From Rhizobium nepotum 39/7 (lineage in GTDB: Bacteria; Pseudomonadota; Alphaproteobacteria; Rhizobiales; Rhizobiaceae): a DNA stretch of 64,000 nt. The DNA lies in the NCBI RefSeq assembly GCF_000949865.1, contig NZ_JWJH01000019.1:1-64000 (forward strand), written 5' to 3'. The notes under the pieces are model-generated. The model was not told where the DNA came from. It did not search any database and saw only the letters and a list, made by a program, of their open reading frames with translations. Below are positions 1-64,000 of this stretch, piece by piece. The translations under genes and the position numbers were made by a program. Position 1 is the stretch's first letter; each line of letters begins with the position of its first letter.

Positions 1-32
1 GGCCGCAGGTTCAAATCCTGCCCCCGCAACCA
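1..32 (+). tRNA. 3' end of initiator tRNA-Met gene (partial)
   Basis: The 3' part of a tRNA is visible: T-stem GCAGG (5-9) pairs with CCTGC (17-21) around the loop TTCAAAT, followed by the acceptor strand CCCCGCA (22-28), discriminator A and an encoded CCA (30-32). The acceptor strand ending in A at position 72 fits the C1-A72 mismatch typical of bacterial initiator tRNA, and the T-arm matches what I recall of alphaproteobacterial tRNA-fMet. The anticodon lies outside the window, so the isotype is inferred. Confidence 0.8.
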
Positions 33-56
33 AAGATCCCAATGATTTACGTTGAT

Positions 57-81
57 AAAGCCGCCCTCAGGGGCGGCTTTT
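57..81 (+). terminator. Rho-independent terminator of the tRNA gene
   Basis: A perfect hairpin AAAGCCGCCC-TCAG-GGGCGGCTTT followed by T lies 25 bases after the tRNA end, in the right orientation to end tRNA transcription. Confidence 0.8.
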
Positions 82-149
82 GCGTTTCCAGCACCACAAT
101 AGTCCAACTAAAAATACACCCGGGCCTGGGACTGTTGAAGGTCGCCAAA

Positions 150-356
150 ATCGACTGCTCGGCGCATACGCTTAATGAGTGGGCCAACAAGACCGAAGTG
201 GACAGCGGCAAGCGTGTAGGTTTGCCGCGTGACGTCGGGGAGAAGATGAAGGCTCTGGAGCGGGAGAACCGCGAGCTTCGTCAGGTAAATGAGATTTTAC
301 GCAAAGCCTCTGCATATTTTGCGATGGCGGAACTCGACCACTCACTGAAGCGATGA
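150..356 (+). pseudogene. IS3-family transposase OrfA remnant
   Basis: The translated segment contains AHTLNEWANKTEVDSG and a leucine-rich coiled coil with RENRELRQVNEILRKAS, the C-terminal two thirds of an IS3-family OrfA. The N-terminal helix-turn-helix is missing: upstream sequence runs straight into the tRNA terminator region. The in-frame ATG at 42 is not a credible start, because residues before about 37 do not resemble OrfA. The stop overlaps the expected OrfB start as in intact IS3 elements. No inverted repeat was found at the left edge. Dead. Confidence 0.75.
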
Positions 357-839
357 TTTCCTTCATTGATGCACACCGCTCGGTGCTCGGGGTCGAGCCG
401 ATCTGCCGATTGCCCCGTCCACCTTATTATGAGGTCATCGCCAAGCGCAACGACGTGGACCGTCTGTCGGTCCACCCGAAGCGGCATTGCCGTGAAGGCC
501 GAGATACGCCGGGTCTTCAACGCGAACTTCCAAGTCTATGGCGTGCGCAAGGTCTGGCGACAATCGCTGCGGGAGGGTTACGACATCGCCCGCTGCACAG
601 TCGCTCGGCTTATGAAGGCAATGGGGCTGCAAGGCATCATTCGCGGCAAACCGATCCGCACGACGATCAGCGACAAGGCTGCCCTACGCCCATTCGACCG
701 AGTGAACCGGCACTTCTTTGCTCCAGCGCCAAACATGTTGTGGCTTTCGGATTTCACCTATGTGGCGATCTGGCAGGGCTTCGTCTACGTGGCCTTCGTC
801 ATCGATGCCCTTGACCAGGCGCTTCGGAGCGGTTTTTGA
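353..839 (+). pseudogene. IS3-family transposase OrfB remnant, frameshifted and internally deleted
   Basis: The reading begins at 353 as MISFIDAHRSVLGVEPICR and moves to another frame around 420-500, where it resumes as EIRRVFNANFQVYGVRKVWR. The integrase core starts normally (WLSDFTYV with the first catalytic Asp, then FVIDA with the second), but FVIDA is joined directly to LDQAL. The roughly 20 residues normally between them are absent, and everything after, including the catalytic Glu, is lost. A catalytically dead scar of the element that also left the OrfA fragment. Confidence 0.75.
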
Positions 840-840
840 C

Positions 841-965
841 GCATCAGGATTTGTTACCGGTTTCTATGATCTCGCATTATTGGGTCAGCCTGTCGAGCAG
901 AGCGTCGGCCATCTTGCTATCACTGAACATGGTCGGCCGCTCGCCGAAAGCCAGTTAGACTGTAA
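841..965 (-). pseudogene. IS21-type helper ATPase (IstB) C-terminal remnant
   Basis: On the minus strand the segment reads LAFGERPTMFSDSKMADALL, then DRLTQ, a stop, CEIIETGNKS and another stop. This matches the conserved C-terminal region of IstB proteins (LAFGEWPxVFGDAKMTTALLDRLTHHCxIxETGN). Two in-frame stops show it is dead. It abuts the OrfB scar, so at least two unrelated elements decayed here. No other part of an IS21 element is visible. Confidence 0.6.
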
Positions 966-1014
966 CTTCCCGTTGGTTTGCGCGACGCCATTACAAGGTC
1001 CAACTTGAGTGGGC

Positions 1015-2067
1015 CTAAATCAACCTCAGTCCCGTACCGGGATCAAACACGTGAAGGTCGGAAGAGGCCACTTCAACACCGAGTACCTCGCCGATGGCGG
1101 GTCTTATTTCCGCAGGAACGGAAATATTGATCTCGTGGCGTTCGTTTTTCAGGCAGATCAGACGTGTCTCACCGTGGAACTCGTTCCGCTCGACGGTCCC
1201 GCGAAAGGCGTGGGTATCTTGATTTATGCGAAATGATCCGGGCCGAATTCCAACGGTGACCTCACCGGAGCGGAGGCCTGCCGGAGCTGTAAACCTGACA
1301 AGATTGTCGCCGAGCCACTCCTGTGTCATCTGCAATTGAAGGAAGTTCATGTTCGGTGTGCCAATGAAGCCGGCTGCGAACACTGTCCGAGGAGCCTGAT
1401 AAATTTCTTCGGGCGTGCCCATCTGTTCAATACGGCCATCTTTCATCAGGACAATGCGGTCGGCGAGGGTCATGGCTTCGAGCTGGTCGTGGGTGACATA
1501 TATGCTTGTCGTTTTCAGGTCGCGGTGGAGCCGCGCGATCTCGATCCGGAGACTGCCGCGCAGCTTGGCATCAAGGTTGGAAAGCGGTTCGTCGAAGAGG
1601 AAGACCTCCGGGGTCTTGATCATGGCGCGGGCGATGGCCACACGCTGCTGCTGTCCGCCCGACAGCTCCGTCGGCTTGCGCGCAAGATAGACGCCCAGAC
1701 CAAGCGCGTCGACCACGGGGGCCAGGCGCTGATCGATCGCGGCTTTGCCTATCCCCGCCCTCTCGAGACCGAAGGTGATATTGTCCCGCACACTCATATG
1801 GGGGTAAAGCGCGTAGTTCTGGAACACCATGGCGATGCCCCGGTCACCGGGATCGCGATCGTTCATCCGCTCGCCACCGATGAGCAGATCCCCGCCGGAA
1901 ATCTCTTCAAGCCCGGCAATCATCCGCAGCATGGTGGATTTTCCGCACCCTGACGGACCGAGAAAGACGACGAATTCGTGGTTGTCGATCTTCAGGTCAA
2001 AATCCCGCATGACCTCAAGCGAACCATAGACTTTCCGGATCCCCCGGCACTCAACAGTGGCCATCAA
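1015..2067 (-). CDS. ABC transporter ATP-binding protein, UgpC/MalK type (polyol/sugar uptake)
   Basis: A 350-residue ATPase that powers the sugar-type importer encoded upstream. Walker A GPSGCGKS is at residues 37-44, followed by Q-loop FQNYALYPH, signature LSGGQQQR, Walker [12 protein letters not shown] and H-loop VTHDQ. A C-terminal TOBE region with GIRPGSF is typical of the CUT1 (MalK/UgpC) group. It is the last gene of a five-gene minus-strand operon and its start overlaps the dehydrogenase stop by four bases (ATGA). The gene is intact although its 3' end lies only about 50 bases from the istB scar. The substrate follows from the neighbours: probably a sugar alcohol. Confidence 0.9.
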
Positions 2068-3110
2068 TTCGTCTCCCCGTCCACGACGATCTGCAGCTTC
2101 ACGTCCTCCGGTCGGCCTTCGGCCGCTCTTTCGAAGGCGTCGATCGATTGATCAAAGGTATAGGTGCCGGAAACCAATGGCTTGAGGTTGACCTTGCCTG
2201 CGGCGATCAGCGCCAGTGCACGGTCGAACACATTGGCGTAGCGGAAAACCGTTTCAATACGGCATTCGCGGAAGCAGGCCGCCGCGAGGTCTACTGCAAC
2301 GGGTTCCGGCGGCAGGCCGACGATAACGACCGTTCCGCCCGGGCGCACGACCTTGAAGAGATCACGGACCGCGGCCGGTGCGCCGGAGCATTCAAAGACG
2401 ATATCGGCTCCCCAGCCTTCTGTTGCCTCGTTGACGGTCTCAATGAGATCGACCTGCTTGAGGTTGATACCAGTGATGCCGCCATAGCTTTCAGCTAGTT
2501 TAAGCTTCGTTGCGGAAATGTCGGAGATCAGCACGCGCGAGCAGCCGCCAGCAAGGGCGGCCAGTGCCACCATAATGCCGATCGTTCCGCAGCCGGTAAC
2601 AACCGCCGTATCGCCAGGCGTAATCTTCGCCCGGGCAGCAGCCTGCATGCCCACGGCAAATGGTTCAACCATCGCGCCTTCGGCAAAGGAGACGTTGTCA
2701 GGCAGCTTGTATGTGAAGCTTGCCGGATGAACTGTCTCAGGGCACAACACGCCGTGTACCGGCGGCGTCGCCCAGAATGTTACGGCAGGATCAACGTTAT
2801 AGAGGCCGAGCCGCGAGGCACGCGATTTCGGATCGGGGATGCCCGGTTCCATGCAGACGCGATCGCCGGGCTTCAGATGGGTGACGTTGGCGCCGGTCTC
2901 GGTGACGGTTCCGGCTGCCTCGTGGCCGAGAACCATGGGTTCATTGACGACGAAGTCACCGATGCGACCATGGGTGTAATAGTGCACGTCGCTGCCGCAG
3001 ACGCCAACGGTGTGGATACGAATGCGAACGTCATCCGGCCCCAACTCCTGAGGAATTTCGATATCGCGCAGGGAAAGTTCGCCGACATGTTCGAGGACAA
3101 GTGCTTTCAT
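2064..3110 (-). CDS. Zinc-dependent polyol dehydrogenase, xylitol-dehydrogenase type
   Basis: A 348-residue medium-chain dehydrogenase that probably oxidises a polyol to a ketose with NAD+. The catalytic zinc site shows as Cys38 (GVCGSD), His63-Glu64 (GHEAAG) and the later VEPF glutamate; the NAD fold starts at GCGTIG near residue 173. The structural-zinc cysteine cluster of sorbitol and alcohol dehydrogenases is absent: the loop reads [20 protein letters not shown], as I recall for bacterial xylitol dehydrogenases. It sits between permease and ATPase genes of a CUT1 importer, so transport and first oxidation are co-expressed. Xylitol is the best guess; sorbitol, arabitol or threitol are possible. 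Confidence 0.8.
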
Positions 3111-3117
3111 GGGTCAG

Positions 3118-3936
3118 TCAACCTTGATCAGTTTTCTTGGAAAATGCGGCGTTGAGGCCACCGGCAAGCACCCCGAGCAGGATCAGCGGTGGCAGCGACA
3201 ACAGGACGACGGCGGCGTTCAGAATACCCCAGGGCACGTTCATGCCGAGCTGCGACATCTCGGACGCGATGATCGGCAGGGTCTTTGCCTTCGAGGTCGT
3301 GAGCATCATGGCAAGCAGGAACTCGTTCCAGACAAGGACGAAGGAGAAGGCGATGGCGCCGAAGACCTGGAAACGAGCAATCGGCAAGGCGATGCGGAAG
3401 AAGGTCGCATAAGGGCCAAGTCCGTCCACTCGGGCAGCTTCCTCAACGTGCAGGCTGACACGCTCGAAAGCCGGCACGGAAAGCCAGATGGTGATCGAGG
3501 CTGTCACGATGAGATAGGTCACGATCAGGGACAGACGGGTGTCGTACAGATCGAGGCCGAGCCAGATGACCAGCATGGGAATAGCAATCGCAACAGGCGG
3601 CAGGAAGCGCAGCGACAGAACGAAGAACTGCGCCTCCGCCGTGATCCTGTTCTTAAACCGGGCAATCACATAGGCCGCCGGTACACCGAGCACGGCGCCG
3701 AGGACGACCGCACTCGAGCAGATGATCAACGAATTCGTAAGTGCGCGCGCGACCGATCGGCGATTGAGCACATAACTCATATTGTCGAAGACGGGCTGGA
3801 AGATGAGCTTCGGCGTTGAGACCAGCAGGTCGGCATTGGTCTTGAAGGCGTTGAGCAGGGTCCACAGCAGCGGCAGCACGACAAGTGCGGCGGCAAGAAC
3901 CAACAAGAGCTTGAGCAGAAAGGTGGAGATCTTCAT
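3118..3936 (-). CDS. ABC transporter inner-membrane permease (CUT1, second subunit)
   Basis: A 272-residue membrane protein with about six hydrophobic segments, starting with an N-terminal anchor (residues 5-28). The cytoplasmic EAA loop reads EEAARVDGLGPYATFFRIAL, the contact site for the ATPase. Length and order match MalG/UgpE-type subunits. Its start overlaps the preceding permease stop by four bases, and the dehydrogenase follows after seven bases, so this is a tightly packed operon. Confidence 0.88.
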   Translation of the reverse strand: MKISTFLLKLLLVLAAALVVLPLLWTLLNAFKTNADLLVSTPKLIFQPVFDNMSYVLNRRSVARALTNSLIICSSAVVLGAVLGVPAAYVIARFKNRITAEAQFFVLSLRFLPPVAIAIPMLVIWLGLDLYDTRLSLIVTYLIVTASITIWLSVPAFERVSLHVEEAARVDGLGPYATFFRIALPIARFQVFGAIAFSFVLVWNEFLLAMMLTTSKAKTLPIIASEMSQLGMNVPWGILNAAVVLLSLPPLILLGVLAGGLNAAFSKKTDQG

Positions 3937-4796
3937 CGGTTCAGCCTCTTCCAGGTGAAGGTAAAGGTGACGATGGTCAGGACCATCATGATGACGGCCA
4001 TGGAGGATGCGTAGGAGATCTTGCCGGCTTCGATGAAGCCTTGGGAATAGGCATACATGTCAAGAGTCTCGGTAGAGATGCCGGGACCGCCGCGCGTCAT
4101 GACGTAAACAAGGTCGAAGGAGCGCAGACTCTCAATCGCCTTGACGAGCAGCAGACTGATCAAGGGTGCTTTCAGCATCGGCAGGGTTACGAAACGATGG
4201 ATTTCGAAGCGGGTCGCCCGATCTATCCGTGCGGCTTCCAGCGGTTGAGGCGGCAGGGATTCGAGAAGCTTCAAGATGATCACCGAAAAGAACAAGCCCC
4301 ATTGCCAGACATCGACGAAAGCAACAGCAAGGAGCGCGCCGAGCGGCGTCGACAGAATGTCGGGCGTGATGCCGGTGAGCTCCCTGACCGGCCAGGTCAG
4401 GGCGCCGTAGAGCGGATGAAAGGCGAACTTCCAAACAAAAGCGGCGCAAACGCGCGGCAAGAGAACGGGAATGATGAAGAGCACGCAGAGAACGTTGCGC
4501 ATGCGGGAGCTTGCTGCCTCGAACATGGCAATCCCGAGCGCAAGCCCTGTCGCCATGGTCAACGAGACGCTGATGACCTCCCACTTGAACGATACCCAGA
4601 GCGCATTCAGGAACCGGGCATCCGAAAACAGCGTCAGATAATTGGCAAACCAGACATAGTCTGCATCGGGTGCCGAAAGGGTCCGGTTCTGCAGAGAGAT
4701 ATTGATAGCGTAGATCGTCGGCACGAGCGCCAGAACGATCAGGACACCCAGAGTGGGTCCAAGAAAGACGTAAGGCAGCGAGCGGCCGCGGCGCAT
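3933..4796 (-). CDS. ABC transporter inner-membrane permease (CUT1, first subunit)
   Basis: A 287-residue permease with six predicted membrane helices, the first at residues 8-30. Its EAA loop reads PLEAARIDRATRFEIHRFVT. It matches MalF/UgpA-type subunits and would pair with the permease encoded immediately downstream. It follows the binding-protein gene after a 66-base gap that holds a strong hairpin. Confidence 0.88.
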   Translation of the reverse strand: MRRGRSLPYVFLGPTLGVLIVLALVPTIYAINISLQNRTLSAPDADYVWFANYLTLFSDARFLNALWVSFKWEVISVSLTMATGLALGIAMFEAASSRMRNVLCVLFIIPVLLPRVCAAFVWKFAFHPLYGALTWPVRELTGITPDILSTPLGALLAVAFVDVWQWGLFFSVIILKLLESLPPQPLEAARIDRATRFEIHRFVTLPMLKAPLISLLLVKAIESLRSFDLVYVMTRGGPGISTETLDMYAYSQGFIEAGKISYASSMAVIMMVLTIVTFTFTWKRLNR

Positions 4797-4820
4797 GGCA
4801 GATCCTCGGATTGGGGAAAG

Positions 4821-4842
4821 GGGCGCGTCATCAGACGCGCCC
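4821..4842 (-). other. Intercistronic hairpin after the binding-protein gene
   Basis: A nine-base-pair perfect stem, GGGCGCGTC-ATCA-GACGCGCCC, lies between the binding-protein stop and the first permease start with no T-run. Such hairpins commonly stabilise the upstream mRNA so the periplasmic protein is made in excess; that role is inferred here. Confidence 0.55.
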
Positions 4843-4862
4843 GTCAGACGGCTTGGGAGGCG

Positions 4863-6113
4863 TCAGAGTTTGGCTGCGAAGGCTTCGAGTTCGTTCAGCG
4901 TCGCCTTGATGTCGGTGCGGCTACCAGTGATCAGCTCTTCCAGCATGATGCCCCACTGGTTGCCCAATTCCTGCCAGCGCGGATCCTGCCAGAAGGTGAC
5001 GGTGGTCTTTTCACCAGTCGCAGCCATGGCATCGGCAAGGTTCTGGCCGAAGGTCTTGGCGTATTCCGGGCTCTGGTAAGTGCTGGTGCGGGTCAACTCG
5101 CCCGGTTGGCCGGCGGCGAGCCGACGGGCTTCCTGTTCCTTGGACGTTGCCCAGGCAACAAAGAGACCAGCACAGGCCTTTTCCTCATCAGTCTTGTTGG
5201 CCTTGGACGCGATTGCAAAGCCATGGGCGTAACCGGCCCCAGGCAGCGGTGACGGCGGAACAGAGAAGGCAACCTTGTCCGCGACCTGGCTCTGCGCCTT
5301 ATCGACGGACATGCCGCCAAGGGGTGCGGATTCGATGATGATCGCCACCTTGCCGGAGCGGAAGGCACCGGTGGACTCGTCCCAGGAACCGGTCTGCGTG
5401 CCCGGCGCCGAATATTTGAAGAGTTCGAGATAGGTCTCGGTCGCCTTTACTGCAGCATCCGAATTGAAGGCCGGCTTGCCGTCCTTGAACCACTCACCAC
5501 CGTTTGCTTTGAAGAAGGGCATCCAGCGCCAGACATTGGCGCCTGAACCGCGCTGTCCGCGAAGCGCTGTGCCGTAGACGCCATTGGCCGGATCATGCAG
5601 CTTCTGCACTGCGGCGAAATATTCGTCCCAGGTCTTTGGCGGCGCGATGCCTGCCTTTTCCAGGAGGTCGGTGCGATAGACCATCAGGTCGCCACCGCCC
5701 TGTACTGGCGCAAACCACGGCTTGCCATCATAGGTCGCAGCGGCGCGCATACCGGCGTCGAAGTCCTTGTAGTCGTATTCGGACGGGTAGAAGCCGTCAA
5801 GCGGGACGATCCAGCCAGACGAGGCAAAAAGCGCCAGATTGGCTTCATCAACGTAGTACACGTTGAAGCTTCCGACCGTCGAGGCGTCTGCCTGCGACTT
5901 CGCACGGCGATCATTCTCGTTGAGATAGCTGATCTCGAAGCCTGCACCCGAGAGTTCTTCGAACTCATCGACATATTCTTCGAGAAGGGTCAGTCCGTCG
6001 CGTGGCTGCGCCAGGACACGCACGTCACTGGTGCATTGTACGGCGGCAAAAGCGCTGGATGCGGCAAATATGGCGATAACCGCGCAGCTGGCGCGGAGAG
6101 CGTTGAGTGTCAT
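4863..6113 (-). CDS. Extracellular solute-binding protein, family 1 (polyol/sugar)
   Basis: A 416-residue periplasmic receptor for the CUT1 transporter encoded downstream. The ATG at 6113 is chosen because GGGAGGA lies just upstream and because it exposes a standard signal peptide (MTLNALRASCAVIAIFAASSAFA, cleaved after AFA; 23 residues by count). An upstream ATG at 6146 would bury the signal. The mature protein has family-1 features such as the VQGGGDLMVYRTDLLEKAG segment. It is first in the operon and divergent from an AraC regulator. The ligand is not readable from sequence; the linked dehydrogenase suggests a polyol. Confidence 0.88.
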   Translation of the reverse strand: MTLNALRASCAVIAIFAASSAFAAVQCTSDVRVLAQPRDGLTLLEEYVDEFEELSGAGFEISYLNENDRRAKSQADASTVGSFNVYYVDEANLALFASSGWIVPLDGFYPSEYDYKDFDAGMRAAATYDGKPWFAPVQGGGDLMVYRTDLLEKAGIAPPKTWDEYFAAVQKLHDPANGVYGTALRGQRGSGANVWRWMPFFKANGGEWFKDGKPAFNSDAAVKATETYLELFKYSAPGTQTGSWDESTGAFRSGKVAIIIESAPLGGMSVDKAQSQVADKVAFSVPPSPLPGAGYAHGFAIASKANKTDEEKACAGLFVAWATSKEQEARRLAAGQPGELTRTSTYQSPEYAKTFGQNLADAMAATGEKTTVTFWQDPRWQELGNQWGIMLEELITGSRTDIKATLNELEAFAAKL

Positions 6114-6146
6114 GATGTCCTCCCTGAATGGCAACTCCCTTGCCAT

Positions 6147-6236
6147 CGACGTTCACACATTTGCGCAAGCGACGGGCGTGTACTAGTTTGCCTCCGTCAC
6201 AGAACTGGTATTATATTGACATTTGTGCGCTGTAAC
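6147..6236. promoter_or_regulatory. Divergent promoter region of polyol operon and AraC regulator
   Basis: The region separates the minus-strand operon from the plus-strand regulator. On the minus strand a perfect TATAAT (6210-6215) could be the -10 of the operon, with no good -35 at 16-18 bases, as expected for an activator-dependent promoter. The assignment is a guess from spacing. Confidence 0.35.
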
Positions 6237-7187
6237 ATGAGTAATTCAATGCCTATTGCATCAGACTTTCCTCAAACAGTCTCTGAGACCTTCACCGCCA
6301 CGCGCGAGCAGATCGTGCTACCCGGAGGCGCTTCCTATCTGGTCCGGAGGGATGACTATCCCAATCCGATCTGCATCTGGAACTATCATCCCGAATGGGA
6401 GATTCACTTCATCCCCGACGCTACTGGATTTGCTTATGTTGGGGACTATATCGGCCCCTTTCGGCCGGGGCATCTGGTGCTCACTGGAACAAATCTGCCC
6501 CACAACTGGATCACGCCCGGTGCACCGGCTTTGCCAGGCCGCGACATGGTCCTGCAATTCGACGCGGATGCCCTGATCGGTGTTCGCGCGGTATGCCCCG
6601 AGTTTGAAGTGCTCCACCGGCTGAAGCCTCTGGCCCAACGGGGGATTGAGGTTCTGGGCCCAGACGCGCGCGCGATTGGAGAGAAGATTCTCGAGCTTCA
6701 CGCTGTGGGACACCGCGGTGGGCTAGGGCTGTTTCTGGAGATACTGGAAGCAATTGAAGCGGCTACCGAAAAGAGGCTGCTCGCCAGCGAACACTTCATA
6801 TCGGTCTACAACCAGGTGTCGGACCGCAGGCACCGCCGGATCGATCAGGCGATCCAGATCCTGCAATCCGATCCTGGTGCGCAGATGCACGAAGTGGCTG
6901 CGCTGGTTGGTTTCGAGCCGTCCGCCTTCTCCCGCGCCTTTCGACGTCTAACCGGGATGAACTTCTCTGACTACAGCCGATCCGTCCGCGTCTGGCGAGC
7001 AAGAACCCTGCTCGCGGAGACCGAGATATCGATTACCGATATCTGTTTCGAGGCAGGATTCAACAATCTGTCGAACTTCAATCGCTATTTCCGGATGGAA
7101 ATGGGACTTACTCCCCGGGCTTACCGAAAAGCCGCTCGCATAAGAGCCAAGTCCGTCATCAGAGGAGCCCCGGTTAAGACCACTTAA
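6237..7187 (+). CDS. AraC-family transcriptional regulator of the polyol operon
   Basis: A 316-residue regulator. The start at 6237 (MSNSMPIASDF) is preferred because the open frame further upstream runs through the divergent promoter and the binding-protein gene. The N-terminal half resembles a cupin ligand-binding domain (WNYHPEWEIHFIP). The C-terminal hundred residues carry the two AraC helix-turn-helix motifs, the first around MHEVAALVGFEPSAFSRAFR and the second around ITDICFEAGFNNLSNFNRYF, ending in GLTPRAYR. Divergent orientation suggests it activates the transporter/dehydrogenase operon when polyol is present. Confidence 0.88.
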   Translation: MSNSMPIASDFPQTVSETFTATREQIVLPGGASYLVRRDDYPNPICIWNYHPEWEIHFIPDATGFAYVGDYIGPFRPGHLVLTGTNLPHNWITPGAPALPGRDMVLQFDADALIGVRAVCPEFEVLHRLKPLAQRGIEVLGPDARAIGEKILELHAVGHRGGLGLFLEILEAIEAATEKRLLASEHFISVYNQVSDRRHRRIDQAIQILQSDPGAQMHEVAALVGFEPSAFSRAFRRLTGMNFSDYSRSVRVWRARTLLAETEISITDICFEAGFNNLSNFNRYFRMEMGLTPRAYRKAARIRAKSVIRGAPVKTT

Positions 7188-7348
7188 AGGGTGGTCGCGC
7201 CGCGAAATGATCGATCCTAGAGTTGCAACTGTTTTCTTGCCACACGCCTTATCAAGGAGCATATCCAGTTCTTACAAGTTGCTGCATTTCTAGCACCATT
7301 TGTGCTTAAATCCATGCCTGATCGCTTCGGCCAAACTGGCCGATCAGG

Positions 7349-7741
7349 CTACTTGTGCTCCTCATATTGTGGCAGGTCATCGGTGATTTCATACCATGCT
7401 GCCTTGGACTTGACGAAGATATGATGCGTTGGACGGATAGATGGAACGTCTACCAATGTACCCATGGCAACATGTATCCAGGCCGCATCCCGAACCAGGG
7501 AATAAAGAAGCGATCCGCAAACGCTGCAATGAGCATCGTGATTTTCCGGGCTGCCATAGATCAGCAGGCTGGACCCGCCGGTCATTACGGCCAGCTTTTC
7601 GCGGGGAATCCCCGCAAAGGCCTTGAAGGGGGAACCGGTCGCGCGCCGACAACCGGAACAATGGCAGTTAGCGGAGTACACAAAAGCGTCCTCGACCAGA
7701 TATTTCACGGCCCCGCAAAAACACTCTCCTTTTAGTCTCAT
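7349..7741 (-). CDS. GFA/CENP-V family zinc protein
   Basis: A 130-residue protein with the spaced cysteines of the GFA/CENP-V fold: CFC near residue 8, CHCSGC near 27-32 and HCSVCGS near 70. The family includes glutathione-dependent formaldehyde-activating proteins and many members of unknown role. It is monocistronic, set apart from the neighbouring operons, and nothing around it reveals a substrate. Confidence 0.85.
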   Translation of the reverse strand: MRLKGECFCGAVKYLVEDAFVYSANCHCSGCRRATGSPFKAFAGIPREKLAVMTGGSSLLIYGSPENHDAHCSVCGSLLYSLVRDAAWIHVAMGTLVDVPSIRPTHHIFVKSKAAWYEITDDLPQYEEHK

Positions 7742-7810
7742 TACGCGTCACTCCTCCACGACACCAATCCAATTTGTTACCTGAAGAGGGTAGATGGTCT
7801 ATGACCGAAA

Positions 7811-7833
7811 GCCCATTACGGTGGGCGTTTTTT
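7811..7833 (+). terminator. Orphan Rho-independent terminator
   Basis: Stem GCCCA-TTACGG-TGGGC is followed by G and six Ts. No plus-strand gene ends just upstream; the nearest is the AraC gene, more than 600 bases away across a minus-strand gene. It may terminate a short transcript starting in 7742-7800. Apart from this and the operator-like sites near 7956, I see nothing else in 7742-8048. Confidence 0.5.
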
Positions 7834-7955
7834 GCTGTCAGCATGCAGAATTTTCAGCATGTGCATGTGGAACAGCTCAGAAATTCAACACGCTGCTGGT
7901 TCTGTCGCTAGTCGCATTCGGGTTAAAATCTGACCTATTTTATTGATAAACAAAG

Positions 7956-7988
7956 TGAAATTATAGTTTCATAGAAACTGGCATGAAA
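7956..7988. promoter_or_regulatory. Candidate RpiR-type operator upstream of peptide ABC operon
   Basis: A perfect inverted repeat TGAAA-TTATAG-TTTCA (7956-7971) is followed by a third half-site TGAAA at 7984-7988, giving a second inverted pair with TTTCA. It lies 60-90 bases upstream of the binding-protein start at 8049. RpiR-family regulators often bind such A/T-rich TGAAA/TTTCA dyads, and an rpiR-like gene ends this cluster (14438-15322). The link is inferred. Confidence 0.4.
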
Positions 7989-8048
7989 TCTGCATCCTCT
8001 TGTTTGCTGGGCAGGGATCCGGTGGCAGACAAAAAAAGAGGGAACAGC

Positions 8049-9695
8049 ATGATGCAGACATCCGGTAAGACGCCTTCTATGCGAAAAGGCCTGCGGACGG
8101 CAGCGCTGGCGGGTGCCGCCATAGTTTCGCTGATGGTTGGGCATGCGTCTGAAGCCAGCGCGGCCGGGACGCTTCGTATCGGCATGACCGCTTCCGACAT
8201 ACCGCTCACCACCGGCCAAACCGATCAGGGCGGTGAAGGTCAACGTTTCATGGGCTATACGCTCTATAACGCGCTCATCGAATGGGATCTCTCAAGCGCA
8301 GAAAAGCCTTCTGCACTGATCCCGGCGCTCGCAACCTCCTGGCAGGTTGATCCCGCAGACAAGACAAAATGGACGTTCAAGCTGCGTGATGGAGTAAAGT
8401 TCCATGACGGCAGCACGTTCGATGCCGCCGCAGTGGTCTGGAATCTCGACAAGCTGCTGGTTGCGGATGCGCCGCAGTTCGACAAGCGCCAGTCGGCGCA
8501 GGGCAAGTCGCGTATTCCAGCCGTTGCCTCCTACCGCGTCATCGATCCGCTGACGGTTGAGATCGTCACCAAAAGCCCCGATGCAACGCTTCCATACCAG
8601 CTGAGCTGGGTTCTCATGTCCTCACCGGCAAACTGGGAGGCGCAGGGAAAGAGCTGGGAAGCCGTCGCCCAGAAGCCTTCCGGTACGGGGCCGTGGAAAA
8701 TGGAAAGTGGTTTCACGCCGCGTGAGCGCGCTGAACTCACCCCAAACAAGGATTATTGGGATAAGGCGCGCGTGCCGAAGCTCGACAAGCTGGTTCTTGT
8801 CCCGCTTCCCGAGCCCAACACCCGTGTGGCTGCCCTGCGCTCGGGCCAAGTCGACTGGATTGAGGCGCCCGCGCCGGATTCGGTCAAATCGTTGAAAGGC
8901 GCCGGCTTCAGCATCGTCACCAATTCCTATCCGCACAACTGGACCTGGCACCTGTCACGCGTCGAAGGCTCGCCCTGGAATGATATCCGTGTTCGCAAGG
9001 CTGCAAACCTTGCCGTTGACCGCGAGGGCCTCAATGAACTGCTTGGTGGTCTCTCCGTTCCAGCGCAGGGATATCTGCCACCTGGCCATCAATGGTTCGG
9101 CAAGCCGACATTCAAGCTTGAATACAATGTGGAGGAAGCCAAGAAGCTGATGGCGGAAGCCGGTTACGGCCCGGACAAACCTATCAACACCAAGGTCGTC
9201 ATCTCCTCCTCAGGTTCGGGGCAGATGTTGCCGCTCGCCATGAACGAATACATCCAGCAGACCCTGTCGGAAATCGGCATCAATGTCGAATATGAGGTCG
9301 CGGACTGGAACACGGTCATCAACATCTGGCGCGCCGGTGCCAAGGATCCGAGTGCCAAGGGCGCCACGGCCGTCAACTACAGCTATTTCATCCAGGACCC
9401 TTTCACAGCATTGATCCGTCAGTCGCAGTGCAATCTGGCGCCGCCAAACGGTACCAACTGGGGCTTTTATTGTGATCCGGAAATGGATGCCCTGTTCAGT
9501 CAGGTGCGCAACACCTTCGACGCAGCCGAGCAGGATAAGGTCCTCCAGAAGATCCACGAGAAATATGTCGATGACGCGCTGTTCCTGATGGTGACGCACG
9601 ACGTCAATCCGCGCGCCATGTCCACCAAGGTAAAGGGCTTCGTTCAGGCACAGAACTGGTTCCAGGACTTCTCCACGATTTCCATCGACCCGTGA
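8049..9695 (+). CDS. ABC transporter substrate-binding protein, family 5 (peptide/nickel type)
   Basis: A 548-residue periplasmic receptor of the DppA/OppA type. The start at 8049 follows GAGGGA with proper spacing; an earlier in-frame ATG at 7983 would place the signal peptide far inside. The signal peptide runs through the hydrophobic LRTAALAGAAIVSLMVGHA stretch to ASAAG. Family-5 hallmarks follow: WTFKLRDGVKFHDGSTFDAA, and the central KDYWDKARVPKLDKLVLVPL block. It is first in a five-gene ABC operon. The ligand could be a di- or oligopeptide or a related amide; the neighbouring racemase-fold gene hints at an amino-acid derivative. Confidence 0.9.
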   Translation: MMQTSGKTPSMRKGLRTAALAGAAIVSLMVGHASEASAAGTLRIGMTASDIPLTTGQTDQGGEGQRFMGYTLYNALIEWDLSSAEKPSALIPALATSWQVDPADKTKWTFKLRDGVKFHDGSTFDAAAVVWNLDKLLVADAPQFDKRQSAQGKSRIPAVASYRVIDPLTVEIVTKSPDATLPYQLSWVLMSSPANWEAQGKSWEAVAQKPSGTGPWKMESGFTPRERAELTPNKDYWDKARVPKLDKLVLVPLPEPNTRVAALRSGQVDWIEAPAPDSVKSLKGAGFSIVTNSYPHNWTWHLSRVEGSPWNDIRVRKAANLAVDREGLNELLGGLSVPAQGYLPPGHQWFGKPTFKLEYNVEEAKKLMAEAGYGPDKPINTKVVISSSGSGQMLPLAMNEYIQQTLSEIGINVEYEVADWNTVINIWRAGAKDPSAKGATAVNYSYFIQDPFTALIRQSQCNLAPPNGTNWGFYCDPEMDALFSQVRNTFDAAEQDKVLQKIHEKYVDDALFLMVTHDVNPRAMSTKVKGFVQAQNWFQDFSTISIDP

Positions 9696-9704
9696 TTTTG
9701 CAGC

Positions 9705-9733
9705 GGCAGGGCGGGAAACGAGTCCGCCCTGCC
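9705..9733 (+). other. Intercistronic hairpin after the binding-protein gene
   Basis: A ten-base-pair stem, GGCAGGGCGG and CCGCCCTGCC, encloses a nine-base loop directly after the binding-protein stop and before the permease gene. There is no proper T-run, so partial termination or mRNA stabilisation is likelier than full termination. Confidence 0.55.
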
Positions 9734-9767
9734 ATTTCCGATGCCCGATCTGCCTTACGAGGACATC

Positions 9768-10721
9768 ATGCTGCTCTACGCATTAAAACGACTGTTGCAT
9801 GTCATTCCCGTCACGATCGGCGTGAGCATCGTCTGCTTCATGCTGATCCACATCGCACCCGGTGACCCGCTTGCCGCGATCCTGCCCTCGGACGCCTCTG
9901 CGGAAATGCAGGCGCAGATGCGTTCGTTCTACGGCCTGGATCGTCCTTTGCCTGTCCAATATGCACTTTGGGTTTGGCATGCCTTGCAGGGAGACCTCGG
10001 CACGTCCATTGCTACCGGACGTCCGGTACTTGCCGATATCATCGATGCGTCAGTCAATTCGATCATTCTTGCCCTGTCGGCAGCTGTCATCGGCTTCCTC
10101 GGCGGGGCGACGCTCGGCTTTCTGGCCGGTGTCTTCCGTGGCGGATGGGTCGACCGCCTGTCATCGGGGATCGCCATGCTCGGGGTCAGCGTGCCGCATT
10201 ACTGGCTTGGCATGGTGCTGGTCATCGCCTTCTCCGTCACGCTCGGCTGGTTGCCGGCGATGGGTGGAGGACCGGGCGGCTCATCCGGTCGCAGCTTCCA
10301 CTGGGAATATCTCCAGTATCTCATTCTGCCGGCAGTCACCATGTCGGTCATTCCGATGGGCATCATCGCCCGCACCATCCGCTCTCTGGTCGCAGATATT
10401 CTCGCCCAGGATTTCACCCAGGCGCTTGCTGCAAAGGGATTGATGCGAGGTCAGATTTTGCGCCATGTGGTGCGCAACGCCGCGCCCACCGCACTTTCGG
10501 TCATGGGCCTGCAACTCGGATACCTTCTTGGCGGCTCAATCCTGATTGAGACGGTATTTTCCTGGCCCGGCACGGGTTTTCTTCTCAACGGCGCAATCTT
10601 CACCCGTGATCTGCCGATCCTGCAAGGCACAATCCTCGTGCTCGCGATGTTTTTCGTGGTCCTCAATCTCCTGGTCGACGTGCTGCAGAGCGCCATCGAT
10701 CCCCGCATCCAGAGGAGCTGA
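9768..10721 (+). CDS. Peptide-type ABC transporter permease (DppB-like)
   Basis: The start at 9768 (MLLYALKRLLHVIPVTIGVS) sits behind GAGGA and gives the usual DppB N-terminus; the ATG at 9741 adds nine unusual residues. About 317 residues with six helices, the HIAPGDPLAAILP motif after helix 1, and the cytoplasmic loop ending in LAAKGLMRGQILRHVVRNAA that contacts the ATPases. It forms a heterodimer with the next permease. Confidence 0.9.
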   Translation: MLLYALKRLLHVIPVTIGVSIVCFMLIHIAPGDPLAAILPSDASAEMQAQMRSFYGLDRPLPVQYALWVWHALQGDLGTSIATGRPVLADIIDASVNSIILALSAAVIGFLGGATLGFLAGVFRGGWVDRLSSGIAMLGVSVPHYWLGMVLVIAFSVTLGWLPAMGGGPGGSSGRSFHWEYLQYLILPAVTMSVIPMGIIARTIRSLVADILAQDFTQALAAKGLMRGQILRHVVRNAAPTALSVMGLQLGYLLGGSILIETVFSWPGTGFLLNGAIFTRDLPILQGTILVLAMFFVVLNLLVDVLQSAIDPRIQRS

Positions 10722-10723
10722 GC

Positions 10724-11614
10724 ATGGTTTCAATCACCGCAGTATCCGAAATTCCAGTCGAGAAAATCGCCAGGTCGCCCGGCTTCTGGAGCGGCGTTTT
10801 GAGGCGCCTCTGTCGTGATCCCGTTGCGATGACGGCGCTGGGGATTCTTCTTCTTCTGGTTCTGATCGCCATTTTTGCCCCTTATATCGCTCCCTATGAC
10901 GCAGCGAAGGGCAGCATAATCCGCCGCCTCAAGCCTGTCGGAACGGAGGGGTACATTCTCGGCACCGATGAGCTGGGCCGCGACATGCTTTCGCGTTTGA
11001 TCCATGGCGCGCGCCTGTCGCTTGTCATGGGCGTCGTGCCAGTCCCCGTCGCGTTTCTTATCGGCTCGGCGATCGGCATCATCGCAGGTTATATCGGAGG
11101 CCTGACCAATACGCTGATCATGCGCACGGTCGATGTGTTTTATGCCTTTCCCTCGGTGTTGCTTGCAGTTGCGCTGTCGGGTGCGCTGGGGTCAGGTCTC
11201 ACAAACGCGCTGGTGTCTTTAACGATTGTGTTCATTCCGCAGATCGCCCGGGTCGCCGAAAGCGTGACAACACAGGTGCGCAGGCTGGACTACGTCGATG
11301 CGGCACGCGCATCCGGTGCCCCAGCCTTCACCATCATACGCGTCCACATTCTTGGAAACGTCCTGGGACCGGTTTTTGTCTTCGCCACGAGCCTGATTTC
11401 GGTATCGATGATCCTTGCATCCGGCCTCTCATTCCTGGGGCTTGGTGTACGCCCGCCCGATGCAGAGTGGGGGTTGATGCTCAATACGTTGCGCACGGCG
11501 ATTTATACCAATCCCTTCGTTGCGGCGCTTCCCGGCGTGATGATCTTCATCACCTCGATCTGCTTCAATCTTTTTTCAGACGGGCTGCGCACAGCCATGG
11601 ACGTGAAGTCATGA
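10724..11614 (+). CDS. Peptide-type ABC transporter permease (DppC-like)
   Basis: A 296-residue partner permease with the cytoplasmic N-terminus, first helix at about 40-60 and the IAPYDAAKGS segment typical of DppC. GTDELGRDMLSRLIHGARLS and LDYVDAARASGAPAFTIIRV (the EAA-type loop) are diagnostic. Two bases separate it from the preceding stop and its stop overlaps the next start (ATGA), indicating one translationally coupled operon. Confidence 0.9.
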   Translation: MVSITAVSEIPVEKIARSPGFWSGVLRRLCRDPVAMTALGILLLLVLIAIFAPYIAPYDAAKGSIIRRLKPVGTEGYILGTDELGRDMLSRLIHGARLSLVMGVVPVPVAFLIGSAIGIIAGYIGGLTNTLIMRTVDVFYAFPSVLLAVALSGALGSGLTNALVSLTIVFIPQIARVAESVTTQVRRLDYVDAARASGAPAFTIIRVHILGNVLGPVFVFATSLISVSMILASGLSFLGLGVRPPDAEWGLMLNTLRTAIYTNPFVAALPGVMIFITSICFNLFSDGLRTAMDVKS

Positions 11615-12672
11615 TGAGCATCGTTGGAAAACCGGCTTTCGAACTGCCTGTCGGTGAAAGGGGTGGTCCTGCCCAGCCACTGATTTCTGTTCGTGGGCTT
11701 CTCAAGCATTTTCCCGTCAAGGGCAGCGGCTTTCTCAAACCGAAGAAGGTGGTGCGCGCGGTGGATGGCGTGGACTTCGACATCCTCAAGGGTGAGACGC
11801 TGGGCGTTGTCGGCGAAAGCGGCTGCGGCAAGTCGACAACGGCCCGACTTCTCATGCAGTTGATCGCGCCCGACCAGGGCGAAATCCTGTTCGACGGAGA
11901 AACGGTTGGAGGTGCTTTGCCGCTTTCAGCCTATCGTCGGCAGGTACAGATGGTTTTTCAGGACAGTTACGCGTCGCTCAATCCGAGGCTGACAATCGAG
12001 GAGTCCATCGCCTTTGCTCCGAGGGTTCACGGGACGCCAGCGACAAAGGCCATTGCCACGGCTCACGATCTGCTTCACCGCGTCGGCCTTGAGCCGGTAC
12101 GTTTTGCAGGCCGCTATCCTCACGAGCTTTCCGGCGGTCAGCGGCAACGTGTCAATATTGCCCGCGCTCTGGCGCTTGAGCCGCGACTCGTCATTCTGGA
12201 CGAGGCAGTCTCGGCTCTCGACAAATCGGTGGAGGCACAGGTGCTGAACCTGCTTCTCGACCTCAAACGCGATTTTGGCCTGACCTATCTGTTCATCTCA
12301 CATGATCTCAACGTCGTACGCTTCATGTGCGACAGGGTTATGGTCATGTATCTCGGCAAGGTAGCGGAAATCGGGAGCCGCGAGGCAATATACGGCAATA
12401 CGGGCCACCCTTATTCGGCGGCGCTCCTCGCCTCCATGCCGAAGATGGACCCGGCCGAACGAACCGAAGTTCCGCCTTTGACCGGTGATCCGCCCAACCC
12501 GATCGATCCGCCGTCCGGTTGCCGTTTCCATACCCGTTGCGGTTTCGCGGAGGATGTTTGCCACCTCACGCCGCCGCCGCTTAAAAGAATTTCCGAGGAT
12601 CAGGCGGCGGCCTGTCTGATGGCTGTGCCCGGTTCCGGCCACAGCCGAGCCCCGGCAATGATGGAGGCATGA
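11611..12672 (+). CDS. Peptide-type ABC transporter ATPase (DppF-like)
   Basis: The start at 11611 overlaps the preceding stop as ATGA; the longer open frame upstream lies inside the permease gene. 353 residues. An N-terminal extension of about 30 residues precedes LISVRGLLKHFPVKG. Walker A GESGCGKS, Q-loop VFQDSYASLNP, signature LSGGQRQR and Walker B VILDEAVSALD are present. The C-terminal oligopeptide-transporter domain has the CRFHTRCGFAEDVC cysteine pattern seen in Dpp/Opp ATPases. Here the DppF-like ATPase precedes the DppD-like one, the reverse of the common order. Confidence 0.9.
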   Translation: MMSIVGKPAFELPVGERGGPAQPLISVRGLLKHFPVKGSGFLKPKKVVRAVDGVDFDILKGETLGVVGESGCGKSTTARLLMQLIAPDQGEILFDGETVGGALPLSAYRRQVQMVFQDSYASLNPRLTIEESIAFAPRVHGTPATKAIATAHDLLHRVGLEPVRFAGRYPHELSGGQRQRVNIARALALEPRLVILDEAVSALDKSVEAQVLNLLLDLKRDFGLTYLFISHDLNVVRFMCDRVMVMYLGKVAEIGSREAIYGNTGHPYSAALLASMPKMDPAERTEVPPLTGDPPNPIDPPSGCRFHTRCGFAEDVCHLTPPPLKRISEDQAAACLMAVPGSGHSRAPAMMEA

Positions 12673-13640
12673 CCATGCAGACCGGTGCCATGATCGATAT
12701 CCAGGACCTCTCCGTTACGTTTCGGCGCGGGAGCAAGGCGGTAAAGGCCGTCAACGGCGTCAGCCTGGCGGTGAAGCCCGGCGAGGTGGTCGCGCTGCTT
12801 GGCGAATCCGGATCCGGCAAGAGCGTGACGATGCGTTCGCTGCTGCGGCTCCACCCCAAGGGGACGCTGATCGAAGGCGCCATGACTGTCGACGGCCGCG
12901 ACGTGGCAGGGCTTTCGTCTCGCGCGCTTGCGGATCTGAGAGGCGCTGTCGTTTCCATGGTGTTTCAGGAGCCGCGTCTGGCGCTCGATCCGGTCTACAC
13001 CGTGGGCAGCCAGATTGGCGAAACCATCATGCGCCACGAAAAGGTGTCACGTTCAGTGGCTGCCGAGCGGGCGCTCGCGTTGTTCCAGAAGGTCCGTATT
13101 CCATCACCGGAGCGGCGCCTTGCCAACTACCCTCATGAAATGTCGGGCGGCATGCTTCAACGCGCCATGATCGCAATGGCGCTTGCCTGCAACCCCAAGG
13201 TTCTGCTGGCTGACGAGCCGACGACAGCGCTCGATGCGACGGTCCAGATCCAGATATTGCTGCTCATTCGCGAGTTGCAACGGGAATATGGTCTGTCGGT
13301 CATATTCGTTACCCACGATATCGGGGTGGCGGCCGAGGTGGCGGACCGTATCGCGGTCATGTATGCGGGCCGTATCGTGGAGGAGGGGCTTGCTGGCGAC
13401 ATCATCCGCAATCCGCGTCACCCCTACACCAAAGGCTTGCTTGGTGCGCGCGTCGAACTGGCCACAGGACGCGACCGGCTGATCACCATCCCCGGCGCAC
13501 CTCCGGATCTGGCGGCAATGCCACCAGGCTGCGCCTTCGCGCCACGATGTGCCCATGTCACCGATCTCTGCCGTATGCAGGTACCGCCACTCGTGCGGTT
13601 TTCCGGCGGGGCGGGTGTCGCGTGCCTCGTTTCGAATTGA
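12669..13640 (+). CDS. Peptide-type ABC transporter ATPase (DppD-like)
   Basis: A 323-residue ATPase with Walker A GESGSGKS, Q-loop VFQEPRLALDP, MSGGMLQR as signature, and LLADEPTTALDATVQIQILL. Its C-terminal domain carries CAFAPRCAHVTDLC. The start overlaps the previous stop by four bases. An alternative start six bases or more downstream (MQTG, MIDIQ) cannot be excluded. With the other ATPase it would form the nucleotide-binding heterodimer. Confidence 0.9.
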   Translation: MTMQTGAMIDIQDLSVTFRRGSKAVKAVNGVSLAVKPGEVVALLGESGSGKSVTMRSLLRLHPKGTLIEGAMTVDGRDVAGLSSRALADLRGAVVSMVFQEPRLALDPVYTVGSQIGETIMRHEKVSRSVAAERALALFQKVRIPSPERRLANYPHEMSGGMLQRAMIAMALACNPKVLLADEPTTALDATVQIQILLLIRELQREYGLSVIFVTHDIGVAAEVADRIAVMYAGRIVEEGLAGDIIRNPRHPYTKGLLGARVELATGRDRLITIPGAPPDLAAMPPGCAFAPRCAHVTDLCRMQVPPLVRFSGGAGVACLVSN

Positions 13641-13683
13641 ACGCCGGCGAATGATGGCGACGGCTGATACAACCAGACAAGGC

Positions 13684-13705
13684 GGGGCCCTCAGCGCAGG
13701 GTCCC
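13684..13705 (+). other. Hairpin between ABC operon and racemase-fold gene
   Basis: GGGGCCCT-CAGCGC-AGGGTCCC forms an eight-pair stem with one G-T wobble just before the next gene. No T-run follows. It may reduce read-through from the transporter genes; function inferred. Confidence 0.4.
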
Positions 13706-13712
13706 GAAAATC

Positions 13713-14390
13713 ATGAAACACATAGGCCTGATCAACCCGAATACCTCGCGGCACACGACGACGATGATGACAGCTATCGCCCGTAGTTACCTCCCGGACG
13801 GCTTTGTGATTGAGGGGCTGACGGCGGGGTGTGGCGTACCTATGATCCTCAACGACACCGAGCTGGCCGCTGCCGCTGACGGCGTTGTAGAGATGGGCCG
13901 CGAGCTGGCTTGCCGGAGCGACGGCCTGATTGTCTGCGCCTTCGGCGATCCGGGGCTGGAACGCCTCGCTGCTGAAACCGGCCTCCCCTCAACCGGTATC
14001 TGCCAGGCCAGCATGATGGAAGCCGCTGCCGGTGGCCGTCGTTTCGGGATTGCCACCGTGACCCCCGATCTTGTGGAGAGTTTTGCTGCAAAGGCGCGAA
14101 CACTTGGTGTCGCGCCACTTTTCACCGGCACACGATTGACCGAGGAAGATCCGCTGCGCCTTGCCGCAGACCCCGCAGCGTTGCTGTCGGCGCTGGAGAT
14201 CGCTGCCCGGAAGTGTTTTGAAGAGGACGGCGCCGAAATTGTCATCATCGGTGGCGGGCCTTTGGGACAAGCGGCCGATGAGCTGCAACGCGCCCTGTCG
14301 GCGCCGATCATTGCACCAATCCGCTCGGCCATAGAGTGGCTCGTCCGGACAATGGAAACCGAAAGCCGCACATCTACCGCGCAACGTTGA
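13713..14390 (+). CDS. Asp/Glu/hydantoin racemase-fold protein, catalytic cysteines not conserved
   Basis: A 225-residue protein of the Asp/Glu/hydantoin racemase superfamily: N-terminal LINPNTS motif, VCAFGDPGLERLA near residue 71, and a final substrate-loop region IIGGGPLGQAA. Classic members use two cysteines, in ACFxDxG and GCxGM contexts. Here the first position reads AF (with a Cys one residue earlier) and the second is Gly, so a two-base cysteine racemase mechanism looks unlikely. It follows the peptide ABC genes in the same direction after 72 bases, suggesting it acts on the imported compound. Racemase, lyase or decarboxylase activity cannot be told apart. Confidence 0.75.
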   Translation: MKHIGLINPNTSRHTTTMMTAIARSYLPDGFVIEGLTAGCGVPMILNDTELAAAADGVVEMGRELACRSDGLIVCAFGDPGLERLAAETGLPSTGICQASMMEAAAGGRRFGIATVTPDLVESFAAKARTLGVAPLFTGTRLTEEDPLRLAADPAALLSALEIAARKCFEEDGAEIVIIGGGPLGQAADELQRALSAPIIAPIRSAIEWLVRTMETESRTSTAQR

Positions 14391-14437
14391 CGGATATCGG
14401 TAGTGCAGTCATTGCTTTTCCTGTTGCAAGCCGCGCC

Positions 14438-15322
14438 ATGACGACTGAAGGTCACCTTGTCGAGATTTTGACGGAGTATTACGTGCCCAAGGAGCGATCG
14501 TTTCTGTTTCGCGTCAGGCAGGCCCTGCCGGATCTTCATCCCGCAGAAAAGCGGATTGGAGAGTTCGTCTGCGATTTCCCCGGTGAACTGGCCAGCTATT
14601 CAGCACAGGAGCTTGCAGCGCTGGCACATGTTTCCAAGGCAACGGTAACACGTTTCATCAAGCGGCTCGGCTACGACAATTACGAAGAGGCCAGACGCCA
14701 CGCACGTGCGGAAAAACAGACCGGCTCGCGGCTCTTCCTGGCAAGTGCCGCCGATATTGGCGCCGAACAATCGATCAAGGCTCATGTTGCACAGGCCGTC
14801 GCCAATCTCGAAGCCACATTTCTCGGAATTTCGGAAAGCCAGATCGATGGCGCCGTCGATGCAATGCTACATGCGCGCAAGGTCTGGGTGATCGGCTTCC
14901 GTAGCAGCAATCCCTTTGCAGCCTATCTGCAATGGCAGATCACACAGGTCATCGAAAACATTGCCGTCATTCCGGGCGCCGGGCAGACCATGGGCGAACA
15001 TCTGGTCAGCGTCGCTGAAAATGATGTCGTGGTTTTCTTCGGCCTGCGTCGCAGAACCACCCAATCCGATGCGATCATCGAGCAGGTCCGACGGTCGAAG
15101 GCGCAGCTTCTTTACGTAACCGACGAGGGGGCGCCCTTCGAAACAAATGCGGCGTGGCATTTTCAGTGCCAGACGCTGGCGCCAGGGCCGCTTTTCAATC
15201 ATACGGCGGTGATGGCCCTTTGCCATCTTCTCATCACCCGCTGCCTGGAAAAGGCGGGGACGGAGGGACGCACCCGCCTTCGCAGCATCGAGCTACTCAA
15301 CGAGACGCTGGACGAATTGTAA
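14438..15322 (+). CDS. RpiR-family transcriptional regulator (HTH + SIS domain)
   Basis: A 294-residue regulator with an N-terminal RpiR helix-turn-helix (HPAEKRIGEFVCDFPGELAS, then LAALAHVSKATVTRFIKRLG) and a C-terminal SIS sugar-phosphate-type domain containing VWVIGFRSSNPFAAYLQWQI. I prefer the ATG at 14438 because starting at 14336 would overlap the racemase-fold gene by 55 bases and adds an odd N-terminus; no strong ribosome site decides. It closes the peptide ABC cluster and probably controls it. Confidence 0.85.
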   Translation: MTTEGHLVEILTEYYVPKERSFLFRVRQALPDLHPAEKRIGEFVCDFPGELASYSAQELAALAHVSKATVTRFIKRLGYDNYEEARRHARAEKQTGSRLFLASAADIGAEQSIKAHVAQAVANLEATFLGISESQIDGAVDAMLHARKVWVIGFRSSNPFAAYLQWQITQVIENIAVIPGAGQTMGEHLVSVAENDVVVFFGLRRRTTQSDAIIEQVRRSKAQLLYVTDEGAPFETNAAWHFQCQTLAPGPLFNHTAVMALCHLLITRCLEKAGTEGRTRLRSIELLNETLDEL

Positions 15323-15389
15323 AATTCGACCTCTTCAACGAAATTCCGCCGTCGCGTTGTGCATCGCACAAATTTCGGACGAATTGTAA
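15310..15389. repeat. 13-bp direct repeat spaced 67 bp
   Basis: GGACGAATTGTAA occurs at 15310-15322 (the last codons and stop of the RpiR gene) and again at 15377-15389. The copy suggests a short duplication or a target-site-like event at the end of the gene. Confidence 0.6.
15357..15371. promoter_or_regulatory. Inverted repeat upstream of MFS exporter
   Basis: A perfect dyad TTGTGC-ATC-GCACAA lies about 95 bases before the exporter start, in the short gap after the RpiR gene. It may be an operator; no regulator can be named. Confidence 0.35.
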
Positions 15390-15464
15390 TGGATTTTGGA
15401 TTTTTAGATACAGATCATCCTGGGGAATTCGGGTAAGTTTGTCCCAATTCAAGGAGAGACCCCG

Positions 15465-16673
15465 ATGACGGACACCACATCACAGTTTGATGGGACAGAA
15501 ATTGCTGCGGAAATTGCCGAGCAGCCAGCGTGGACCGCAGCGACATGGTTTGCAGTTCTTTCAATGGCAGCCACAAGTTTCGCGCTCGTATCCGCCGAGT
15601 TCCTTCCGGCGGGCCTTTTGACGCCGATGGCGCGCGATCTCGGAATTAGCGAAGGAACCGCCGGGCAAGTGGTCACGGCTACTGCTACCGTCGGCGCCGT
15701 GACTGCGCTGTTGAGCAATGTCCTTATCGGCAGACTGAACCGTAAAACCGTTTTGATCGGTCTCAGTGCGTTGGCAATCGGCTCCAATATTCTTGCGTCG
15801 GTGGCGGCCGATTTCTGGCTATTGTTATTGGGCCGGGCAGGACTTGGCATCGCGCTTAGTGGTTTCTGGGCGCTCTCGGTTGCCGTTGTGGCCAGGCTGG
15901 TCGGCGCCAATGCGACTGGGCGTGGTATGGCTATCGTCACCCTCGGCGTCTCGCTCGCCACCATCGCAGCACCTTCGATGGGTGCTTTGATCAGCGACTG
16001 GTTGGGATGGCGCGTCGCCATGTCGATGACAGCGGGGCTTGCCGCCTTGGCCATGCTATTGCAGATTCTCAGCTTGCCAACCCTGCCAGCAAGTACAAGC
16101 AACAGTCTGAGCGACGTCTTTCGGTTGACGCAGCGACGCAGCATTCAATTGGGAATGCTCGCCATCCTCCTGCTGATGACGGGACATTTCGCCGGTTCGG
16201 TGTACGTGCGTCCCTTCCTCGAACAAGTGACGGCCCTGGGGACAAATTCGATAGCCCTCGCGCTTCTCGGTTTTGGCGTTGCCTCGGTAATCGGCAATGT
16301 CGCCGGGGGTCGGATGGCTGATGCCAGTATTCGCTTTGCACTCATTGTCACCGCCGCTCTGATGGCAATTGCAGCGATCGCCCTCGTCCTTTGGGGCGCT
16401 CATAGCGGCGTCGCATTCGCCCTCGTCGCACTATGGGGCTTTGCCTTCGGAATGGCGCCTGTCGTGCTGCCGACCAACCTGTCCCGCGGCGCGCCCGATG
16501 CCCTGGAGGCGGCAGGCAGTCTGATGGTCGTTGCTTTTCAGGTAGCCATCAGTATCGGTGCGGTTTTCGGTGGCTACATCGTCGACTACTATGGTGCCAC
16601 TGCACCGTTAACCCTGACGGCGCTCCTGGCTGCAACCACTGTCGCTCTTGGGCTGATGCAGCGCGATAGTTGA
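15465..16673 (+). CDS. MFS transporter, drug:H+ antiporter-1 type (NepI/AraJ-like exporter)
   Basis: A 402-residue membrane protein with twelve hydrophobic segments after a 25-residue cytoplasmic N-terminus. EFLPAGLLTPMARDLGISEG in helix 1-loop and the loop-2/3 sequence NVLIGRLNRKTVLIG are typical of the DHA1 branch that includes NepI, AraJ and SotB exporters. AAGSLMVVAFQVAISIGAVFGG is the usual helix 11 motif. The start follows AAGGAGAGACCCCG, a good ribosome site. Probably efflux of a small metabolite or drug; substrate unknown. It stands alone. Confidence 0.82.
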   Translation: MTDTTSQFDGTEIAAEIAEQPAWTAATWFAVLSMAATSFALVSAEFLPAGLLTPMARDLGISEGTAGQVVTATATVGAVTALLSNVLIGRLNRKTVLIGLSALAIGSNILASVAADFWLLLLGRAGLGIALSGFWALSVAVVARLVGANATGRGMAIVTLGVSLATIAAPSMGALISDWLGWRVAMSMTAGLAALAMLLQILSLPTLPASTSNSLSDVFRLTQRRSIQLGMLAILLLMTGHFAGSVYVRPFLEQVTALGTNSIALALLGFGVASVIGNVAGGRMADASIRFALIVTAALMAIAAIALVLWGAHSGVAFALVALWGFAFGMAPVVLPTNLSRGAPDALEAAGSLMVVAFQVAISIGAVFGGYIVDYYGATAPLTLTALLAATTVALGLMQRDS

Positions 16674-16746
16674 TCGTTGCGTCTCGAACTCGGACCACGA
16701 TGGCGAATGCAGAGCACCTGATCACCCGTCGTAGTGCTGGCGTCAG

Positions 16747-17090
16747 TCACGCCAGCACCCGAGCTTCCGGCTCAGGATCGGAGAGTGCAATCCGTCCATC
16801 CGCGAGCTCAATTTCGGTGATTAAAGTGGGTTGGGCGAATACAAGATTTTTATCTTTGAGCGGAACAACCGGCTTTTGCGGTCTTCGGTTTATCGAGAGT
16901 TTCCGAAGATACTCCGCATCGCTCGTGCTGAAGCTCCACCGAGCCAACCGACACTCAGCTATCCGCCCCTCCTGCCTGTGAGCAACAGGCTGCCCAGCTC
17001 GCCGCGGGCGGCTTCCGACCATTCGTACCCGACGATCATGAAGCTTTCGCTCTGAGCACATTTGATCTTCAGCCAGTCTCCCGACCGGCC
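16747..17090 (-). pseudogene. ATP-dependent DNA ligase LigD remnant
   Basis: The minus strand from 17090 reads GRSGDWLKIKCAQSESFMIV then GYEWSEAARGELGSLLLTGR, matching the end of the adenylation domain and start of the OB domain of LigD-type ligases used in non-homologous end joining. After a frameshift near 16950 the match resumes as EYLRKL, PVVPLKDKNLVFAQPTLITE. Upstream and downstream parts of ligD are missing, so this is a fragment, not the 104-residue open frame starting at 17061. The rest of 16674-17212 shows nothing I can support. Confidence 0.65.
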
Positions 17091-17212
17091 TACCTCAATA
17101 ACGCTACGGGCCACGCGTTCAGCTGAGCGAACAAACGGATGATCCTGTTCGAAGGCCGTGGCCGCTGGAACTGTCTGCTTCAGTTCTGCCGTGTCGAACC
17201 ACCGTTCGTAAT

Positions 17213-17284
17213 TGTCCTAATCGGGTTCGTCCATATCCAAGCATTTCCTTGTAAGCGAGATAAAGATGATAAAAATACTCCTGT
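17213..17284 (+). promoter_or_regulatory. RhrA-type operator/promoter of the rhtX-rhb operon
   Basis: Contains TCGGGTTCGTCC (17221-17232), A, then TATCCAAGC to 17242, and ATGATAAAAATAC...CTGT at 17266-17284. Both blocks recur upstream of rhtA (28029-28094) with one and two mismatches and nearly equal spacing (45 and 47 bases). TATCCAA at 17234 and its degenerate copy TGTCCTA at 17213 form a direct repeat 21 bases apart, as expected for an AraC-type activator contacting two major grooves on one face. The downstream block contains TGA-N9-TCC, one base off the TGA-N9-TCA core proposed for RirA iron-responsive operators. Confidence 0.65.
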
Positions 17285-17371
17285 TTAATGCTTTGGAACA
17301 GACCGGCGTTTGAAGCGCTGAAAACCTTTCCCAGGTCTGTGGTGTTCCGGGCTCATCAATGTGGTTCTTGC

Positions 17372-18637
17372 ATGGCCCAAATCGACGACGCGATCCCTGG
17401 TGACACTGCCCCGACTTCGACTTTCGAGCGGCGGTTAATGTATGTGTTGGGCGGTCTTTACCTCGCTCAAGGGATACCGACTTATCTGCTTTTGGTAGCT
17501 CTGCCGCCGATCATGCGCGAGAGTGGGGCATCGCGCACGGCTATAGGGCTGTTTTCGTTGCTGATGCTTCCCCTCATCCTGAAATTCGCGGTCGCACCGT
17601 TTGTGGATCGATGGTCTCCTTTGCCCAAGCTCGGTCATCGCCGCGGCTGGGTGGTGCCGACCCAGCTTTTCGTCAGCGCCGGTATCGCTTCCATGGCTTT
17701 GGTGGATCCGAGCGATGCCATGGTCCTGTTTGCGATCTGCATATCGATCACGCTCGTGTCCTCCGTGCAGGATATTGCAACGGACGGTTACGCCGTAAGG
17801 TGCCTGACCGACAAGACGCGCTCCCTGGGCAATGCCGTCCAGGCGGGGGCCGTTGCGCTGGGCGTAATCGTCGGCGGTACGGCGGCACTGGTGATCTTTC
17901 ATGTCGCGGGATGGCGCACGATGATACTGCTGGTAGCAGTGCTATCGTTGCTGCCCCTTTTTGCCGCCCTGGCGATGCAGCCGGAAGCACCCACGGCAGG
18001 GGAAGAGAAAAAGCGCGCCAGCCTTGGAGGTTTTTTCCGCCGCCCCAATGCCTGGCTGATCCTCGGTTTTGCGCTGACATACCGGGCAAGCGAAGGTCTC
18101 GTTCGTGGTATGGAAGGCACCTATCTGGTTGACAGCAACGTGCCGACTGACTGGATCGGTTACCTTTCAGGTGGAGCGGCGGCAACGGCGGGCCTAATCG
18201 GCGTGGCGATCGCTGCTTTCATTATCCGCAAGGTTGGCTTGACGACAACGCTTATCCTGTTGGGTGGCCTCAGAAGCCTTTGTTTCCTCGCCTTCATGCT
18301 GAATGCTTCCGGCGTCTGGCCCGGCATGTGGGTGGCTATGTCGGCCTCGGCATTCCAGACGCTGATCCGTTATATGGAGCTGGTCGCCATATATTCCTTC
18401 TTCATGAAGAACTCCTCCAATGATCAGCCAGGAACGGATTTTACCATCCTCACCTGCGCCGAGTTGATTGTCTATATGGCGGGAGCTTCCGTAGCAGGCC
18501 TGGTTGCCGACCGGATGGGCTATTCCGCGCTCTTTTCCACGGCAACGGTTCTTTCGCTTGCGGGAATGGGACTGTCCGTGTGGTTCCTTCGAAGGATCGG
18601 GCGGTGTCCGAGGGCACCTGTTACGGCAGGTGCCTGA
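17372..18637 (+). CDS. rhtX: Siderophore inner-membrane importer RhtX (MFS)
   Basis: A 421-residue MFS permease of the RhtX/FptX group, which carries an intact ferric siderophore across the inner membrane without an ABC system. YLAQGIPTYLLLVALPPIMR in helix 1 and SVQDIATDGYAVRCL in helix 4 resemble AmpG-like permeases to which RhtX is related. I prefer ATG 17372 (MAQIDD) because the first in-frame ATG at 17288 lies only four bases beyond the conserved promoter block. About 40 bases separate it from rhbA, so it leads the operon, as in Sinorhizobium meliloti. Confidence 0.85.
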   Translation: MAQIDDAIPGDTAPTSTFERRLMYVLGGLYLAQGIPTYLLLVALPPIMRESGASRTAIGLFSLLMLPLILKFAVAPFVDRWSPLPKLGHRRGWVVPTQLFVSAGIASMALVDPSDAMVLFAICISITLVSSVQDIATDGYAVRCLTDKTRSLGNAVQAGAVALGVIVGGTAALVIFHVAGWRTMILLVAVLSLLPLFAALAMQPEAPTAGEEKKRASLGGFFRRPNAWLILGFALTYRASEGLVRGMEGTYLVDSNVPTDWIGYLSGGAAATAGLIGVAIAAFIIRKVGLTTTLILLGGLRSLCFLAFMLNASGVWPGMWVAMSASAFQTLIRYMELVAIYSFFMKNSSNDQPGTDFTILTCAELIVYMAGASVAGLVADRMGYSALFSTATVLSLAGMGLSVWFLRRIGRCPRAPVTAGA

Positions 18638-18678
18638 TACGGACGCGAATCCACAACAATTCCATTGGAGTTGATCTC

Positions 18679-20034
18679 ATGGACACGTTCCCACGGCACG
18701 ATAACGATTTTTACCTCAAGCGTCAGGCACGCCGTGAATCCAATGCGCGCAGTTATCCGCGGCGGTTTCCCCTTGCGCTGAAATCAGCATCCGGTTGCAT
18801 TGTTACCGATGTGGAGGGACGCACCTATCTCGATTGCCTCGCGGGTGCTGGAACGCTGGCGCTCGGACACAATCATCCGGAAGTCATTTCCAGCCTTCAG
18901 GATGTGCTGGCCTCCGGCCTCCCGCTGCATACGCTCGACCTAGCGACGCCTGTCAAAGACAAATTCGTTTCCGATATCTTCGAGACACTGCCTGCTGGCC
19001 TGCGAGACGAGGCGAAGATCCAGTTCTGCTCACCGAGTGGAACGGATGCGGTGGAAGCAGCGATAAAACTTGCCAAGACCGCCACAGGGCGCACAGATAT
19101 CATAGCGTTTCGTGGCGCCTATCACGGCATGTCGCAAGGATCGCTATCGCTAATGGGATCGCTCGGACCGAAGGCGGCTATCGGCCAACTGGTGCCAGGA
19201 GTGCATTTCTTTCCATACCCCTATGCCTATCGATGCCCCTTCGGACGCGGCGGCGACGAGACAGCGACGCTTGCGGCAGAATATTTCGAAAAGGCGCTAC
19301 GCGATCCTGAAGGTGGGATCAATCTCCCTGCGGCGGTTATTCTTGAGGCGGTTCAGGGCGAAGGCGGCGTTATTCCGGCGCCTGTCGAATGGCTGCGCAA
19401 GATTCGCGCTGTCACCAGCGAGCTTGGCATTCCGCTGATCCTTGACGAAGTGCAGAGCGGTGTCGGTCGCACGGGAACCTTCTACGCCTTCCAGAAGGCA
19501 GGTATCGTGCCGGATATCATCGTGCTTTCCAAAGCGATTGGCGGAGGTCTGCCAATGTCGGTGATGATTTATCGCGAGGGCCTTGATCTGTGGAAACCGG
19601 GTGCGCATGCCGGCACATTCCGGGGCAACCAGCTAGCCATGGCAGCTGGATCGAAAACGCTGGAGATCATCAAGCGCGACGGGCTTGTGGAACGAGCAGC
19701 GATTGCCGGGCGAAGGCTGCGGTCCAATCTGGAACGTATCCAGAACCATACCCCCTATATCGGCGAGGTTCGCGGCGAAGGGCTGATGCTGGGTGTCGAG
19801 GTGATCGACCCGGCGCGCAATCCGGACAGCTCCGGCCATCCACCGCATGGCAGCGATACCGCTAGGGCGATCCAGAACGCGGCATTTCGTGCCGGTCTAA
19901 TTCTGGAAACCGGCGGTCGCCATGGCAGCGTTCTCAGGCTTCTTCCGCCGCTGACCATTTCCGACGCAGAGATTGATCAGGCCTCCAATATTCTCTCGGA
20001 TGCCTTCCTGCGCCTTGGACGCAACGCTGCATGA
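18679..20034 (+). CDS. rhbA: Diaminobutyrate-2-oxoglutarate aminotransferase RhbA
   Basis: A 451-residue class-III PLP aminotransferase that makes L-2,4-diaminobutyrate from aspartate semialdehyde and glutamate, the first step of the siderophore arms. The start at 18679 follows TTGGAG; the frame extends back to 18580 but that overlaps rhtX. SPSGTDAVEAAIKLAK, GAYHGMSQGSLSLMGSLGPK, DEVQSGVGRTGTF and the PLP lysine in VLSKAIGGGLPMS are clear. Its stop overlaps the decarboxylase start (ATGA). Confidence 0.9.
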   Translation: MDTFPRHDNDFYLKRQARRESNARSYPRRFPLALKSASGCIVTDVEGRTYLDCLAGAGTLALGHNHPEVISSLQDVLASGLPLHTLDLATPVKDKFVSDIFETLPAGLRDEAKIQFCSPSGTDAVEAAIKLAKTATGRTDIIAFRGAYHGMSQGSLSLMGSLGPKAAIGQLVPGVHFFPYPYAYRCPFGRGGDETATLAAEYFEKALRDPEGGINLPAAVILEAVQGEGGVIPAPVEWLRKIRAVTSELGIPLILDEVQSGVGRTGTFYAFQKAGIVPDIIVLSKAIGGGLPMSVMIYREGLDLWKPGAHAGTFRGNQLAMAAGSKTLEIIKRDGLVERAAIAGRRLRSNLERIQNHTPYIGEVRGEGLMLGVEVIDPARNPDSSGHPPHGSDTARAIQNAAFRAGLILETGGRHGSVLRLLPPLTISDAEIDQASNILSDAFLRLGRNAA

Positions 20035-21515
20035 GCGTCGCTTTACTGTACAGCAAACAGACGGGTGTGGCGGATGACGAATTGTCCGCCGCCATCCTTG
20101 GCCCCGGGGTATCCGCACGCTCGGCTTATCGCCAGGCGATGATGACTGCAGTGGCGATGATTACCGAAAACACGACCCGGACCAAAATTCACTCCGGCGT
20201 CGATGTTGACGGCCTGCGCGGTTTTCTGGCAGGGCTGGACGTCTGCCCGGAACAGGGTACCGGTGTTTTCGCAGCACTCGAGGAGGTCGGCCTTCCGGCG
20301 GTACGGCATGCGCTGGATGTCGGCAATCCCGCAACCATGGCGCACCTTCATTGCCCGGTGGCGGTGCCAGCCCTTGCGGCGGAGGTGCTGATTTCCGCCA
20401 CCAACCAATCACTCGATTCCTGGGACCAGTCACCTTTCGCGACGCTGGTGGAGGAACGGGTACTGTCATGGCTGACAGGGTTTGCCGGACTGCCGGAAAC
20501 GGCGAGCGGCAGCTTCACCAGCGGCGGCAGCCAGTCCAACATGACGGCACTCTATCTCGCAGCAGAGAGACACGGGCCGGCGGCGCGGAGCCGTGGTGTC
20601 CTCTTCACTTCGGAACAGTCGCATTTCAGCATCCAAAAAAGTGCGTCTCTCCTCGGTTTTGCCAAAGATGCTGTGATAACAATTGCAACGGATGACGTGG
20701 GTCGCATGTCCGTGGCCGCCCTGCGAGCCGCAATCGCTGATGTGACAGCGCAAGGCCGGCCGCTCGTTGCTGTGGTGGCAACGGCGGGCACCACCGACCT
20801 TGGCGCTATCGATCCCCTGGCGGAAATTGCCGATCTGGCAAAGGCGAATGGGTTGTGGCTGCATGTGGATGCGGCCTATGGCGGCGGACTGCTGTTTTCG
20901 CGGCATCGCCATCGCCTGGCGGGAATAGAGCGGGCGGATTCGATCGCACTCGACTTCCACAAGATGCTGTTCCAGCCGATCAGCTGTGGCGCCCTGCTTT
21001 TGGGAAATCGCAGCCATTTCTCGCCCCTCGCAATGAAGGCGGACTATCTCAATCCGGAAGTTTCGATTTTCGGCAATGTGCCAAACTTCGTGGAGTCGTC
21101 GGTCCAGACAACCCGACGCAGTGATGCGCTGAAGGTGCTGATGACGCTGCGCTCAATCGGGCGGGAAGGGCTCGACGCACTGATCTGCAAGACACTCGAT
21201 AATGCGGCTGCGGCGGCGCAAGCCGTGCGGATGCGCGATTACCTACACCTGGCGCAAGAACCGGCATTGTCGACTGTCCTGTTCCGCTATGTATCGCCGC
21301 AAGGACCTGAACAGTCTGACGAACTGACGCTTGTCATTCGGGCAGAACTGTTCCGCACCGGCATTGCTGCACTTGCAACCACCGTCCTTGACGGGCGGGT
21401 TCACTTTAAGCTGACGCTTCTCAATCCCCATTCCACACCCGACGTCATTGGCCGTGTTCTAGACGCGGTCGGAGAGATGGCGCGCGAACTGGAGAACGAC
21501 TATGTACGCACGTAA
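20031..21515 (+). CDS. rhbB: L-2,4-diaminobutyrate decarboxylase RhbB
   Basis: A 494-residue group-II PLP decarboxylase converting L-2,4-diaminobutyrate to 1,3-diaminopropane. Typical motifs: MAHLHCPVAVPALAAEVLIS, FTSGGSQSNMTALYLA, WLHVDAAYGGGLLFS and the cofactor lysine in SIALDFHKMLFQPISCGALL. It is coupled to rhbA by a four-base overlap and to rhbC by a fourteen-base overlap. Confidence 0.9.
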   Translation: MSVALLYSKQTGVADDELSAAILGPGVSARSAYRQAMMTAVAMITENTTRTKIHSGVDVDGLRGFLAGLDVCPEQGTGVFAALEEVGLPAVRHALDVGNPATMAHLHCPVAVPALAAEVLISATNQSLDSWDQSPFATLVEERVLSWLTGFAGLPETASGSFTSGGSQSNMTALYLAAERHGPAARSRGVLFTSEQSHFSIQKSASLLGFAKDAVITIATDDVGRMSVAALRAAIADVTAQGRPLVAVVATAGTTDLGAIDPLAEIADLAKANGLWLHVDAAYGGGLLFSRHRHRLAGIERADSIALDFHKMLFQPISCGALLLGNRSHFSPLAMKADYLNPEVSIFGNVPNFVESSVQTTRRSDALKVLMTLRSIGREGLDALICKTLDNAAAAAQAVRMRDYLHLAQEPALSTVLFRYVSPQGPEQSDELTLVIRAELFRTGIAALATTVLDGRVHFKLTLLNPHSTPDVIGRVLDAVGEMARELENDYVRT

Positions 21516-23256
21516 AGCCGCAACCCTAGCGCTTCGATCCCTGCTCAACTGCGTGGCCCGCGAATATGTGGACCTTTGCTTGTGGGGATACGACAGCGGC
21601 AGGCAAAAACTGACGCTGAACTTTCCCGGACATGGCGGCAGTCTGAGGGTGCCGGTGCTCTATCGTTCCGCGACCGGGCATCATCTCTTTGGTGAGCCGT
21701 TGGTGCTGAGTGATGACAACGGTACCAACACGGTCAGCGCAGAGGATGCGATTGGCATCATCGTCGGGCGGATTGAGGCGACTGCATCCGAGGAAGGCCG
21801 CAATGACCTTCTGAAGCGCACCCATTCCAGCCGTTTGTTGGTGGAGGCGGCGCTTCGCACCCGCGAGAACGATCTTGTCACACTGATTGGTGAGGAGGTT
21901 TCTTTCATCGAAGCTGAGCAGGGGCTTATTGCCGGTCACGGTATCCACCCTTGCCCCAAAAGCCGTGAAGGCATGACGGAAGACGAGGGCAAACGCTACT
22001 CGCCTGAATTTGCCGCAAGCTTTCCGCTGCGCTGGTTCGCCGTAGCGCGTGGACTTTACCATACTGGCCATTCCGATGGTTCTGCCGCCGCCGAGGAGTG
22101 GCTCGACGCAGTGGACGGCGAAACATTGGCTGCCCTGCGCAACGGGGTGCCCGACGGAGACTTCGCCTTCCTGCCGGTACACCCCTGGCAGGCGGACGCC
22201 GTGCTGCAACAGCCGGATGTCGCAGCCCTGATCACCGCCGGTAAAATCGTGGATTGCGGAGAGGCAGGCAAGCCATGGTTCCCCACCTCCTCTGTGCGCA
22301 CGCTTTACCGGCCGGATGCCCCGTTCATGCTGAAGTTATCGCTCGGTATCGGCATAACCAACTCGGTGCGTGTCAATCTTGCCCGTGAACTGCTGCGCGG
22401 GAATGACATGTATCGCTTCCGGGCAAGCCGTCTGTGGCAGGACCTGAAAACGGACTATCCCGGCCTGAACCTCATGCCAGACCCTGCCTATATGGGTGTT
22501 GCGGTCAACGGCAGTGTGATTGATGGTCTTTCCGTTACGATGCGCGAAAACCCGTTCCATGGCGGTGAGGTTGGTCGGAACGTGAGTCTGCTCGCCGCCC
22601 TGTGCGAGCATCTGCCTGAGCGTGGCAGCAGACTGGGTGCGTTGATCAGCAGGCGGGCGGATATTGAGGGCCGCTCGGTGGAAGCTGTCGCCGCAGATTG
22701 GTTCTCGCGTTTCCTGACGGTTTTCGTCACGCCGGTGTTTGCTCTCTACCTGCGCCACGGGATCGCAATCGAGGCACACCAACAGAACATGTTGATCGAA
22801 ATTGCTGACGGTTATCCGGTTGCCGCGTTCTATCGCGATAATCAGGGTTTCTTCCACCACGAGCGCGGCCATCTGGCATTGAACGCCGCCATTCCGGGTA
22901 TCGGGATCCGCAGCGAATCCGTCTTCGGCGAGGAGCCGGTGGATGAGCGCATCCTCTATTACGCTTTCATCAATTCCATTCTCGGCATGGTCGGGGCTCT
23001 GGGGCGTGAGGGTTTGATCGAGGAAGAGGCCTTGATTTCGCAGCTGCGCGCAGCACTCATCAAACTCAATGCGGAAGAAGGCGGTCAATCACGTCTGGTG
23101 GAAAAGATGCTGGCGCCCGTTCTGCAGTGCAAGGCCAACCTCAAGACGCGACTTGCGCAGATGGATGAGCTGGTCGGACCTCTGGAAACACAATCGGTCT
23201 ATCTGCAAATTGACAATCCGCTGTTTCAGCATGCGCGGGCGCAGGCTCATGGATAA
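21502..23256 (+). CDS. rhbC: IucA/IucC-family siderophore synthetase RhbC
   Basis: A 584-residue NRPS-independent siderophore (NIS) synthetase. It adenylates citrate and condenses it with an amine. [40 protein letters not shown] and [15 protein letters not shown] are family landmarks. The start at 21502 lies inside the end of rhbB and the stop overlaps rhbD by eight bases, so translation is chained. With RhbF it would add the two hydroxamate arms to citrate; which arm each adds cannot be read here. Confidence 0.9.
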
Positions 23257-23839
23257 CCTGACAATAACCGGCGCCGGTTTTGCCTATTCTCGTTACGATC
23301 CAGACATAGGCAGGACGATCAGTTTTCGGCTACTGGACAAGGGGCGCGATCTCGACCTGTTGTGGCGCTGGATGAACCAGGCCCATGTCGTACCGCAATG
23401 GAAGATGGCAAAGCCGAAAGAGCATATCGCGGCCTATATCGATACCAATCTGGCTGACCCGCATCAGGATCCATATATCGGTTTCATCGATGGCACGCCT
23501 ATGAGCTACTGGGAGGCCTATTGGGCCAAGGACGATATTCTTGGTCGCCATTATCCGGCTGCTGACAAGGATCGCGGCTGGCACATGCTGGTGGGAGAGC
23601 CTTCATTTTTTGGCAAAGGCATCGCGCCTGCGGTGATCCGGGCGTTTACCCGCTTCCTTTTTCTCAATGATCCCGCCACAGAAAAGGTGGTGGGGGAACC
23701 GAGTGTCGAAGCTCGTCGCCTGCTGCGATATGCGCCGATCTGCGCCTTTGAGGAGCAGGGCGAAATCGACCTGCCGGACAAACGCGCCAAACTGATGTTC
23801 TGCCATCGACAGCGTTTCATTGAACAATTTGGACTATGA
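23249..23839 (+). CDS. rhbD: Siderophore N-acetyltransferase RhbD (IucB-like)
   Basis: A 196-residue GNAT acyltransferase that acetylates N-hydroxy-1,3-diaminopropane. The ATG at 23249 ([11 protein letters not shown]) overlaps the rhbC stop; the frame is open further upstream only as a shadow. Landmarks shared with aerobactin acetylase: [39 protein letters not shown] and the C-terminal [11 protein letters not shown] paralogous domain ends the gene at 30399-31502. Confidence 0.9.
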
Positions 23840-25206
23840 CCATGACCACACTCGATCTTACCGGCATCGGTATCGGGCCATTCAATCTTGGCCTCGCTTC
23901 GCTTCTATCCTCCCACCCGGAAGTTTCGGCAAAGTTTCTGGAGCGCAAACCGAGTTTCCGCTGGCATGAGGGTCTCATTCTGCCGGGGACGACGCTGCAG
24001 GTGCCGTTTCTTGCCGACCTTGTTTCCATGGCGGATCCGACGCATCGCCTGAGCTTTCTCAACTATCTGGCGGCCCATGACCGTCTCTACAAATTCTATT
24101 TCTATGAGAATTTCCTGATCCCGCGCCAAGAATACGACGATTATTGCCGCTGGGCCTCGCAACAGCTCGATAGCTGCCGGTTTGGCGAAACCGTTTCCGA
24201 CGTGCAGCACGACGTTGCTACCGACACTTTCGTAACCGAAACCCGCTCCGTGAGCGGAACGACACGCAGCTATCGCAGCCGCAATATCGCTGTAGGGATC
24301 GGAACCTCGCCCTACCTGCCGAAGTGGCCAGGTCTGCAGGCCAATGCCCCGCTTTTCCATTCGGCCGAATTTGCTAAGCGCAAGGCTGAGTTGATGAAAG
24401 CTCGTCGTGTGACGGTGATTGGATCGGGCCAGAGTGCGGCGGAATGCGTGCTGGCGCTCTTTAGCGAGTTAACACCTCAAAAGGTGGCGGCGGGAGCATC
24501 TATTCGCTGGATCACCCGTTCAGCGGGCTTCTTCCCAATGGAGTATTCCAAGCTCGGATTGGAATATTTTACGCCCGACTATATGCGCGAGTTCCACAAG
24601 CTGCCGCGCGCGACACGCCGTCAGACGGTTGCCGATCAGGGATTGCTCTACAAGGGCATCAGCTTTTCGACGATAGGGGATATCTTCGATCTGCTCTATG
24701 AGCGCTCGATCGGCGGTCGTGACCCAGGCCTGTCCCTATCACCCAACTGCGATGTCACCGATATCCAAACCATGGGTTTTGCTGGCGGTCTGAAGATCGG
24801 TCTGCGGCACAATCTTTCCGGCGAGGAAAGCACTGTCGAGGCCGATGAGATCGTCTCGGCGACCGGCTATCGCCATGCGTGGCCGCAATGGCTTGACATG
24901 CTGAAGGGGCAAATACTGGAAACCTGCGAGGGTGGCGACTTGATCGTCGACGCGGATTTCCGCGCCAGACGTCGCGACGGCGGAGCAGGAGCCATCTTCG
25001 TTCAAAATGCCGAAACCTTCCAGCATGGCGTCGGCGCGCCAGACCTTGGTCTCGGTGCTTTCCGCAATGCTGTCATAATCAATCAGTTGCTCAAAAGAGA
25101 GCACTACCGGGTCACCGCGCGATCTGCCTTCCAGGATTTCGGGATTCCGCAAGACCACGCCCCGTCCTCGAAAATTTCAGGAGATGTCTATGCCCGCGCC
25201 GTTTGA
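23836..25206 (+). CDS. rhbE: Diaminopropane N-monooxygenase RhbE (IucD-like)
   Basis: A 456-residue FAD/NADPH N-hydroxylating monooxygenase of the lysine/ornithine hydroxylase family; here the substrate would be 1,3-diaminopropane. N-terminal FAD motif [15 protein letters not shown], the [20 protein letters not shown] segment, the NADPH-binding [16 protein letters not shown], and the C-terminal [11 protein letters not shown] are visible. Start overlaps rhbD by four bases; a second ATG six bases later is equally possible. Confidence 0.9.
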
Positions 25207-26995
25207 AACGCTCTATCACCCCGCCTTTGCGCCGGCCCTTTGGAAAGATACCGCCCGCCGGCTGCTGGCCAAGGTGATCGAGGAGTTTGCCTATGAACGC
25301 GTTTTTCCGGTCACGTTGGAAAAGCCGGGTCATTACCGGATCGATTTTTCAACGGTTTCCTACAGTTTCAAAGCCAAGACATACGTGTTCGATAATCTCT
25401 CGGTTGAACCCCAGACCATTGTCAGACATGCCGATGGCGTCAGCAAGCCGGTTCATGATCCGCTGGCCTTCTGCGCGGAAGTACTACCGGACCTTGGCGT
25501 CAAGCCCATGACAGTCGCGCATTTCATCCGTGAGCTTGGCAATACCCTCGTTTCGGATGCTCACATCGCCGCTCGTGCCGGCAAGACCGGTGCCGAGCTT
25601 GCCGAACTCGATGATATGCACATGGAAGGCGAGATGACCGGACATCCATGGGTCACGGTTAGCAAAGGACGTATCGGCCTCGGTTATGCGGACTATCTCG
25701 CCTATACCCCGGAAAACCGATCGGCATTGAAGATTGTCTGGATCGGGGTAAGCCGCGAGCGAGCGTCCTTCATCGGCGAAGCGGGGCTGACAAATGAACG
25801 GCTGGTGAGCGAGGCTGTCGGCGAGGTGCTTTACGCATCTTTTGTTGCCACGTTGAAATCTGCAGGCCTCTCTACGGAGACGCACGACATTATGCCGGTT
25901 CACCCGTGGCAGTGGGACCACATGATCGTGCCGCACTTTGCCGCCGATATTTCATCCGGGCATATCGTGCTTCTGGGGGAGGGCGATGACCTCTATCTAC
26001 CGCAGCAGTCCGTCCGCACTTTATCGAATGTCAGCAACCCGGAAAAATCAACGCTGAAATTGTGCATGACGATTCTCAACACCGCGGTTTATCGCGGTAT
26101 TCCCGGCAAGCGGGCGCTGACGGCAGCGCCGTTCACGACGTGGCTTGACGAGCTTTTGAAGAATGACGCTTTCCTCTCGAAAGATTGCGACCTCGTGCTT
26201 CTGGGAGAACGGGCGGGCATGCACTATATGCATCCACAGTTTTCGAAGGTTCCCGGCGCGCCCTACCAGTTTAATGAGATGCTTGGATGCCTGTGGCGCG
26301 ATAGTCTGGGAGGCCATCTAAAGCCCGGTGAAACCGGCATGCCGCTTGCCGCTTTCATGCATGCAGGTAGCGACGGCAAGCCGGTGGTGCAGGCTCTGGC
26401 GGAAAAAGCCGGTGTCAGCGTCGAAAGCTGGCTGGCCCGTTTCTTTGATGTCGTCCTGCCTCCAGTATATCACTTTCTCGCCCGTCATGGCCTGGCCTTT
26501 TCCGCCCACGGGCAGAACGCGACCGTGATCTTGAAAGACGGTTTGCCAGTGCGGTTGGCGCTGCGCGATTTCATCGATGATGTCATCGTCTGCGACCTGA
26601 ATTTCCCGGAGAGTGACAGCCTGCCGAAGGAGGTTCAGGAAGTGCTGCTACGCCTGCCGGCGGACTTCCTGATGCACTTCGTCCAGACAACGCTATTCAT
26701 TTGCGTCTTCCGCTACATGTCAGTGCTGCTGGACAAGAGGTCGGGGTTGTCGGAGGCGACATTCTGGGCGCTGGCTGGAGAAAGCGTCCGACGCTATCAG
26801 GCGCGCTTCCCTGACATGGCGGAACGTTTCGCAATCTTCGATCTGTTCGGAAGTGAATATCCCCGGCTTTGCCTCAACCGCGTGCGCCTGTTCACCCATG
26901 GCTATGCTGACGATGACGAGCGTCCGGTGCCGGATTTCCAGGGTATGGTGGACAATCCCCTCGTCCGTTTCGACCGTAAGAAAGATGCGGCCTGA
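25190..26995 (+). CDS. rhbF: IucA/IucC-family siderophore synthetase RhbF
   Basis: A 601-residue NIS synthetase that completes the citrate dihydroxamate. The ATG at 25190 is preferred because CAGGAG ends six bases upstream; the ATG at 25184 touches that site. Family motifs: MPVHPWQWDHMIVPHFA, QQSVRTLSNVSNPEKSTLKL, and FSAHGQNATVILKDG. Its 5' end overlaps rhbE by 17 bases. It ends the rhb operon, convergent with rhrA after 39 bases in which no terminator is obvious. Confidence 0.9.
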   Translation: MPAPFETLYHPAFAPALWKDTARRLLAKVIEEFAYERVFPVTLEKPGHYRIDFSTVSYSFKAKTYVFDNLSVEPQTIVRHADGVSKPVHDPLAFCAEVLPDLGVKPMTVAHFIRELGNTLVSDAHIAARAGKTGAELAELDDMHMEGEMTGHPWVTVSKGRIGLGYADYLAYTPENRSALKIVWIGVSRERASFIGEAGLTNERLVSEAVGEVLYASFVATLKSAGLSTETHDIMPVHPWQWDHMIVPHFAADISSGHIVLLGEGDDLYLPQQSVRTLSNVSNPEKSTLKLCMTILNTAVYRGIPGKRALTAAPFTTWLDELLKNDAFLSKDCDLVLLGERAGMHYMHPQFSKVPGAPYQFNEMLGCLWRDSLGGHLKPGETGMPLAAFMHAGSDGKPVVQALAEKAGVSVESWLARFFDVVLPPVYHFLARHGLAFSAHGQNATVILKDGLPVRLALRDFIDDVIVCDLNFPESDSLPKEVQEVLLRLPADFLMHFVQTTLFICVFRYMSVLLDKRSGLSEATFWALAGESVRRYQARFPDMAERFAIFDLFGSEYPRLCLNRVRLFTHGYADDDERPVPDFQGMVDNPLVRFDRKKDAA

Positions 26996-27034
26996 CGAGC
27001 CGGGCGATCAGTTTAACGGTTTAACGGGTTATGA

Positions 27035-27982
27035 TCACACGGGTTGCGCCGTCATGCGGCGCAAATCCGTGGGGCATATGCCGTAGCGACTGCGGAAGGT
27101 CCGGTTGAAATAGGACAGATCGTTGAAACCGACGCTGTAGACGATCTGGCTGATCGGGGTTGCGGCATTGTCGGCAAGTATCAGGTTTTTGGCGAGTACA
27201 AGCCGTCGCTCCAACACGTAGCGCGAAAAGGTCGTTCCCGCCCGACTGAAAAGCTTTTGGATCGCGCGCGGTGTAATCCCTTCGGCCTGTGCCACATCGG
27301 CTATGGAAAAGGAGCCGTCGGTCAGATTTTCCTCAATCATCCCCTTGATTGCTTCAAGGCGGCTTTGCGGAATAGCGGAAGGTGTAGCCTCGGCCACATA
27401 TTGGGCTAGAACGGGGAGCAGAGAATAGAAATGCGCCACCATCATACTGGCGTGCTCTTTGTCCTGATGGTCCTGCCGCAGTAGATATCCCGCATAGTTG
27501 GTCAACAACTGCAACGGCAGGCATTCTGCTGAAAAGGGCCGCAATAGAATCCGGTCGATCGACTTTCGTATAAGGGTGATGGCGGCATGTGGAAGATGGG
27601 CGCAGTCGAGGCGCCCGCCTTCCGGCAGAACGATTTCCGACATCATGTCCGAGGGAAGAAGAATGACATCACGCGGCGCCATTTCAAAGGTTTGCTTGCT
27701 ATGATGGACGATTAATGGGCCGTCAGTGGCCCTCAATATCACGATATCATGCGTGCCGACTCCGTGTGTGGACAGTCGAAGTGAGGTCCTTGGCAGGTAG
27801 ACGGTCGCCAAGGAGAGGTCTTCATGTTTCCAGACAAGGCCGGTCACTCCTGCCAGATCACCATCTTCGACGGCAATCGTTGCTTCTCCCAGCATATCCA
27901 GAAGGATCGTACGGCAGACCAGCCTGCTTTCTGAATCGGGCAGGGAGAGGGTTCCAAGTTTCAGGGGTCGGATCACTTCCAT
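27035..27982 (-). CDS. rhrA: AraC-family siderophore regulator RhrA
   Basis: A 315-residue regulator placed between rhbF and rhtA as the rhizobactin activator RhrA is. The C-terminal hundred residues hold both helix-turn-helix motifs (FSIADVAQAEGITPRAIQKL, and ISQIVYSVGFNDLSYFNRTF) and end with GICPTDLRR. The N-terminal 200 residues form a ligand/dimerisation domain of the AraC-binding-like type. Divergent from rhtA, so the shared gap also contains its promoter. It probably binds the repeated 21-bp-spaced elements near 17213 and 28021. Confidence 0.88.
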   Translation of the reverse strand: MEVIRPLKLGTLSLPDSESRLVCRTILLDMLGEATIAVEDGDLAGVTGLVWKHEDLSLATVYLPRTSLRLSTHGVGTHDIVILRATDGPLIVHHSKQTFEMAPRDVILLPSDMMSEIVLPEGGRLDCAHLPHAAITLIRKSIDRILLRPFSAECLPLQLLTNYAGYLLRQDHQDKEHASMMVAHFYSLLPVLAQYVAEATPSAIPQSRLEAIKGMIEENLTDGSFSIADVAQAEGITPRAIQKLFSRAGTTFSRYVLERRLVLAKNLILADNAATPISQIVYSVGFNDLSYFNRTFRSRYGICPTDLRRMTAQPV

Positions 27983-28020
27983 GAAAAATCAAACCTGCCT
28001 TTTCTGTTGATGTTCGCATC

Positions 28021-28094
28021 TATCCAAATCGGGTTCGTCCCTATCCAAGCCCGGCCGTTTCATAGCGCATAAAACATGATAAAAATAGTCTTGT
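28021..28094 (+). promoter_or_regulatory. RhrA-type operator/promoter of rhtA
   Basis: TATCCAA at 28021 and again at 28042, exactly 21 bases apart, flank ATCGGGTTCGTCCC. ATGATAAAAATAG...TTGT follows at 28076-28094. This matches the element before rhtX base for base except for a few positions. The receptor start is 52 bases beyond. The TGA-N9-TCT within the second block may be an imperfect iron-responsive (RirA) core; that is inference. Confidence 0.65.
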
Positions 28095-28146
28095 ATTTTT
28101 CCCGATCGGACGACTCGGGAGATATTTTTTGCGCATTGGGGGCGAC

Positions 28147-30399
28147 ATGATCGGAAAATGGAATGTCGGCGTTAGTCTTGTGGCTATCGCCGTCGCAATC
28201 GGGGGCGGCGACAACGTCGCGCAGGCGCAGGATGCATCGCAGAACGCGCAATCAGACAGTAGTCCTACGGTGCTGGAGCCGATCGTTGTGAGCGGCAACC
28301 GTATACCCCAGCAAATCTCGCGGACAGCGCGAACGATTTATGTCGTTGATGCACAGGCCATCGAGGCCGAAGCCCGCTCCGGCAAGACGCTTCAGCAGAT
28401 TCTCGCTGAGAAAGTTCCAAGTTTCGATCCCGCCAGCGAAGGTGCACGCACAGCTTATGGCCAGAACCTGCGGGGACGCACCGCCCTCATTCTCATCGAC
28501 GGTGTTTCGATGAACTCGGCGCGCTCGCTCAGCCGCCAGTTTGATTCCATCGATCCGTTCAATATCGAGCGCGTCGAGGTCCTGTCCGGCGCAACGGCAA
28601 TCTACGGCGGTAACGCCACAGGCGGTGTCATCAACATCATCACGAAGAAGGGCAAGGATGCGCCAGAAGGTCTGCATGGCGAAGTGACAGCTGGCCTCGG
28701 CAGCGGCTTTGGCCATACCCGCGACATTAACCGCAACGGTGCGGGTGCCGTGACCTATAACAGCGAAAACTGGGATGCGCGTTTCTCCATCGCCGGTAAC
28801 CAGACAGGAGCCTTTTACGATGGCTCCGGCACGATGCTCACCCCCGATATCACCCAGACGTCCACCGCATTCAACAAGCGCGTCGATTTCATGGGAACTG
28901 TGGGCTTACAAATCGACGACGACCGGCGCCTCGAGGTGTCCGGCCAGTTTTATGATAGCGCCCAGGATTCGCCGTTTGGGCTTTATCTTGGCGCGGGGCT
29001 TGCCGGGATACGCAACTCCAACTTGGTTGAAACGCGTGATGGGTACCGATCGGATTTCGATCCCCGCACGCGCCGTACCATGGTAAACGCGACTTACACC
29101 GACAATGATTTCCTGGGGCAAGAACTGCTTCTGCAAGGCAGCTTCCGACGGGAAGAAATCCGGTTCCACCCGTTTCCCGGCAGTGCGATTTTCTCCCCCT
29201 TCGTCTATTTCGGCGGCAGCTCGCAGGATACCGATTATTACAGCCTGAAGGCGGCGATGATCTCGGAGCCATTGGACGGACTTAAGGTGACATATGGCAT
29301 CGACGCCGACCGGGATTCGTTGAGCTCGAAACAGAACGTATTCGATTTCCTTACCGTTGCGACGAGCGGGGCGATGGACTTAAAGACACGCGGCATTACC
29401 GGGCTCTATCCCGATATCGATGTCTCGACCGTGGCCGGTTTCATCCAGGGATCTTATGAGGCGACAGACCGGCTGACGGTCAATGGCGGTGTGCGTTATC
29501 AATATGTCACCACCGACGTCTCCAGCTTCGCCGGCGCGGCGCAGCAGGTCGCCATTCTCAACCGGGTCGGTTCCTCTGTTGATACCATTCCCGGCGGGGA
29601 CGTCAGCTATGATGCCGCTCTGTTCAACGCAGGCGTGACCTATGAGCTGGCCGACACGCAGCAGGTTTACGCCAATTTCAGCCAGGGCTTCGAGCTTCCT
29701 GATCCGGCAAAATATTATGGGATAGGGAGCTATAGGCTCGTCGGCGGCCGTTATGTCCTCTTGAACAGTGTCAATGTCGCCGACTCCGCGCTCGATGCGA
29801 TCAAGACCAACTCTTTTGAAGTCGGTTATCGCTTCAATGACGATACGTACAGCTTCGAGACAGCGGCATATTACTCGCTATCGGACCGATCCATCGAGTT
29901 GAACCGTACGACCCTGGCTGTTGATGTCGTTGATCGTGAACGACGTGTCTATGGTATCGAGGCCAGCGCCAGCGTGAAACTTGATTACGGGTTTGATGTC
30001 GGCACCTCCGCTCATTGGGTGAAGTCAGAAATCAAGGCCGATGGCAGCTGGGAGAAGGAAAGCATCGGTACGGCCAGTGTTTCTAAGCTCGGCGGTTATG
30101 TCGGCTGGACGAAAGATAACTTCAACGTCAAGCTTGCCGGGCAGCATGTCTTCAGCCTCAGTGACGATGACAGCCGGAAGATTGATGATTACACCCTGTT
30201 CGATCTAACTGGCGCCTATCGCTTCGAAGCTCAGGACACGACGCTTCGCTTCGGCGTGATGAACCTGTTCGATACCGATTACACAACCATATGGGGCGCA
30301 CGCGCCAACGCCCTTTACGGGGCTTTGGCAAATGAAGCCGTGTTCGACTACAAGGGACGCGGACGCACTTTCGCCGTTTCACTGACGAAAGTTTTCTGA
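28147..30399 (+). CDS. rhtA: TonB-dependent ferric-siderophore receptor RhtA
   Basis: A 750-residue outer-membrane receptor. ATG 28147 is preferred, behind GGGGGCGAC; a TTG at 28129 is also in frame. A signal peptide ends at VAQAQ, the TonB box reads LEPIVVSG, and the plug domain has GRTALILIDGVSMNSARS and IERVEVLSGATAIYGGNATG. The 22-strand barrel ends in an aromatic residue (TKVF) as expected. It is preceded by a copy of the rhtX operator and its stop overlaps the next start (TGATG). Confidence 0.9.
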   Translation: MIGKWNVGVSLVAIAVAIGGGDNVAQAQDASQNAQSDSSPTVLEPIVVSGNRIPQQISRTARTIYVVDAQAIEAEARSGKTLQQILAEKVPSFDPASEGARTAYGQNLRGRTALILIDGVSMNSARSLSRQFDSIDPFNIERVEVLSGATAIYGGNATGGVINIITKKGKDAPEGLHGEVTAGLGSGFGHTRDINRNGAGAVTYNSENWDARFSIAGNQTGAFYDGSGTMLTPDITQTSTAFNKRVDFMGTVGLQIDDDRRLEVSGQFYDSAQDSPFGLYLGAGLAGIRNSNLVETRDGYRSDFDPRTRRTMVNATYTDNDFLGQELLLQGSFRREEIRFHPFPGSAIFSPFVYFGGSSQDTDYYSLKAAMISEPLDGLKVTYGIDADRDSLSSKQNVFDFLTVATSGAMDLKTRGITGLYPDIDVSTVAGFIQGSYEATDRLTVNGGVRYQYVTTDVSSFAGAAQQVAILNRVGSSVDTIPGGDVSYDAALFNAGVTYELADTQQVYANFSQGFELPDPAKYYGIGSYRLVGGRYVLLNSVNVADSALDAIKTNSFEVGYRFNDDTYSFETAAYYSLSDRSIELNRTTLAVDVVDRERRVYGIEASASVKLDYGFDVGTSAHWVKSEIKADGSWEKESIGTASVSKLGGYVGWTKDNFNVKLAGQHVFSLSDDDSRKIDDYTLFDLTGAYRFEAQDTTLRFGVMNLFDTDYTTIWGARANALYGALANEAVFDYKGRGRTFAVSLTKVF

Positions 30400-31502
30400 T
30401 GGATCATCAGGGCGACATGCGGCGGGGGATCGTTACTCCCGCCACACCCCGCGAGGTCGGCGGGATGAGTGGTCCTGTCGTCTATCGTGCCTTCAATCTC
30501 CATGGCCGAGGCCCGGTCGAGGTATATCGGGAGGGCCGACGGGTTCTGGTTTCCGATGCTGATGGAGCAAAGGCAGTTTTCCTTCTTTCTACGGATGACA
30601 ATGGTGGACAGATTGAGGTTGGTGAGGTGTCGGCCATGGCGTCAGGCACCTGGCGTTTGGCCGCCGCAGCGTTTGAGTGTCTGTTTTCCACATCTCCCGC
30701 GCTTCGATTCCTGACGCTGTCGGGCAATGGCTGGGCAGGGCTTAAAGACGAGTTTACGGCCCAAGGGCTTTACGCGCAGGTGAGATCTACCTCTACCCCT
30801 CCTGCCGTGTGGGCGGATATGTTCTGGCAGACGCCCGGTCTCTGGACTGCACCTGTCACCGGTCTGTTCCCCCGTCACGACATCCATGACGGCAGGGTGT
30901 CGCATCCATTACGTCCTCCGAAACCGGTGGGGGCGGTTTATGCCCGTTTCATCCCCTGGCTCGGCGGCGTCCTGTCGCTTGATGTCGCGACGCTGGATGA
31001 TCTGCCGGAGGTGCACAGCTGGATGAATAGTCCGCGTGTGAACGAGTTCTGGCACGAAGCGGGAGATGAAGACCGACACAGCCGTTATCTTGAGGGCATG
31101 TTCGCCGACGAGCACATCATGCCGCTCATGGGCCGTTTCGATGGTAGACCGTTTTCCTATTTCGAGGTCTATTGGGCAAAGGAAGATGTGGTTGGCAGCT
31201 TTTGCGATGCGAGCGACTACGACCGTGGTTGCCATGTAATTGTCGGTGACGAGACATGCCGTGGCCGCAACTGGTTTACCGCGTGGTTGCCTTCGCTGTT
31301 GCACTATATGTTTATTGATGATCCGCGCACCGAGCGGATCGTGCAAGAGCCAAGCAGCAACCATCATCGACAATTGCGAAATCTGCAAAAGTCCGGCTTT
31401 TCACATGTCAAAAGCGTCGATTTACCGACGAAACACGCCGCTATCATGGCAATTGGCAGGCAACGATTCTTCTCGGACCGGCTGTGGCATCCGGCCGTGT
31501 GA
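30399..31502 (+). CDS. Second siderophore acyltransferase, RhbD-like C-terminal domain
   Basis: A 367-residue protein translationally coupled to rhtA. Residues from about 185 are an IucB/RhbD-type acyltransferase: SYFEVYWAKEDVVGSF, YDRGCHVIVGDETCRGRNWF and AAIMAIGRQRFFS line up with RhbD. The first 180 residues resemble nothing I can name, beyond a beta-rich start. In S. meliloti a homologous gene beside rhtA has been linked to the fatty-acyl group of rhizobactin 1021, so this may add a long acyl chain to one hydroxamate. If it is inactive the product would be schizokinen-like. Confidence 0.75.
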   Translation: MDHQGDMRRGIVTPATPREVGGMSGPVVYRAFNLHGRGPVEVYREGRRVLVSDADGAKAVFLLSTDDNGGQIEVGEVSAMASGTWRLAAAAFECLFSTSPALRFLTLSGNGWAGLKDEFTAQGLYAQVRSTSTPPAVWADMFWQTPGLWTAPVTGLFPRHDIHDGRVSHPLRPPKPVGAVYARFIPWLGGVLSLDVATLDDLPEVHSWMNSPRVNEFWHEAGDEDRHSRYLEGMFADEHIMPLMGRFDGRPFSYFEVYWAKEDVVGSFCDASDYDRGCHVIVGDETCRGRNWFTAWLPSLLHYMFIDDPRTERIVQEPSSNHHRQLRNLQKSGFSHVKSVDLPTKHAAIMAIGRQRFFSDRLWHPAV

Positions 31503-31524
31503 TAGCCGTAGTTTGCCTAGCGAG

Positions 31525-33258
31525 TCAGTGAGATGTTCGGCAATCCTGAACGGGAGCGGAGGCCGGTTCTTTCTGCCCGGACGCAAGATCGGCCGGCAGG
31601 TAGCGAAGATGCACGTCGCGCTCCTGCGCCATCGTGTAGAGCTTGTAGATCCGTGCCGAAAACGGCTGGATTTTCTCCGCGAATGCGGAAATGTCCGGGG
31701 CGTCGCCACTGACCAGTTCGCCCGCCACCTGACGGCATTCGTTCAGGACGTCGCCGAGTTCGCTTTCGAAATCGAGCTTGATCACGGCAGCACTGATGCG
31801 GCTGAAAACGGCTTGACCTTCCGTCGCGAGATCATCGAGACCCATTTCCATCTGGCCCTTCGCGCGGCTTATGGCCTCCAGCGCGTCGTTCAATGGCTCC
31901 GGCAGGTCGCCGGCGCTGCGGTCCGCCGTCATCAGATTTCCGATCACGTTTTCGATCCGATGGAGATCGGCAACGATCGAATCCGCCGGGCTTTCCAGCT
32001 TGTCGGCAAAGACCCGCAATTCGCCGCTGACGACGTTGACCGAGCGGCCTTCGTCACCCAGTTTCGAGCAACGCAGGTTCAAGTTGAGCGCCATGTAGTG
32101 GATTTCGGTTTTGATCGAGCGCAGCACCTCGATGCCGTGCAACAGATCTTGCGCGGTTCCGGTGACCGAAGAGACGACGGCGTTGGCATCCGCCATGCCT
32201 TCCTGAACACGTCCGGCCAGATCGCAAGCCCTGGTTATACCCTTCTCAAGCAGTTGCAGCGCGCTGCCGCCATCATTGGCGGCGTCTTCGACCAGCGTGT
32301 CACGCAGCGAAAGAATGGTTGCCGCATCGTCCGCAAAACTTGCGATGCCTGCAAAAATCTTGCGGCAATCCTGCTGGAACGTGGTCGCCAATTCATCGAT
32401 CTGGGCGCTGACCATCTCGAAGACGGTGTCACAAAGGGCATCCGTTTCGGCGGCATTTAAAGCCTTCGCCTCTTTGGAATTCAGATAATCATCGAACAGG
32501 GACAGCGCCATCTGCACATGTTCGACGCGTTGGCGGGTGATGTCACCGATCTGGAGAGACGACAGTGTCGCAGCGATCTTGCCCTGCACGCGCTGCGCTA
32601 CCGTTTTCACCTTGGCCGCCATGCCCGTCATGGCACGATGTTGTTCGCCGATACGACCGGAATTCGTCTTCAAGCCGCTGACAATACCCGGGATTGTCGC
32701 TTCGAAATCCGCGCCGATGACGGAGGAAACGTTGCGGGCCGTGGCAAGCTGCTTGTCCATGAGATCGAGATATTGTGCGAATTTGCCGACTTCAGTGCCG
32801 CCGAAATGGATGCGCTCGCGGATTTCCTCGGCAAAGGAGGAGAATTCGGCGATGCCTGCGCCGGTGATCTTTACCGTGACTGCAAAGGTTTTCAGGTAAC
32901 GGATCGTCTCGCGAATATCATCGACATGGCCGTTTGCGGATTTGCACAAGGTGCTCATTTCAACAAAGGCGGCCTGCCGCACCTGCTCTGCTTCCGGCAG
33001 GCGGATCATGTCCTCAATGGTCTTTTGCATGTTGGCCATTGCGGCATCGGCGGTGTCGCTGTCCATCGAACCCGTCATGCGGTCCAATATGGCGATTAGC
33101 TCGTTCAGGATGTCCATGACCGAAACGAGCGCCGATCCGCCCTCGAGAAAGGTTTTCTCGATACGAGACTGCGCGGTTGCAAGGCGCGCGGTCAAATAGG
33201 CTTGCGGATCACTGGCTTCAGCTTTTGGTTGGTTTCTCACGATGGCACTGTTTCCCAT
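31525..33258 (-). CDS. Soluble methyl-accepting-chemotaxis-like coiled-coil protein
   Basis: 577 residues with no membrane segment, almost entirely helical heptads. Residues 383-420 resemble the hairpin tip of chemotaxis receptors: IHYMALNLNLRCSKLGDEGR then SVNVVSGELRVFA, matching the receptor pattern LLALNAAIEAARAGExGRGF then AVVADEVR. The tip glutamates and EAARAGE core are replaced, so standard CheA/CheW coupling is doubtful. A second segment, LQIGDITRQRVEHV at 235-248, recalls motifs in CheZ-like and chemotaxis-associated proteins. It follows the sensor kinase in the same direction after 107 bases. Role unknown; probably cytoplasmic signalling. Confidence 0.65.
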   Translation of the reverse strand: MGNSAIVRNQPKAEASDPQAYLTARLATAQSRIEKTFLEGGSALVSVMDILNELIAILDRMTGSMDSDTADAAMANMQKTIEDMIRLPEAEQVRQAAFVEMSTLCKSANGHVDDIRETIRYLKTFAVTVKITGAGIAEFSSFAEEIRERIHFGGTEVGKFAQYLDLMDKQLATARNVSSVIGADFEATIPGIVSGLKTNSGRIGEQHRAMTGMAAKVKTVAQRVQGKIAATLSSLQIGDITRQRVEHVQMALSLFDDYLNSKEAKALNAAETDALCDTVFEMVSAQIDELATTFQQDCRKIFAGIASFADDAATILSLRDTLVEDAANDGGSALQLLEKGITRACDLAGRVQEGMADANAVVSSVTGTAQDLLHGIEVLRSIKTEIHYMALNLNLRCSKLGDEGRSVNVVSGELRVFADKLESPADSIVADLHRIENVIGNLMTADRSAGDLPEPLNDALEAISRAKGQMEMGLDDLATEGQAVFSRISAAVIKLDFESELGDVLNECRQVAGELVSGDAPDISAFAEKIQPFSARIYKLYTMAQERDVHLRYLPADLASGQKEPASAPVQDCRTSH

Positions 33259-33312
33259 ATTCGGATGGCTTGATCGTAGCCGGCAGGACGAAAGGGACAG
33301 TGAATATTCTGA

Positions 33313-33349
33313 GTTGACCGCGGGTTAACGCTTCGATTGGTTGACCAAT
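33313..33349. promoter_or_regulatory. Two adjacent palindromes upstream of the MCP-like gene
   Basis: ATTGGT-TG-ACCAAT (33336-33349) is perfect, and GTTGACC-GCG-GGTTAAC (33313-33329) has one mismatch. They fill the gap between the kinase stop and the MCP-like gene, so this gene may have its own regulated promoter. Confidence 0.35.
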
Positions 33350-33365
33350 TCCTATCTTCGCGAGG

Positions 33366-35480
33366 TCATCGACCATGGGCTTGGTCGGGGCCAGCCGGAA
33401 AAGTCAGTTGCACCCTTGCGCCTTCGCCGGGTTTCGAGACGATATGCGCCTCGCCGCCGCTTTGGCGGACGAAGCCGTAGACCATTGCGAGGCCAAGGCC
33501 CGCGCCGCCGTGTTCCTGCCTCGTGGTGAAATAGGGTTCGAATGCCTTGTCCACTGCCTCGGGCGTCATGCCGATGCCCTCGTCGGTGACGGCAATCATC
33601 AGTGCATCCTTCTCGCAAGCGGCCCTGATCGAAATCAGGCCGCCGTCGGGCATGGCCGCTGCGGCATTCAGGCAGAGGTTGAGGATAGACTGCTCAAGGA
33701 GGGCGGGGTCGAGCGGTATCGAGGGAAGATCCTTGTCGAGGTCAAGCGCGATCCGGCATTTCGGGCCCACCGCAATCTCGAGGATATCGGCCATGCCGCG
33801 CAGCAGGTTCGCGACGTTGATGTGGTTCGCATGGATCGGCTGCTGGCTGCCGATGGTCAGCATGCTGCTGGCCAGAGAACGGCCACGGTCCGCAGCCTTG
33901 CGGATGCGGGCGATGTGCCGTTTCTGGCGATCGTTGAAGCCTGCTTCCCGTTCCAGCAGGCCGAGGCTTCCGGTGATGATGCCGATCATGTTGCCGACTT
34001 CATGGCTGACCTGATGGGTCATGCGCATGATGCCGTCCAGCCGCTGGGCTTTCGCGGCTTCCGCCTCCTGGCGATCGAGAGCGGTCACGTCGCGGGCGAG
34101 CAGCACGATGCCGCCATCCGGCTGGCGAGACATCGACACTTCGATCACCCGCTGGTCCTCGGTGCGATGGCGCACGACAGCGCGGTCCATCAATTTGCCC
34201 TGCTCACTCTCGAAAGGCAGCAGAAACGGATCGATTTCCGGGATCGGCTCGACAAAACGGCGAAGCTGCAACTTTCGCGATGAGCCGGAGCGCCCGACAA
34301 GCTCGATGATCCGTCGGTTCATGGTGATCGGACGGCCGGTCGGATCGAACAGTGCTATTCCCTCATTCATGTTGCGGAAGGTGGAACGGATGGTGCGGGC
34401 CGCCGCTTCCGCCGTGCGCCGGAGACGGGAGACACGATCGACGCTGTCATGGAAGGCGCGGAAGGCATCGAGCAGGCGGATCAGCTCCGTCTCTGGTCCG
34501 GTGTAAGATGGCGGGCCGACATCCTTCTCTCCCTTGGCGAGCGCGTTCATGCCGTTGGAAAGCGTCGCGATCCCGCGCGAGACGCGCATCACCGATTTGA
34601 TCGAGAAGATCGCCACCACCAGAACCAGAAGGGAAGCAACAGCAACGATGATGAGTAGCCGGCTAAGAGCATCGGAGGTCGAGATCAAATCCTCGTTCAA
34701 GCTGCGGGCAACCGCATCGCTCTGGGTTTCAGTGACGTGGGAGAGATCGCGCGACACGATGTGAAGCCGCGACACCGAGGCGCGGATCGCGAACATTTCC
34801 AGGAGGTAGCGGCTCTGGGCTTCGAAGACCCGTTCATAGGGTCGCAGCTCGGCCACGGGGAGCCGCTCCCCGGGATAGCCTTCCTGACGCGCCGTGGTTT
34901 CGGCAACGTAACGGCGGCGGAGTTCGCCAAGCTGGAAGAGGCTGTCGGATGCGGATGCGGCCTGCACGATGCCGTTCATCCGCCGGCGCAGTTCCGGATC
35001 GACAATGCCCAGACCGGTGGCAATTTCGCCAAGTGCTGCTGCCGCTTCCGCCTTGTGGCCCTGTGCGGCATCGGCATCCTTTGCGAGATCCAGCGTCTGC
35101 GTCCTGATGAGTTCGAGAAGTTCGACGATGCGCTCGCTGGCAAAGCCGCGGGTGACCCGGTCGTCACTGCCCTGTCCCGTCATTTCGAGCAGGATGTCGA
35201 CCTGCTGGACCACGGACCGGCTTTCGCTGGAAACGCGATAGGGCGAGGCGGCGTTCATCAGAAACGGCGCGCTTGAGACGAGATCGGAGACCTGTCGCGA
35301 GACCAGCGATGCCTTGGTAAGGCTGGAAAATGCCTGAAGACCATATGCGGCCATTTCATCACGGGCCCGCTGCAGGCCGTAGATGGCGATGGCGGAAAGG
35401 CTGAAGACGAGAATGCAGATGAAGACGATCGCGAAGGGCAGGCGAAAGGCGATCGAGGAAAGGAAGGAGCGGCTGATCAC
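33366..35480 (-). CDS. Membrane sensor histidine kinase with PAS domain
   Basis: A 704-residue kinase. Helix 1 at 12-35 and helix 2 at about 274-294 flank a 240-residue sensing region, followed by HAMP-like sequence, a PAS domain (MNEGIALFDPTGRPITMNRR) and the phosphoacceptor His493 in SHEVGNMIG. The ATP-binding domain is complete: NLCLNAAAAMPDGG, DEGIGMT and GGAGLGLAMVYGFV. It starts with GTG, overlapping the response-regulator stop as GTGA. Organisation beside two binding-protein genes suggests it senses a solute handled by that ABC transporter. Confidence 0.9.
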   Translation of the reverse strand: MISRSFLSSIAFRLPFAIVFICILVFSLSAIAIYGLQRARDEMAAYGLQAFSSLTKASLVSRQVSDLVSSAPFLMNAASPYRVSSESRSVVQQVDILLEMTGQGSDDRVTRGFASERIVELLELIRTQTLDLAKDADAAQGHKAEAAAALGEIATGLGIVDPELRRRMNGIVQAASASDSLFQLGELRRRYVAETTARQEGYPGERLPVAELRPYERVFEAQSRYLLEMFAIRASVSRLHIVSRDLSHVTETQSDAVARSLNEDLISTSDALSRLLIIVAVASLLVLVVAIFSIKSVMRVSRGIATLSNGMNALAKGEKDVGPPSYTGPETELIRLLDAFRAFHDSVDRVSRLRRTAEAAARTIRSTFRNMNEGIALFDPTGRPITMNRRIIELVGRSGSSRKLQLRRFVEPIPEIDPFLLPFESEQGKLMDRAVVRHRTEDQRVIEVSMSRQPDGGIVLLARDVTALDRQEAEAAKAQRLDGIMRMTHQVSHEVGNMIGIITGSLGLLEREAGFNDRQKRHIARIRKAADRGRSLASSMLTIGSQQPIHANHINVANLLRGMADILEIAVGPKCRIALDLDKDLPSIPLDPALLEQSILNLCLNAAAAMPDGGLISIRAACEKDALMIAVTDEGIGMTPEAVDKAFEPYFTTRQEHGGAGLGLAMVYGFVRQSGGEAHIVSKPGEGARVQLTFPAGPDQAHGR

Positions 35481-36217
35481 GGGGAAAGCTCGCCCTCGCC
35501 GGTATGCAGCACATAACCCTTGCCGCGCCGCGTCTTGATATGACGCGGCAGATCGGGGTTTCGCTCGATCTTGCGCCTCAGCCGCAGCACCAGCACGTCG
35601 ACATTTCTATCGATATAGCGGTCGCTTTCCGAGCCCAGCCTGTCGAGTATCTGGGAGCGGCTGACGGGGTGGTTGGGTGTTTCGGCCAGGATTTCCAGAA
35701 GTGCGAATTCGGCACTCGTCAGCGTTCTGCTGCGATCGGTCAGGCAGACCGCCTGTCGCGCATTGAGATCAATCGCCCAGTCGCTGAGGAGCAATGCTGC
35801 CCGGCCGTGATCGCGTTCGCTTTCCTTTTCCTGTTTCAGCGAAGGGATCGTCCGGCGCAACACGGCCTTGATCCGTGCCGTGAGTTCGATCGGTTCGAAG
35901 GGTTTGACAACGTAATCGTCGGCGGCCGTCTCCAGACCGAGAACCCGGTCGGCGGCGCTGCCGGCAGCCGTCACCATGACGATGCCGATATCGATCCGGC
36001 TGCGCAGTCTCTGGGCAAAGGCGCGGCCGGAGGTGCCGGGCAGATTGTGGTCGACCAGCACGAGCTGCATCACGTCCTTCGCCAATATCTCGTCCGCCTC
36101 CTCGGCGGAGCGCGCGCAGGTGGGCAGCCAGCCTTCGGCCTCGACAAGGTCCGAGATGAGCTCTGCCATATCCGGATCGTCCTCGACGATCAGAATGCGA
36201 ACCTTCTGATTAAGCAA
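35477..36217 (-). CDS. OmpR-family response regulator
   Basis: A 246-residue regulator with receiver domain (acidic VEDD at 11-14, phosphoacceptor Asp56 in LVLVDHNLPG, KPFEP) and a C-terminal winged helix ending in KTRRGKGYVL. It begins with TTG; GGGAGGA seven bases upstream supports this start and no ATG is near. It is divergent from the binding-protein/ABC operon and is the probable regulator of that promoter. Confidence 0.9.
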   Translation of the reverse strand: MLNQKVRILIVEDDPDMAELISDLVEAEGWLPTCARSAEEADEILAKDVMQLVLVDHNLPGTSGRAFAQRLRSRIDIGIVMVTAAGSAADRVLGLETAADDYVVKPFEPIELTARIKAVLRRTIPSLKQEKESERDHGRAALLLSDWAIDLNARQAVCLTDRSRTLTSAEFALLEILAETPNHPVSRSQILDRLGSESDRYIDRNVDVLVLRLRRKIERNPDLPRHIKTRRGKGYVLHTGEGELSP

Positions 36218-36296
36218 TGCGTATTCCTCCCGCCGCCATCATAGGCACGCTGGAAGCGATCTTCAAAGGCTGGCTGGTTATCTCCCCTGTCATAAT

Positions 36297-36412
36297 TGTA
36301 ATAACTGTAATCTTGTTCGGCGGTGCGGTGAAAGATTGGTAACCATTCTTCGATTGCGGCGCGGACAGGATGTGACATGTTGTCGGCGGAGATTGGAACG
36401 GGGAGGTTCCAA
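36297..36412 (+). promoter_or_regulatory. Divergent control region between response regulator and ABC operon
   Basis: Two TGTAAT direct repeats (36297-36302 and 36306-36311), nine bases apart, resemble the tandem half-sites used by OmpR-type regulators. A perfect dyad TTGGAAC-GGGGAG-GTTCCAA (36393-36412) lies immediately before the ribosome site of the next gene and could form a 5'-leader hairpin or an operator. Confidence 0.4.
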
Positions 36413-36426
36413 GCAGGGAGGCTCAG

Positions 36427-37449
36427 TTGAGAGCATTAACCGCACTTGCGGCGAGCATGGCGTTATGGCTGTGCGGCGCAGGGCATGGCATGGCCGAGAC
36501 CAAGTTGAACGTCCTTTGTGGCGTCGACGAGGCTTGGTGCGTGACCATGCAGCGGGCTTTCGAAGCCCGGATGGGCGTCGAAATTTCGATGGTTCGCAGG
36601 AGCACAGGCGAAATCCTCGACCAGATCCGTGCCGAACGATCCGATCCGACTGTCGACGTTTGGTGGGGAGGCACCGGTGACACTCATTTGCAGGCGGGTT
36701 CGGAGGGTTTGCTGGAAGAATACCAGCCGGCCCATCAGCAGGATTTGCTGCCCTGGGCACAGAATTTCTATGCGATGTCCGGATCGAAATCGGCTGGGAT
36801 TTATGCCGGAGCGCTCGGCTTTGCCTATAATTCTGAACTGCTTGCCAAACACAACCTGCCGGCCCCGACCTGCTGGAAGGATCTGGCGAAGGACATCTAT
36901 CGCGGCCACATCCAGACCGGTAATCCGAACTATTCCGGCACGGCCTTCACCATGCTTGCCACCCTTGTCCAGCTTTTCGGCGAGGAGGAAGCCTTCAGTT
37001 TCATGGGCAAGCTTAACCAGAATGTGACGAGCTATACCAAGGTCGGTGCGGCACCTGTGAAAGCGGCGGCGCGAGGCGAGGTTCTGATCGGGATTTCCTT
37101 CATGCATGACGCCGTGACGCAGAAGATCGAAGGCTTTCCGCTGGTGATCGTCGCGCCTTGCGAGGGGACCGGTTACGAGATCGGGGCGGTCAGCATCGTC
37201 AAGGGCAACCACAACGATGCGTTGGCGCAGGCCTTTGTTGAATTCGCGCTGACCCCGGAAGGACAGGCGACCGGAGCCAAGGCCGGCCAGAACCAGGTGC
37301 CATCCAACGCCCGGGCGACGTTACCGCTCACGGCGCCTGATATATCGATGATCAAGATGGTGGATTACGACTTTGCCACCTTTGGCCAACCCGAAGAGCG
37401 AAGTCGATTGTTAAGCCGCTTCGACAGCGAGATTCACCCGACCCAGTAG
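36427..37449 (+). CDS. ABC substrate-binding protein 1 (AfuA/FbpA-like)
   Basis: A 340-residue periplasmic protein. The TTG start lies six bases after AGGGAGG and yields the signal peptide MRALTALAASMALWLCGAGH, cleaved near GMA-ET. VDVWWGGTGDTHLQAGSEGL, AGALGFAYNSELL and IAPCEGTGYE-like sequence (VAPCEGTGYEIGAVS) place it in the family annotated as ferric-iron or sugar-phosphate binding. The iron-binding tyrosine pair of FbpA is not obvious, so iron is not assured. It has a paralogue downstream and three shared cysteine positions. Confidence 0.82.
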   Translation: MRALTALAASMALWLCGAGHGMAETKLNVLCGVDEAWCVTMQRAFEARMGVEISMVRRSTGEILDQIRAERSDPTVDVWWGGTGDTHLQAGSEGLLEEYQPAHQQDLLPWAQNFYAMSGSKSAGIYAGALGFAYNSELLAKHNLPAPTCWKDLAKDIYRGHIQTGNPNYSGTAFTMLATLVQLFGEEEAFSFMGKLNQNVTSYTKVGAAPVKAAARGEVLIGISFMHDAVTQKIEGFPLVIVAPCEGTGYEIGAVSIVKGNHNDALAQAFVEFALTPEGQATGAKAGQNQVPSNARATLPLTAPDISMIKMVDYDFATFGQPEERSRLLSRFDSEIHPTQ

Positions 37450-37564
37450 GTCAGCAATCCAAGACCGAAAAAACAGACAGCGTGGCAGCACAAGTTGCCG
37501 CGACCGGCAGCGCCATGTTTGCGCGCGGCCCAACCATTCAGACGCAAGCTACAGGAGGATAACC

Positions 37565-38590
37565 ATGCGACTGACGATACTTTCCACATTGCTTTTTGCC
37601 GGTACGGCACTCGGCACCACATCGGTGCAGGCGGCTGGCGAGCTTAACCTGATCTGCTCGGCCGATGTCGTCATCTGCGAACAGATGAAGGGCGATTTCG
37701 AGAAGTCGCATGACATCAAGGTCAATATGGTTCGCCTTTCTTCCGGCGAAACCTATGCCAAGGTGCGTGCGGAAGCCCGCAACCCGAAGACCGATATCTG
37801 GTGGGCCGGCACCGGCGACCCGCACATGCAGGCGGCTTCCGAAAACCTGACGCTCGAATACAAGTCGCCAATGCTCGATCAGCTGCAGGACTGGGCCGTC
37901 AAGCAGGCGGAAAGCACCGGTTACAGAACTGTCGGCGTTTATGCCGGCGCGCTGGGCTGGGGCTACAACACCGAAATCTTCAAGTCCAAGGGCTACAAGG
38001 AGCCGAAGTGCTGGGCCGATCTGCTCGCACCGGAACTGAAGGGCGAAATCCAGATCGCCAATCCCAACTCTTCGGGCACCGCCTATACGGCGCTTGCCTC
38101 GCTCGTGCAGATCATGGGCGAAGATCAGGCGATCGATTATCTGAAGAAGCTCAACGCCAACATCTCGCAATACACCAAGTCCGGTTCCGCGCCGGTCAAG
38201 GCGGCAGCGCGTGGCGAGACGGCGCTTGGCATCGTCTTCATGCATGATGCCGTGGCGCAGACGGCGGAAGGTTTCCCCGTCAAGTCTGTCGCTCCCTGCG
38301 AAGGCACCGGCTACGAAATCGGCTCCATGTCGATCATCAAGGGTGCCCGCAACCTCGAAAATGCGAAGACCTGGTATGACTGGGCCCTCAAGGCAGACGT
38401 CCAGTCGCGCATGAAGGACGCCAAGTCCTTCCAGCTTCCGTCCAACAAGACGGCGGAAGTGCCGAAGGAAGCGCCGAAGTTCGAGGACATCAAGCTCATC
38501 GACTACGACTTCAAGACCTATGGTGACTCCGCCAAGCGCAAGGCACTGCTGGAGCGCTGGGACCGTGAGGTCGGTGCTGTCGCAAACTGA
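37565..38590 (+). CDS. ABC substrate-binding protein 2 (AfuA/FbpA-like)
   Basis: A 341-residue paralogue of the preceding protein: DIWWAGTGDPHMQAASENL, AGALGWGYNTEIF, FMHDAVAQ and VAPCEGTGYEIGSMSIIKG align closely. The start follows AGGAG; the signal peptide ends at VQAAG. The cysteines in LICSADVVIC, KCWAD and PCEGTG are shared and may form disulfides. A hairpin and 85 bases separate it from the permease gene, so this copy is probably the main receptor while the first may present ligand to the kinase. Confidence 0.85.
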   Translation: MRLTILSTLLFAGTALGTTSVQAAGELNLICSADVVICEQMKGDFEKSHDIKVNMVRLSSGETYAKVRAEARNPKTDIWWAGTGDPHMQAASENLTLEYKSPMLDQLQDWAVKQAESTGYRTVGVYAGALGWGYNTEIFKSKGYKEPKCWADLLAPELKGEIQIANPNSSGTAYTALASLVQIMGEDQAIDYLKKLNANISQYTKSGSAPVKAAARGETALGIVFMHDAVAQTAEGFPVKSVAPCEGTGYEIGSMSIIKGARNLENAKTWYDWALKADVQSRMKDAKSFQLPSNKTAEVPKEAPKFEDIKLIDYDFKTYGDSAKRKALLERWDREVGAVAN

Positions 38591-38612
38591 TCTGAACTCC
38601 GGCGATCGGCAT

Positions 38613-38631
38613 CCCGGCTTTTAAAGCCGGG
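38613..38631 (+). other. Hairpin between binding-protein 2 and permease genes
   Basis: CCCGGCTTTTAAAGCCGGG is a near-perfect palindrome just after the binding-protein stop with no T-run. It probably shapes relative expression of receptor and permease. Confidence 0.5.
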
Positions 38632-38675
38632 GTGTCCGCCATTCTTTCATCGGCATGAAATAAGCGAGGTCGGCC

Positions 38676-40907
38676 ATGACACGTGGCAATCGCAGGCTGA
38701 ACATTGTCCTGGCGCTCGGGGCTTTGGCCCTGGTTTTTCTTCCCTGGTATCGCATTGAAGGCGGATTTTTCAGCTTCCGCTGGCTGTCGGAGTTTCTTTC
38801 TTCCTCCAGCAATGCGCCCGGTGTGCTGCAAATATTGGTTTATGGAAAACCCTGGCTTGCCGGTGCCGCCTTCTTTTTCCTCGCCGGATGCCTTGTCCGC
38901 CCGATCAGCGATCCGATGCGACGCGGCAAGCTGCTGGCGTGGATCGGTGCTGCCGGTCTCATGGTTCTGATTTTGCAGGGACTGGCGATTGGATTTACCG
39001 GCTGGACATGGACCGTCAGCGAAAACCTCTTCGGTATGCTTGCCGATGGCCAGCCCGCCATGGGGGCCGGGGCCGTCGTCATGTCGCTGGTCTTCGTGCT
39101 TTTCTTTGCCTTCGGGCTTGCCGAACGCGGCGTGATGAAGGGCGATGCCTTTGTCGTCGGCTCGATTTCCATTCTGGTCTTCCTCGTCACCGTTTTCGTG
39201 TTTTATCCGATCGGCAGCATGCTGATCGCATCCGTTCAGGATTTCGATGGCTCCTTCAATGCCGACGGTTTCATCCGTAATATTCAGGATCCCGGCATCT
39301 GGAGCCTCGGCTGCGTCATGGGTGAGGAGCGTTGCGGCGTGGCCTGGCGGACGCTTTTCCTTGCCTTGATGACCGCCTTCGGCTCCACCGTGCTGGGGCT
39401 GGGTTTTGCACTGGTTGCCACCCGCACCCGCTTTCCGTTCAAGAAGGGCCTGCGCCTTCTGACGGTTCTGCCGATCATCACGCCGCCTTTCGTCATCGGC
39501 CTTGCCTTGACGCTGCTCTTTGGCCGCGCCGGTGTCGTTACCGAATGGCTGTCCTATCTCTTCGGCATCGAACCCGGCCGCTGGCTTTATGGTCTCACCG
39601 GCATCTGGATCGCGCAGGTTCTCTCCTTCACGCCGATATCCTTCCTGGTGCTGATCGGCGTCGTCGAGGGTGTCAGCCCGTCGATGGAAGAGGCGTCGCA
39701 AACGCTTCGCGCCGACCGCTGGCGCACATTCTGGCGGGTGTCGTTGCCGCTGATGAAGCCCGGTCTTGCCAATGCCTTCCTCATCGGCTTCATCGAAAGC
39801 ATGGCGGATTTCGGCAATCCGCTGGTGCTTGGCGGCACCCATGGGGTGCTGTCGACGGAAATCTTCTTTGCTGTCGTCGGTTCGCAGAACGATCCCTCGC
39901 GCGCGGCGGTTCTGGCTATCGTCCTGTTGTGTTTCACGCTTTCGGCTTTTCTCGCCCAGCGTTTCTGGCTATCGGGCAAGAACTTCGCGACTGTCACCGG
40001 CAAGGGCGATAGCGGCGCGCATATCGCCCTGCCGCGCGGCCTTTCAATCGGCGTCCATGCCGTTGTCATTCCGTGGATGCTCTTCACCGTCGTCGTTTAT
40101 GGCATGATCCTCGTCGGTGGTTTCGTGAAGACCTGGGGTCTCGATAATTCACTGACGCTTGACCACTACATCCGCGCCTTCTCCGTCAGCTTCTCCAATG
40201 GCTCGATTGCCTGGACCGGCGTTGCCTGGAACTCGTTCTGGACAACCATGGAGATCGCGCTGGTTTCGGCGCCGCTGACCGCTGCCGTCGGTCTGCTGAC
40301 GGCCTATATCATCGTGCGGCAAAAGTTCGCCGGGCGGAACATCTTCGAATTCGCCTTGATGATGAGCTTTGCCATTCCCGGAACGGTTATCGGCGTCAGC
40401 TACATCATGGCCTTCAACCTGCCGCCGGTGGAAATGACGGGATCGGCGCTGGTTTTGATCGCCTGCTTCGTCTTCCGCAACATGCCGGTCGGTGTGCGCG
40501 GCGGCATCGCGGCGATGAGCCAGCTCGACAAGAGCCTCGACGAGGCCTCGCTGACGCTGCGCGCCGACAGTTTCCGCACGATCAGGAAGGTCATCCTGCC
40601 GCTGCTGCGCCCGGCGATCACGGCGGCTCTGGTCTATTCCTTCGTCCGTGCGATCACTTCCATCAGCGCCGTCATCTTCCTCGTCAGCGCCCAGTACAAC
40701 ATGGCGACTTCCTACATCGTCGGTCTCGTCGAAAACGGCGAATACGGTGTGGCCATTGCCTATTCCTCTATGCTGATCGTCGTGATGATCACGGTCATCA
40801 CCGGCTTCCAGTTCCTTGTGGGCGAGCGTCGCCTGCGACGCGAAAACCGTGTCGCAGGACTGCCCTCCGCTTCCTCCGTTCCTCTCGCTCAGGAGAAAAC
40901 CGCATGA
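38676..40907 (+). CDS. Fused ABC transporter permease (AfuB/FbpB-like)
   Basis: A 743-residue permease with about fourteen hydrophobic segments: a 180-residue N-terminal part and two homologous transport halves. Each half has an EAA loop, EEASQTLRADRWRTFWRVSL at about 344 and DEASLTLRADSFRTIRKVIL at about 630, so one chain supplies both halves of the channel. Its stop overlaps the ATPase start by four bases. The family carries ferric iron in some species and hexose phosphates in others. Confidence 0.88.
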   Translation: MTRGNRRLNIVLALGALALVFLPWYRIEGGFFSFRWLSEFLSSSSNAPGVLQILVYGKPWLAGAAFFFLAGCLVRPISDPMRRGKLLAWIGAAGLMVLILQGLAIGFTGWTWTVSENLFGMLADGQPAMGAGAVVMSLVFVLFFAFGLAERGVMKGDAFVVGSISILVFLVTVFVFYPIGSMLIASVQDFDGSFNADGFIRNIQDPGIWSLGCVMGEERCGVAWRTLFLALMTAFGSTVLGLGFALVATRTRFPFKKGLRLLTVLPIITPPFVIGLALTLLFGRAGVVTEWLSYLFGIEPGRWLYGLTGIWIAQVLSFTPISFLVLIGVVEGVSPSMEEASQTLRADRWRTFWRVSLPLMKPGLANAFLIGFIESMADFGNPLVLGGTHGVLSTEIFFAVVGSQNDPSRAAVLAIVLLCFTLSAFLAQRFWLSGKNFATVTGKGDSGAHIALPRGLSIGVHAVVIPWMLFTVVVYGMILVGGFVKTWGLDNSLTLDHYIRAFSVSFSNGSIAWTGVAWNSFWTTMEIALVSAPLTAAVGLLTAYIIVRQKFAGRNIFEFALMMSFAIPGTVIGVSYIMAFNLPPVEMTGSALVLIACFVFRNMPVGVRGGIAAMSQLDKSLDEASLTLRADSFRTIRKVILPLLRPAITAALVYSFVRAITSISAVIFLVSAQYNMATSYIVGLVENGEYGVAIAYSSMLIVVMITVITGFQFLVGERRLRRENRVAGLPSASSVPLAQEKTA

Positions 40908-41965
40908 TTTCCGTAAAGCCCGGTTCCGTCACCTTTCAGAATGTCCGCAAGACCTTCGGCGCCTTCACCGCCATCCCCGACCTTTCGCTCACCATCGAGC
41001 CCGGAACGCTGGTGACCCTGCTCGGCCCTTCGGGCTGCGGCAAGACGACGACGCTGCGCATGCTGGCGGGTCTGGAGCACCCGACTGCCGGTCGCATTCT
41101 GATCGGCGACAAGGATGTGACCATGCTGCCAGCCAATGAGCGCGATGTCTCGATGGTCTTTCAGTCCTATGCGCTTTTCCCGCATATGACGGCGCTCGAC
41201 AATGTCGCCTATGGCCTACAGTCTTCGGGATTGCGGAAGGCGGAAGCACGGGAAAAGGCAGAGGAAGGGCTGAAGCTCGTGGGCCTTGCGGGCATGGGGC
41301 ACCGCCTGCCGGCCGAACTCTCCGGCGGTCAACAGCAGCGTGTCGCGGTTGCTCGCGCCCTGGTGCTTGAGCCGCAGGTGCTGCTGCTTGATGAGCCGCT
41401 TTCCAACCTCGATGCGCGGCTTCGCCGCCGGGTTCGCACCGAAATCCGTGAATTGCAGCAGCGGCTGGGCTTTACCGCCGTTTATGTGACGCATGATCAG
41501 GACGAGGCGCTGGCCGTTTCCGACCGGATCATCGTGATGAAGGAAGGTGAGATCGCCCAGTCGGGCGCGCCACGGGAACTCTACGAAGCGCCGGCATCTT
41601 CATTCATCGCCGACTTCATGGGCGAAGCGAATGTCGTCGGCTGCGAGGTGGTCAGCCTTGAGGGCGCCGATGCGTTGATCCGCGTCGGGGGGATCGATCA
41701 CCGGGTTGCGGCACGCAACGCCAAGCCCGGCCCGGCAAAGCTTGCGGTTCGTCCGGGGGCGATTTCCATCGCCCAATCGGGCGGGCAGGGGCTTGCCGGT
41801 CGGGTGCTGCACAGCGCCTATCTCGGCGGTCACGTCGAATATGAAGTCGAGACCGATATCGGCACGCTCTTCATTATCGACCATGCCGTCGAGACCAGTC
41901 TGCCGCCCGAAAGCGATGTCACACTCGGCTTCAAGAACCGTGGCATTGCGTTGATCCAGGCCTGA
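40904..41965 (+). CDS. ABC transporter ATPase (AfuC/FbpC-like)
   Basis: A 353-residue ATPase with Walker A GPSGCGKT, Q-loop VFQSYALFPHMTALDN, signature LSGGQQQR, Walker [13 protein letters not shown] and VTHDQDEAL. A C-terminal TOBE-type region (AVRPGAISI) follows. It ends the operon and converges on the flavoenzyme gene. Confidence 0.9.
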   Translation: MISVKPGSVTFQNVRKTFGAFTAIPDLSLTIEPGTLVTLLGPSGCGKTTTLRMLAGLEHPTAGRILIGDKDVTMLPANERDVSMVFQSYALFPHMTALDNVAYGLQSSGLRKAEAREKAEEGLKLVGLAGMGHRLPAELSGGQQQRVAVARALVLEPQVLLLDEPLSNLDARLRRRVRTEIRELQQRLGFTAVYVTHDQDEALAVSDRIIVMKEGEIAQSGAPRELYEAPASSFIADFMGEANVVGCEVVSLEGADALIRVGGIDHRVAARNAKPGPAKLAVRPGAISIAQSGGQGLAGRVLHSAYLGGHVEYEVETDIGTLFIIDHAVETSLPPESDVTLGFKNRGIALIQA

Positions 41966-41992
41966 ATTTCAAAGCGTATCGCGGCGGTCCTC

Positions 41993-44029
41993 TCAAATGT
42001 CCTTTGCGAGACGCAGCGCATCGTAGATCGCCGCATGGGTGTTGCGTGCGGCGACCGCGTCGCCGATCCGGAAGAGCCGGTAGTCGCCGTCCGGATTGCG
42101 CTCGACGGTTTGGGCGGAGCCAGCCAGCAGGGCGTCGTAGGATATTTCGCCGAGGTTCTTCGAGCCGGGTTTGAGTTCGAAATAGAGATCGTCGAGCGGG
42201 ACCGTGCCGTGATTGACGACGATCTGGTCCACGGTTCTTGTTTTCGTCACGCCGCCATAATCGCTGCCGACGCGGGCGATGAGCTGGTTGCCGTTTCTTT
42301 CCGCCGCTTCCAGCCGATAGGTGACGGTGAAGGTGACGTCGAGCTTTTGCAGCGAGCGCATGTAGGGCACGAGGTTCATCGCCATGACCTCAGGGGCAAA
42401 AGCGCGATCCGGTGTCATGATCTCCACTTTCGCACCCGCTTTTGCGATAAATTCGGCGGCCTGCAAGCCCGCATGATCGCCGGCATCGTCGAAAACCAGC
42501 ACATTGGTGCCCGGCTTGACGTCCCCGGAAATGATATCCCATGCGGAGATGACGAGATCGTTGCCTGCCGAAAGCACGTCGGTATGCGGCAGTCCGCCCG
42601 TGGCGATGATAACCACGTCGGGGTTTTCAGAAAGAATTGTGTCCGTTTCCGCCCAGCTGTTGAAGTGAAAGGTAACGCCCAGCCTTTCACACTGGCTCAT
42701 GCGCCAGTCGATGATACCGATCATTTCGCGGCGGCGTTCGCTTTGCGCGGTCAGGCGGATCTGGCCGCCGGGATCGTTCGCGGCCTCGAAGACGACGACC
42801 TCGTGGCCGCGTTCGGCACAGACACGCGCGGCCTCCAGCCCGGCCGGACCGGCACCGACGATCACCACCTTTAGGCTTTCCGTCGCCTTGGTGATCTCGT
42901 GCGGCATGGTTTCTTCACGGCCGGTCGCCGCGTTGTGAATGCAGAAGGCGAGACCACCCTGATAGATGCGATCAAGACAGTAATTGGCGCCCACACAGGG
43001 GCGAATATCGTCCTCCCGCTTTTCCATGATCTTGCGCACGATATGCGGATCGGTCATGTGGGCGCGCGTCATGCCGACCATGTCGACCTTGCCGGAGGCG
43101 ATTGCGTATCGGGCGGTGGCGACATCCTGGATTTTGGCGGCGTGGAAGGTGGGAAAATTGGTCGCCGCGCGGATTTCGCCTGCGAAGTCCAGATGCGGCG
43201 CGTTCACCATGCCCTGAATGGGAATGACGTCGGTCAGGCCGGGATCGGTGTCGATATGGCCCCTGATAACGTTGAGATAGTCGATGAGGCCGCTATCCCT
43301 CAACCGGCGCGAGATTTCGAGGCCCTCGGCTTTTCCGGTGCCGCCCTCAAGACATTCGTCGGCGGTATAGCGAACCCCGAGGATGAAATCGTCGCCCACA
43401 CGTTCGCGCATCGCCCTGAAGACGTCGAAACAGAAACGCATGCGGTTGTCCAGCGAACCGCCATAGGGTCCATCCAGCTCATTGGTCAGCGGTGAGACGA
43501 ACTGGTCGATGAGATGGCCATAGGCTTCCAGCTCCACCCCGTCCATGCCGCCGGCCTTCATGCGTTCTGCGGCATTGGCGAAGTCCTTGATGATGCGCTC
43601 GATATCCCAGTCCTCGATCTTCTTCGGAAAAGCGCGATGCGCGGCTTCCCGCTGGTGGGATGGCGCCAGCACCGGCAACCAGTCTCCCTTGTCCCAACGG
43701 GTGCGGCGGCCGAGATGCGTCAGCTGGATCATGATCGCCGCACCCTCTTCATGCACGGCGTCGGTCATTTCCCTGATCCACGGAACGATTTCATCCTTAT
43801 AGGCCAGCAGATTGTTGAAGACGGGTGGGCTGTCTTTGGATACGGCGGCGGAGCCGGCCGTCATCGTCAAGGCCACGCCGCCCTTTGCCCGCTCGACCGT
43901 GTAGGCGCGGTAGCGCCCTTTCGGCATGCCGTCCTCCGGATAAGCGGGTTCATGCGAGGTGACGATGATGCGGTTTCGCAGGGTGAGATGCTTCAGCTGG
44001 TAAGGCTGAAGAAGGGGATCATTCGACAT
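41993..44029 (-). CDS. N-methylproline demethylase-like flavoprotein (OYE/trimethylamine dehydrogenase family)
   Basis: A 678-residue enzyme with three parts. Residues 1-340 form an FMN TIM barrel of the old-yellow-enzyme type. A cysteine cluster, CVGANYCLDRIYQGGLAFC near 348-366, would hold a 4Fe-4S centre. A C-terminal FAD/NAD unit begins at VVIVGAGPAGLEAARVCAER. The architecture matches trimethylamine dehydrogenase, 2,4-dienoyl-CoA reductase and the N-methylproline demethylases of stachydrine catabolism; TSHEPAYPEDGMPKGRYRAY is what I recall of the last group. It is divergent from a TetR gene that probably controls it. Substrate not proven. Confidence 0.75.
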   Translation of the reverse strand: MSNDPLLQPYQLKHLTLRNRIIVTSHEPAYPEDGMPKGRYRAYTVERAKGGVALTMTAGSAAVSKDSPPVFNNLLAYKDEIVPWIREMTDAVHEEGAAIMIQLTHLGRRTRWDKGDWLPVLAPSHQREAAHRAFPKKIEDWDIERIIKDFANAAERMKAGGMDGVELEAYGHLIDQFVSPLTNELDGPYGGSLDNRMRFCFDVFRAMRERVGDDFILGVRYTADECLEGGTGKAEGLEISRRLRDSGLIDYLNVIRGHIDTDPGLTDVIPIQGMVNAPHLDFAGEIRAATNFPTFHAAKIQDVATARYAIASGKVDMVGMTRAHMTDPHIVRKIMEKREDDIRPCVGANYCLDRIYQGGLAFCIHNAATGREETMPHEITKATESLKVVIVGAGPAGLEAARVCAERGHEVVVFEAANDPGGQIRLTAQSERRREMIGIIDWRMSQCERLGVTFHFNSWAETDTILSENPDVVIIATGGLPHTDVLSAGNDLVISAWDIISGDVKPGTNVLVFDDAGDHAGLQAAEFIAKAGAKVEIMTPDRAFAPEVMAMNLVPYMRSLQKLDVTFTVTYRLEAAERNGNQLIARVGSDYGGVTKTRTVDQIVVNHGTVPLDDLYFELKPGSKNLGEISYDALLAGSAQTVERNPDGDYRLFRIGDAVAARNTHAAIYDALRLAKDI

Positions 44030-44086
44030 GGCGAGCGTGCTCCAGGAAAGTTTGTTAGGAGAAGGCTAAGCGGGAATGTACATAGG

Positions 44087-44124
44087 TGTCAATTAATAAA
44101 ACACTTGTGTTTATGCATTCGACA
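44087..44124. promoter_or_regulatory. Candidate TetR operator with extended dyad symmetry
   Basis: AAACAC-TT-GTGTTT (44099-44112) is centred between 44105 and 44106. Exactly around the same centre lie TGTC (44087-44090) and GACA (44121-44124). The nested dyad is in the gap between the divergent flavoenzyme and TetR genes, 52 bases before the regulator start. Confidence 0.5.
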
Positions 44125-44175
44125 TGAGTGGACATTCGCCTTGTCGCGACCAGGTCGATTTGATAGGAAATCATC

Positions 44176-44847
44176 ATGGAAGCGACATTGAACGAGATCG
44201 GTTGGCGTGGATCGCAGGAGGGCTGGCTTGAGGCCGCCTATCAGGCCCTTCTCGAATCCGGTGTGGATTCCGTGAAAATCCTGCCGCTGGCGAAAAAGCT
44301 CAACCTGTCGCGCACGAGTTTCTACTGGTTCTTCAGGGATCGGGAGGAGTTGCTGGTCGCATTGGTCGCCCGCTGGCGCGAGAAGAATACCGGCAGCATC
44401 GTCAGGCAGTCCGAGGCCTATGCGGAGACCCTCGCCGAAGCGATGCTGAATGTTTTCGATTGCTGGCTGGATTCCCGCCTTTTCGACAACAGGTTCGAAT
44501 TTGCGGTGCGCAGCTGGGCGCTTCAGTCCGACAACATTCTTGCCGAGGTGCGCGAGGCCGACCGGACGAGAATGGATGCGCTTTCGCACATGTTCGCGCG
44601 TTTCGGCCACTCCGAAACCATGGCGGATGTGCGTGCCCGCACCACCTATCTCGTGCAGATCGGCTATATCTCCATGCAGTCGGAGGAGGATGTGGCCGTG
44701 CGCATGAAAAGGATCCCGGACTATATAGCGATCTACACCGGCGAAGTGCCGCAGCAGCGCGAGCTTGACCGGTTTTATGCACGCCACGGATACAGGCCGG
44801 GATCGGACACCTGGAGTGCGTCGGGCGAGGTGATGGAAGAAGAATAG
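44176..44847 (+). CDS. TetR-family transcriptional regulator
   Basis: A 223-residue repressor-type protein. The N-terminal DNA-binding helices are typical: WLEAAYQALLESGVDSVKIL, then LAKKLNLSRTSFYWFFRDRE. The rest is the variable ligand domain. It is divergent from the demethylase-like gene and a symmetric site lies between them, so autoregulation and control of that gene are likely. Confidence 0.85.
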   Translation: MEATLNEIGWRGSQEGWLEAAYQALLESGVDSVKILPLAKKLNLSRTSFYWFFRDREELLVALVARWREKNTGSIVRQSEAYAETLAEAMLNVFDCWLDSRLFDNRFEFAVRSWALQSDNILAEVREADRTRMDALSHMFARFGHSETMADVRARTTYLVQIGYISMQSEEDVAVRMKRIPDYIAIYTGEVPQQRELDRFYARHGYRPGSDTWSASGEVMEEE

Positions 44848-44931
44848 TCTGGCTCCACGCGTGCAATGTAGCTGCAACATTCACCGACCAGTGGTGGGGA
44901 CGGCAAGAGTTCACCTTCGAGGAAAAAGTCA

Positions 44932-45606
44932 TTGCGAATCTTGCTTCTTGAGGATGAACCTGAAATGGCGCGAGCATTGCTCGAAGCCTTGCGCCGGCGT
45001 GATGTGCTTGCGGATCACGTCAGCACGATCGCCGATGCCGATGCTCTGGCGCGCGACGGGACTTACGATGTGCTGGTTCTGGATCGCCGTCTTCCCGATG
45101 GCGAAGGGTTAAGCCTTGTGTCTTCGCTTCGCAAAGCCAGGCATTCCGTGCCGATCCTTGTTTTGACGGCGCTTGGAAGTGTCGATCACCGCGTTGACGG
45201 GCTCGATGCCGGCGCGGACGATTATCTCGCCAAGCCCTTTGCGATCGAGGAATTGCTCGCTCGCCTTCGGGCGCTGCACAGGCGCGGCCCTTCGCTCTCC
45301 GGCAAATATGTGAGTTTCGGAAATCTGAGCATTGATCCGAAGAGCAATGAAGTCTCCGTTGCCGGTTCCACCATCGAATTTCGGCGTCGCGAATATCTGG
45401 TGCTCGAGGCTCTGATGCGACGCCCGAACCGCATCGTGACGAGACCCAATCTGGTCGAGGCGGTTTATACCCTTGATGATGAGATCGAATCGAATGCTCT
45501 GGATGCCCATATTTCCCGGATCAGAAAGAAGCTCGCGCAGGCCGAAGCCACGGTCGAGATAAGGGCCGTGCGAAACATCGGTTATCTCATCCGGTCGAAT
45601 GCATGA
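44932..45606 (+). CDS. OmpR-family response regulator (TctD/QseB-like)
   Basis: A 224-residue regulator with receiver (LEDEPE, phosphoacceptor Asp51 in LVLDRRLPDG, KPFAIEELLAR) and winged helix ending in IRAVRNIGYLIR. The start is TTG: GAGGA about nine bases upstream and the canonical MRILLLEDE beginning support it, and no ATG fits. It overlaps the kinase start by four bases. Its partner kinase is truncated, so its phosphorylation route is uncertain. Confidence 0.85.
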   Translation: MRILLLEDEPEMARALLEALRRRDVLADHVSTIADADALARDGTYDVLVLDRRLPDGEGLSLVSSLRKARHSVPILVLTALGSVDHRVDGLDAGADDYLAKPFAIEELLARLRALHRRGPSLSGKYVSFGNLSIDPKSNEVSVAGSTIEFRRREYLVLEALMRRPNRIVTRPNLVEAVYTLDDEIESNALDAHISRIRKKLAQAEATVEIRAVRNIGYLIRSNA

Positions 45607-46625
45607 AACAGGAGCGTAACCGATCCCTGCGGTGGGCGCTGATGAAGCGTCTTTTCGCGTTGCAGGCGTTTTTTCTCGTTCTCTTTGTCGTCCTCCTCGT
45701 CAGCTGGATATGGATCATCAATCCGCAACTGGAAGACGCCAACGAAGAGGCCGTCCGGGTCGTTGCGGAAAGCGTGACAAGGGATGGACAGGGCCGGGTG
45801 CAAATTGCGGCTACGCCCGGACTGGCTGAGCTGAAACAGCGCTACCCGAACCTCTGGTTCACGGTGTGGGACGCCGATGCAATCGTTTCGCAATACGGAG
45901 AAATACCCCCGGCTCTGACGGCGACGTTCCCCCGCACCCTGGAGCGGGCGCGCCTGGAAACCGGGGATAAAATCCGCGCCACCATGGAAAATCGCGATAC
46001 GCCTGCCGGACGGCTGCAATTCATTGCCGGAACGGAGGGGAGTTTTCCGACCGATGGCCTCAATCTCTGGATCAGCATGCAGCTCGATCTGGAAAAAGAC
46101 CGTGACGGCGCAATCCGCTGGCTCACCGTGCTGCCCGGTTTCGGCTTCATCATTCTGATTGCCGTCGTCCCCATGCTGCTCCTGACCGGTTTTGCAACAT
46201 TGCTCGTGACACCGCGTGCGGTCGGCCGTTCACTGAGCGGCCTTATGGAAACGGTCAACCAGGCGCAATCTATCAACTTCGAAAACCGTTCCGCCCGTAT
46301 CGATCGTTCGAAGGTGCCCAATGAAATCATTCCATTGGTGGACGCCTTCAATGTTGCGCTCTCCAAGCTGGATGAGGGGTATAATCGCCGCAACCGCTTT
46401 CTTGCCGATGCCGCTCATGAGCTGAGAACGCCGATTGCAATCGCGCGGATAAGAGCCGACCTTTTGCCCGACGACGAACTGAGCCGGCAGTTGCGGGCCG
46501 ATATGGATCGCCTGACACGCGTTGCGCATCAGCTGCTGGAGATGCAGGCGGTGGGTGCGGTGGAGTTGCCCGCCGAGCAGCAGGATCTGAATATTCTTGT
46601 CGGGCGCATCGCGGGCGTATTCTAG
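45603..46625 (+). CDS. Truncated sensor histidine kinase lacking the ATP-binding domain
   Basis: 340 residues. Membrane helices at about 17-39 and 174-203 flank a periplasmic domain; HAMP and the dimerisation helices follow with His272 in AAHELRTP. The protein then stops at DLNILVGRIAGVF, just where the HATPase domain should begin (intact relatives run to about 450-480 residues). No continuation is found in other frames; beyond the stop the plus strand is antisense to the convergent DUF1217 gene, whose stop shares bases with this one. It cannot autophosphorylate alone. Possibly a dead relic, or a phosphotransfer/phosphatase partner. Confidence 0.8.
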   Translation: MKQERNRSLRWALMKRLFALQAFFLVLFVVLLVSWIWIINPQLEDANEEAVRVVAESVTRDGQGRVQIAATPGLAELKQRYPNLWFTVWDADAIVSQYGEIPPALTATFPRTLERARLETGDKIRATMENRDTPAGRLQFIAGTEGSFPTDGLNLWISMQLDLEKDRDGAIRWLTVLPGFGFIILIAVVPMLLLTGFATLLVTPRAVGRSLSGLMETVNQAQSINFENRSARIDRSKVPNEIIPLVDAFNVALSKLDEGYNRRNRFLADAAHELRTPIAIARIRADLLPDDELSRQLRADMDRLTRVAHQLLEMQAVGAVELPAEQQDLNILVGRIAGVF

Positions 46626-48946
46626 CCTCTGCGACCGCCGCGCAGCTGTGCCAACGTCGCGAGCGTATTGCCGCTGATCGAGGAACTGCCGCCCAATAAT
46701 GTCAGGAGAGGATCGGGCGCTGAATTGTTGGCCTCGAACATGACCAGAAAACGGTTGACCAGCTTTTCGACCTTCTTGGGGTCCTGCAGGTCCTTTATCT
46801 TCAGTTTTTTCTCGATCATCTTCACCTGCGCATCCAGCTTGGAATTTGCGGTTTCGGCAGGAATTCCAAGGGCGGTGCGGGTGAACTCAGCAAGCGCATT
46901 ATCGGCCAATATGTCATAGGAGTTGGAAATGCCGCCGGCCATCCGCTTGAAGTAAAGGGCAAGGCGAACCCCGGAATTTTCTTCGCCGGCCCGTTCCTCC
47001 AGCGTCTGGCGAACATATTTGTCGCGCATCTCCATGAGGCTGCGGGTGTTCTGCACGTTCTGGCCGGCTTTTGTGTTGATCTTTCCCTTAGCGTCGAAAT
47101 TGAAGGAACCGGCAAGAGCCCGGAAACGGGCATCGGTTTCGGTGTTGGCGAAGCTTTTGGGGTCCTGAAGATCGGATTTGAAAATCTTCTTCAGATAATC
47201 GGTGGTGACCGATTTGGGGTCGATACGCTGCGCAACCAGCATGAAATCGAGCAGGCGACGATCGGCAAGCAGTTGATCGGCGGTTTCGAGTGTTTCCATG
47301 CGCTGGCGATAATAGGTGATCTCTTTCTCCGCCTTCTCCTTGACCTTCTTGTCCTTGTCCCAACGGGTGATTTCCGTCAGGTAACTCCGCGATATCCGGG
47401 TGATCTCGTTTTCCGCCTGGGCGAGCCGTGGCGAGCCGATCTTGCCTTCGGAATCAAAGTTAAAGGCCTTGGCAAGCCGCACAAAGCGATCGTCTTTCAG
47501 TGTGTAAACGTAGCTTTTCGGGTCCGATAGATCGCTGGTGAACACCCGTTTGAGTGTGAAGGACGACGCTTCTCCAGCGGAAATATCAAACGCCTTCAGG
47601 GCGAAGTTTCGAATGATGACCGCCGCCTGCGCGTCGGACAGAAAATCCGCGAGATTTTTCGTCAGGCCGATGTAGCGCCGGTAGTCCTTGATCGCCTTCT
47701 CGTCCGCCACTTCGTCCTTGTCATTGTAGCGGCTGAAATAGAAATTCATCATGGTGTTGAGCTGTTCGGTGGTCTGGGCCGTCTTTCCGGTCTCGATCTT
47801 GCCATCCGCACCGAAATTGAAGGCCCGTGCCAGATCGACGAGACCCTTGTCTTTCTCTTTGTGGACAGGACTTTGCGGATCATCCGGGTCCTGTAAAAGA
47901 GCCCAGCCGATTTTCTCGTCGGTCTCGTCATTGTCCATCAGATTGAAACTGACGATCAGCATCGTTCTCAGGCGCACAAATTGGGTCATCTGGCTGGCCT
48001 CGGTGATGGTTTTCATCTTGTCGGTGAAATAATCACGGTTGAGAACCGCTCCGGCCTGCGTCAGGCGGGGATTTGAGAGAACGTAGGTTTCGTTGACCAG
48101 TCGCCTTTGGGCCGCCGTCTGCGCCGGCATGCCGTCATCCACCCGGCCATCACCCTGGAAATTGAACGCCGCCGCCATCTCGAACAACTTGTTCGCATCG
48201 TTGATACGCTTGTTATACTGGCTGATCAGATAGTCGATCTTTGCGAGCGCCACCTTGTCGATGGATGCGATTTTCGCGCGTTCTATGCGCAGGTCGGCCG
48301 CCTTTTCCTTCCAGTCCGGAATCAATGGCTTGTAGGTCTTGTTGATATAGCTATCGGCGTTGCTGATATCGCTGGTGAGAACGTCTTTGACGTGCTGGTA
48401 GCTGAAGGTTTCGGCGTCGATAGTGAAGGATTTGAAGATATAATCCCGAAGCCGCGTGTTCTTGAAGATATCGTCGACATGGCCGACCTTTTCGATGGCG
48501 ATGTTATAAAACCGCGTCTCTTCCTTTAGCTCCTCGGCTTCCTGTTCAATCGTATCGTGATAGGTGGCAATCAGGCGGTCCTGCTGTGATTTCGTCTGAA
48601 CTGATTTTTCCGCTTTGATGTTGCCGAAATCGAACGCCGTCGCGAAGTCGCGGTATCGTGTATCCTTCAGTTTGTTGGCGAAACTGTTCGGGTCGTTGAG
48701 ATCGCTTTCCAGCACCTTCTTCATGAAGGCAGTGGCATAGGTCATGTCTTCCAGGCCGTGGGCTTTCATGGCGTAGGAGTAGAGCCTGTAGTCCTTCAGG
48801 AACTCGTCAAGGCTTTTGACGTTGCCGATATTGTCCGCATAATATTTGGCATCACGCGATACGACCGGGTCGCTCGCGACGCGTTTCAGCGACAATCCCA
48901 AATCACGATTGTAGAGAGCGTAGGTCGTATAGGCGGACAGCACCAT
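46622..48946 (-). CDS. Multi-repeat DUF1217 protein
   Basis: A 774-residue soluble helical protein built from about six copies of a roughly 120-residue unit. Each copy has a pattern like LRDFxxxAFxIDxxSxxxxxxVLxSDLxDPxSFxNxxxDxRF, then LAxAFNFDxxGKI. Clear examples are VFTSDLSDPKSYVYTLKDDR, IFKSDLQDPKSFANTETDAR and VLESDLNDPNSFANKLKDTR. DUF1217 proteins are known from rhizobial flagellar gene clusters, but no flagellar gene is in this window. There is no signal peptide. CGGAG lies before the ATG. Function unknown; motility or structural role conceivable. Confidence 0.78.
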   Translation of the reverse strand: MVLSAYTTYALYNRDLGLSLKRVASDPVVSRDAKYYADNIGNVKSLDEFLKDYRLYSYAMKAHGLEDMTYATAFMKKVLESDLNDPNSFANKLKDTRYRDFATAFDFGNIKAEKSVQTKSQQDRLIATYHDTIEQEAEELKEETRFYNIAIEKVGHVDDIFKNTRLRDYIFKSFTIDAETFSYQHVKDVLTSDISNADSYINKTYKPLIPDWKEKAADLRIERAKIASIDKVALAKIDYLISQYNKRINDANKLFEMAAAFNFQGDGRVDDGMPAQTAAQRRLVNETYVLSNPRLTQAGAVLNRDYFTDKMKTITEASQMTQFVRLRTMLIVSFNLMDNDETDEKIGWALLQDPDDPQSPVHKEKDKGLVDLARAFNFGADGKIETGKTAQTTEQLNTMMNFYFSRYNDKDEVADEKAIKDYRRYIGLTKNLADFLSDAQAAVIIRNFALKAFDISAGEASSFTLKRVFTSDLSDPKSYVYTLKDDRFVRLAKAFNFDSEGKIGSPRLAQAENEITRISRSYLTEITRWDKDKKVKEKAEKEITYYRQRMETLETADQLLADRRLLDFMLVAQRIDPKSVTTDYLKKIFKSDLQDPKSFANTETDARFRALAGSFNFDAKGKINTKAGQNVQNTRSLMEMRDKYVRQTLEERAGEENSGVRLALYFKRMAGGISNSYDILADNALAEFTRTALGIPAETANSKLDAQVKMIEKKLKIKDLQDPKKVEKLVNRFLVMFEANNSAPDPLLTLLGGSSSISGNTLATLAQLRGGRRG

Positions 48947-49330
48947 GTGTCTCCGGAAAAACTGTGGCCGAAATATTCGTTCTCGCCAGTAATACTTTGA
49001 ACTATTGTATTATAGTCTTGCCTGTAGCTGTATTTTTGGAAGGTTTTCCTAAATAATGTATTCTATGTTGTTAAATTAGAAGGAATATATGTTAATAAAA
49101 TTGAATTTTTACTTGATGTTGCCGCGTTTAGAGGTGCGCAGGCAAAAGCGGACCGAGCCCCGACACCCTGCATGCGTCGGTTGATAATCGGGCCGGGGGG
49201 CTTGTCAAATTCGCGTAGGCTACCTGTGAGGACCGCCGGGACCGGCATGCGAAAATGCCGCCGGCTGCCGTGCCAGTGCAATTCCTATGATAAAGGGTAC
49301 CGGTCGCTTTTTCCGGAGCGGTTGCAGGTG
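48947..49330. other. Intergenic region between DUF1217 gene and telA, with AT-rich tract
   Basis: The 384 bases between two minus-strand genes include a conspicuously AT-rich tract (about 49000-49110). On the minus strand a TATAAT (49009-49014) lies 63 bases before the DUF1217 start and may be its -10. A short hairpin CGGCAT-GCGAAA-ATGCCG (49243-49260) lies after telA, without a T-run. I see no gene. Confidence 0.4.
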
Positions 49331-50659
49331 CTACCGGGGGGTTTTGCCGGAGACCGGCATGACGGTCGCCATTTGCAGCAATGTGCGTTCGTTCGTGCGT
49401 TTGGCCCGCGCCAACGCATCGTCGCGATCTTCCGGCAGCGTATAGGTCATGTAGGACAGCGAGGTTTCGAGGTCGTTGTTGTTATGGCCGAGGATGGCCG
49501 CGAAATAGCTGTTCTTCGTGACGTGTGGCGGGGCGAAATTGTGATAGGCCACCTCAGCGTAAAGGTGCCGCAGGCCATAGGGCTTGGGCAGTTCCTGCTT
49601 CGGCCAGTGATCCTCGAACAGATTAAAGACCGTGTCCCTGAGCAGCAGGCGGGTTTCCGACGAAAAATCGTCGATCGACATGCCGAGCCACAATTTTCCC
49701 TGCCCGCTTTCGCGCAGGCGTTGATAGGCGGACAGGATCGTGGCGGAGCGGGCAAGGACGGGAATTTCGTATGTCACCCCGAACTTCGTTCCTTCGCCCT
49801 GCTTCGTCTTGGCCTGGCCGTTAAACAGGATGCTCCATTTGGAAATGCCCTTGCCATAAGGGGCAGGGGAAAATTCCGCTTGAGTGAAGACCTCATAGGG
49901 GCGTCGTCCCGTCATGCCGATCAGGCCGATGCCGATCATCAGGGGATCGGCGGACTGGAGGCAATCGGCGCAGATTTTCAGGACCTGCCGGTAGTTCTCG
50001 AATGTGATCAGGGCGCCGTGCTTGTTGGCGATCTTCTCCATCTTGACCCGGCGCGCTTCGTCATACATTGCGGCATCGCCGGTCGCGATCTTCAGCATCG
50101 GATGATCGTCGCCGAAGGCTTCGCGGACGGCGTTGCGGTATTTCGTGATGTAGGAGATGATCGTTGTCTGGGCTCTGCCCTTCATGATACCTATTTCGGC
50201 GTTCCACAAAGCCTGCATCTCGTCTTTCGAGCCGATGCCGTTCATCGCGGCAATGAAATCGGCGATCCGTAAAAGAACGGTCGGCTTGCGGCCGGCGGTG
50301 TTGAGTTCCGCCCGTTCGATTTTTTCGACGATGGATGTCGCCACACCGGTTTTCGGATAGTCGGCCCGCTCGATATAGGTCTTCAGCCGCTCCCGCAGCT
50401 TTTTCATGTTGCAGATGGCAAGCGGGGTGCTCTTGGCGCCGAATTCAGCCTTCAGGGCATAGCGATATTTCATGATGTAAAGTTCGAGCGTCTTTTCCGT
50501 GCGGCCATTGTCGAAATGGTAGCGGACCTCGGCGTCCCACAGATCGCGGATTTTTTTGTTTCGCAACGCGTCGCTGCTTTTCATCGCCTCCCGCACCCGG
50601 CCGACGAACTGGTCGATGCGTTCCACAAGAACAGGCGTTTTTGTCTTTCGTGCGAGCAT
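49331..50659 (-). CDS. telA: Telomere resolvase (protelomerase) TelA
   Basis: A 442-residue protein, the length of Agrobacterium TelA. It cuts and rejoins replicated telomere junctions to make covalently closed hairpin ends of a linear replicon. Tyrosine-recombinase-like catalytic residues are visible: Arg252/253 in GMTGRRPYEVF, a Lys in QAKTKQGEG near 284-286, Arg364-His365 in YGLRHLY, His392 in LGHNNND, and the nucleophile candidates Tyr403/Tyr406 in LSYMTYTLPEDRD (Tyr405 in the studied C58 enzyme). The N-terminal 200 residues hold two similar helical modules (TEKTLELYIMKYRYALKAEF and AQTTIISYITKYRNAVREAF). Start supported by AGGGAG. Neighbours lpiA and acvB match the chromosomal setting I recall for strain C58. 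Confidence 0.9.
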   Translation of the reverse strand: MLARKTKTPVLVERIDQFVGRVREAMKSSDALRNKKIRDLWDAEVRYHFDNGRTEKTLELYIMKYRYALKAEFGAKSTPLAICNMKKLRERLKTYIERADYPKTGVATSIVEKIERAELNTAGRKPTVLLRIADFIAAMNGIGSKDEMQALWNAEIGIMKGRAQTTIISYITKYRNAVREAFGDDHPMLKIATGDAAMYDEARRVKMEKIANKHGALITFENYRQVLKICADCLQSADPLMIGIGLIGMTGRRPYEVFTQAEFSPAPYGKGISKWSILFNGQAKTKQGEGTKFGVTYEIPVLARSATILSAYQRLRESGQGKLWLGMSIDDFSSETRLLLRDTVFNLFEDHWPKQELPKPYGLRHLYAEVAYHNFAPPHVTKNSYFAAILGHNNNDLETSLSYMTYTLPEDRDDALARAKRTNERTLLQMATVMPVSGKTPR

Positions 50660-50910
50660 GCGGCGGCTCCCTGAACCGGTCCGGAAATATAAAATCTATG
50701 ATTGGCAATCAACAGAAGCTTGGTTGCGGAAATGCCATGGACATCCGCCGCCAGCATATTTCTTTTGAATAATACTTTAACCGATTCCGCAAGCATGGCC
50801 GTGGTGCCGAGGAACTTTCGAGGAAGGTTTCCGGGCTGCAGTCGGCCATTTCGGAAGCCGGCATGCTGCCGATGGCGCTATTTGCGGTGTTTGAAGACCA
50901 GCGGCATTGC

Positions 50911-50934
50911 GGCTTCGGGAGTTTTCCCGAAGCC
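50911..50934 (-). terminator. Hairpin just downstream of acvB
   Basis: A perfect ten-pair stem GGCTTCGGGA-GTTT-TCCCGAAGCC lies 17 bases beyond the acvB stop. No T-run follows on either strand, so it may end transcription weakly or protect the 3' end. The remaining gap to telA (50660-50910) shows nothing I can support beyond the telA ribosome site. Confidence 0.5.
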
Positions 50935-50951
50935 CTTCAGGTCGTGACTGC

Positions 50952-52337
50952 CTATTTCGGCAGCCGGGTCTTCAGCGATGTCACGATACGCTTGGCCAGC
51001 CCTTCATAATCCTCATCGAAATGATGGCCGCCCTCGATGCCGACCGCCTCCACGCCTTTTGCTTTCAGGCCGGGGCAGGGATCTTCATCCTCTTCCTCCG
51101 TTCCATAGATGCATTGCACCAGCTTCGGGTCTATTTTGGCGATGTCGTCGATGGTCTTGCCGCCCTTGCCCTCGCCGGCGACACCCAGCCAGCCTTCGAC
51201 GGAAATTTCGAAATCCACTTCGGTCGACAGCCCCATAAGGGTTAGCTGTACGACATGAGATTTCGCGCGTTCCGGCAGAAGATTATAGGTGGCGGGAATG
51301 ATATCGGCACCGAAGGAGTAGCCGATCAGCACCACGTTTCGAACCTTCCATTCCTTGCGGTAGGTGTCGATGATACGTGCGAGATCGCCCGCCACTTCCT
51401 GAGGCTGCTTTTCTTTCCAGAAATAACGCAGCGCATCGACGCCGATCACGGGTATGCCCTGTTTTTGCAGCGCGCCGCCCACTTCCTCGTCGAGATCGCG
51501 CCAGCCGCCGTCGCCGGAATAGATCACCGCCATGGTGTCCATCACCGGGCTGGTTTCCAGAACCTTGATTGGCAGGCCGAGTGGGCTGTCCGCATCGCCG
51601 GCGGCATCAAACTGATCGGACAGGGTCTGGGTCAGAACCTCGTCCGCCTTGTCGGTCACATCCGTCACGTCGATATCGGGATGAAGTTTTACCAGCGCGT
51701 TGACGTGGTCGCGGCCCTTCTGGTCCGCATCGGGCGTGAACAACACGCTGACCGGCGCAGGCAGCGGGCCATCGGTCAGACCATAGACCGTCTCGCCATC
51801 CACCTTGTCCTTGGTGGCGGGGGTGCAGAGTATCTTCTCAAGCGGCAGACCGGCCTTGGGGTCGACGGCAATGGCTTCCCGGACAGTAGAAACCGGGCTT
51901 TGCGCGATCATGGCCAGTGCCAGCGTTCCGCCCTTGCCGATGCCGGTGAGGATAGGTTGGCGATAGCTGCTGGTGCCGGCGGTGCGCTGGATCTGCTGCG
52001 ACAGCGACTCGATGTCCGAGATCATGTAGATGCAGTCGTCGTCATCGGCCTCAAGCGCCTTCAGATATTCCTTGAAGTCGATGCCGACCACGGCGGCACC
52101 TTTTTCCACCAGCGCCTTGGCGCGTTCTTCGTCGGTATTCGTCCATCCGTCCGCGTCGGAAATCAGGAAGACGCTGGCGAGAATATCGCCGTCCGGCACC
52201 ATGATGTGCTCGGCGGGGATCATGCCGGTCTCATAGGCCGGTTTGTCCTGCGACAAGGCGGCGCTGGAAGCAAACAAGGGGGAAGCGAACAGGGCGGAAG
52301 CGGCAAGGACCGTCTTCAACATGCTGTATTTTCTCAT
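50952..52337 (-). CDS. acvB: Lysyl-phosphatidylglycerol hydrolase / virulence protein AcvB
   Basis: A 461-residue periplasmic protein. ATG 52337 (MRKYSM) overlaps the lpiA stop as ATGA; the longer frame starts inside lpiA. The signal peptide spans LKTVLAASALFASPLFASSA. Two alpha/beta-hydrolase-like halves follow. The C-terminal half, resembling VirJ, has the serine nucleophile Ser341 in GYSFGAD and a final His in EGGHHF; the N-terminal half has a degenerate elbow (TGIGKGGT). In A. tumefaciens AcvB is needed for T-DNA transfer and removes lysine from lysyl-phosphatidylglycerol made by LpiA, its operon partner here. Confidence 0.9.
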   Translation of the reverse strand: MRKYSMLKTVLAASALFASPLFASSAALSQDKPAYETGMIPAEHIMVPDGDILASVFLISDADGWTNTDEERAKALVEKGAAVVGIDFKEYLKALEADDDDCIYMISDIESLSQQIQRTAGTSSYRQPILTGIGKGGTLALAMIAQSPVSTVREAIAVDPKAGLPLEKILCTPATKDKVDGETVYGLTDGPLPAPVSVLFTPDADQKGRDHVNALVKLHPDIDVTDVTDKADEVLTQTLSDQFDAAGDADSPLGLPIKVLETSPVMDTMAVIYSGDGGWRDLDEEVGGALQKQGIPVIGVDALRYFWKEKQPQEVAGDLARIIDTYRKEWKVRNVVLIGYSFGADIIPATYNLLPERAKSHVVQLTLMGLSTEVDFEISVEGWLGVAGEGKGGKTIDDIAKIDPKLVQCIYGTEEEDEDPCPGLKAKGVEAVGIEGGHHFDEDYEGLAKRIVTSLKTRLPK

Positions 52338-54934
52338 TTTCCGATCACTCCTCTGACACCGCCACTGATCAGAACCGTCGCATCCATCAGCGCCAGAGCG
52401 GCGTCTGCGCCATTCTGCACGGCAAGGTAACGCGGTTCCCATTTTGGGTGGAACTTCGTCTTGAACGCACGAAGCCCCTTAAAGTTGTAAAAACGTTCGC
52501 CATGTTCGAAAAGCGTGCTGCCGATGCGGTCCCAGACGGGCGCCGCATCGCGTTTCGACATGCCGGACATGGGCGCCATGCCGAGATTGAAGCTTTCATA
52601 TCCCGCCTCGCGCAGATGCTGCATGATGCTGACGAAGAGGAAGTCCATCGAGCCGCGCGGCGCATCCGGTGAAAAGCGCATGAGATCGACAGTGGCTTCC
52701 TTTTTCGTATCCGTCACCATCAGATTGGCGAAGGCGGTGATCTTGTCATCCTTGCGCAGCACGGCGACGGGCTGGGACAGAATGTAATCCGGCTCGAAAG
52801 CACCGAGTGAAAAGCGCTTTTCCCGCGTATTGTGGTGCGCGAGCCAGCCGTCGGAGACCTGTTTCAGCTCGTCCAGAATATCTGCGACATGCGATCGTTC
52901 GACGACCTCGAAGGTCAGCCCGTCGCGCGCGCCGCGGCTCAGCGACTGGCGGAGATTGGCGAGTTTGCCCCCCTTCAGTTCGAACGCCGTAAGGTCCACC
53001 AGCGCCAGTTCGCCGAGCTTGAAGGCGCGCAGGCCCGCATCGGCGCAATGGGACAGGAGAAAAGGCGAGATCTGGTAAAAGGCGGCGCGTGCGCCCGCCG
53101 CGCGGGCGGCTTCCACGAATTGCCAGACGAGATCGGGGAAATCCTCCTCGTCGCCGACAGGGTCGGCGAAGGCGATCCAGGAGCGGCCCTGAATGCCGTA
53201 CATGATGAAGGCGTTGCCGCTTTCGGAGAACATCACGTGCTTGTCGCCCATACGCACCAGATTGGCGTCGGCCGAATCCTGCGTCATCACGATGGTGGTG
53301 GCATTTGCGACATCGTCGGCCTCGATCGCATCCGGCCGGAAGGCCACCGGCCGCATCAGGCTGAAGATGGCGATGGTGGACGAGGCGAGTACGAGGCCGA
53401 GAAGGGCGCGCAATCCGCGTGGGGCTTCCTCGGAGAATTCGAACTGCCACCACAATGTCTGGCTGTAATCCGTATCGCGATAGACGAAAAGCAGGATGGT
53501 TGCCGCGCCCGCCACGATGACGGCCATGGCGGCGAGCCAGCTTGGGCCCAGCGCCTGCTTCACCAGCGAAGCATGGCGGTTGAAGCTGCGCATATTGGCG
53601 GCAAGGGCTGCGATGAAGATGCCGAGGATTGCGGCTTCGAAAACCGCTATGGCCTTGAGGAGGGAGAGAACCAGCGCCAGCGAGGCGGCGACGAGGGCGA
53701 TCCACCAGGCGCCGTCCAGCCGCTGCCCGAGGCCGCGCGAGGCGACGACCAGAACGAGGCCGAGAATGCTGGTGAGAAAATGCGCCGCCTCGATGATAGG
53801 CAACGGTACGAAATTGGACAGGAAATCCAGATTGCCGTCGGGTGTCGGCGTCACGCTCGAAAAGATCAGCATGGTGCCGAGGATCATCGCGAAGGTCGAC
53901 AAAAGCGGCGGCGCGAGCCGGACGGCAAGCTGGCTGATATCGGAAACCACCGGCTTTGCCGCGAACTGCTTCATCTCGGAGACGAGCATCACCAGAATGG
54001 CGACCACCAGCGGCAGGACGTGATAGATCACGCGGTAAAGGACGAGGCTTCCGAGCAATTGGTCGACGCTGATCGCATTGCCGAGGCCCGCGACCATCAC
54101 GGTTTCGAAAACGCCGAGACCGGCCGGCACGTGGCTGAGGACGCCGAGGCCGACGGCGGTGGCGTAGATTGCGAAGAATGTCGGCCAGCCGAGATGCGTG
54201 TCGGGCAGCAGCACGTAGAGCACGGAGGCGGAAGCGGCGATATCGAAGGCGGAAACCAGGAACTGACGCGAGGATGTGCGGCTGTCGGGAAGGCGAAGTC
54301 GCCAGGCGCCGAGCCGGATCGCGCGGCCGTTGCGCCCGACATAGGCGGCGACGACAAGAGCCGCGATAACGGCCAGCGCGGCCGTTCTGAGAACCAGGGC
54401 GTCGACGCCAATAATGGCGGCGATACGCGGCGCGACGATCAGGGTGGAGATTGCACTGACCGAAAGCAGGCCAAGCCCGAAGGAAAGTGTGACGAAGGCA
54501 ATGACGCGGGCGATTTCGCCGGGCGACAGCCCGAGCCGGGAATAGGCGCGAAAGCGGATCGCACCGCCGCTCAACGGCCCGAAACCGGCGGTATTGCCAA
54601 TGGCGTAGGCAGCGAAGGCCGTTGCCGCCATGGGCGGAAACGGAAGCTTGCGGCCGATAAATTCGATTGCATTGGCGTCGTAGAAGATCAGCGCCAGAAA
54701 GCTGAGCGCGGTGAAGACGATGGCGAGCAGAACCGCCGAGGCCGAAGTTTGCATCAGCGCTTCGATGACATCGTCATAGCGGACTTCGGAGGTCAGGTGA
54801 TATATGGCGAAGGTCATCATCACGAAGACCAGCGTGATGGCGATCGCGGTCAGGTAGGAACGGTTTCTTGCGAAAAAGCTCTCAACCGCAGATTCCGTGA
54901 CATCGGTTTGTATGATTTCGCTCTTGTCTGCCAT
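52334..54934 (-). CDS. lpiA: Lysyl-phosphatidylglycerol synthase LpiA (MprF family)
   Basis: An 866-residue membrane enzyme that transfers lysine from Lys-tRNA to phosphatidylglycerol, lowering membrane negative charge. The start at 54934 (MADKSEIIQTD) is preferred to 54988 because it gives the usual short cytoplasmic N-terminus. About fourteen helices fill residues 25-530 (flippase part, with GAIRFRAYSRLGLSPGEI). The C-terminal soluble catalytic domain shows GNAFIMYGIQGRSWIAFADP, GSMDFLFVSIMQHLREAGYE and SFNLGMAPMSGM. It is followed by acvB with a four-base overlap. Confidence 0.9.
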   Translation of the reverse strand: MADKSEIIQTDVTESAVESFFARNRSYLTAIAITLVFVMMTFAIYHLTSEVRYDDVIEALMQTSASAVLLAIVFTALSFLALIFYDANAIEFIGRKLPFPPMAATAFAAYAIGNTAGFGPLSGGAIRFRAYSRLGLSPGEIARVIAFVTLSFGLGLLSVSAISTLIVAPRIAAIIGVDALVLRTAALAVIAALVVAAYVGRNGRAIRLGAWRLRLPDSRTSSRQFLVSAFDIAASASVLYVLLPDTHLGWPTFFAIYATAVGLGVLSHVPAGLGVFETVMVAGLGNAISVDQLLGSLVLYRVIYHVLPLVVAILVMLVSEMKQFAAKPVVSDISQLAVRLAPPLLSTFAMILGTMLIFSSVTPTPDGNLDFLSNFVPLPIIEAAHFLTSILGLVLVVASRGLGQRLDGAWWIALVAASLALVLSLLKAIAVFEAAILGIFIAALAANMRSFNRHASLVKQALGPSWLAAMAVIVAGAATILLFVYRDTDYSQTLWWQFEFSEEAPRGLRALLGLVLASSTIAIFSLMRPVAFRPDAIEADDVANATTIVMTQDSADANLVRMGDKHVMFSESGNAFIMYGIQGRSWIAFADPVGDEEDFPDLVWQFVEAARAAGARAAFYQISPFLLSHCADAGLRAFKLGELALVDLTAFELKGGKLANLRQSLSRGARDGLTFEVVERSHVADILDELKQVSDGWLAHHNTREKRFSLGAFEPDYILSQPVAVLRKDDKITAFANLMVTDTKKEATVDLMRFSPDAPRGSMDFLFVSIMQHLREAGYESFNLGMAPMSGMSKRDAAPVWDRIGSTLFEHGERFYNFKGLRAFKTKFHPKWEPRYLAVQNGADAALALMDATVLISGGVRGVIGK

Positions 54935-55210
54935 TTGATTATCCAGCGCCCGTTTCCCGGTTGGCGAACCACAGGAATGTGTCGCCAATTCGTTTCGGTT
55001 TCGGAAATGTGATTAGCAGAAAAGCATGAAGTGTCGATGTGAAGTTTATGCGCGGTTCTTCGCAAAGCCCGCCAAGTCTAAAGGTAAAAATGCAACTGGG
55101 GAATGCGGGATTTTCGAGATTGCTCCAAAACGCGCCAAATTGACCGTAACGGTTGCTTGGTGATGGTGTTTGATGCGACTACACGCTCCTTTCAATTGAA
55201 GGAGATGCAA

Positions 55211-55504
55211 ATGAACATGCCTACAAGGATCGTACTTTCGCTCGCTATCGCCGTTTTGGCGGGTGGCGGCTACATGGCCTATGACAAGATGCGGGGCGCG
55301 GAATGGGTCGTTTCGCCGCAGCAGATCGCTGACGCCAAGGCCAGCGGGCAAGCCGGATATGAATCGCGTCCGGGAACGGTGACGGTTCTGCCGATCCGCA
55401 GCGAAACGGCGGATGCGCTGCCGGTCAAGTGGGCGATGATTGCCGTCGTCGGCGGTCTTCTGGCGTTTCGTGCCACGGGCAGAAAAAAAGCGGCAAAGGC
55501 CTGA
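55211..55504 (+). CDS. Small two-helix membrane protein of unknown function
   Basis: A 97-residue protein. The ATG at 55211 is six bases after AAGGAG; earlier in-frame ATGs (55103, 55205) lack a usable site. Hydrophobic segments lie at residues 5-22 (RIVLSLAIAVLAGGGYMAY) and about 70-88 (VKWAMIAVVGGLLAF), with a soluble stretch between and a basic tail RKKAAKA. I do not recognise it. The last codons overlap the terminator of the convergent dipeptidase gene. Confidence 0.6.
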   Translation: MNMPTRIVLSLAIAVLAGGGYMAYDKMRGAEWVVSPQQIADAKASGQAGYESRPGTVTVLPIRSETADALPVKWAMIAVVGGLLAFRATGRKKAAKA

Positions 55505-55516
55505 GGCCTGCCGCTT
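55483..55516 (-). terminator. Terminator of the membrane dipeptidase gene
   Basis: Read on the minus strand, AAGCGGCA and TGCCGCTT enclose an inner AGGCC/GGCCT stem, followed by seven Ts. It begins 51 bases after the dipeptidase stop and lies within the last codons of the small membrane protein gene on the other strand. Confidence 0.7.
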
Positions 55517-55566
55517 CATGTCTCCGGCGCGGATGCGGCGGGGGAGAAGTTGAAGTCGGGGGCGCT

Positions 55567-56607
55567 TTATGCGCCCCAGGTCTTCTCCAGCACGCGCACC
55601 CAGTTGCCGTGGCAGATCTTGGCGAGCGCTGCGTCGTCATAACCGCCCTTGCGCAGGGCTTCGACCAGCAATTGCAGATCGGCCGCATCCTTCATGGCGG
55701 CGGGAATGGTCGTGCCGTCGAAGTCCGAACCGAGCGCCACATGATCGATGCCGATGCGGTTGACGATATAGTCGACATGGCGGACGAGTTCGCCGAGATC
55801 GGTCTGCGGGTTCTTCACACCGTCCTGGCGCAGAAACAGAACACCGAAATTGATGCCGGCAAGGCCGCCCGTGTCGCGGATTGCGTCCAGCTGGCGGTCC
55901 GTCAGGTTGCGGCTGTGGTTGCACAGCGCATAGGCGTTGGAATGCGACGCCACCAGCGGCGCATCGGAAATCTTCGCGATGTCCCAGAAACCCTGCTCGT
56001 TCATGTGCGACAGGTCGACCATGATCTTCAGTTCGTTGCACGTCTTCACCAGCCGCTTGCCGGCATCGGTGAGACCGGGGCCGATATCCGGCGTTGACGG
56101 GAAACGGAAGGGGACGCCGTATGCGAAGATGTTCGGGCGGCTCCAGACCGGCCCGAGCGTGCGCAGACCGGCTTCGTGGAGAACGTGCAGCGCATCGAGA
56201 TCGGCACCGATCGCTTCCGCGCCCTCGATATGGAAGACGGAGGCGAAGGCGCCCTCAGCCATGGCGTTGCGGATATCGGCTGCCGTGCGGCAGACTTTCA
56301 GCGCACCGCCGGATTGTTTCTCGGCGCGGAACAGCAGAGTCGCCATGCCGAGCGTCGCCTTCAGCGCGTCCGCCTCTGCCGGTGTCGGGTAGTCGCCGTT
56401 TGCGTCCTTTTCCATGCTGGGCGAGGGTACGTAGATGGCGCAGAGACCGCCGGCCAGACCGCCCTTCTTCGCGCGCGGCAGATCGATATGGCCAACCGTG
56501 TCGCCCTCGATGAGAAGCGTTTCGGGAGAAGCGTTGCCCGATCGCCATAACCGCAGAAGCACATCGTTGTGGCCGTCGAAGACGGGTACGGTTTTTTCAT
56601 CGGTCAT
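55567..56607 (-). CDS. Membrane dipeptidase (renal dipeptidase family, M19)
   Basis: A 346-residue zinc dipeptidase. DGHNDVLLRLW carries the first metal-binding His-x-Asp, followed by FHIEGAEAIG (bridging Glu), the LSHMNEQGF and ASHSNAYAL histidines, and the substrate-side DHVALGSDFDG. The family cleaves dipeptides and often tolerates a C-terminal D-residue. Start at 56607 (MTDEKT) has AAGGTG at a better distance than 56613. It is divergent from the peptide ABC operon, so it probably degrades the imported dipeptides; no signal peptide is visible, consistent with action in the cytoplasm. Confidence 0.85.
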   Translation of the reverse strand: MTDEKTVPVFDGHNDVLLRLWRSGNASPETLLIEGDTVGHIDLPRAKKGGLAGGLCAIYVPSPSMEKDANGDYPTPAEADALKATLGMATLLFRAEKQSGGALKVCRTAADIRNAMAEGAFASVFHIEGAEAIGADLDALHVLHEAGLRTLGPVWSRPNIFAYGVPFRFPSTPDIGPGLTDAGKRLVKTCNELKIMVDLSHMNEQGFWDIAKISDAPLVASHSNAYALCNHSRNLTDRQLDAIRDTGGLAGINFGVLFLRQDGVKNPQTDLGELVRHVDYIVNRIGIDHVALGSDFDGTTIPAAMKDAADLQLLVEALRKGGYDDAALAKICHGNWVRVLEKTWGA

Positions 56608-56843
56608 GGTCATTCACCTTTGGATGTGCGGAGGCGCGCGGGCGCGCGTCCGTCAGACTTTTGAGAATTGGTAGAGGAAAGGTCAAGGCCGGAGCAAATG
56701 CAATCCGTGCATAGGCTCTGCCAAATTTGGAATTGGTCGCGCCTCGTTTGCTCGTGGTAATCGCGGGAAAACATAAAAAAAATGACTGGATTGGGGCAAA
56801 CCCGTTCCATTCCCGAAAAATAAGATCCGAAAGGGGATTTTCG

Positions 56844-58439
56844 ATGATTTCAAGACGCAACCTGCTGATCGCTGGCGCTGCCGTGCCGTTCCTGTCCTAT
56901 GCGCGCATTCCGGCATTTGCCGCTACGCCGAAGGATATTCTGGTCGTTGCCCAGCAGCTGGACAATATGACGAGCCTTGACCCGCATGAAGGTTTCGAAG
57001 CCGTCGGCGGTGAAATCATCTCCAACATGTATCAGAAGCTGGTGCGCGCCAACCGTGAGGATTCCACCAAGGTCGATCCGGTCATCGCGAAATCCTGGGA
57101 AGCCGATGCCGAAGGTAAGGTCTTCACCTTCACGATCTCCGACGACGCCACCTTCTCCAGCGGTGCGAAGGTCACGGCGGAAGACGTCGCCTTCTCGCTG
57201 CAGCGCGCCATCAAGATGAACAAGAGCCCGGCCTTCATCATCGGCCAGTTCGGCTTCACGCCTGACAATGCCGAAACGACCATCGTCGCCGCCGACGACA
57301 AGACGGTGAAGCTGACGACGGCAAAGCCGACCGCCATCTCGTTCCTGCTTTATTGCCTTTCCGCCAATATCGGCGCGATCGTTGAAAAGAAGGCCGTTCT
57401 CGCAAATGCCTCGGGCGAAGACCTCGGTAATGGCTGGCTGCAGAAGAACAGCGCCGGTTCCGGCGATTTCATGTTGCAGGCCTGGAAGCCGAGCGAAAGC
57501 GTCGCGCTGACCGTCAACCCGAATGGCCCCTATAAGGGCAACATCAAGCGCGTCGTGCTGCGCCACGTCACCGATCCGTCTTCCCAGCTTCTGATGTTGC
57601 AGAAGGGCGATATCGACATTGCCCGTGACCTGACTTCGGAACAGCTGCGCACCGTTCAGAACGATGCCAACATCGAGCTGGAGCGCAAGAGCATCGCCTC
57701 GCTGGTGCTGATCTCGCTCAATCAGGGCAATGAGAACCTTGCCAAGCCGCAGGTCTGGCAGGCCATCAAATGGGCGCTGGACTATAAGGGCATGCAGGAA
57801 AACATCGTGCCGCTGACCCACAAGATCCACCAGAGCTTCGAGCCTGAGGGTTTCCCCGGCGCCGTCAACGACACGCCGTACCAGCGCGATGTCGCAAAGG
57901 CCAAGGCCCTGATGGCGGAAGCCGGTCTTGCCGACGGTTTCGAAATCACCATGGACCACTATTCCGCCCAGCCTTACCCTGACCTGGCGCAGGCAATCCA
58001 GGCCAACCTTGCCGATATCGGCATCAAGGTGCGTCTGCAATCGGCCGAGAACCGTCAGGTTCTGACCAAGATGCGCGGCCGCGAACACCAGATGGCGCTT
58101 TCCGCCTGGGGTACGGATTATTTCGATCCGCATTCCAATGCCGATGTCTTCAACATCAACAAGGACAATGGCGACGATGTGAAGTCCAAGCCGTTCCTGT
58201 GGCGTTCGCGTTTCAAGAACGACGATTTCGCCGCCAAGGCGGAAGCGGCCCGCGACGAGCAGGATCCGGCAAAGCGTATCGAGCTTTATGAAGCCCTGCA
58301 GCGCGAGCATATGGAAAACAGCCCGTTCGTCTTCATGTTCCAGACGACCAAGACGGCCGCCTTCCGCAAGGGCGTCTCCGGTTTCGAACTCGGCGTTCTC
58401 TCCGAGGGCAATTCCTACCACGATGCGAAGAAAGCGTGA
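56844..58439 (+). CDS. Peptide-type ABC substrate-binding protein, family 5, with Tat-like signal
   Basis: A 531-residue periplasmic receptor. ATG 56844 follows AAGGGG and gives MISRRNLLIAGAAVPFLSYA; SRRNLL fits a twin-arginine signal, with cleavage near AFAA. The mature part has VFTFTISDDATFSSGAKVTA and FMLQAWKPSESVALTVNPNG, typical of DppA-type proteins. It leads a five-gene operon (binding protein, two permeases, two ATPases) between a dipeptidase and a D-aminopeptidase-like gene, pointing to small peptides as ligand. Confidence 0.88.
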   Translation: MISRRNLLIAGAAVPFLSYARIPAFAATPKDILVVAQQLDNMTSLDPHEGFEAVGGEIISNMYQKLVRANREDSTKVDPVIAKSWEADAEGKVFTFTISDDATFSSGAKVTAEDVAFSLQRAIKMNKSPAFIIGQFGFTPDNAETTIVAADDKTVKLTTAKPTAISFLLYCLSANIGAIVEKKAVLANASGEDLGNGWLQKNSAGSGDFMLQAWKPSESVALTVNPNGPYKGNIKRVVLRHVTDPSSQLLMLQKGDIDIARDLTSEQLRTVQNDANIELERKSIASLVLISLNQGNENLAKPQVWQAIKWALDYKGMQENIVPLTHKIHQSFEPEGFPGAVNDTPYQRDVAKAKALMAEAGLADGFEITMDHYSAQPYPDLAQAIQANLADIGIKVRLQSAENRQVLTKMRGREHQMALSAWGTDYFDPHSNADVFNINKDNGDDVKSKPFLWRSRFKNDDFAAKAEAARDEQDPAKRIELYEALQREHMENSPFVFMFQTTKTAAFRKGVSGFELGVLSEGNSYHDAKKA

Positions 58440-59455
58440 CATTGAACAAGCGCGTTAAAAGCATATCGTCGACACTGAGCAGCGTCATTCTGACGCTGTT
58501 CGGGTTGATGGTCGTCACCTTCCTGATCGGGCGTGTCATGCCCGTCGATCCCGTCATCGCGGCGGTCGGCGATAATGCGCCCGAAGACGTCATCGTGCGG
58601 GTGCGGGCCGAAATGGGTCTCGATCAGCCGCTGGTCGTACAGTTCTTCCATTATGTCTCGCAGGTGCTGCACGGTGATTTCGGCAACTCCATCCTGACCC
58701 GCAATCCGGTCTGGATCGATATCAAGCGCGTTTTCCCTGCCACCTTCGAGCTTGCCACGGCCGCGCTCATTCTCGCCGCCCTCATCGGCATTCCGCTCGG
58801 CGTCTGGGCCGCCGTGAAGCAGGGCAAGGTGACCGATCAGGTCATCCGCGTCGTCTGCCTTGCCGGCCATTCCGTGCCGGTCTTCATGTTGGCGCTGATT
58901 TCGCTGCTGGTGTTTTACGCCACGCTCGGCGTCGCACCCGGACCGGGCCGGCAGGACATCATCTATGACGGCATGATCACGCAGGTTACCGGCCTGATGA
59001 CTGTCGACACGTTGCTCGCCGGTGACTGGGGCGCCTTTTACGATGCGCTTGCCCATATGGTGCAGCCCGTCTGCATCCTTGCCTATTTCAGCATGGCCTA
59101 TGTCACCCGCATGACGCGCGCCTTCATGATCGATGCGCTGAAGGGCGAATATGTCATTACCGCCCGCGCCAAGGGGCTTTCGGCGATGACCGTCATCTGG
59201 GGGCATGCCTTCCCGACGGTCGCCGTGCAGCTCGTCACGGTTATCGCGCTCACCTATGCCGGCCTTCTCGAAGGTGCGGTGGTGACGGAAACCGTCTTCA
59301 GCTGGCCGGGCCTTGGCCAATATCTCACCGTCTCGCTCATGAACGCGGACATGAACCCCGTCGTCGGAGCAACCCTGTTGATCGGCCTGATCTATGTCGG
59401 CCTCAACCTGCTCGCAGACGTACTTTACCGAGTAATGGATCCCCGCGTTCGATGA
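58436..59455 (+). CDS. Peptide-type ABC transporter permease (DppB-like)
   Basis: A 339-residue permease. It starts with GTG overlapping the binding-protein stop (GTGA). First helix SVILTLFGLMVVTFLIGRVM, then MPVDPVIAAVGDNAPED, the DppB loop. The cytoplasmic EAA region is EYVITARAKGLSAMTVIWGH. Six helices predicted. Confidence 0.9.
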   Translation: MTLNKRVKSISSTLSSVILTLFGLMVVTFLIGRVMPVDPVIAAVGDNAPEDVIVRVRAEMGLDQPLVVQFFHYVSQVLHGDFGNSILTRNPVWIDIKRVFPATFELATAALILAALIGIPLGVWAAVKQGKVTDQVIRVVCLAGHSVPVFMLALISLLVFYATLGVAPGPGRQDIIYDGMITQVTGLMTVDTLLAGDWGAFYDALAHMVQPVCILAYFSMAYVTRMTRAFMIDALKGEYVITARAKGLSAMTVIWGHAFPTVAVQLVTVIALTYAGLLEGAVVTETVFSWPGLGQYLTVSLMNADMNPVVGATLLIGLIYVGLNLLADVLYRVMDPRVR

Positions 59456-60354
59456 TGTTAGCTAATTTCAGAAACTGGGCTCTGGATGAGACGCCGCATT
59501 CCCGCAGCCAGGCTGCCTGGGGAAACCGGTACCGCATCTGGCTGAACCTCAAGTCCAATCCGCTGGCGGTGGTCGGTCTCACGATCATCATCGTCTTCAT
59601 CGCGCTGTCGCTGCTGGCGCCGTTCATCGCGCCTTACGATCCCGCCGCGCAGAACCTCGGCAACCGCCTTGCCTTTCCGAGTGCCGAGCACTGGTTCGGC
59701 ACGGATGAGCTGGGCCGCGACATTCTTTCGCGCATCCTTTACGGCGGCCGCGTCACGCTCGGCATGGTCATCGCCGTTGTTGTTCTGGTCGCACCGATCG
59801 GTCTCGCCATCGGCTGCATCGCCGGATATTTCGGCGGTATCGTCGATACCATCCTGATGCGGGTGACGGACGTATTTTTGGCGTTTCCGCGTCTCATTCT
59901 GGCGCTGGCCTTCGTCGCGGCGCTGAAGCCGGGCGTCGAAAGTGCCATTCTCGCCATCGCGCTCACCGCATGGCCGCCCTATGCGCGGCTTGCTCGTGCC
60001 GAAACCATGACGGTTCGCGGCAGCGATTTCGTCGCTGCCTATCGGCTGACGGGGGCCTCCGCCTGGCGGATCATCGCCCGCCACATCGCGCCGCTTTGCG
60101 TGCCGAGCCTTATCGTGCGCATCACGCTCGACATGAGCTCGATCATCATCACGGCAGCCAGCCTCGGCTTCCTCGGCATGGGCGCGCAGCCGCCGTCGCC
60201 GGAATGGGGCGCGATGATTGCTACCGCCAAGCGCTTCATCTTCGAACAATGGTGGGTCGCCACCATTCCGGGCATCGCCATCTTCCTCGTTTCGCTCGCC
60301 TTCAACTTCCTTGGCGATGGTCTGCGCGACGTGCTCGACCCGAAGGGACATTGA
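59452..60354 (+). CDS. Peptide-type ABC transporter permease (DppC-like)
   Basis: A 300-residue partner permease, overlapping the previous stop by four bases. IAPYDPAAQNLGNRL, GTDELGRDILSRILYGGRVT and the EAA-type loop SDFVAAYRLTGASAWRIIAR identify it. The next ATG three bases later is an equally good start. Confidence 0.9.
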   Translation: MMLANFRNWALDETPHSRSQAAWGNRYRIWLNLKSNPLAVVGLTIIIVFIALSLLAPFIAPYDPAAQNLGNRLAFPSAEHWFGTDELGRDILSRILYGGRVTLGMVIAVVVLVAPIGLAIGCIAGYFGGIVDTILMRVTDVFLAFPRLILALAFVAALKPGVESAILAIALTAWPPYARLARAETMTVRGSDFVAAYRLTGASAWRIIARHIAPLCVPSLIVRITLDMSSIIITAASLGFLGMGAQPPSPEWGAMIATAKRFIFEQWWVATIPGIAIFLVSLAFNFLGDGLRDVLDPKGH

Positions 60355-60357
60355 GCC

Positions 60358-61188
60358 ATGCTGGTCGAAATCGAAAATCTGAAGATCGCATTTCAAACCC
60401 GTACCAGCCGTTTCGAGGCGGTGCGCGGTGTTTCCATGAAGCTCGGAACCGAAAAGCTCGGCATCGTCGGTGAATCCGGTTCCGGCAAGAGTCTCACGGC
60501 CCGCGCGCTGATGAAGCTTCTGCCCTCCAATGCCGATATCAGGGCCGACAAGCTCTCCTTCGACGGTATCGACGTGCTTTCCGCCAGCGAAAAGCAGATG
60601 CGCCAGATCCGCGGCAAGCGGGCGGGTTTCATCCTTCAGGACCCGAAATATTCGCTGAACCCGGTCAAGACCATGGGCGCGCAGATTGCGGAAGCCTGGC
60701 GCGCCCATAAGGGCGGCGGCAAGCGCGCAGCCATGGAGGCAGCGATTGCGCTGCTCGATCAGGTGAAAATCCGCAATCCGCGCCAGGTCGCTTCGTCCTA
60801 CGCGCATGAGGTTTCCGGCGGCATGGGCCAGCGCGTGATGATCGCCATGATGCTGGCGCCCGATCCCGAGCTGTTGATCGCTGACGAGCCGACCAGCGCT
60901 CTCGACGCCACGGTGCAGGCGGAAATCCTGCGGCTGATCGAGGAGCTGGTGTCGGAACGCGGCATGGGTCTCATCCTCATCAGCCACGATCTGCCGCTCG
61001 TCTCGCATTTTTGCGACCGCGTCGCGGTGATGTATTCCGGCCGGGTGATGGAGGAGCTGAAGGCTTCCGAACTCCTGAAAGCCCAGCATCCTTACACGCA
61101 GGGTCTCCTGAACTGCATTCCGTCGCTGACGCATCCGCGCGAGCGTCTTCCCGTCCTCAACCGTGATGCAGCGTGGTCCAGCCAATGA
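60358..61188 (+). CDS. Peptide-type ABC transporter ATPase (DppD-like)
   Basis: A 276-residue ATPase with Walker A GESGSGKS, Q-loop ILQDPKYSLNPVKTMG, signature VSGGMGQR, Walker B LLIADEPTSALD and ISHDLPLVSHFC. It lacks the long C-terminal cysteine-bearing extension of most DppD proteins, being about 50 residues shorter. Three bases separate it from the permease. Confidence 0.9.
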   Translation: MLVEIENLKIAFQTRTSRFEAVRGVSMKLGTEKLGIVGESGSGKSLTARALMKLLPSNADIRADKLSFDGIDVLSASEKQMRQIRGKRAGFILQDPKYSLNPVKTMGAQIAEAWRAHKGGGKRAAMEAAIALLDQVKIRNPRQVASSYAHEVSGGMGQRVMIAMMLAPDPELLIADEPTSALDATVQAEILRLIEELVSERGMGLILISHDLPLVSHFCDRVAVMYSGRVMEELKASELLKAQHPYTQGLLNCIPSLTHPRERLPVLNRDAAWSSQ

Positions 61189-61925
61189 TCGACGTCGAAA
61201 ACCTCCGTATCAAGTTCGGCGACCGTGAAGTGGTGAAGGGTGTGTCCTTTTCGGTGGAAAAGGGCGGCAGCTTTGGCATCGTCGGCGAAAGCGGCTCGGG
61301 CAAGTCCACCATTCTGCGCGCCATGGCCGGTCTCAACGAAAGCTGGGAAGGCCGCATCGCCTTTGCCGGCAAGGACGCACCGCTGAAGCGCACGCCTGAC
61401 TTCTTCCGGCAGGTGCAGATGGTGTTTCAGGACCCTTACGGCTCGCTGCACCCGCGCCAGACCATAGACCGCATTCTCAGCGAATTGCCGCTGGTTCACG
61501 GCATGGACAATATCGAAAAACGCATCCAGCAGGCTCTGTCGGATGTGGCCCTGCCGCAGGCGGTGCGCTTCCGCTACCCGCACCAGCTCTCCGGCGGCCA
61601 GCGCCAGCGCGTGGCGATTGCGCGTGCGTTGATTGCCGATCCGCAGGTTCTTCTGCTCGATGAACCGACCTCGGCGCTCGATGTTTCGGTGCAGGCGGAA
61701 ATCCTGAACCTGTTGCAGGATCTGCGTGCTGCCCGCAATCTCACCTATATTCTCGTCAGCCACAATCTGGCGGTCATCGCGCATCTGTGCCCACAGGTGG
61801 GCGTGATGCTGAACGGCGACATGGTGGAGCAGCTGAGCGCGGGCGATCTGCGCGAGGGCCGCATCAAACATCCGCATACGGAAGAGTTGCGCAGCCTGAG
61901 CATCAAGCTGGAAGAGCCAGCCTGA
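61185..61925 (+). CDS. Peptide-type ABC transporter ATPase (DppF-like)
   Basis: About 246 residues. ATG 61185 overlaps the preceding stop as ATGA; a GTG at 61173 is an alternative. Walker A GESGSGKS, Q-loop VFQDPYGSLHPRQTI, signature LSGGQRQR, Walker B LLLDEPTSALDVSVQAEI and VSHNLAVIAHLC are present. It is compact, without the usual C-terminal extension, like its partner. Confidence 0.9.
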   Translation: MIDVENLRIKFGDREVVKGVSFSVEKGGSFGIVGESGSGKSTILRAMAGLNESWEGRIAFAGKDAPLKRTPDFFRQVQMVFQDPYGSLHPRQTIDRILSELPLVHGMDNIEKRIQQALSDVALPQAVRFRYPHQLSGGQRQRVAIARALIADPQVLLLDEPTSALDVSVQAEILNLLQDLRAARNLTYILVSHNLAVIAHLCPQVGVMLNGDMVEQLSAGDLREGRIKHPHTEELRSLSIKLEEPA

Positions 61926-61974
61926 GTGCTGGCCGCGTAGCCTACGTTGCGCATAGATCGAGCGGGTGTGCTCG

Positions 61975-62099
61975 CTTCTTCTCCCCGCCGGGGAGAAGGT
62001 CGCGGCAGCGGGATGAGGGGGCAAGCTCTCAGTTTACCCTCTGACCTCGCCCCCTCATCCGACCCTTCGGGCCACCTTCTCCCCGGCGGGGAGAAGAAA
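61975..62099. repeat. RIME-type rhizobial intergenic palindrome
   Basis: Outer arms of about 25 bases, CTTCTTCTCCCCGCCGGGG and its complement ending GGGGAGAAG, each themselves palindromic, enclose GGATGAGGGGGC and GCCCCCTCATCC. This is the layout of the RIME1 element of Rhizobiaceae. It lies between the ATPase gene and the hydrolase gene, and could fold into a large cruciform or RNA structure separating the two transcripts. Confidence 0.8.
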
Positions 62100-62154
62100 C
62101 GAGCCGCGATGCCGAGGCTTCCTGCAAAGACCCACAAAAATACGAGACCGAACA

Positions 62155-63666
62155 ATGTCACAGCAATTCGACTGGAACGCCGCTTCAACGCTCGCCCAAA
62201 GCTTCGTCTCGCAATGGGCGGGCAATGAGCCGGGCGGGGCGGTTATCGGTTTCGATCTCAGCGGCATCCGGTTTGCCCATGCGGGCGGCGTTGAAAGTCT
62301 TTCGACCTTTGCGCCGTTTACGCCGAAAAGCGTGGTGCGTTATGCCTCCGTCACCAAACATGCCTTTTGCGCCATGGTGCTTGCCCATTCCGATCTGATC
62401 GGGCTTGACGATCCGCTTGGCAAGCATTTGGCCGAGCTGCAATCGCCCCTGCGCGACGTCACGGTCGGGCAGGCGTTGGATATGAGCGGCGGCCTTCCGG
62501 ACACCCGCGAATGCCTCTCCTTACTTGGCCTTTCCGTTTACACCGAAACGAAGGTCGGTCCGCTTCTCGACTATCTGTCGCGGCTGACCCGGCTGAACTT
62601 TCCGGCGGGCAGCGAGGTTTCCTATTCGAATACCGGCTATCGTCTGGTGGAGGCGGCGCTGGAGCGCCACGGCTTCCGTTTCGACGATTTCGTGCAGGGG
62701 AAAATTGCCGGTCCGTTCGGCGTTTTCCTGAAGGCGCCGGATGTCTGGAACGATCCGGTCGATGGATTGGTGCCCGGCTACTGGAAGGCGGAAAGCAACT
62801 GGCAGCTTTCGGCGGCGGGCCTCCATATTTCCGCTTCGGGCAGTCTTGCCGGCAGTGCCGAAGCGCTTACCCGCTGGTTGCAGGGCCTGATGCGTGGGGA
62901 AGGCAACTTCGCGGGCGTTCTGGGCGGAATTTCCGCCGAGCGCACCCTGGCGGATGGCCGGATGAGCGAATATGGCCTTGGCCTGCGCTGGTCGCACCTT
63001 GGCGACAGGCGTTTCGTCGGCCACGGCGGCTCACATCCGGGATACAAGACGTACTTCCTGCTCGATCCCGAAAACGGCACGGGTTTCGTCGTGGTGTCGA
63101 ACCGCGAGGATACCAACGGCTTCAAGATCGCGCTGGAAAGCATGGCCGCCCTGACCCGTCTGCCTTTGCCCAAACCCGCCGCCAGCCTGCCGGAAGGTCT
63201 CTATGTCACCGAAAGCGGACCGTGGTGGCTGGAGATCAAGGGCAGCACATCCACCTTCATCGATGGCGACGACACGCTTTATGAAGATGCCGACGGCTGG
63301 GTGTCATCACGCTCCGCGTCTTCGCCAATGCGTCTCAGGCTCGAAGGCGATGCGATTGTCGGCGAGGCAGGCCACGCCGCCCGCCGGTTCCTGCCGGTTG
63401 GGGAGCATGTCGTGCCGGACCAGCTTTCCGGGTCGTGGCGCTCGGATGAGGGGGCGGAATTTACGATTTCCGGTTCGTCGCTGACGATGGGCATCGGCCC
63501 CACGCGCCGCTCCATGCCGCTGACGGCGCTTGGCAATGGCCGTTTCCTGTTCACGCTCTCGGATGGGCCGTGGACAAAACGCATCTGCCTCAATCAATTG
63601 AGCGACAGCCGGATAGAGCTTGTGGCGAGCCGGGCGCGGATGATCGAATATTCCAGAAGCCGTTAA
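62155..63666 (+). CDS. Serine hydrolase of peptidase family S12, D-aminopeptidase-like
   Basis: A 503-residue penicillin-recognising enzyme. Ser65 and Lys68 in YASVTKHAF form the S-x-x-K motif; YSNTGYRL near 158 is the Y-x-N motif; GHGGSHPGY near 294 takes the place of K-T-G. This HxG-type third motif, the length near 500 and the beta-rich C-terminal half (from about 340) fit the D-aminopeptidase (DAP) of Ochrobactrum anthropi better than beta-lactamases. It would release N-terminal D-residues, matching the dipeptidase and peptide importer upstream. No signal peptide, so cytoplasmic. Confidence 0.82.
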   Translation: MSQQFDWNAASTLAQSFVSQWAGNEPGGAVIGFDLSGIRFAHAGGVESLSTFAPFTPKSVVRYASVTKHAFCAMVLAHSDLIGLDDPLGKHLAELQSPLRDVTVGQALDMSGGLPDTRECLSLLGLSVYTETKVGPLLDYLSRLTRLNFPAGSEVSYSNTGYRLVEAALERHGFRFDDFVQGKIAGPFGVFLKAPDVWNDPVDGLVPGYWKAESNWQLSAAGLHISASGSLAGSAEALTRWLQGLMRGEGNFAGVLGGISAERTLADGRMSEYGLGLRWSHLGDRRFVGHGGSHPGYKTYFLLDPENGTGFVVVSNREDTNGFKIALESMAALTRLPLPKPAASLPEGLYVTESGPWWLEIKGSTSTFIDGDDTLYEDADGWVSSRSASSPMRLRLEGDAIVGEAGHAARRFLPVGEHVVPDQLSGSWRSDEGAEFTISGSSLTMGIGPTRRSMPLTALGNGRFLFTLSDGPWTKRICLNQLSDSRIELVASRARMIEYSRSR

Positions 63667-63755
63667 GAGGGTTTCAATCAGCTCCTATTGCTCCTAATAA
63701 AGGCCCATGTTCCAGCTGAAGGCCGGTTCAATATCTTTGTGGGGAGAGCAGGCCC

Positions 63756-64000
63756 TTGGAAGTCAAATGGCTCGAGGATTTTCTGGCGCTGGCCGGAACG
63801 CTCAATTTCTCGAAGGCGGCGGAAGAGCGGCACGTCACGCAATCCGCCTTCAGCCGAAGGATCAAGCAGCTGGAGGCCTGGGTGGGCGCCACGCTGGTTG
63901 ACCGCGCTTCCTATCCTTCCCGGCTGACTGAGGCGGGCGTCAAGTTCGTTCCGGTGGCGCAGGAAACGCTGAAACAGCTTTACCATGCCCGGCGCACATT
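63756..64000 (+). CDS. LysR-family transcriptional regulator (5' part, cut by window end)
   Basis: An open frame starting with TTG at 63756, seven bases after GGGGAGAG, reads MEVKWLEDFLALAGTLNFSK, then AAEERHVTQSAFSRRIKQLE and LTEAGVKF. That is a classic LysR winged helix-turn-helix. 81 residues are inside the window; the effector domain lies beyond 64000. Co-oriented with the D-aminopeptidase-like gene after 89 bases, it may regulate the peptide locus. Confidence 0.85.
   Translation, partial: MEVKWLEDFLALAGTLNFSKAAEERHVTQSAFSRRIKQLEAWVGATLVDRASYPSRLTEAGVKFVPVAQETLKQLYHARRT

Follow-up and report, generated by a model that had tools for sequence, protein, structure and literature searches.

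A telA telomere resolvase gene in Rhizobium nepotum 39/7: a probable linear chromid, a duplicated N-terminal module and a candidate linear chromosome in Candidatus Tokpelaia sp. JSC161

The window analysed here (64,000 nucleotides of Rhizobium nepotum 39/7, positions 1 to 64,000 of contig NZ_JWJH01000019.1) carries a gene that encodes a telomere resolvase (protelomerase). We consider it nearly certain that this is the telA gene of an Agrobacterium biovar 1 strain, whose enzyme acts on a linear chromid rather than on its own replicon and seals the hairpins of that chromid. The gene is a member of a known Agrobacterium family. Linear chromids served by TelA are already familiar in Agrobacterium, and the gene therefore adds little beyond its annotation. 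The points worth following up are a duplication within the protein, a chromid whose ends may be alike, and the possibility that the main chromosome of Candidatus Tokpelaia sp. JSC161 is linear, which may outrank the window gene in importance. (Handles beginning with G, C and L denote genomes, contigs and sequence stretches, respectively.)

The gene occupies positions 49331–50659 of the minus strand as one open reading frame of 442 amino acids; the plus-strand reading of the same positions is broken by a stop. A phmmer comparison with PDB sequences matched the product to TelA chains such as 4dwp over residues 3–439 (E = 3.6e-273), a full-length match to the C58 enzyme that is a trait of TelA telomere resolvases. 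The catalytic domain (residues 222–406; 49442–49996, minus strand) was recognized as Pfam ResT-TelK_cat (PF16684; 130.7 bits where the cut-off is 27; E = 5.7e-38), and no other Pfam family was found at E values up to 1. Four sequence motifs listed in an earlier note on this DNA (including GMTGRRPYEVF, GLRHLY and LGHNNND) are all present in the translation.

The copy encoded by genome G302, which we take to be that of strain C58 (where the two were compared by eye, its TelA agrees with the crystal chain), is identical to the window protein at 396 of 437 positions (91%), with residue numbers in the window protein equal to those of C58 minus 2. We aligned 28 TelA sequences drawn from 38 telA matches in the genus, leaving out L019, L024 and L026 (in which a stop was flagged in the stretch) and seven without a given locus. 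All nine of Y405, Y201, R205, R255, K286, K288, Y363, R366 and H394 (C58 numbering) are identical in 28 of the 28 sequences, while position 330, to which no role is assigned, is serine in 27 and asparagine in one. We presume functional roles for K286, K288, R366 and H394 of the C58 enzyme. For the other five, Tyr405 has been described as the nucleophile, R255 and Y363 as active-site residues and Tyr201 and Arg205 as refolding residues (PMC3558466, cited like the other papers here from the accessible portion of its text). The nucleophile corresponds to Tyr403 of the window protein, is kept, and is encoded at 49451–49453 (minus strand). The earlier identification of the product as a 442-residue telomere resolvase like that of Agrobacterium is thus borne out by phmmer, Pfam and the nine kept residues, and the alignment with C58 TelA that had been proposed as a check gives 91% identity to the G302 copy with the nucleophilic tyrosine in place.

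The protein does belong to the same catalytic superfamily as the tyrosine recombinases, and its telomere is known here from sequence alone; that it might be a conventional tyrosine recombinase, or a vestigial enzyme lacking a telomere to act on, is nonetheless scarcely credible, given that ResT-TelK_cat is its only Pfam match at E values up to 1, that its catalytic residues are intact and that a matching target is present in its own genome.

That target lies on contig C62 of the same assembly, which is a draft of 79 contigs. When the half-site of C58 TelA, in the form that we presume it to take, was searched against the 5.33 Mb of the genome with one mismatch allowed, two matches were found, at C62:510–523 and C62:528–541; they form one mirrored pair around CATG and share the same single mismatch, and a reversed-pattern control gave no match in the same 5.33 Mb. 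The TelA target in C62 is ATATTGTTATTATA mirrored about CATG. It sits at the centre of a snap-back of approximately 1,050 nucleotides, in which C62:1–1049 matches its own reverse complement at 94% (92–96% by segment) within a contig of 5,029 nucleotides. TelA targets are reported to hold TCATGA between the scissile phosphates (PMC3558466), and a palindromic target with this hexamer is present at C62:510–541. Sequencing reads have been described as running round such hairpins into the other strand (PMC13293297). The two arms of C62 differ in 34 of 527 columns, so the contig is not the simple read-through of one hairpin, and beyond the snap-back it runs on into sequence that, as judged by eye, resembles the right end of G302's linear contig. 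The snap-back with the TelA-site palindrome at its centre supports the reading of C62 as the mark of a hairpin end, and with it the linear replicon with hairpin ends that had been predicted for this genome.

The reaction itself can be proposed by analogy with C58 biochemistry. A TelA dimer would bind each replicated junction, cleave the two strands at points 6 bp apart by forming 3'-phosphotyrosine links at Tyr403, and fold each strand back, whereupon two hairpins would be sealed.

The neighbours of telA, assigned by domain search, are a DUF1217 gene downstream (46622–48946, minus strand) and acvB upstream (VirJ domain; 50952–52442, minus strand), with lpiA (LPG_synthase_C domain; 52334–54988, minus strand) on the same side as acvB; the DUF1217 gene and lpiA lie outside the telomere system. 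The same order of the four genes is seen by eye in A. pusense LMG 25623 (L096), and telA is a single copy in its own genome. Across nine near-complete relatives with telA in the 90–95% identity class, the gene is on contigs of 2.8–3.2 Mb, and in G313 (80%) it is on a 3.3-Mb contig, while genes of the 68–69% class, in G303, G304 and G329, are on chromid-sized contigs of 1.5–1.9 Mb. (The two contigs of G302 measure 2,841,580 and 2,075,577 bases.) This distribution by class agrees with the published location of the enzyme gene, on the circular chromosome in biovar 1 and on the chromid in rubi-clade strains (PMC13293297), and by that account a trans-acting copy is already in print. The earlier suggestion that a chromosomal telA acts in trans is consistent both with that paper and with the 2.8–3.3 Mb contigs of the ten near-complete relatives. 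An exception to this size range is G326, whose telA (91%) is on a 2.17-Mb contig (C2, the smaller of two; L030) that has no telomere in the outer 400 nucleotides at either end; a replicon rearrangement or an assembly error may account for its position. Separately, G306 has, beyond its chromosomal telA, seven short TelA-like matches on contigs C6 and C7, some of them in opposite orientation.

The enzyme might instead serve a linear plasmid or plasmid-prophage, as linear plasmids with protelomerases of their own exist in the Rhizobiaceae, one of these enzymes sharing 67.3% identity with the chromid-associated enzyme that its strain also has (PMC13293297), and as protelomerase-like genes occur on 11 of 72,556 plasmid records. 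We regard this as very unlikely, however: telA is present once, among chromosomal genes whose order is repeated in A. pusense, the plasmid enzymes found match the window protein at only 25–38% identity, and the sequence into which C62 runs on resembles, by eye, the right end of the G302 linear contig.

Telomere sites of the same kind were found elsewhere in the genus. A search of 39 genomes for the exact 13-mer ATATTGTTATTAT gave 19 copies in 8 of them, with 15 of the 19 within 140 nucleotides of a contig end and the other four forming the centres of two snap-backs, that of C62 and that of G307:C26; the reversed 13-mer matched once in each of two of the 39 genomes. Absence of the exact 13-mer from the remaining 31 may reflect trimmed ends or variant sites. 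In G307:C26 the palindrome is exact and without a spacer over 2 x 1,498 of the 3,013 nucleotides examined, and its centre (13049/13050) coincides with the midpoint of the 26,098-nucleotide contig; perfect palindromes of smaller size were found at the ends of contigs in G323, G304 and G303. In a survey of the outer 200–700 nucleotides of 13 of 18 contig-end stretches (L062–L079), a telomere site was found in five (L062, L063, L064, L065 and L078), three begin inside a subtelomere recognizable by eye (L070, L071 and L073), and five (L066, L067, L068, L072 and L075) have neither telomere nor subtelomere within that distance. Genome G297, taken as A. arsenijevicii KFB 330, has three telomere-bearing contigs and may hold a second linear replicon; at L040:30–59 (G297:C1) a telomere site has CTTG in place of the central CATG, so that its tip is not self-complementary.

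Comparison of sequence beyond the site distinguishes two types of telomere, one marking the start of both G302:C2 and G323:C2 and the other marking their end. The C62 arms both belong to the end (right-end) type, on which ground we rejected the idea that an unlike left and right end had been joined there as a chimera. The arms are identical over their first 72 and their last 20 nucleotides, and the differences between them over positions 73–505 comprise 20 transitions, 9 transversions and 5 gap columns. A start-type telomere query of 1,386 nucleotides (from G297:C17) found only the terminal 54 nucleotides of C62 in the window strain's genome, at 83%, and the first 20 kb of G302:C2 gave no match there before position 8,732 among the 40 of 162 candidates scored. 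Contig C48 begins with 34 nucleotides identical to C62:2325–2358 and, in the same direction, contains DNA homologous to that found 10.7–11.6 kb from the start of G302:C2 (again among the 40 of 162 candidates scored). We believe the simplest reading of these sequences, toward which we lean with some reserve, may be that both ends of the chromid now have end-type telomeres inside a shared terminal repeat of approximately 2.4 kb.

A competing explanation, to which we give a smaller though appreciable chance, is that the difference between the arms stems from two strains or alleles in the culture, or from sequencing error, rather than from two telomeres of one chromid. The assembly is a draft with 1.42% contamination in the genome table, the 20 identical nucleotides at the start of C62 are fewer than the 34 of the overlap at C48, and the merging of the arms past position 525 is presumed. 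The differences between the arms, on the other hand, have the composition of true divergence, the left-type query reaches only the outermost 54 nucleotides of C62, and the joining in C48 of the 34-nucleotide identity to left-subtelomere-like DNA of G302 is what would be expected if both ends shared a terminal repeat. A chromid with two ends that have possibly become alike bears on how hairpin ends recombine; no print report of one was found in a literature search. DNA of A. salinitolerans pDG3-1d also matches the C62 subtelomere; in that record, an 11-mer telomere search with one mismatch allowed gave no match in the first 15.4 kb, and no palindrome was seen by eye in the first 450 nucleotides.

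The window protein also contains an internal duplication. An hhalign comparison of TelA residues 1–103 with residues 104–200 gave 97.2% probability (E = 3e-11; 31% identity over 67 columns), and its score of 62.3 compares with 23.1 for the highest of 200 column shuffles. The matched modules, residues 8–82 (the N-terminal domain; 50414–50638, minus strand) and residues 125–191 (the N-core, a helical-bundle DNA clamp; 50087–50287, minus strand), are tandem copies, and their pairwise score of 74 compares with a maximum of 49 in 2000 shuffles, while four comparisons of both N-terminal parts with two catalytic segments gave E values of 0.2–0.61. When an HMM of the N-terminal domain was run against all PDB sequences, it recovered the domain itself and the TelA core, the latter at 44.3 bits; the N-truncated construct 4f41 was matched at E = 4.6e-11, and the next match was at E = 0.79. 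The similarity between residues of about 55–75 and 164–183 that had earlier been taken to suggest duplicated N-terminal modules is therefore far beyond chance and can be extended to 8–82 and 125–191.

The duplication is also seen outside telA. With six sequences of the wider family (a seventh, from Xanthobacter, was left out of the profile as it has no N-terminal part), hhalign gave 98.3% (E = 1.4e-14) and a score of 78.4 against 18.4 for the best of 200 column-shuffle controls. Four non-telA sequences alone (Tokpelaia, Mesorhizobium, an A. deltaense plasmid and Phaeobacter, two of them nearly identical) gave 95.2% (E = 2.9e-8) with a score of 45.8, where the highest of 60 shuffles reached 14.6, and crossed profile comparisons scored 54.2 and 37.6 against controls of 18.1 and 17.4. 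Pairwise tests on single sequences are weak: 193 of 2000 shuffles reached the observed score for Tokpelaia, and 15 of 2000 for Mesorhizobium. Because the four non-telA sequences on their own and the crossed comparisons score far above shuffles, the duplication of the module probably predates the split of the Agrobacterium and plasmid-type enzymes.

The N-terminal domain of TelA has been reported to anneal single strands while being dispensable for resolution (PMC7861564), and to bind DNA non-specifically and inhibit the enzyme (PMC11271964). Judged by the profile comparisons above, this annealing and autoinhibitory domain is a paralogue of the DNA-clamping N-core. We infer that it keeps the DNA-binding surface of the core, from which the published non-specific binding, annealing and autoinhibition would follow. 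The duplication is not mentioned in the accessible portions of those two papers, nor was it found in a literature search that was poor in subscription papers.

Within the genus, telA was found in 38 of 39 genomes, the exception being G315; A. divergens has been reported to have no linear chromid (PMC13293297). A wider sample of the family gave a match in 8 of 297 genomes, six of them of this genus (the window strain's own genome included) together with the distant G182 and G188. The description of such enzymes as rare in bacteria therefore fits the family sample and does not fit the genus. Matches among plasmid records (11 of 72,556) have 25–38% identity. A tblastn search of 50,697 phage records for a relative gave no match at E = 1e-5, a threshold at which the known phage protelomerases are probably too distant to be detected.

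One of the two distant genomes, G182, was assembled from a metagenome and belongs to Candidatus Tokpelaia sp. JSC161, a symbiont of the ant gut with a reduced genome. Its contig C1 (QEND01000001.1; 714,118 nucleotides) contains two identical, divergent TelA-like genes of 437 amino acids within a palindrome of 2 x 2,433 nucleotides that is 100% complementary and without a spacer (L080:4011–8876, at about 350,010–354,875 of the contig). The palindrome also holds the duplicated 3' part of a gene resembling pyruvate carboxylase. GC skew in eight sampled stretches is positive in all four on the left (0.16 to 0.24) and negative in all four on the right (-0.13 to -0.23), and in the unique flanks just outside the palindrome it is 0.18 to 0.27 versus -0.10 to -0.17; the change of sign at the very centre follows from symmetry, and the informative part is the unlikeness of the unique flanks. 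The core of the palindrome is ACACCGGTGT with flanking TATATAA, in common with palindromes of A. deltaense pEL101-131 and Mesorhizobium denitrificans, whose homologues are 41% identical to the Tokpelaia protein, as compared with 30% for the window TelA.

An assembler faced with two identical hairpin ends would produce such a spacerless palindrome at the terminus, and JSC161 is in our view a candidate, drawn from a metagenomic assembly, for an unrecognised linear main chromosome, with the palindrome probably representing its joined hairpin ends. We rate as fairly probable the combined proposal that the TelA system is modular, that this sole main chromosome is linear with hairpins in 2.4-kb terminal inverted repeats, each bearing a TelA-like gene that came from the linear-plasmid lineage of the family, and that an old duplication of the core, preceding the split, gave rise to the annealing domain. 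The TelA-like gene is absent from three other genomes of the same genus that were examined, and the two circularised genomes of planthopper Tokpelaia (PMC12661939) count against linearity as a general trait. The accessible main text of the JSC161 genome paper (PMC6044324) contains no word that starts with linear, telomer, circular, inverted or terminus; the paper reports that JSC161 has neither recFOR nor recG while the other three symbionts keep both. A literature search found no report of a linear chromosome in Tokpelaia or of a protelomerase in the Bartonellaceae. If the JSC161 chromosome is linear, its congeners without the gene would allow the switch from a circular to a linear form to be studied.

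Two plasmid-type relatives have palindromes of their own. A. deltaense pEL101-131 (NZ_CP143887.1), which is labelled circular, has a 99% palindrome of 2 x 134 nucleotides near a protelomerase gene (L084:449–716); one and the same protein accession occurs to either side of it, and there are two protelomerase places in 131.5 kb. The record may represent a linear plasmid of about 66 kb that was assembled head to head. A 57.6-kb contig of Mesorhizobium denitrificans LA-28, possibly also a linear plasmid, starts with a perfect palindrome of 2 x 43 nucleotides on ACACCGGTGT (L081:1–86, L092:1–86) and has a protelomerase gene at 2.4 kb; at its other end, no such palindrome is present in the last 300 nucleotides.

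Among known systems, Borrelia ResT belongs to the same catalytic family as the window protein (PDB 8vs5, E = 1.8e-6, residues 219–415), but the match is limited to the catalytic part. The protelomerases of Alphaproteobacteria plasmids and of Tokpelaia JSC161 share the catalytic domain and, by a profile in which four were pooled, the tandem N-terminal and core modules; against the Tokpelaia protein the window TelA is 30% identical and the plasmid-type proteins are 26–41% identical, and the target core differs, being ACACCGGTGT in the three whose palindromes were examined. The Xanthobacter protelomerase differs further in having no N-terminal part. The chromid-borne TelA of the rubi sub-clade (67–69% identical class) has the same domains, and telomeres of the same kind are found in G303 and G304; its gene is on a chromid-sized contig (G303, G304 and G329), however, and its half-sites differ, as with ATACTGTTATTGTA in G303. 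The closest likeness is to Agrobacterium fabrum C58 TelA (PDB 4DWP, 4E0G), at 91% identity in G302 (taken as C58), with the same functional residues, the same target core ATATTGTTATT around CATG and a gene copy on the large chromosome. The window strain differs from C58 in its own half-site, ATATTGTTATTATA, and in its two observed telomere arms, both of which match the type that G302 has at the right end of its linear contig.
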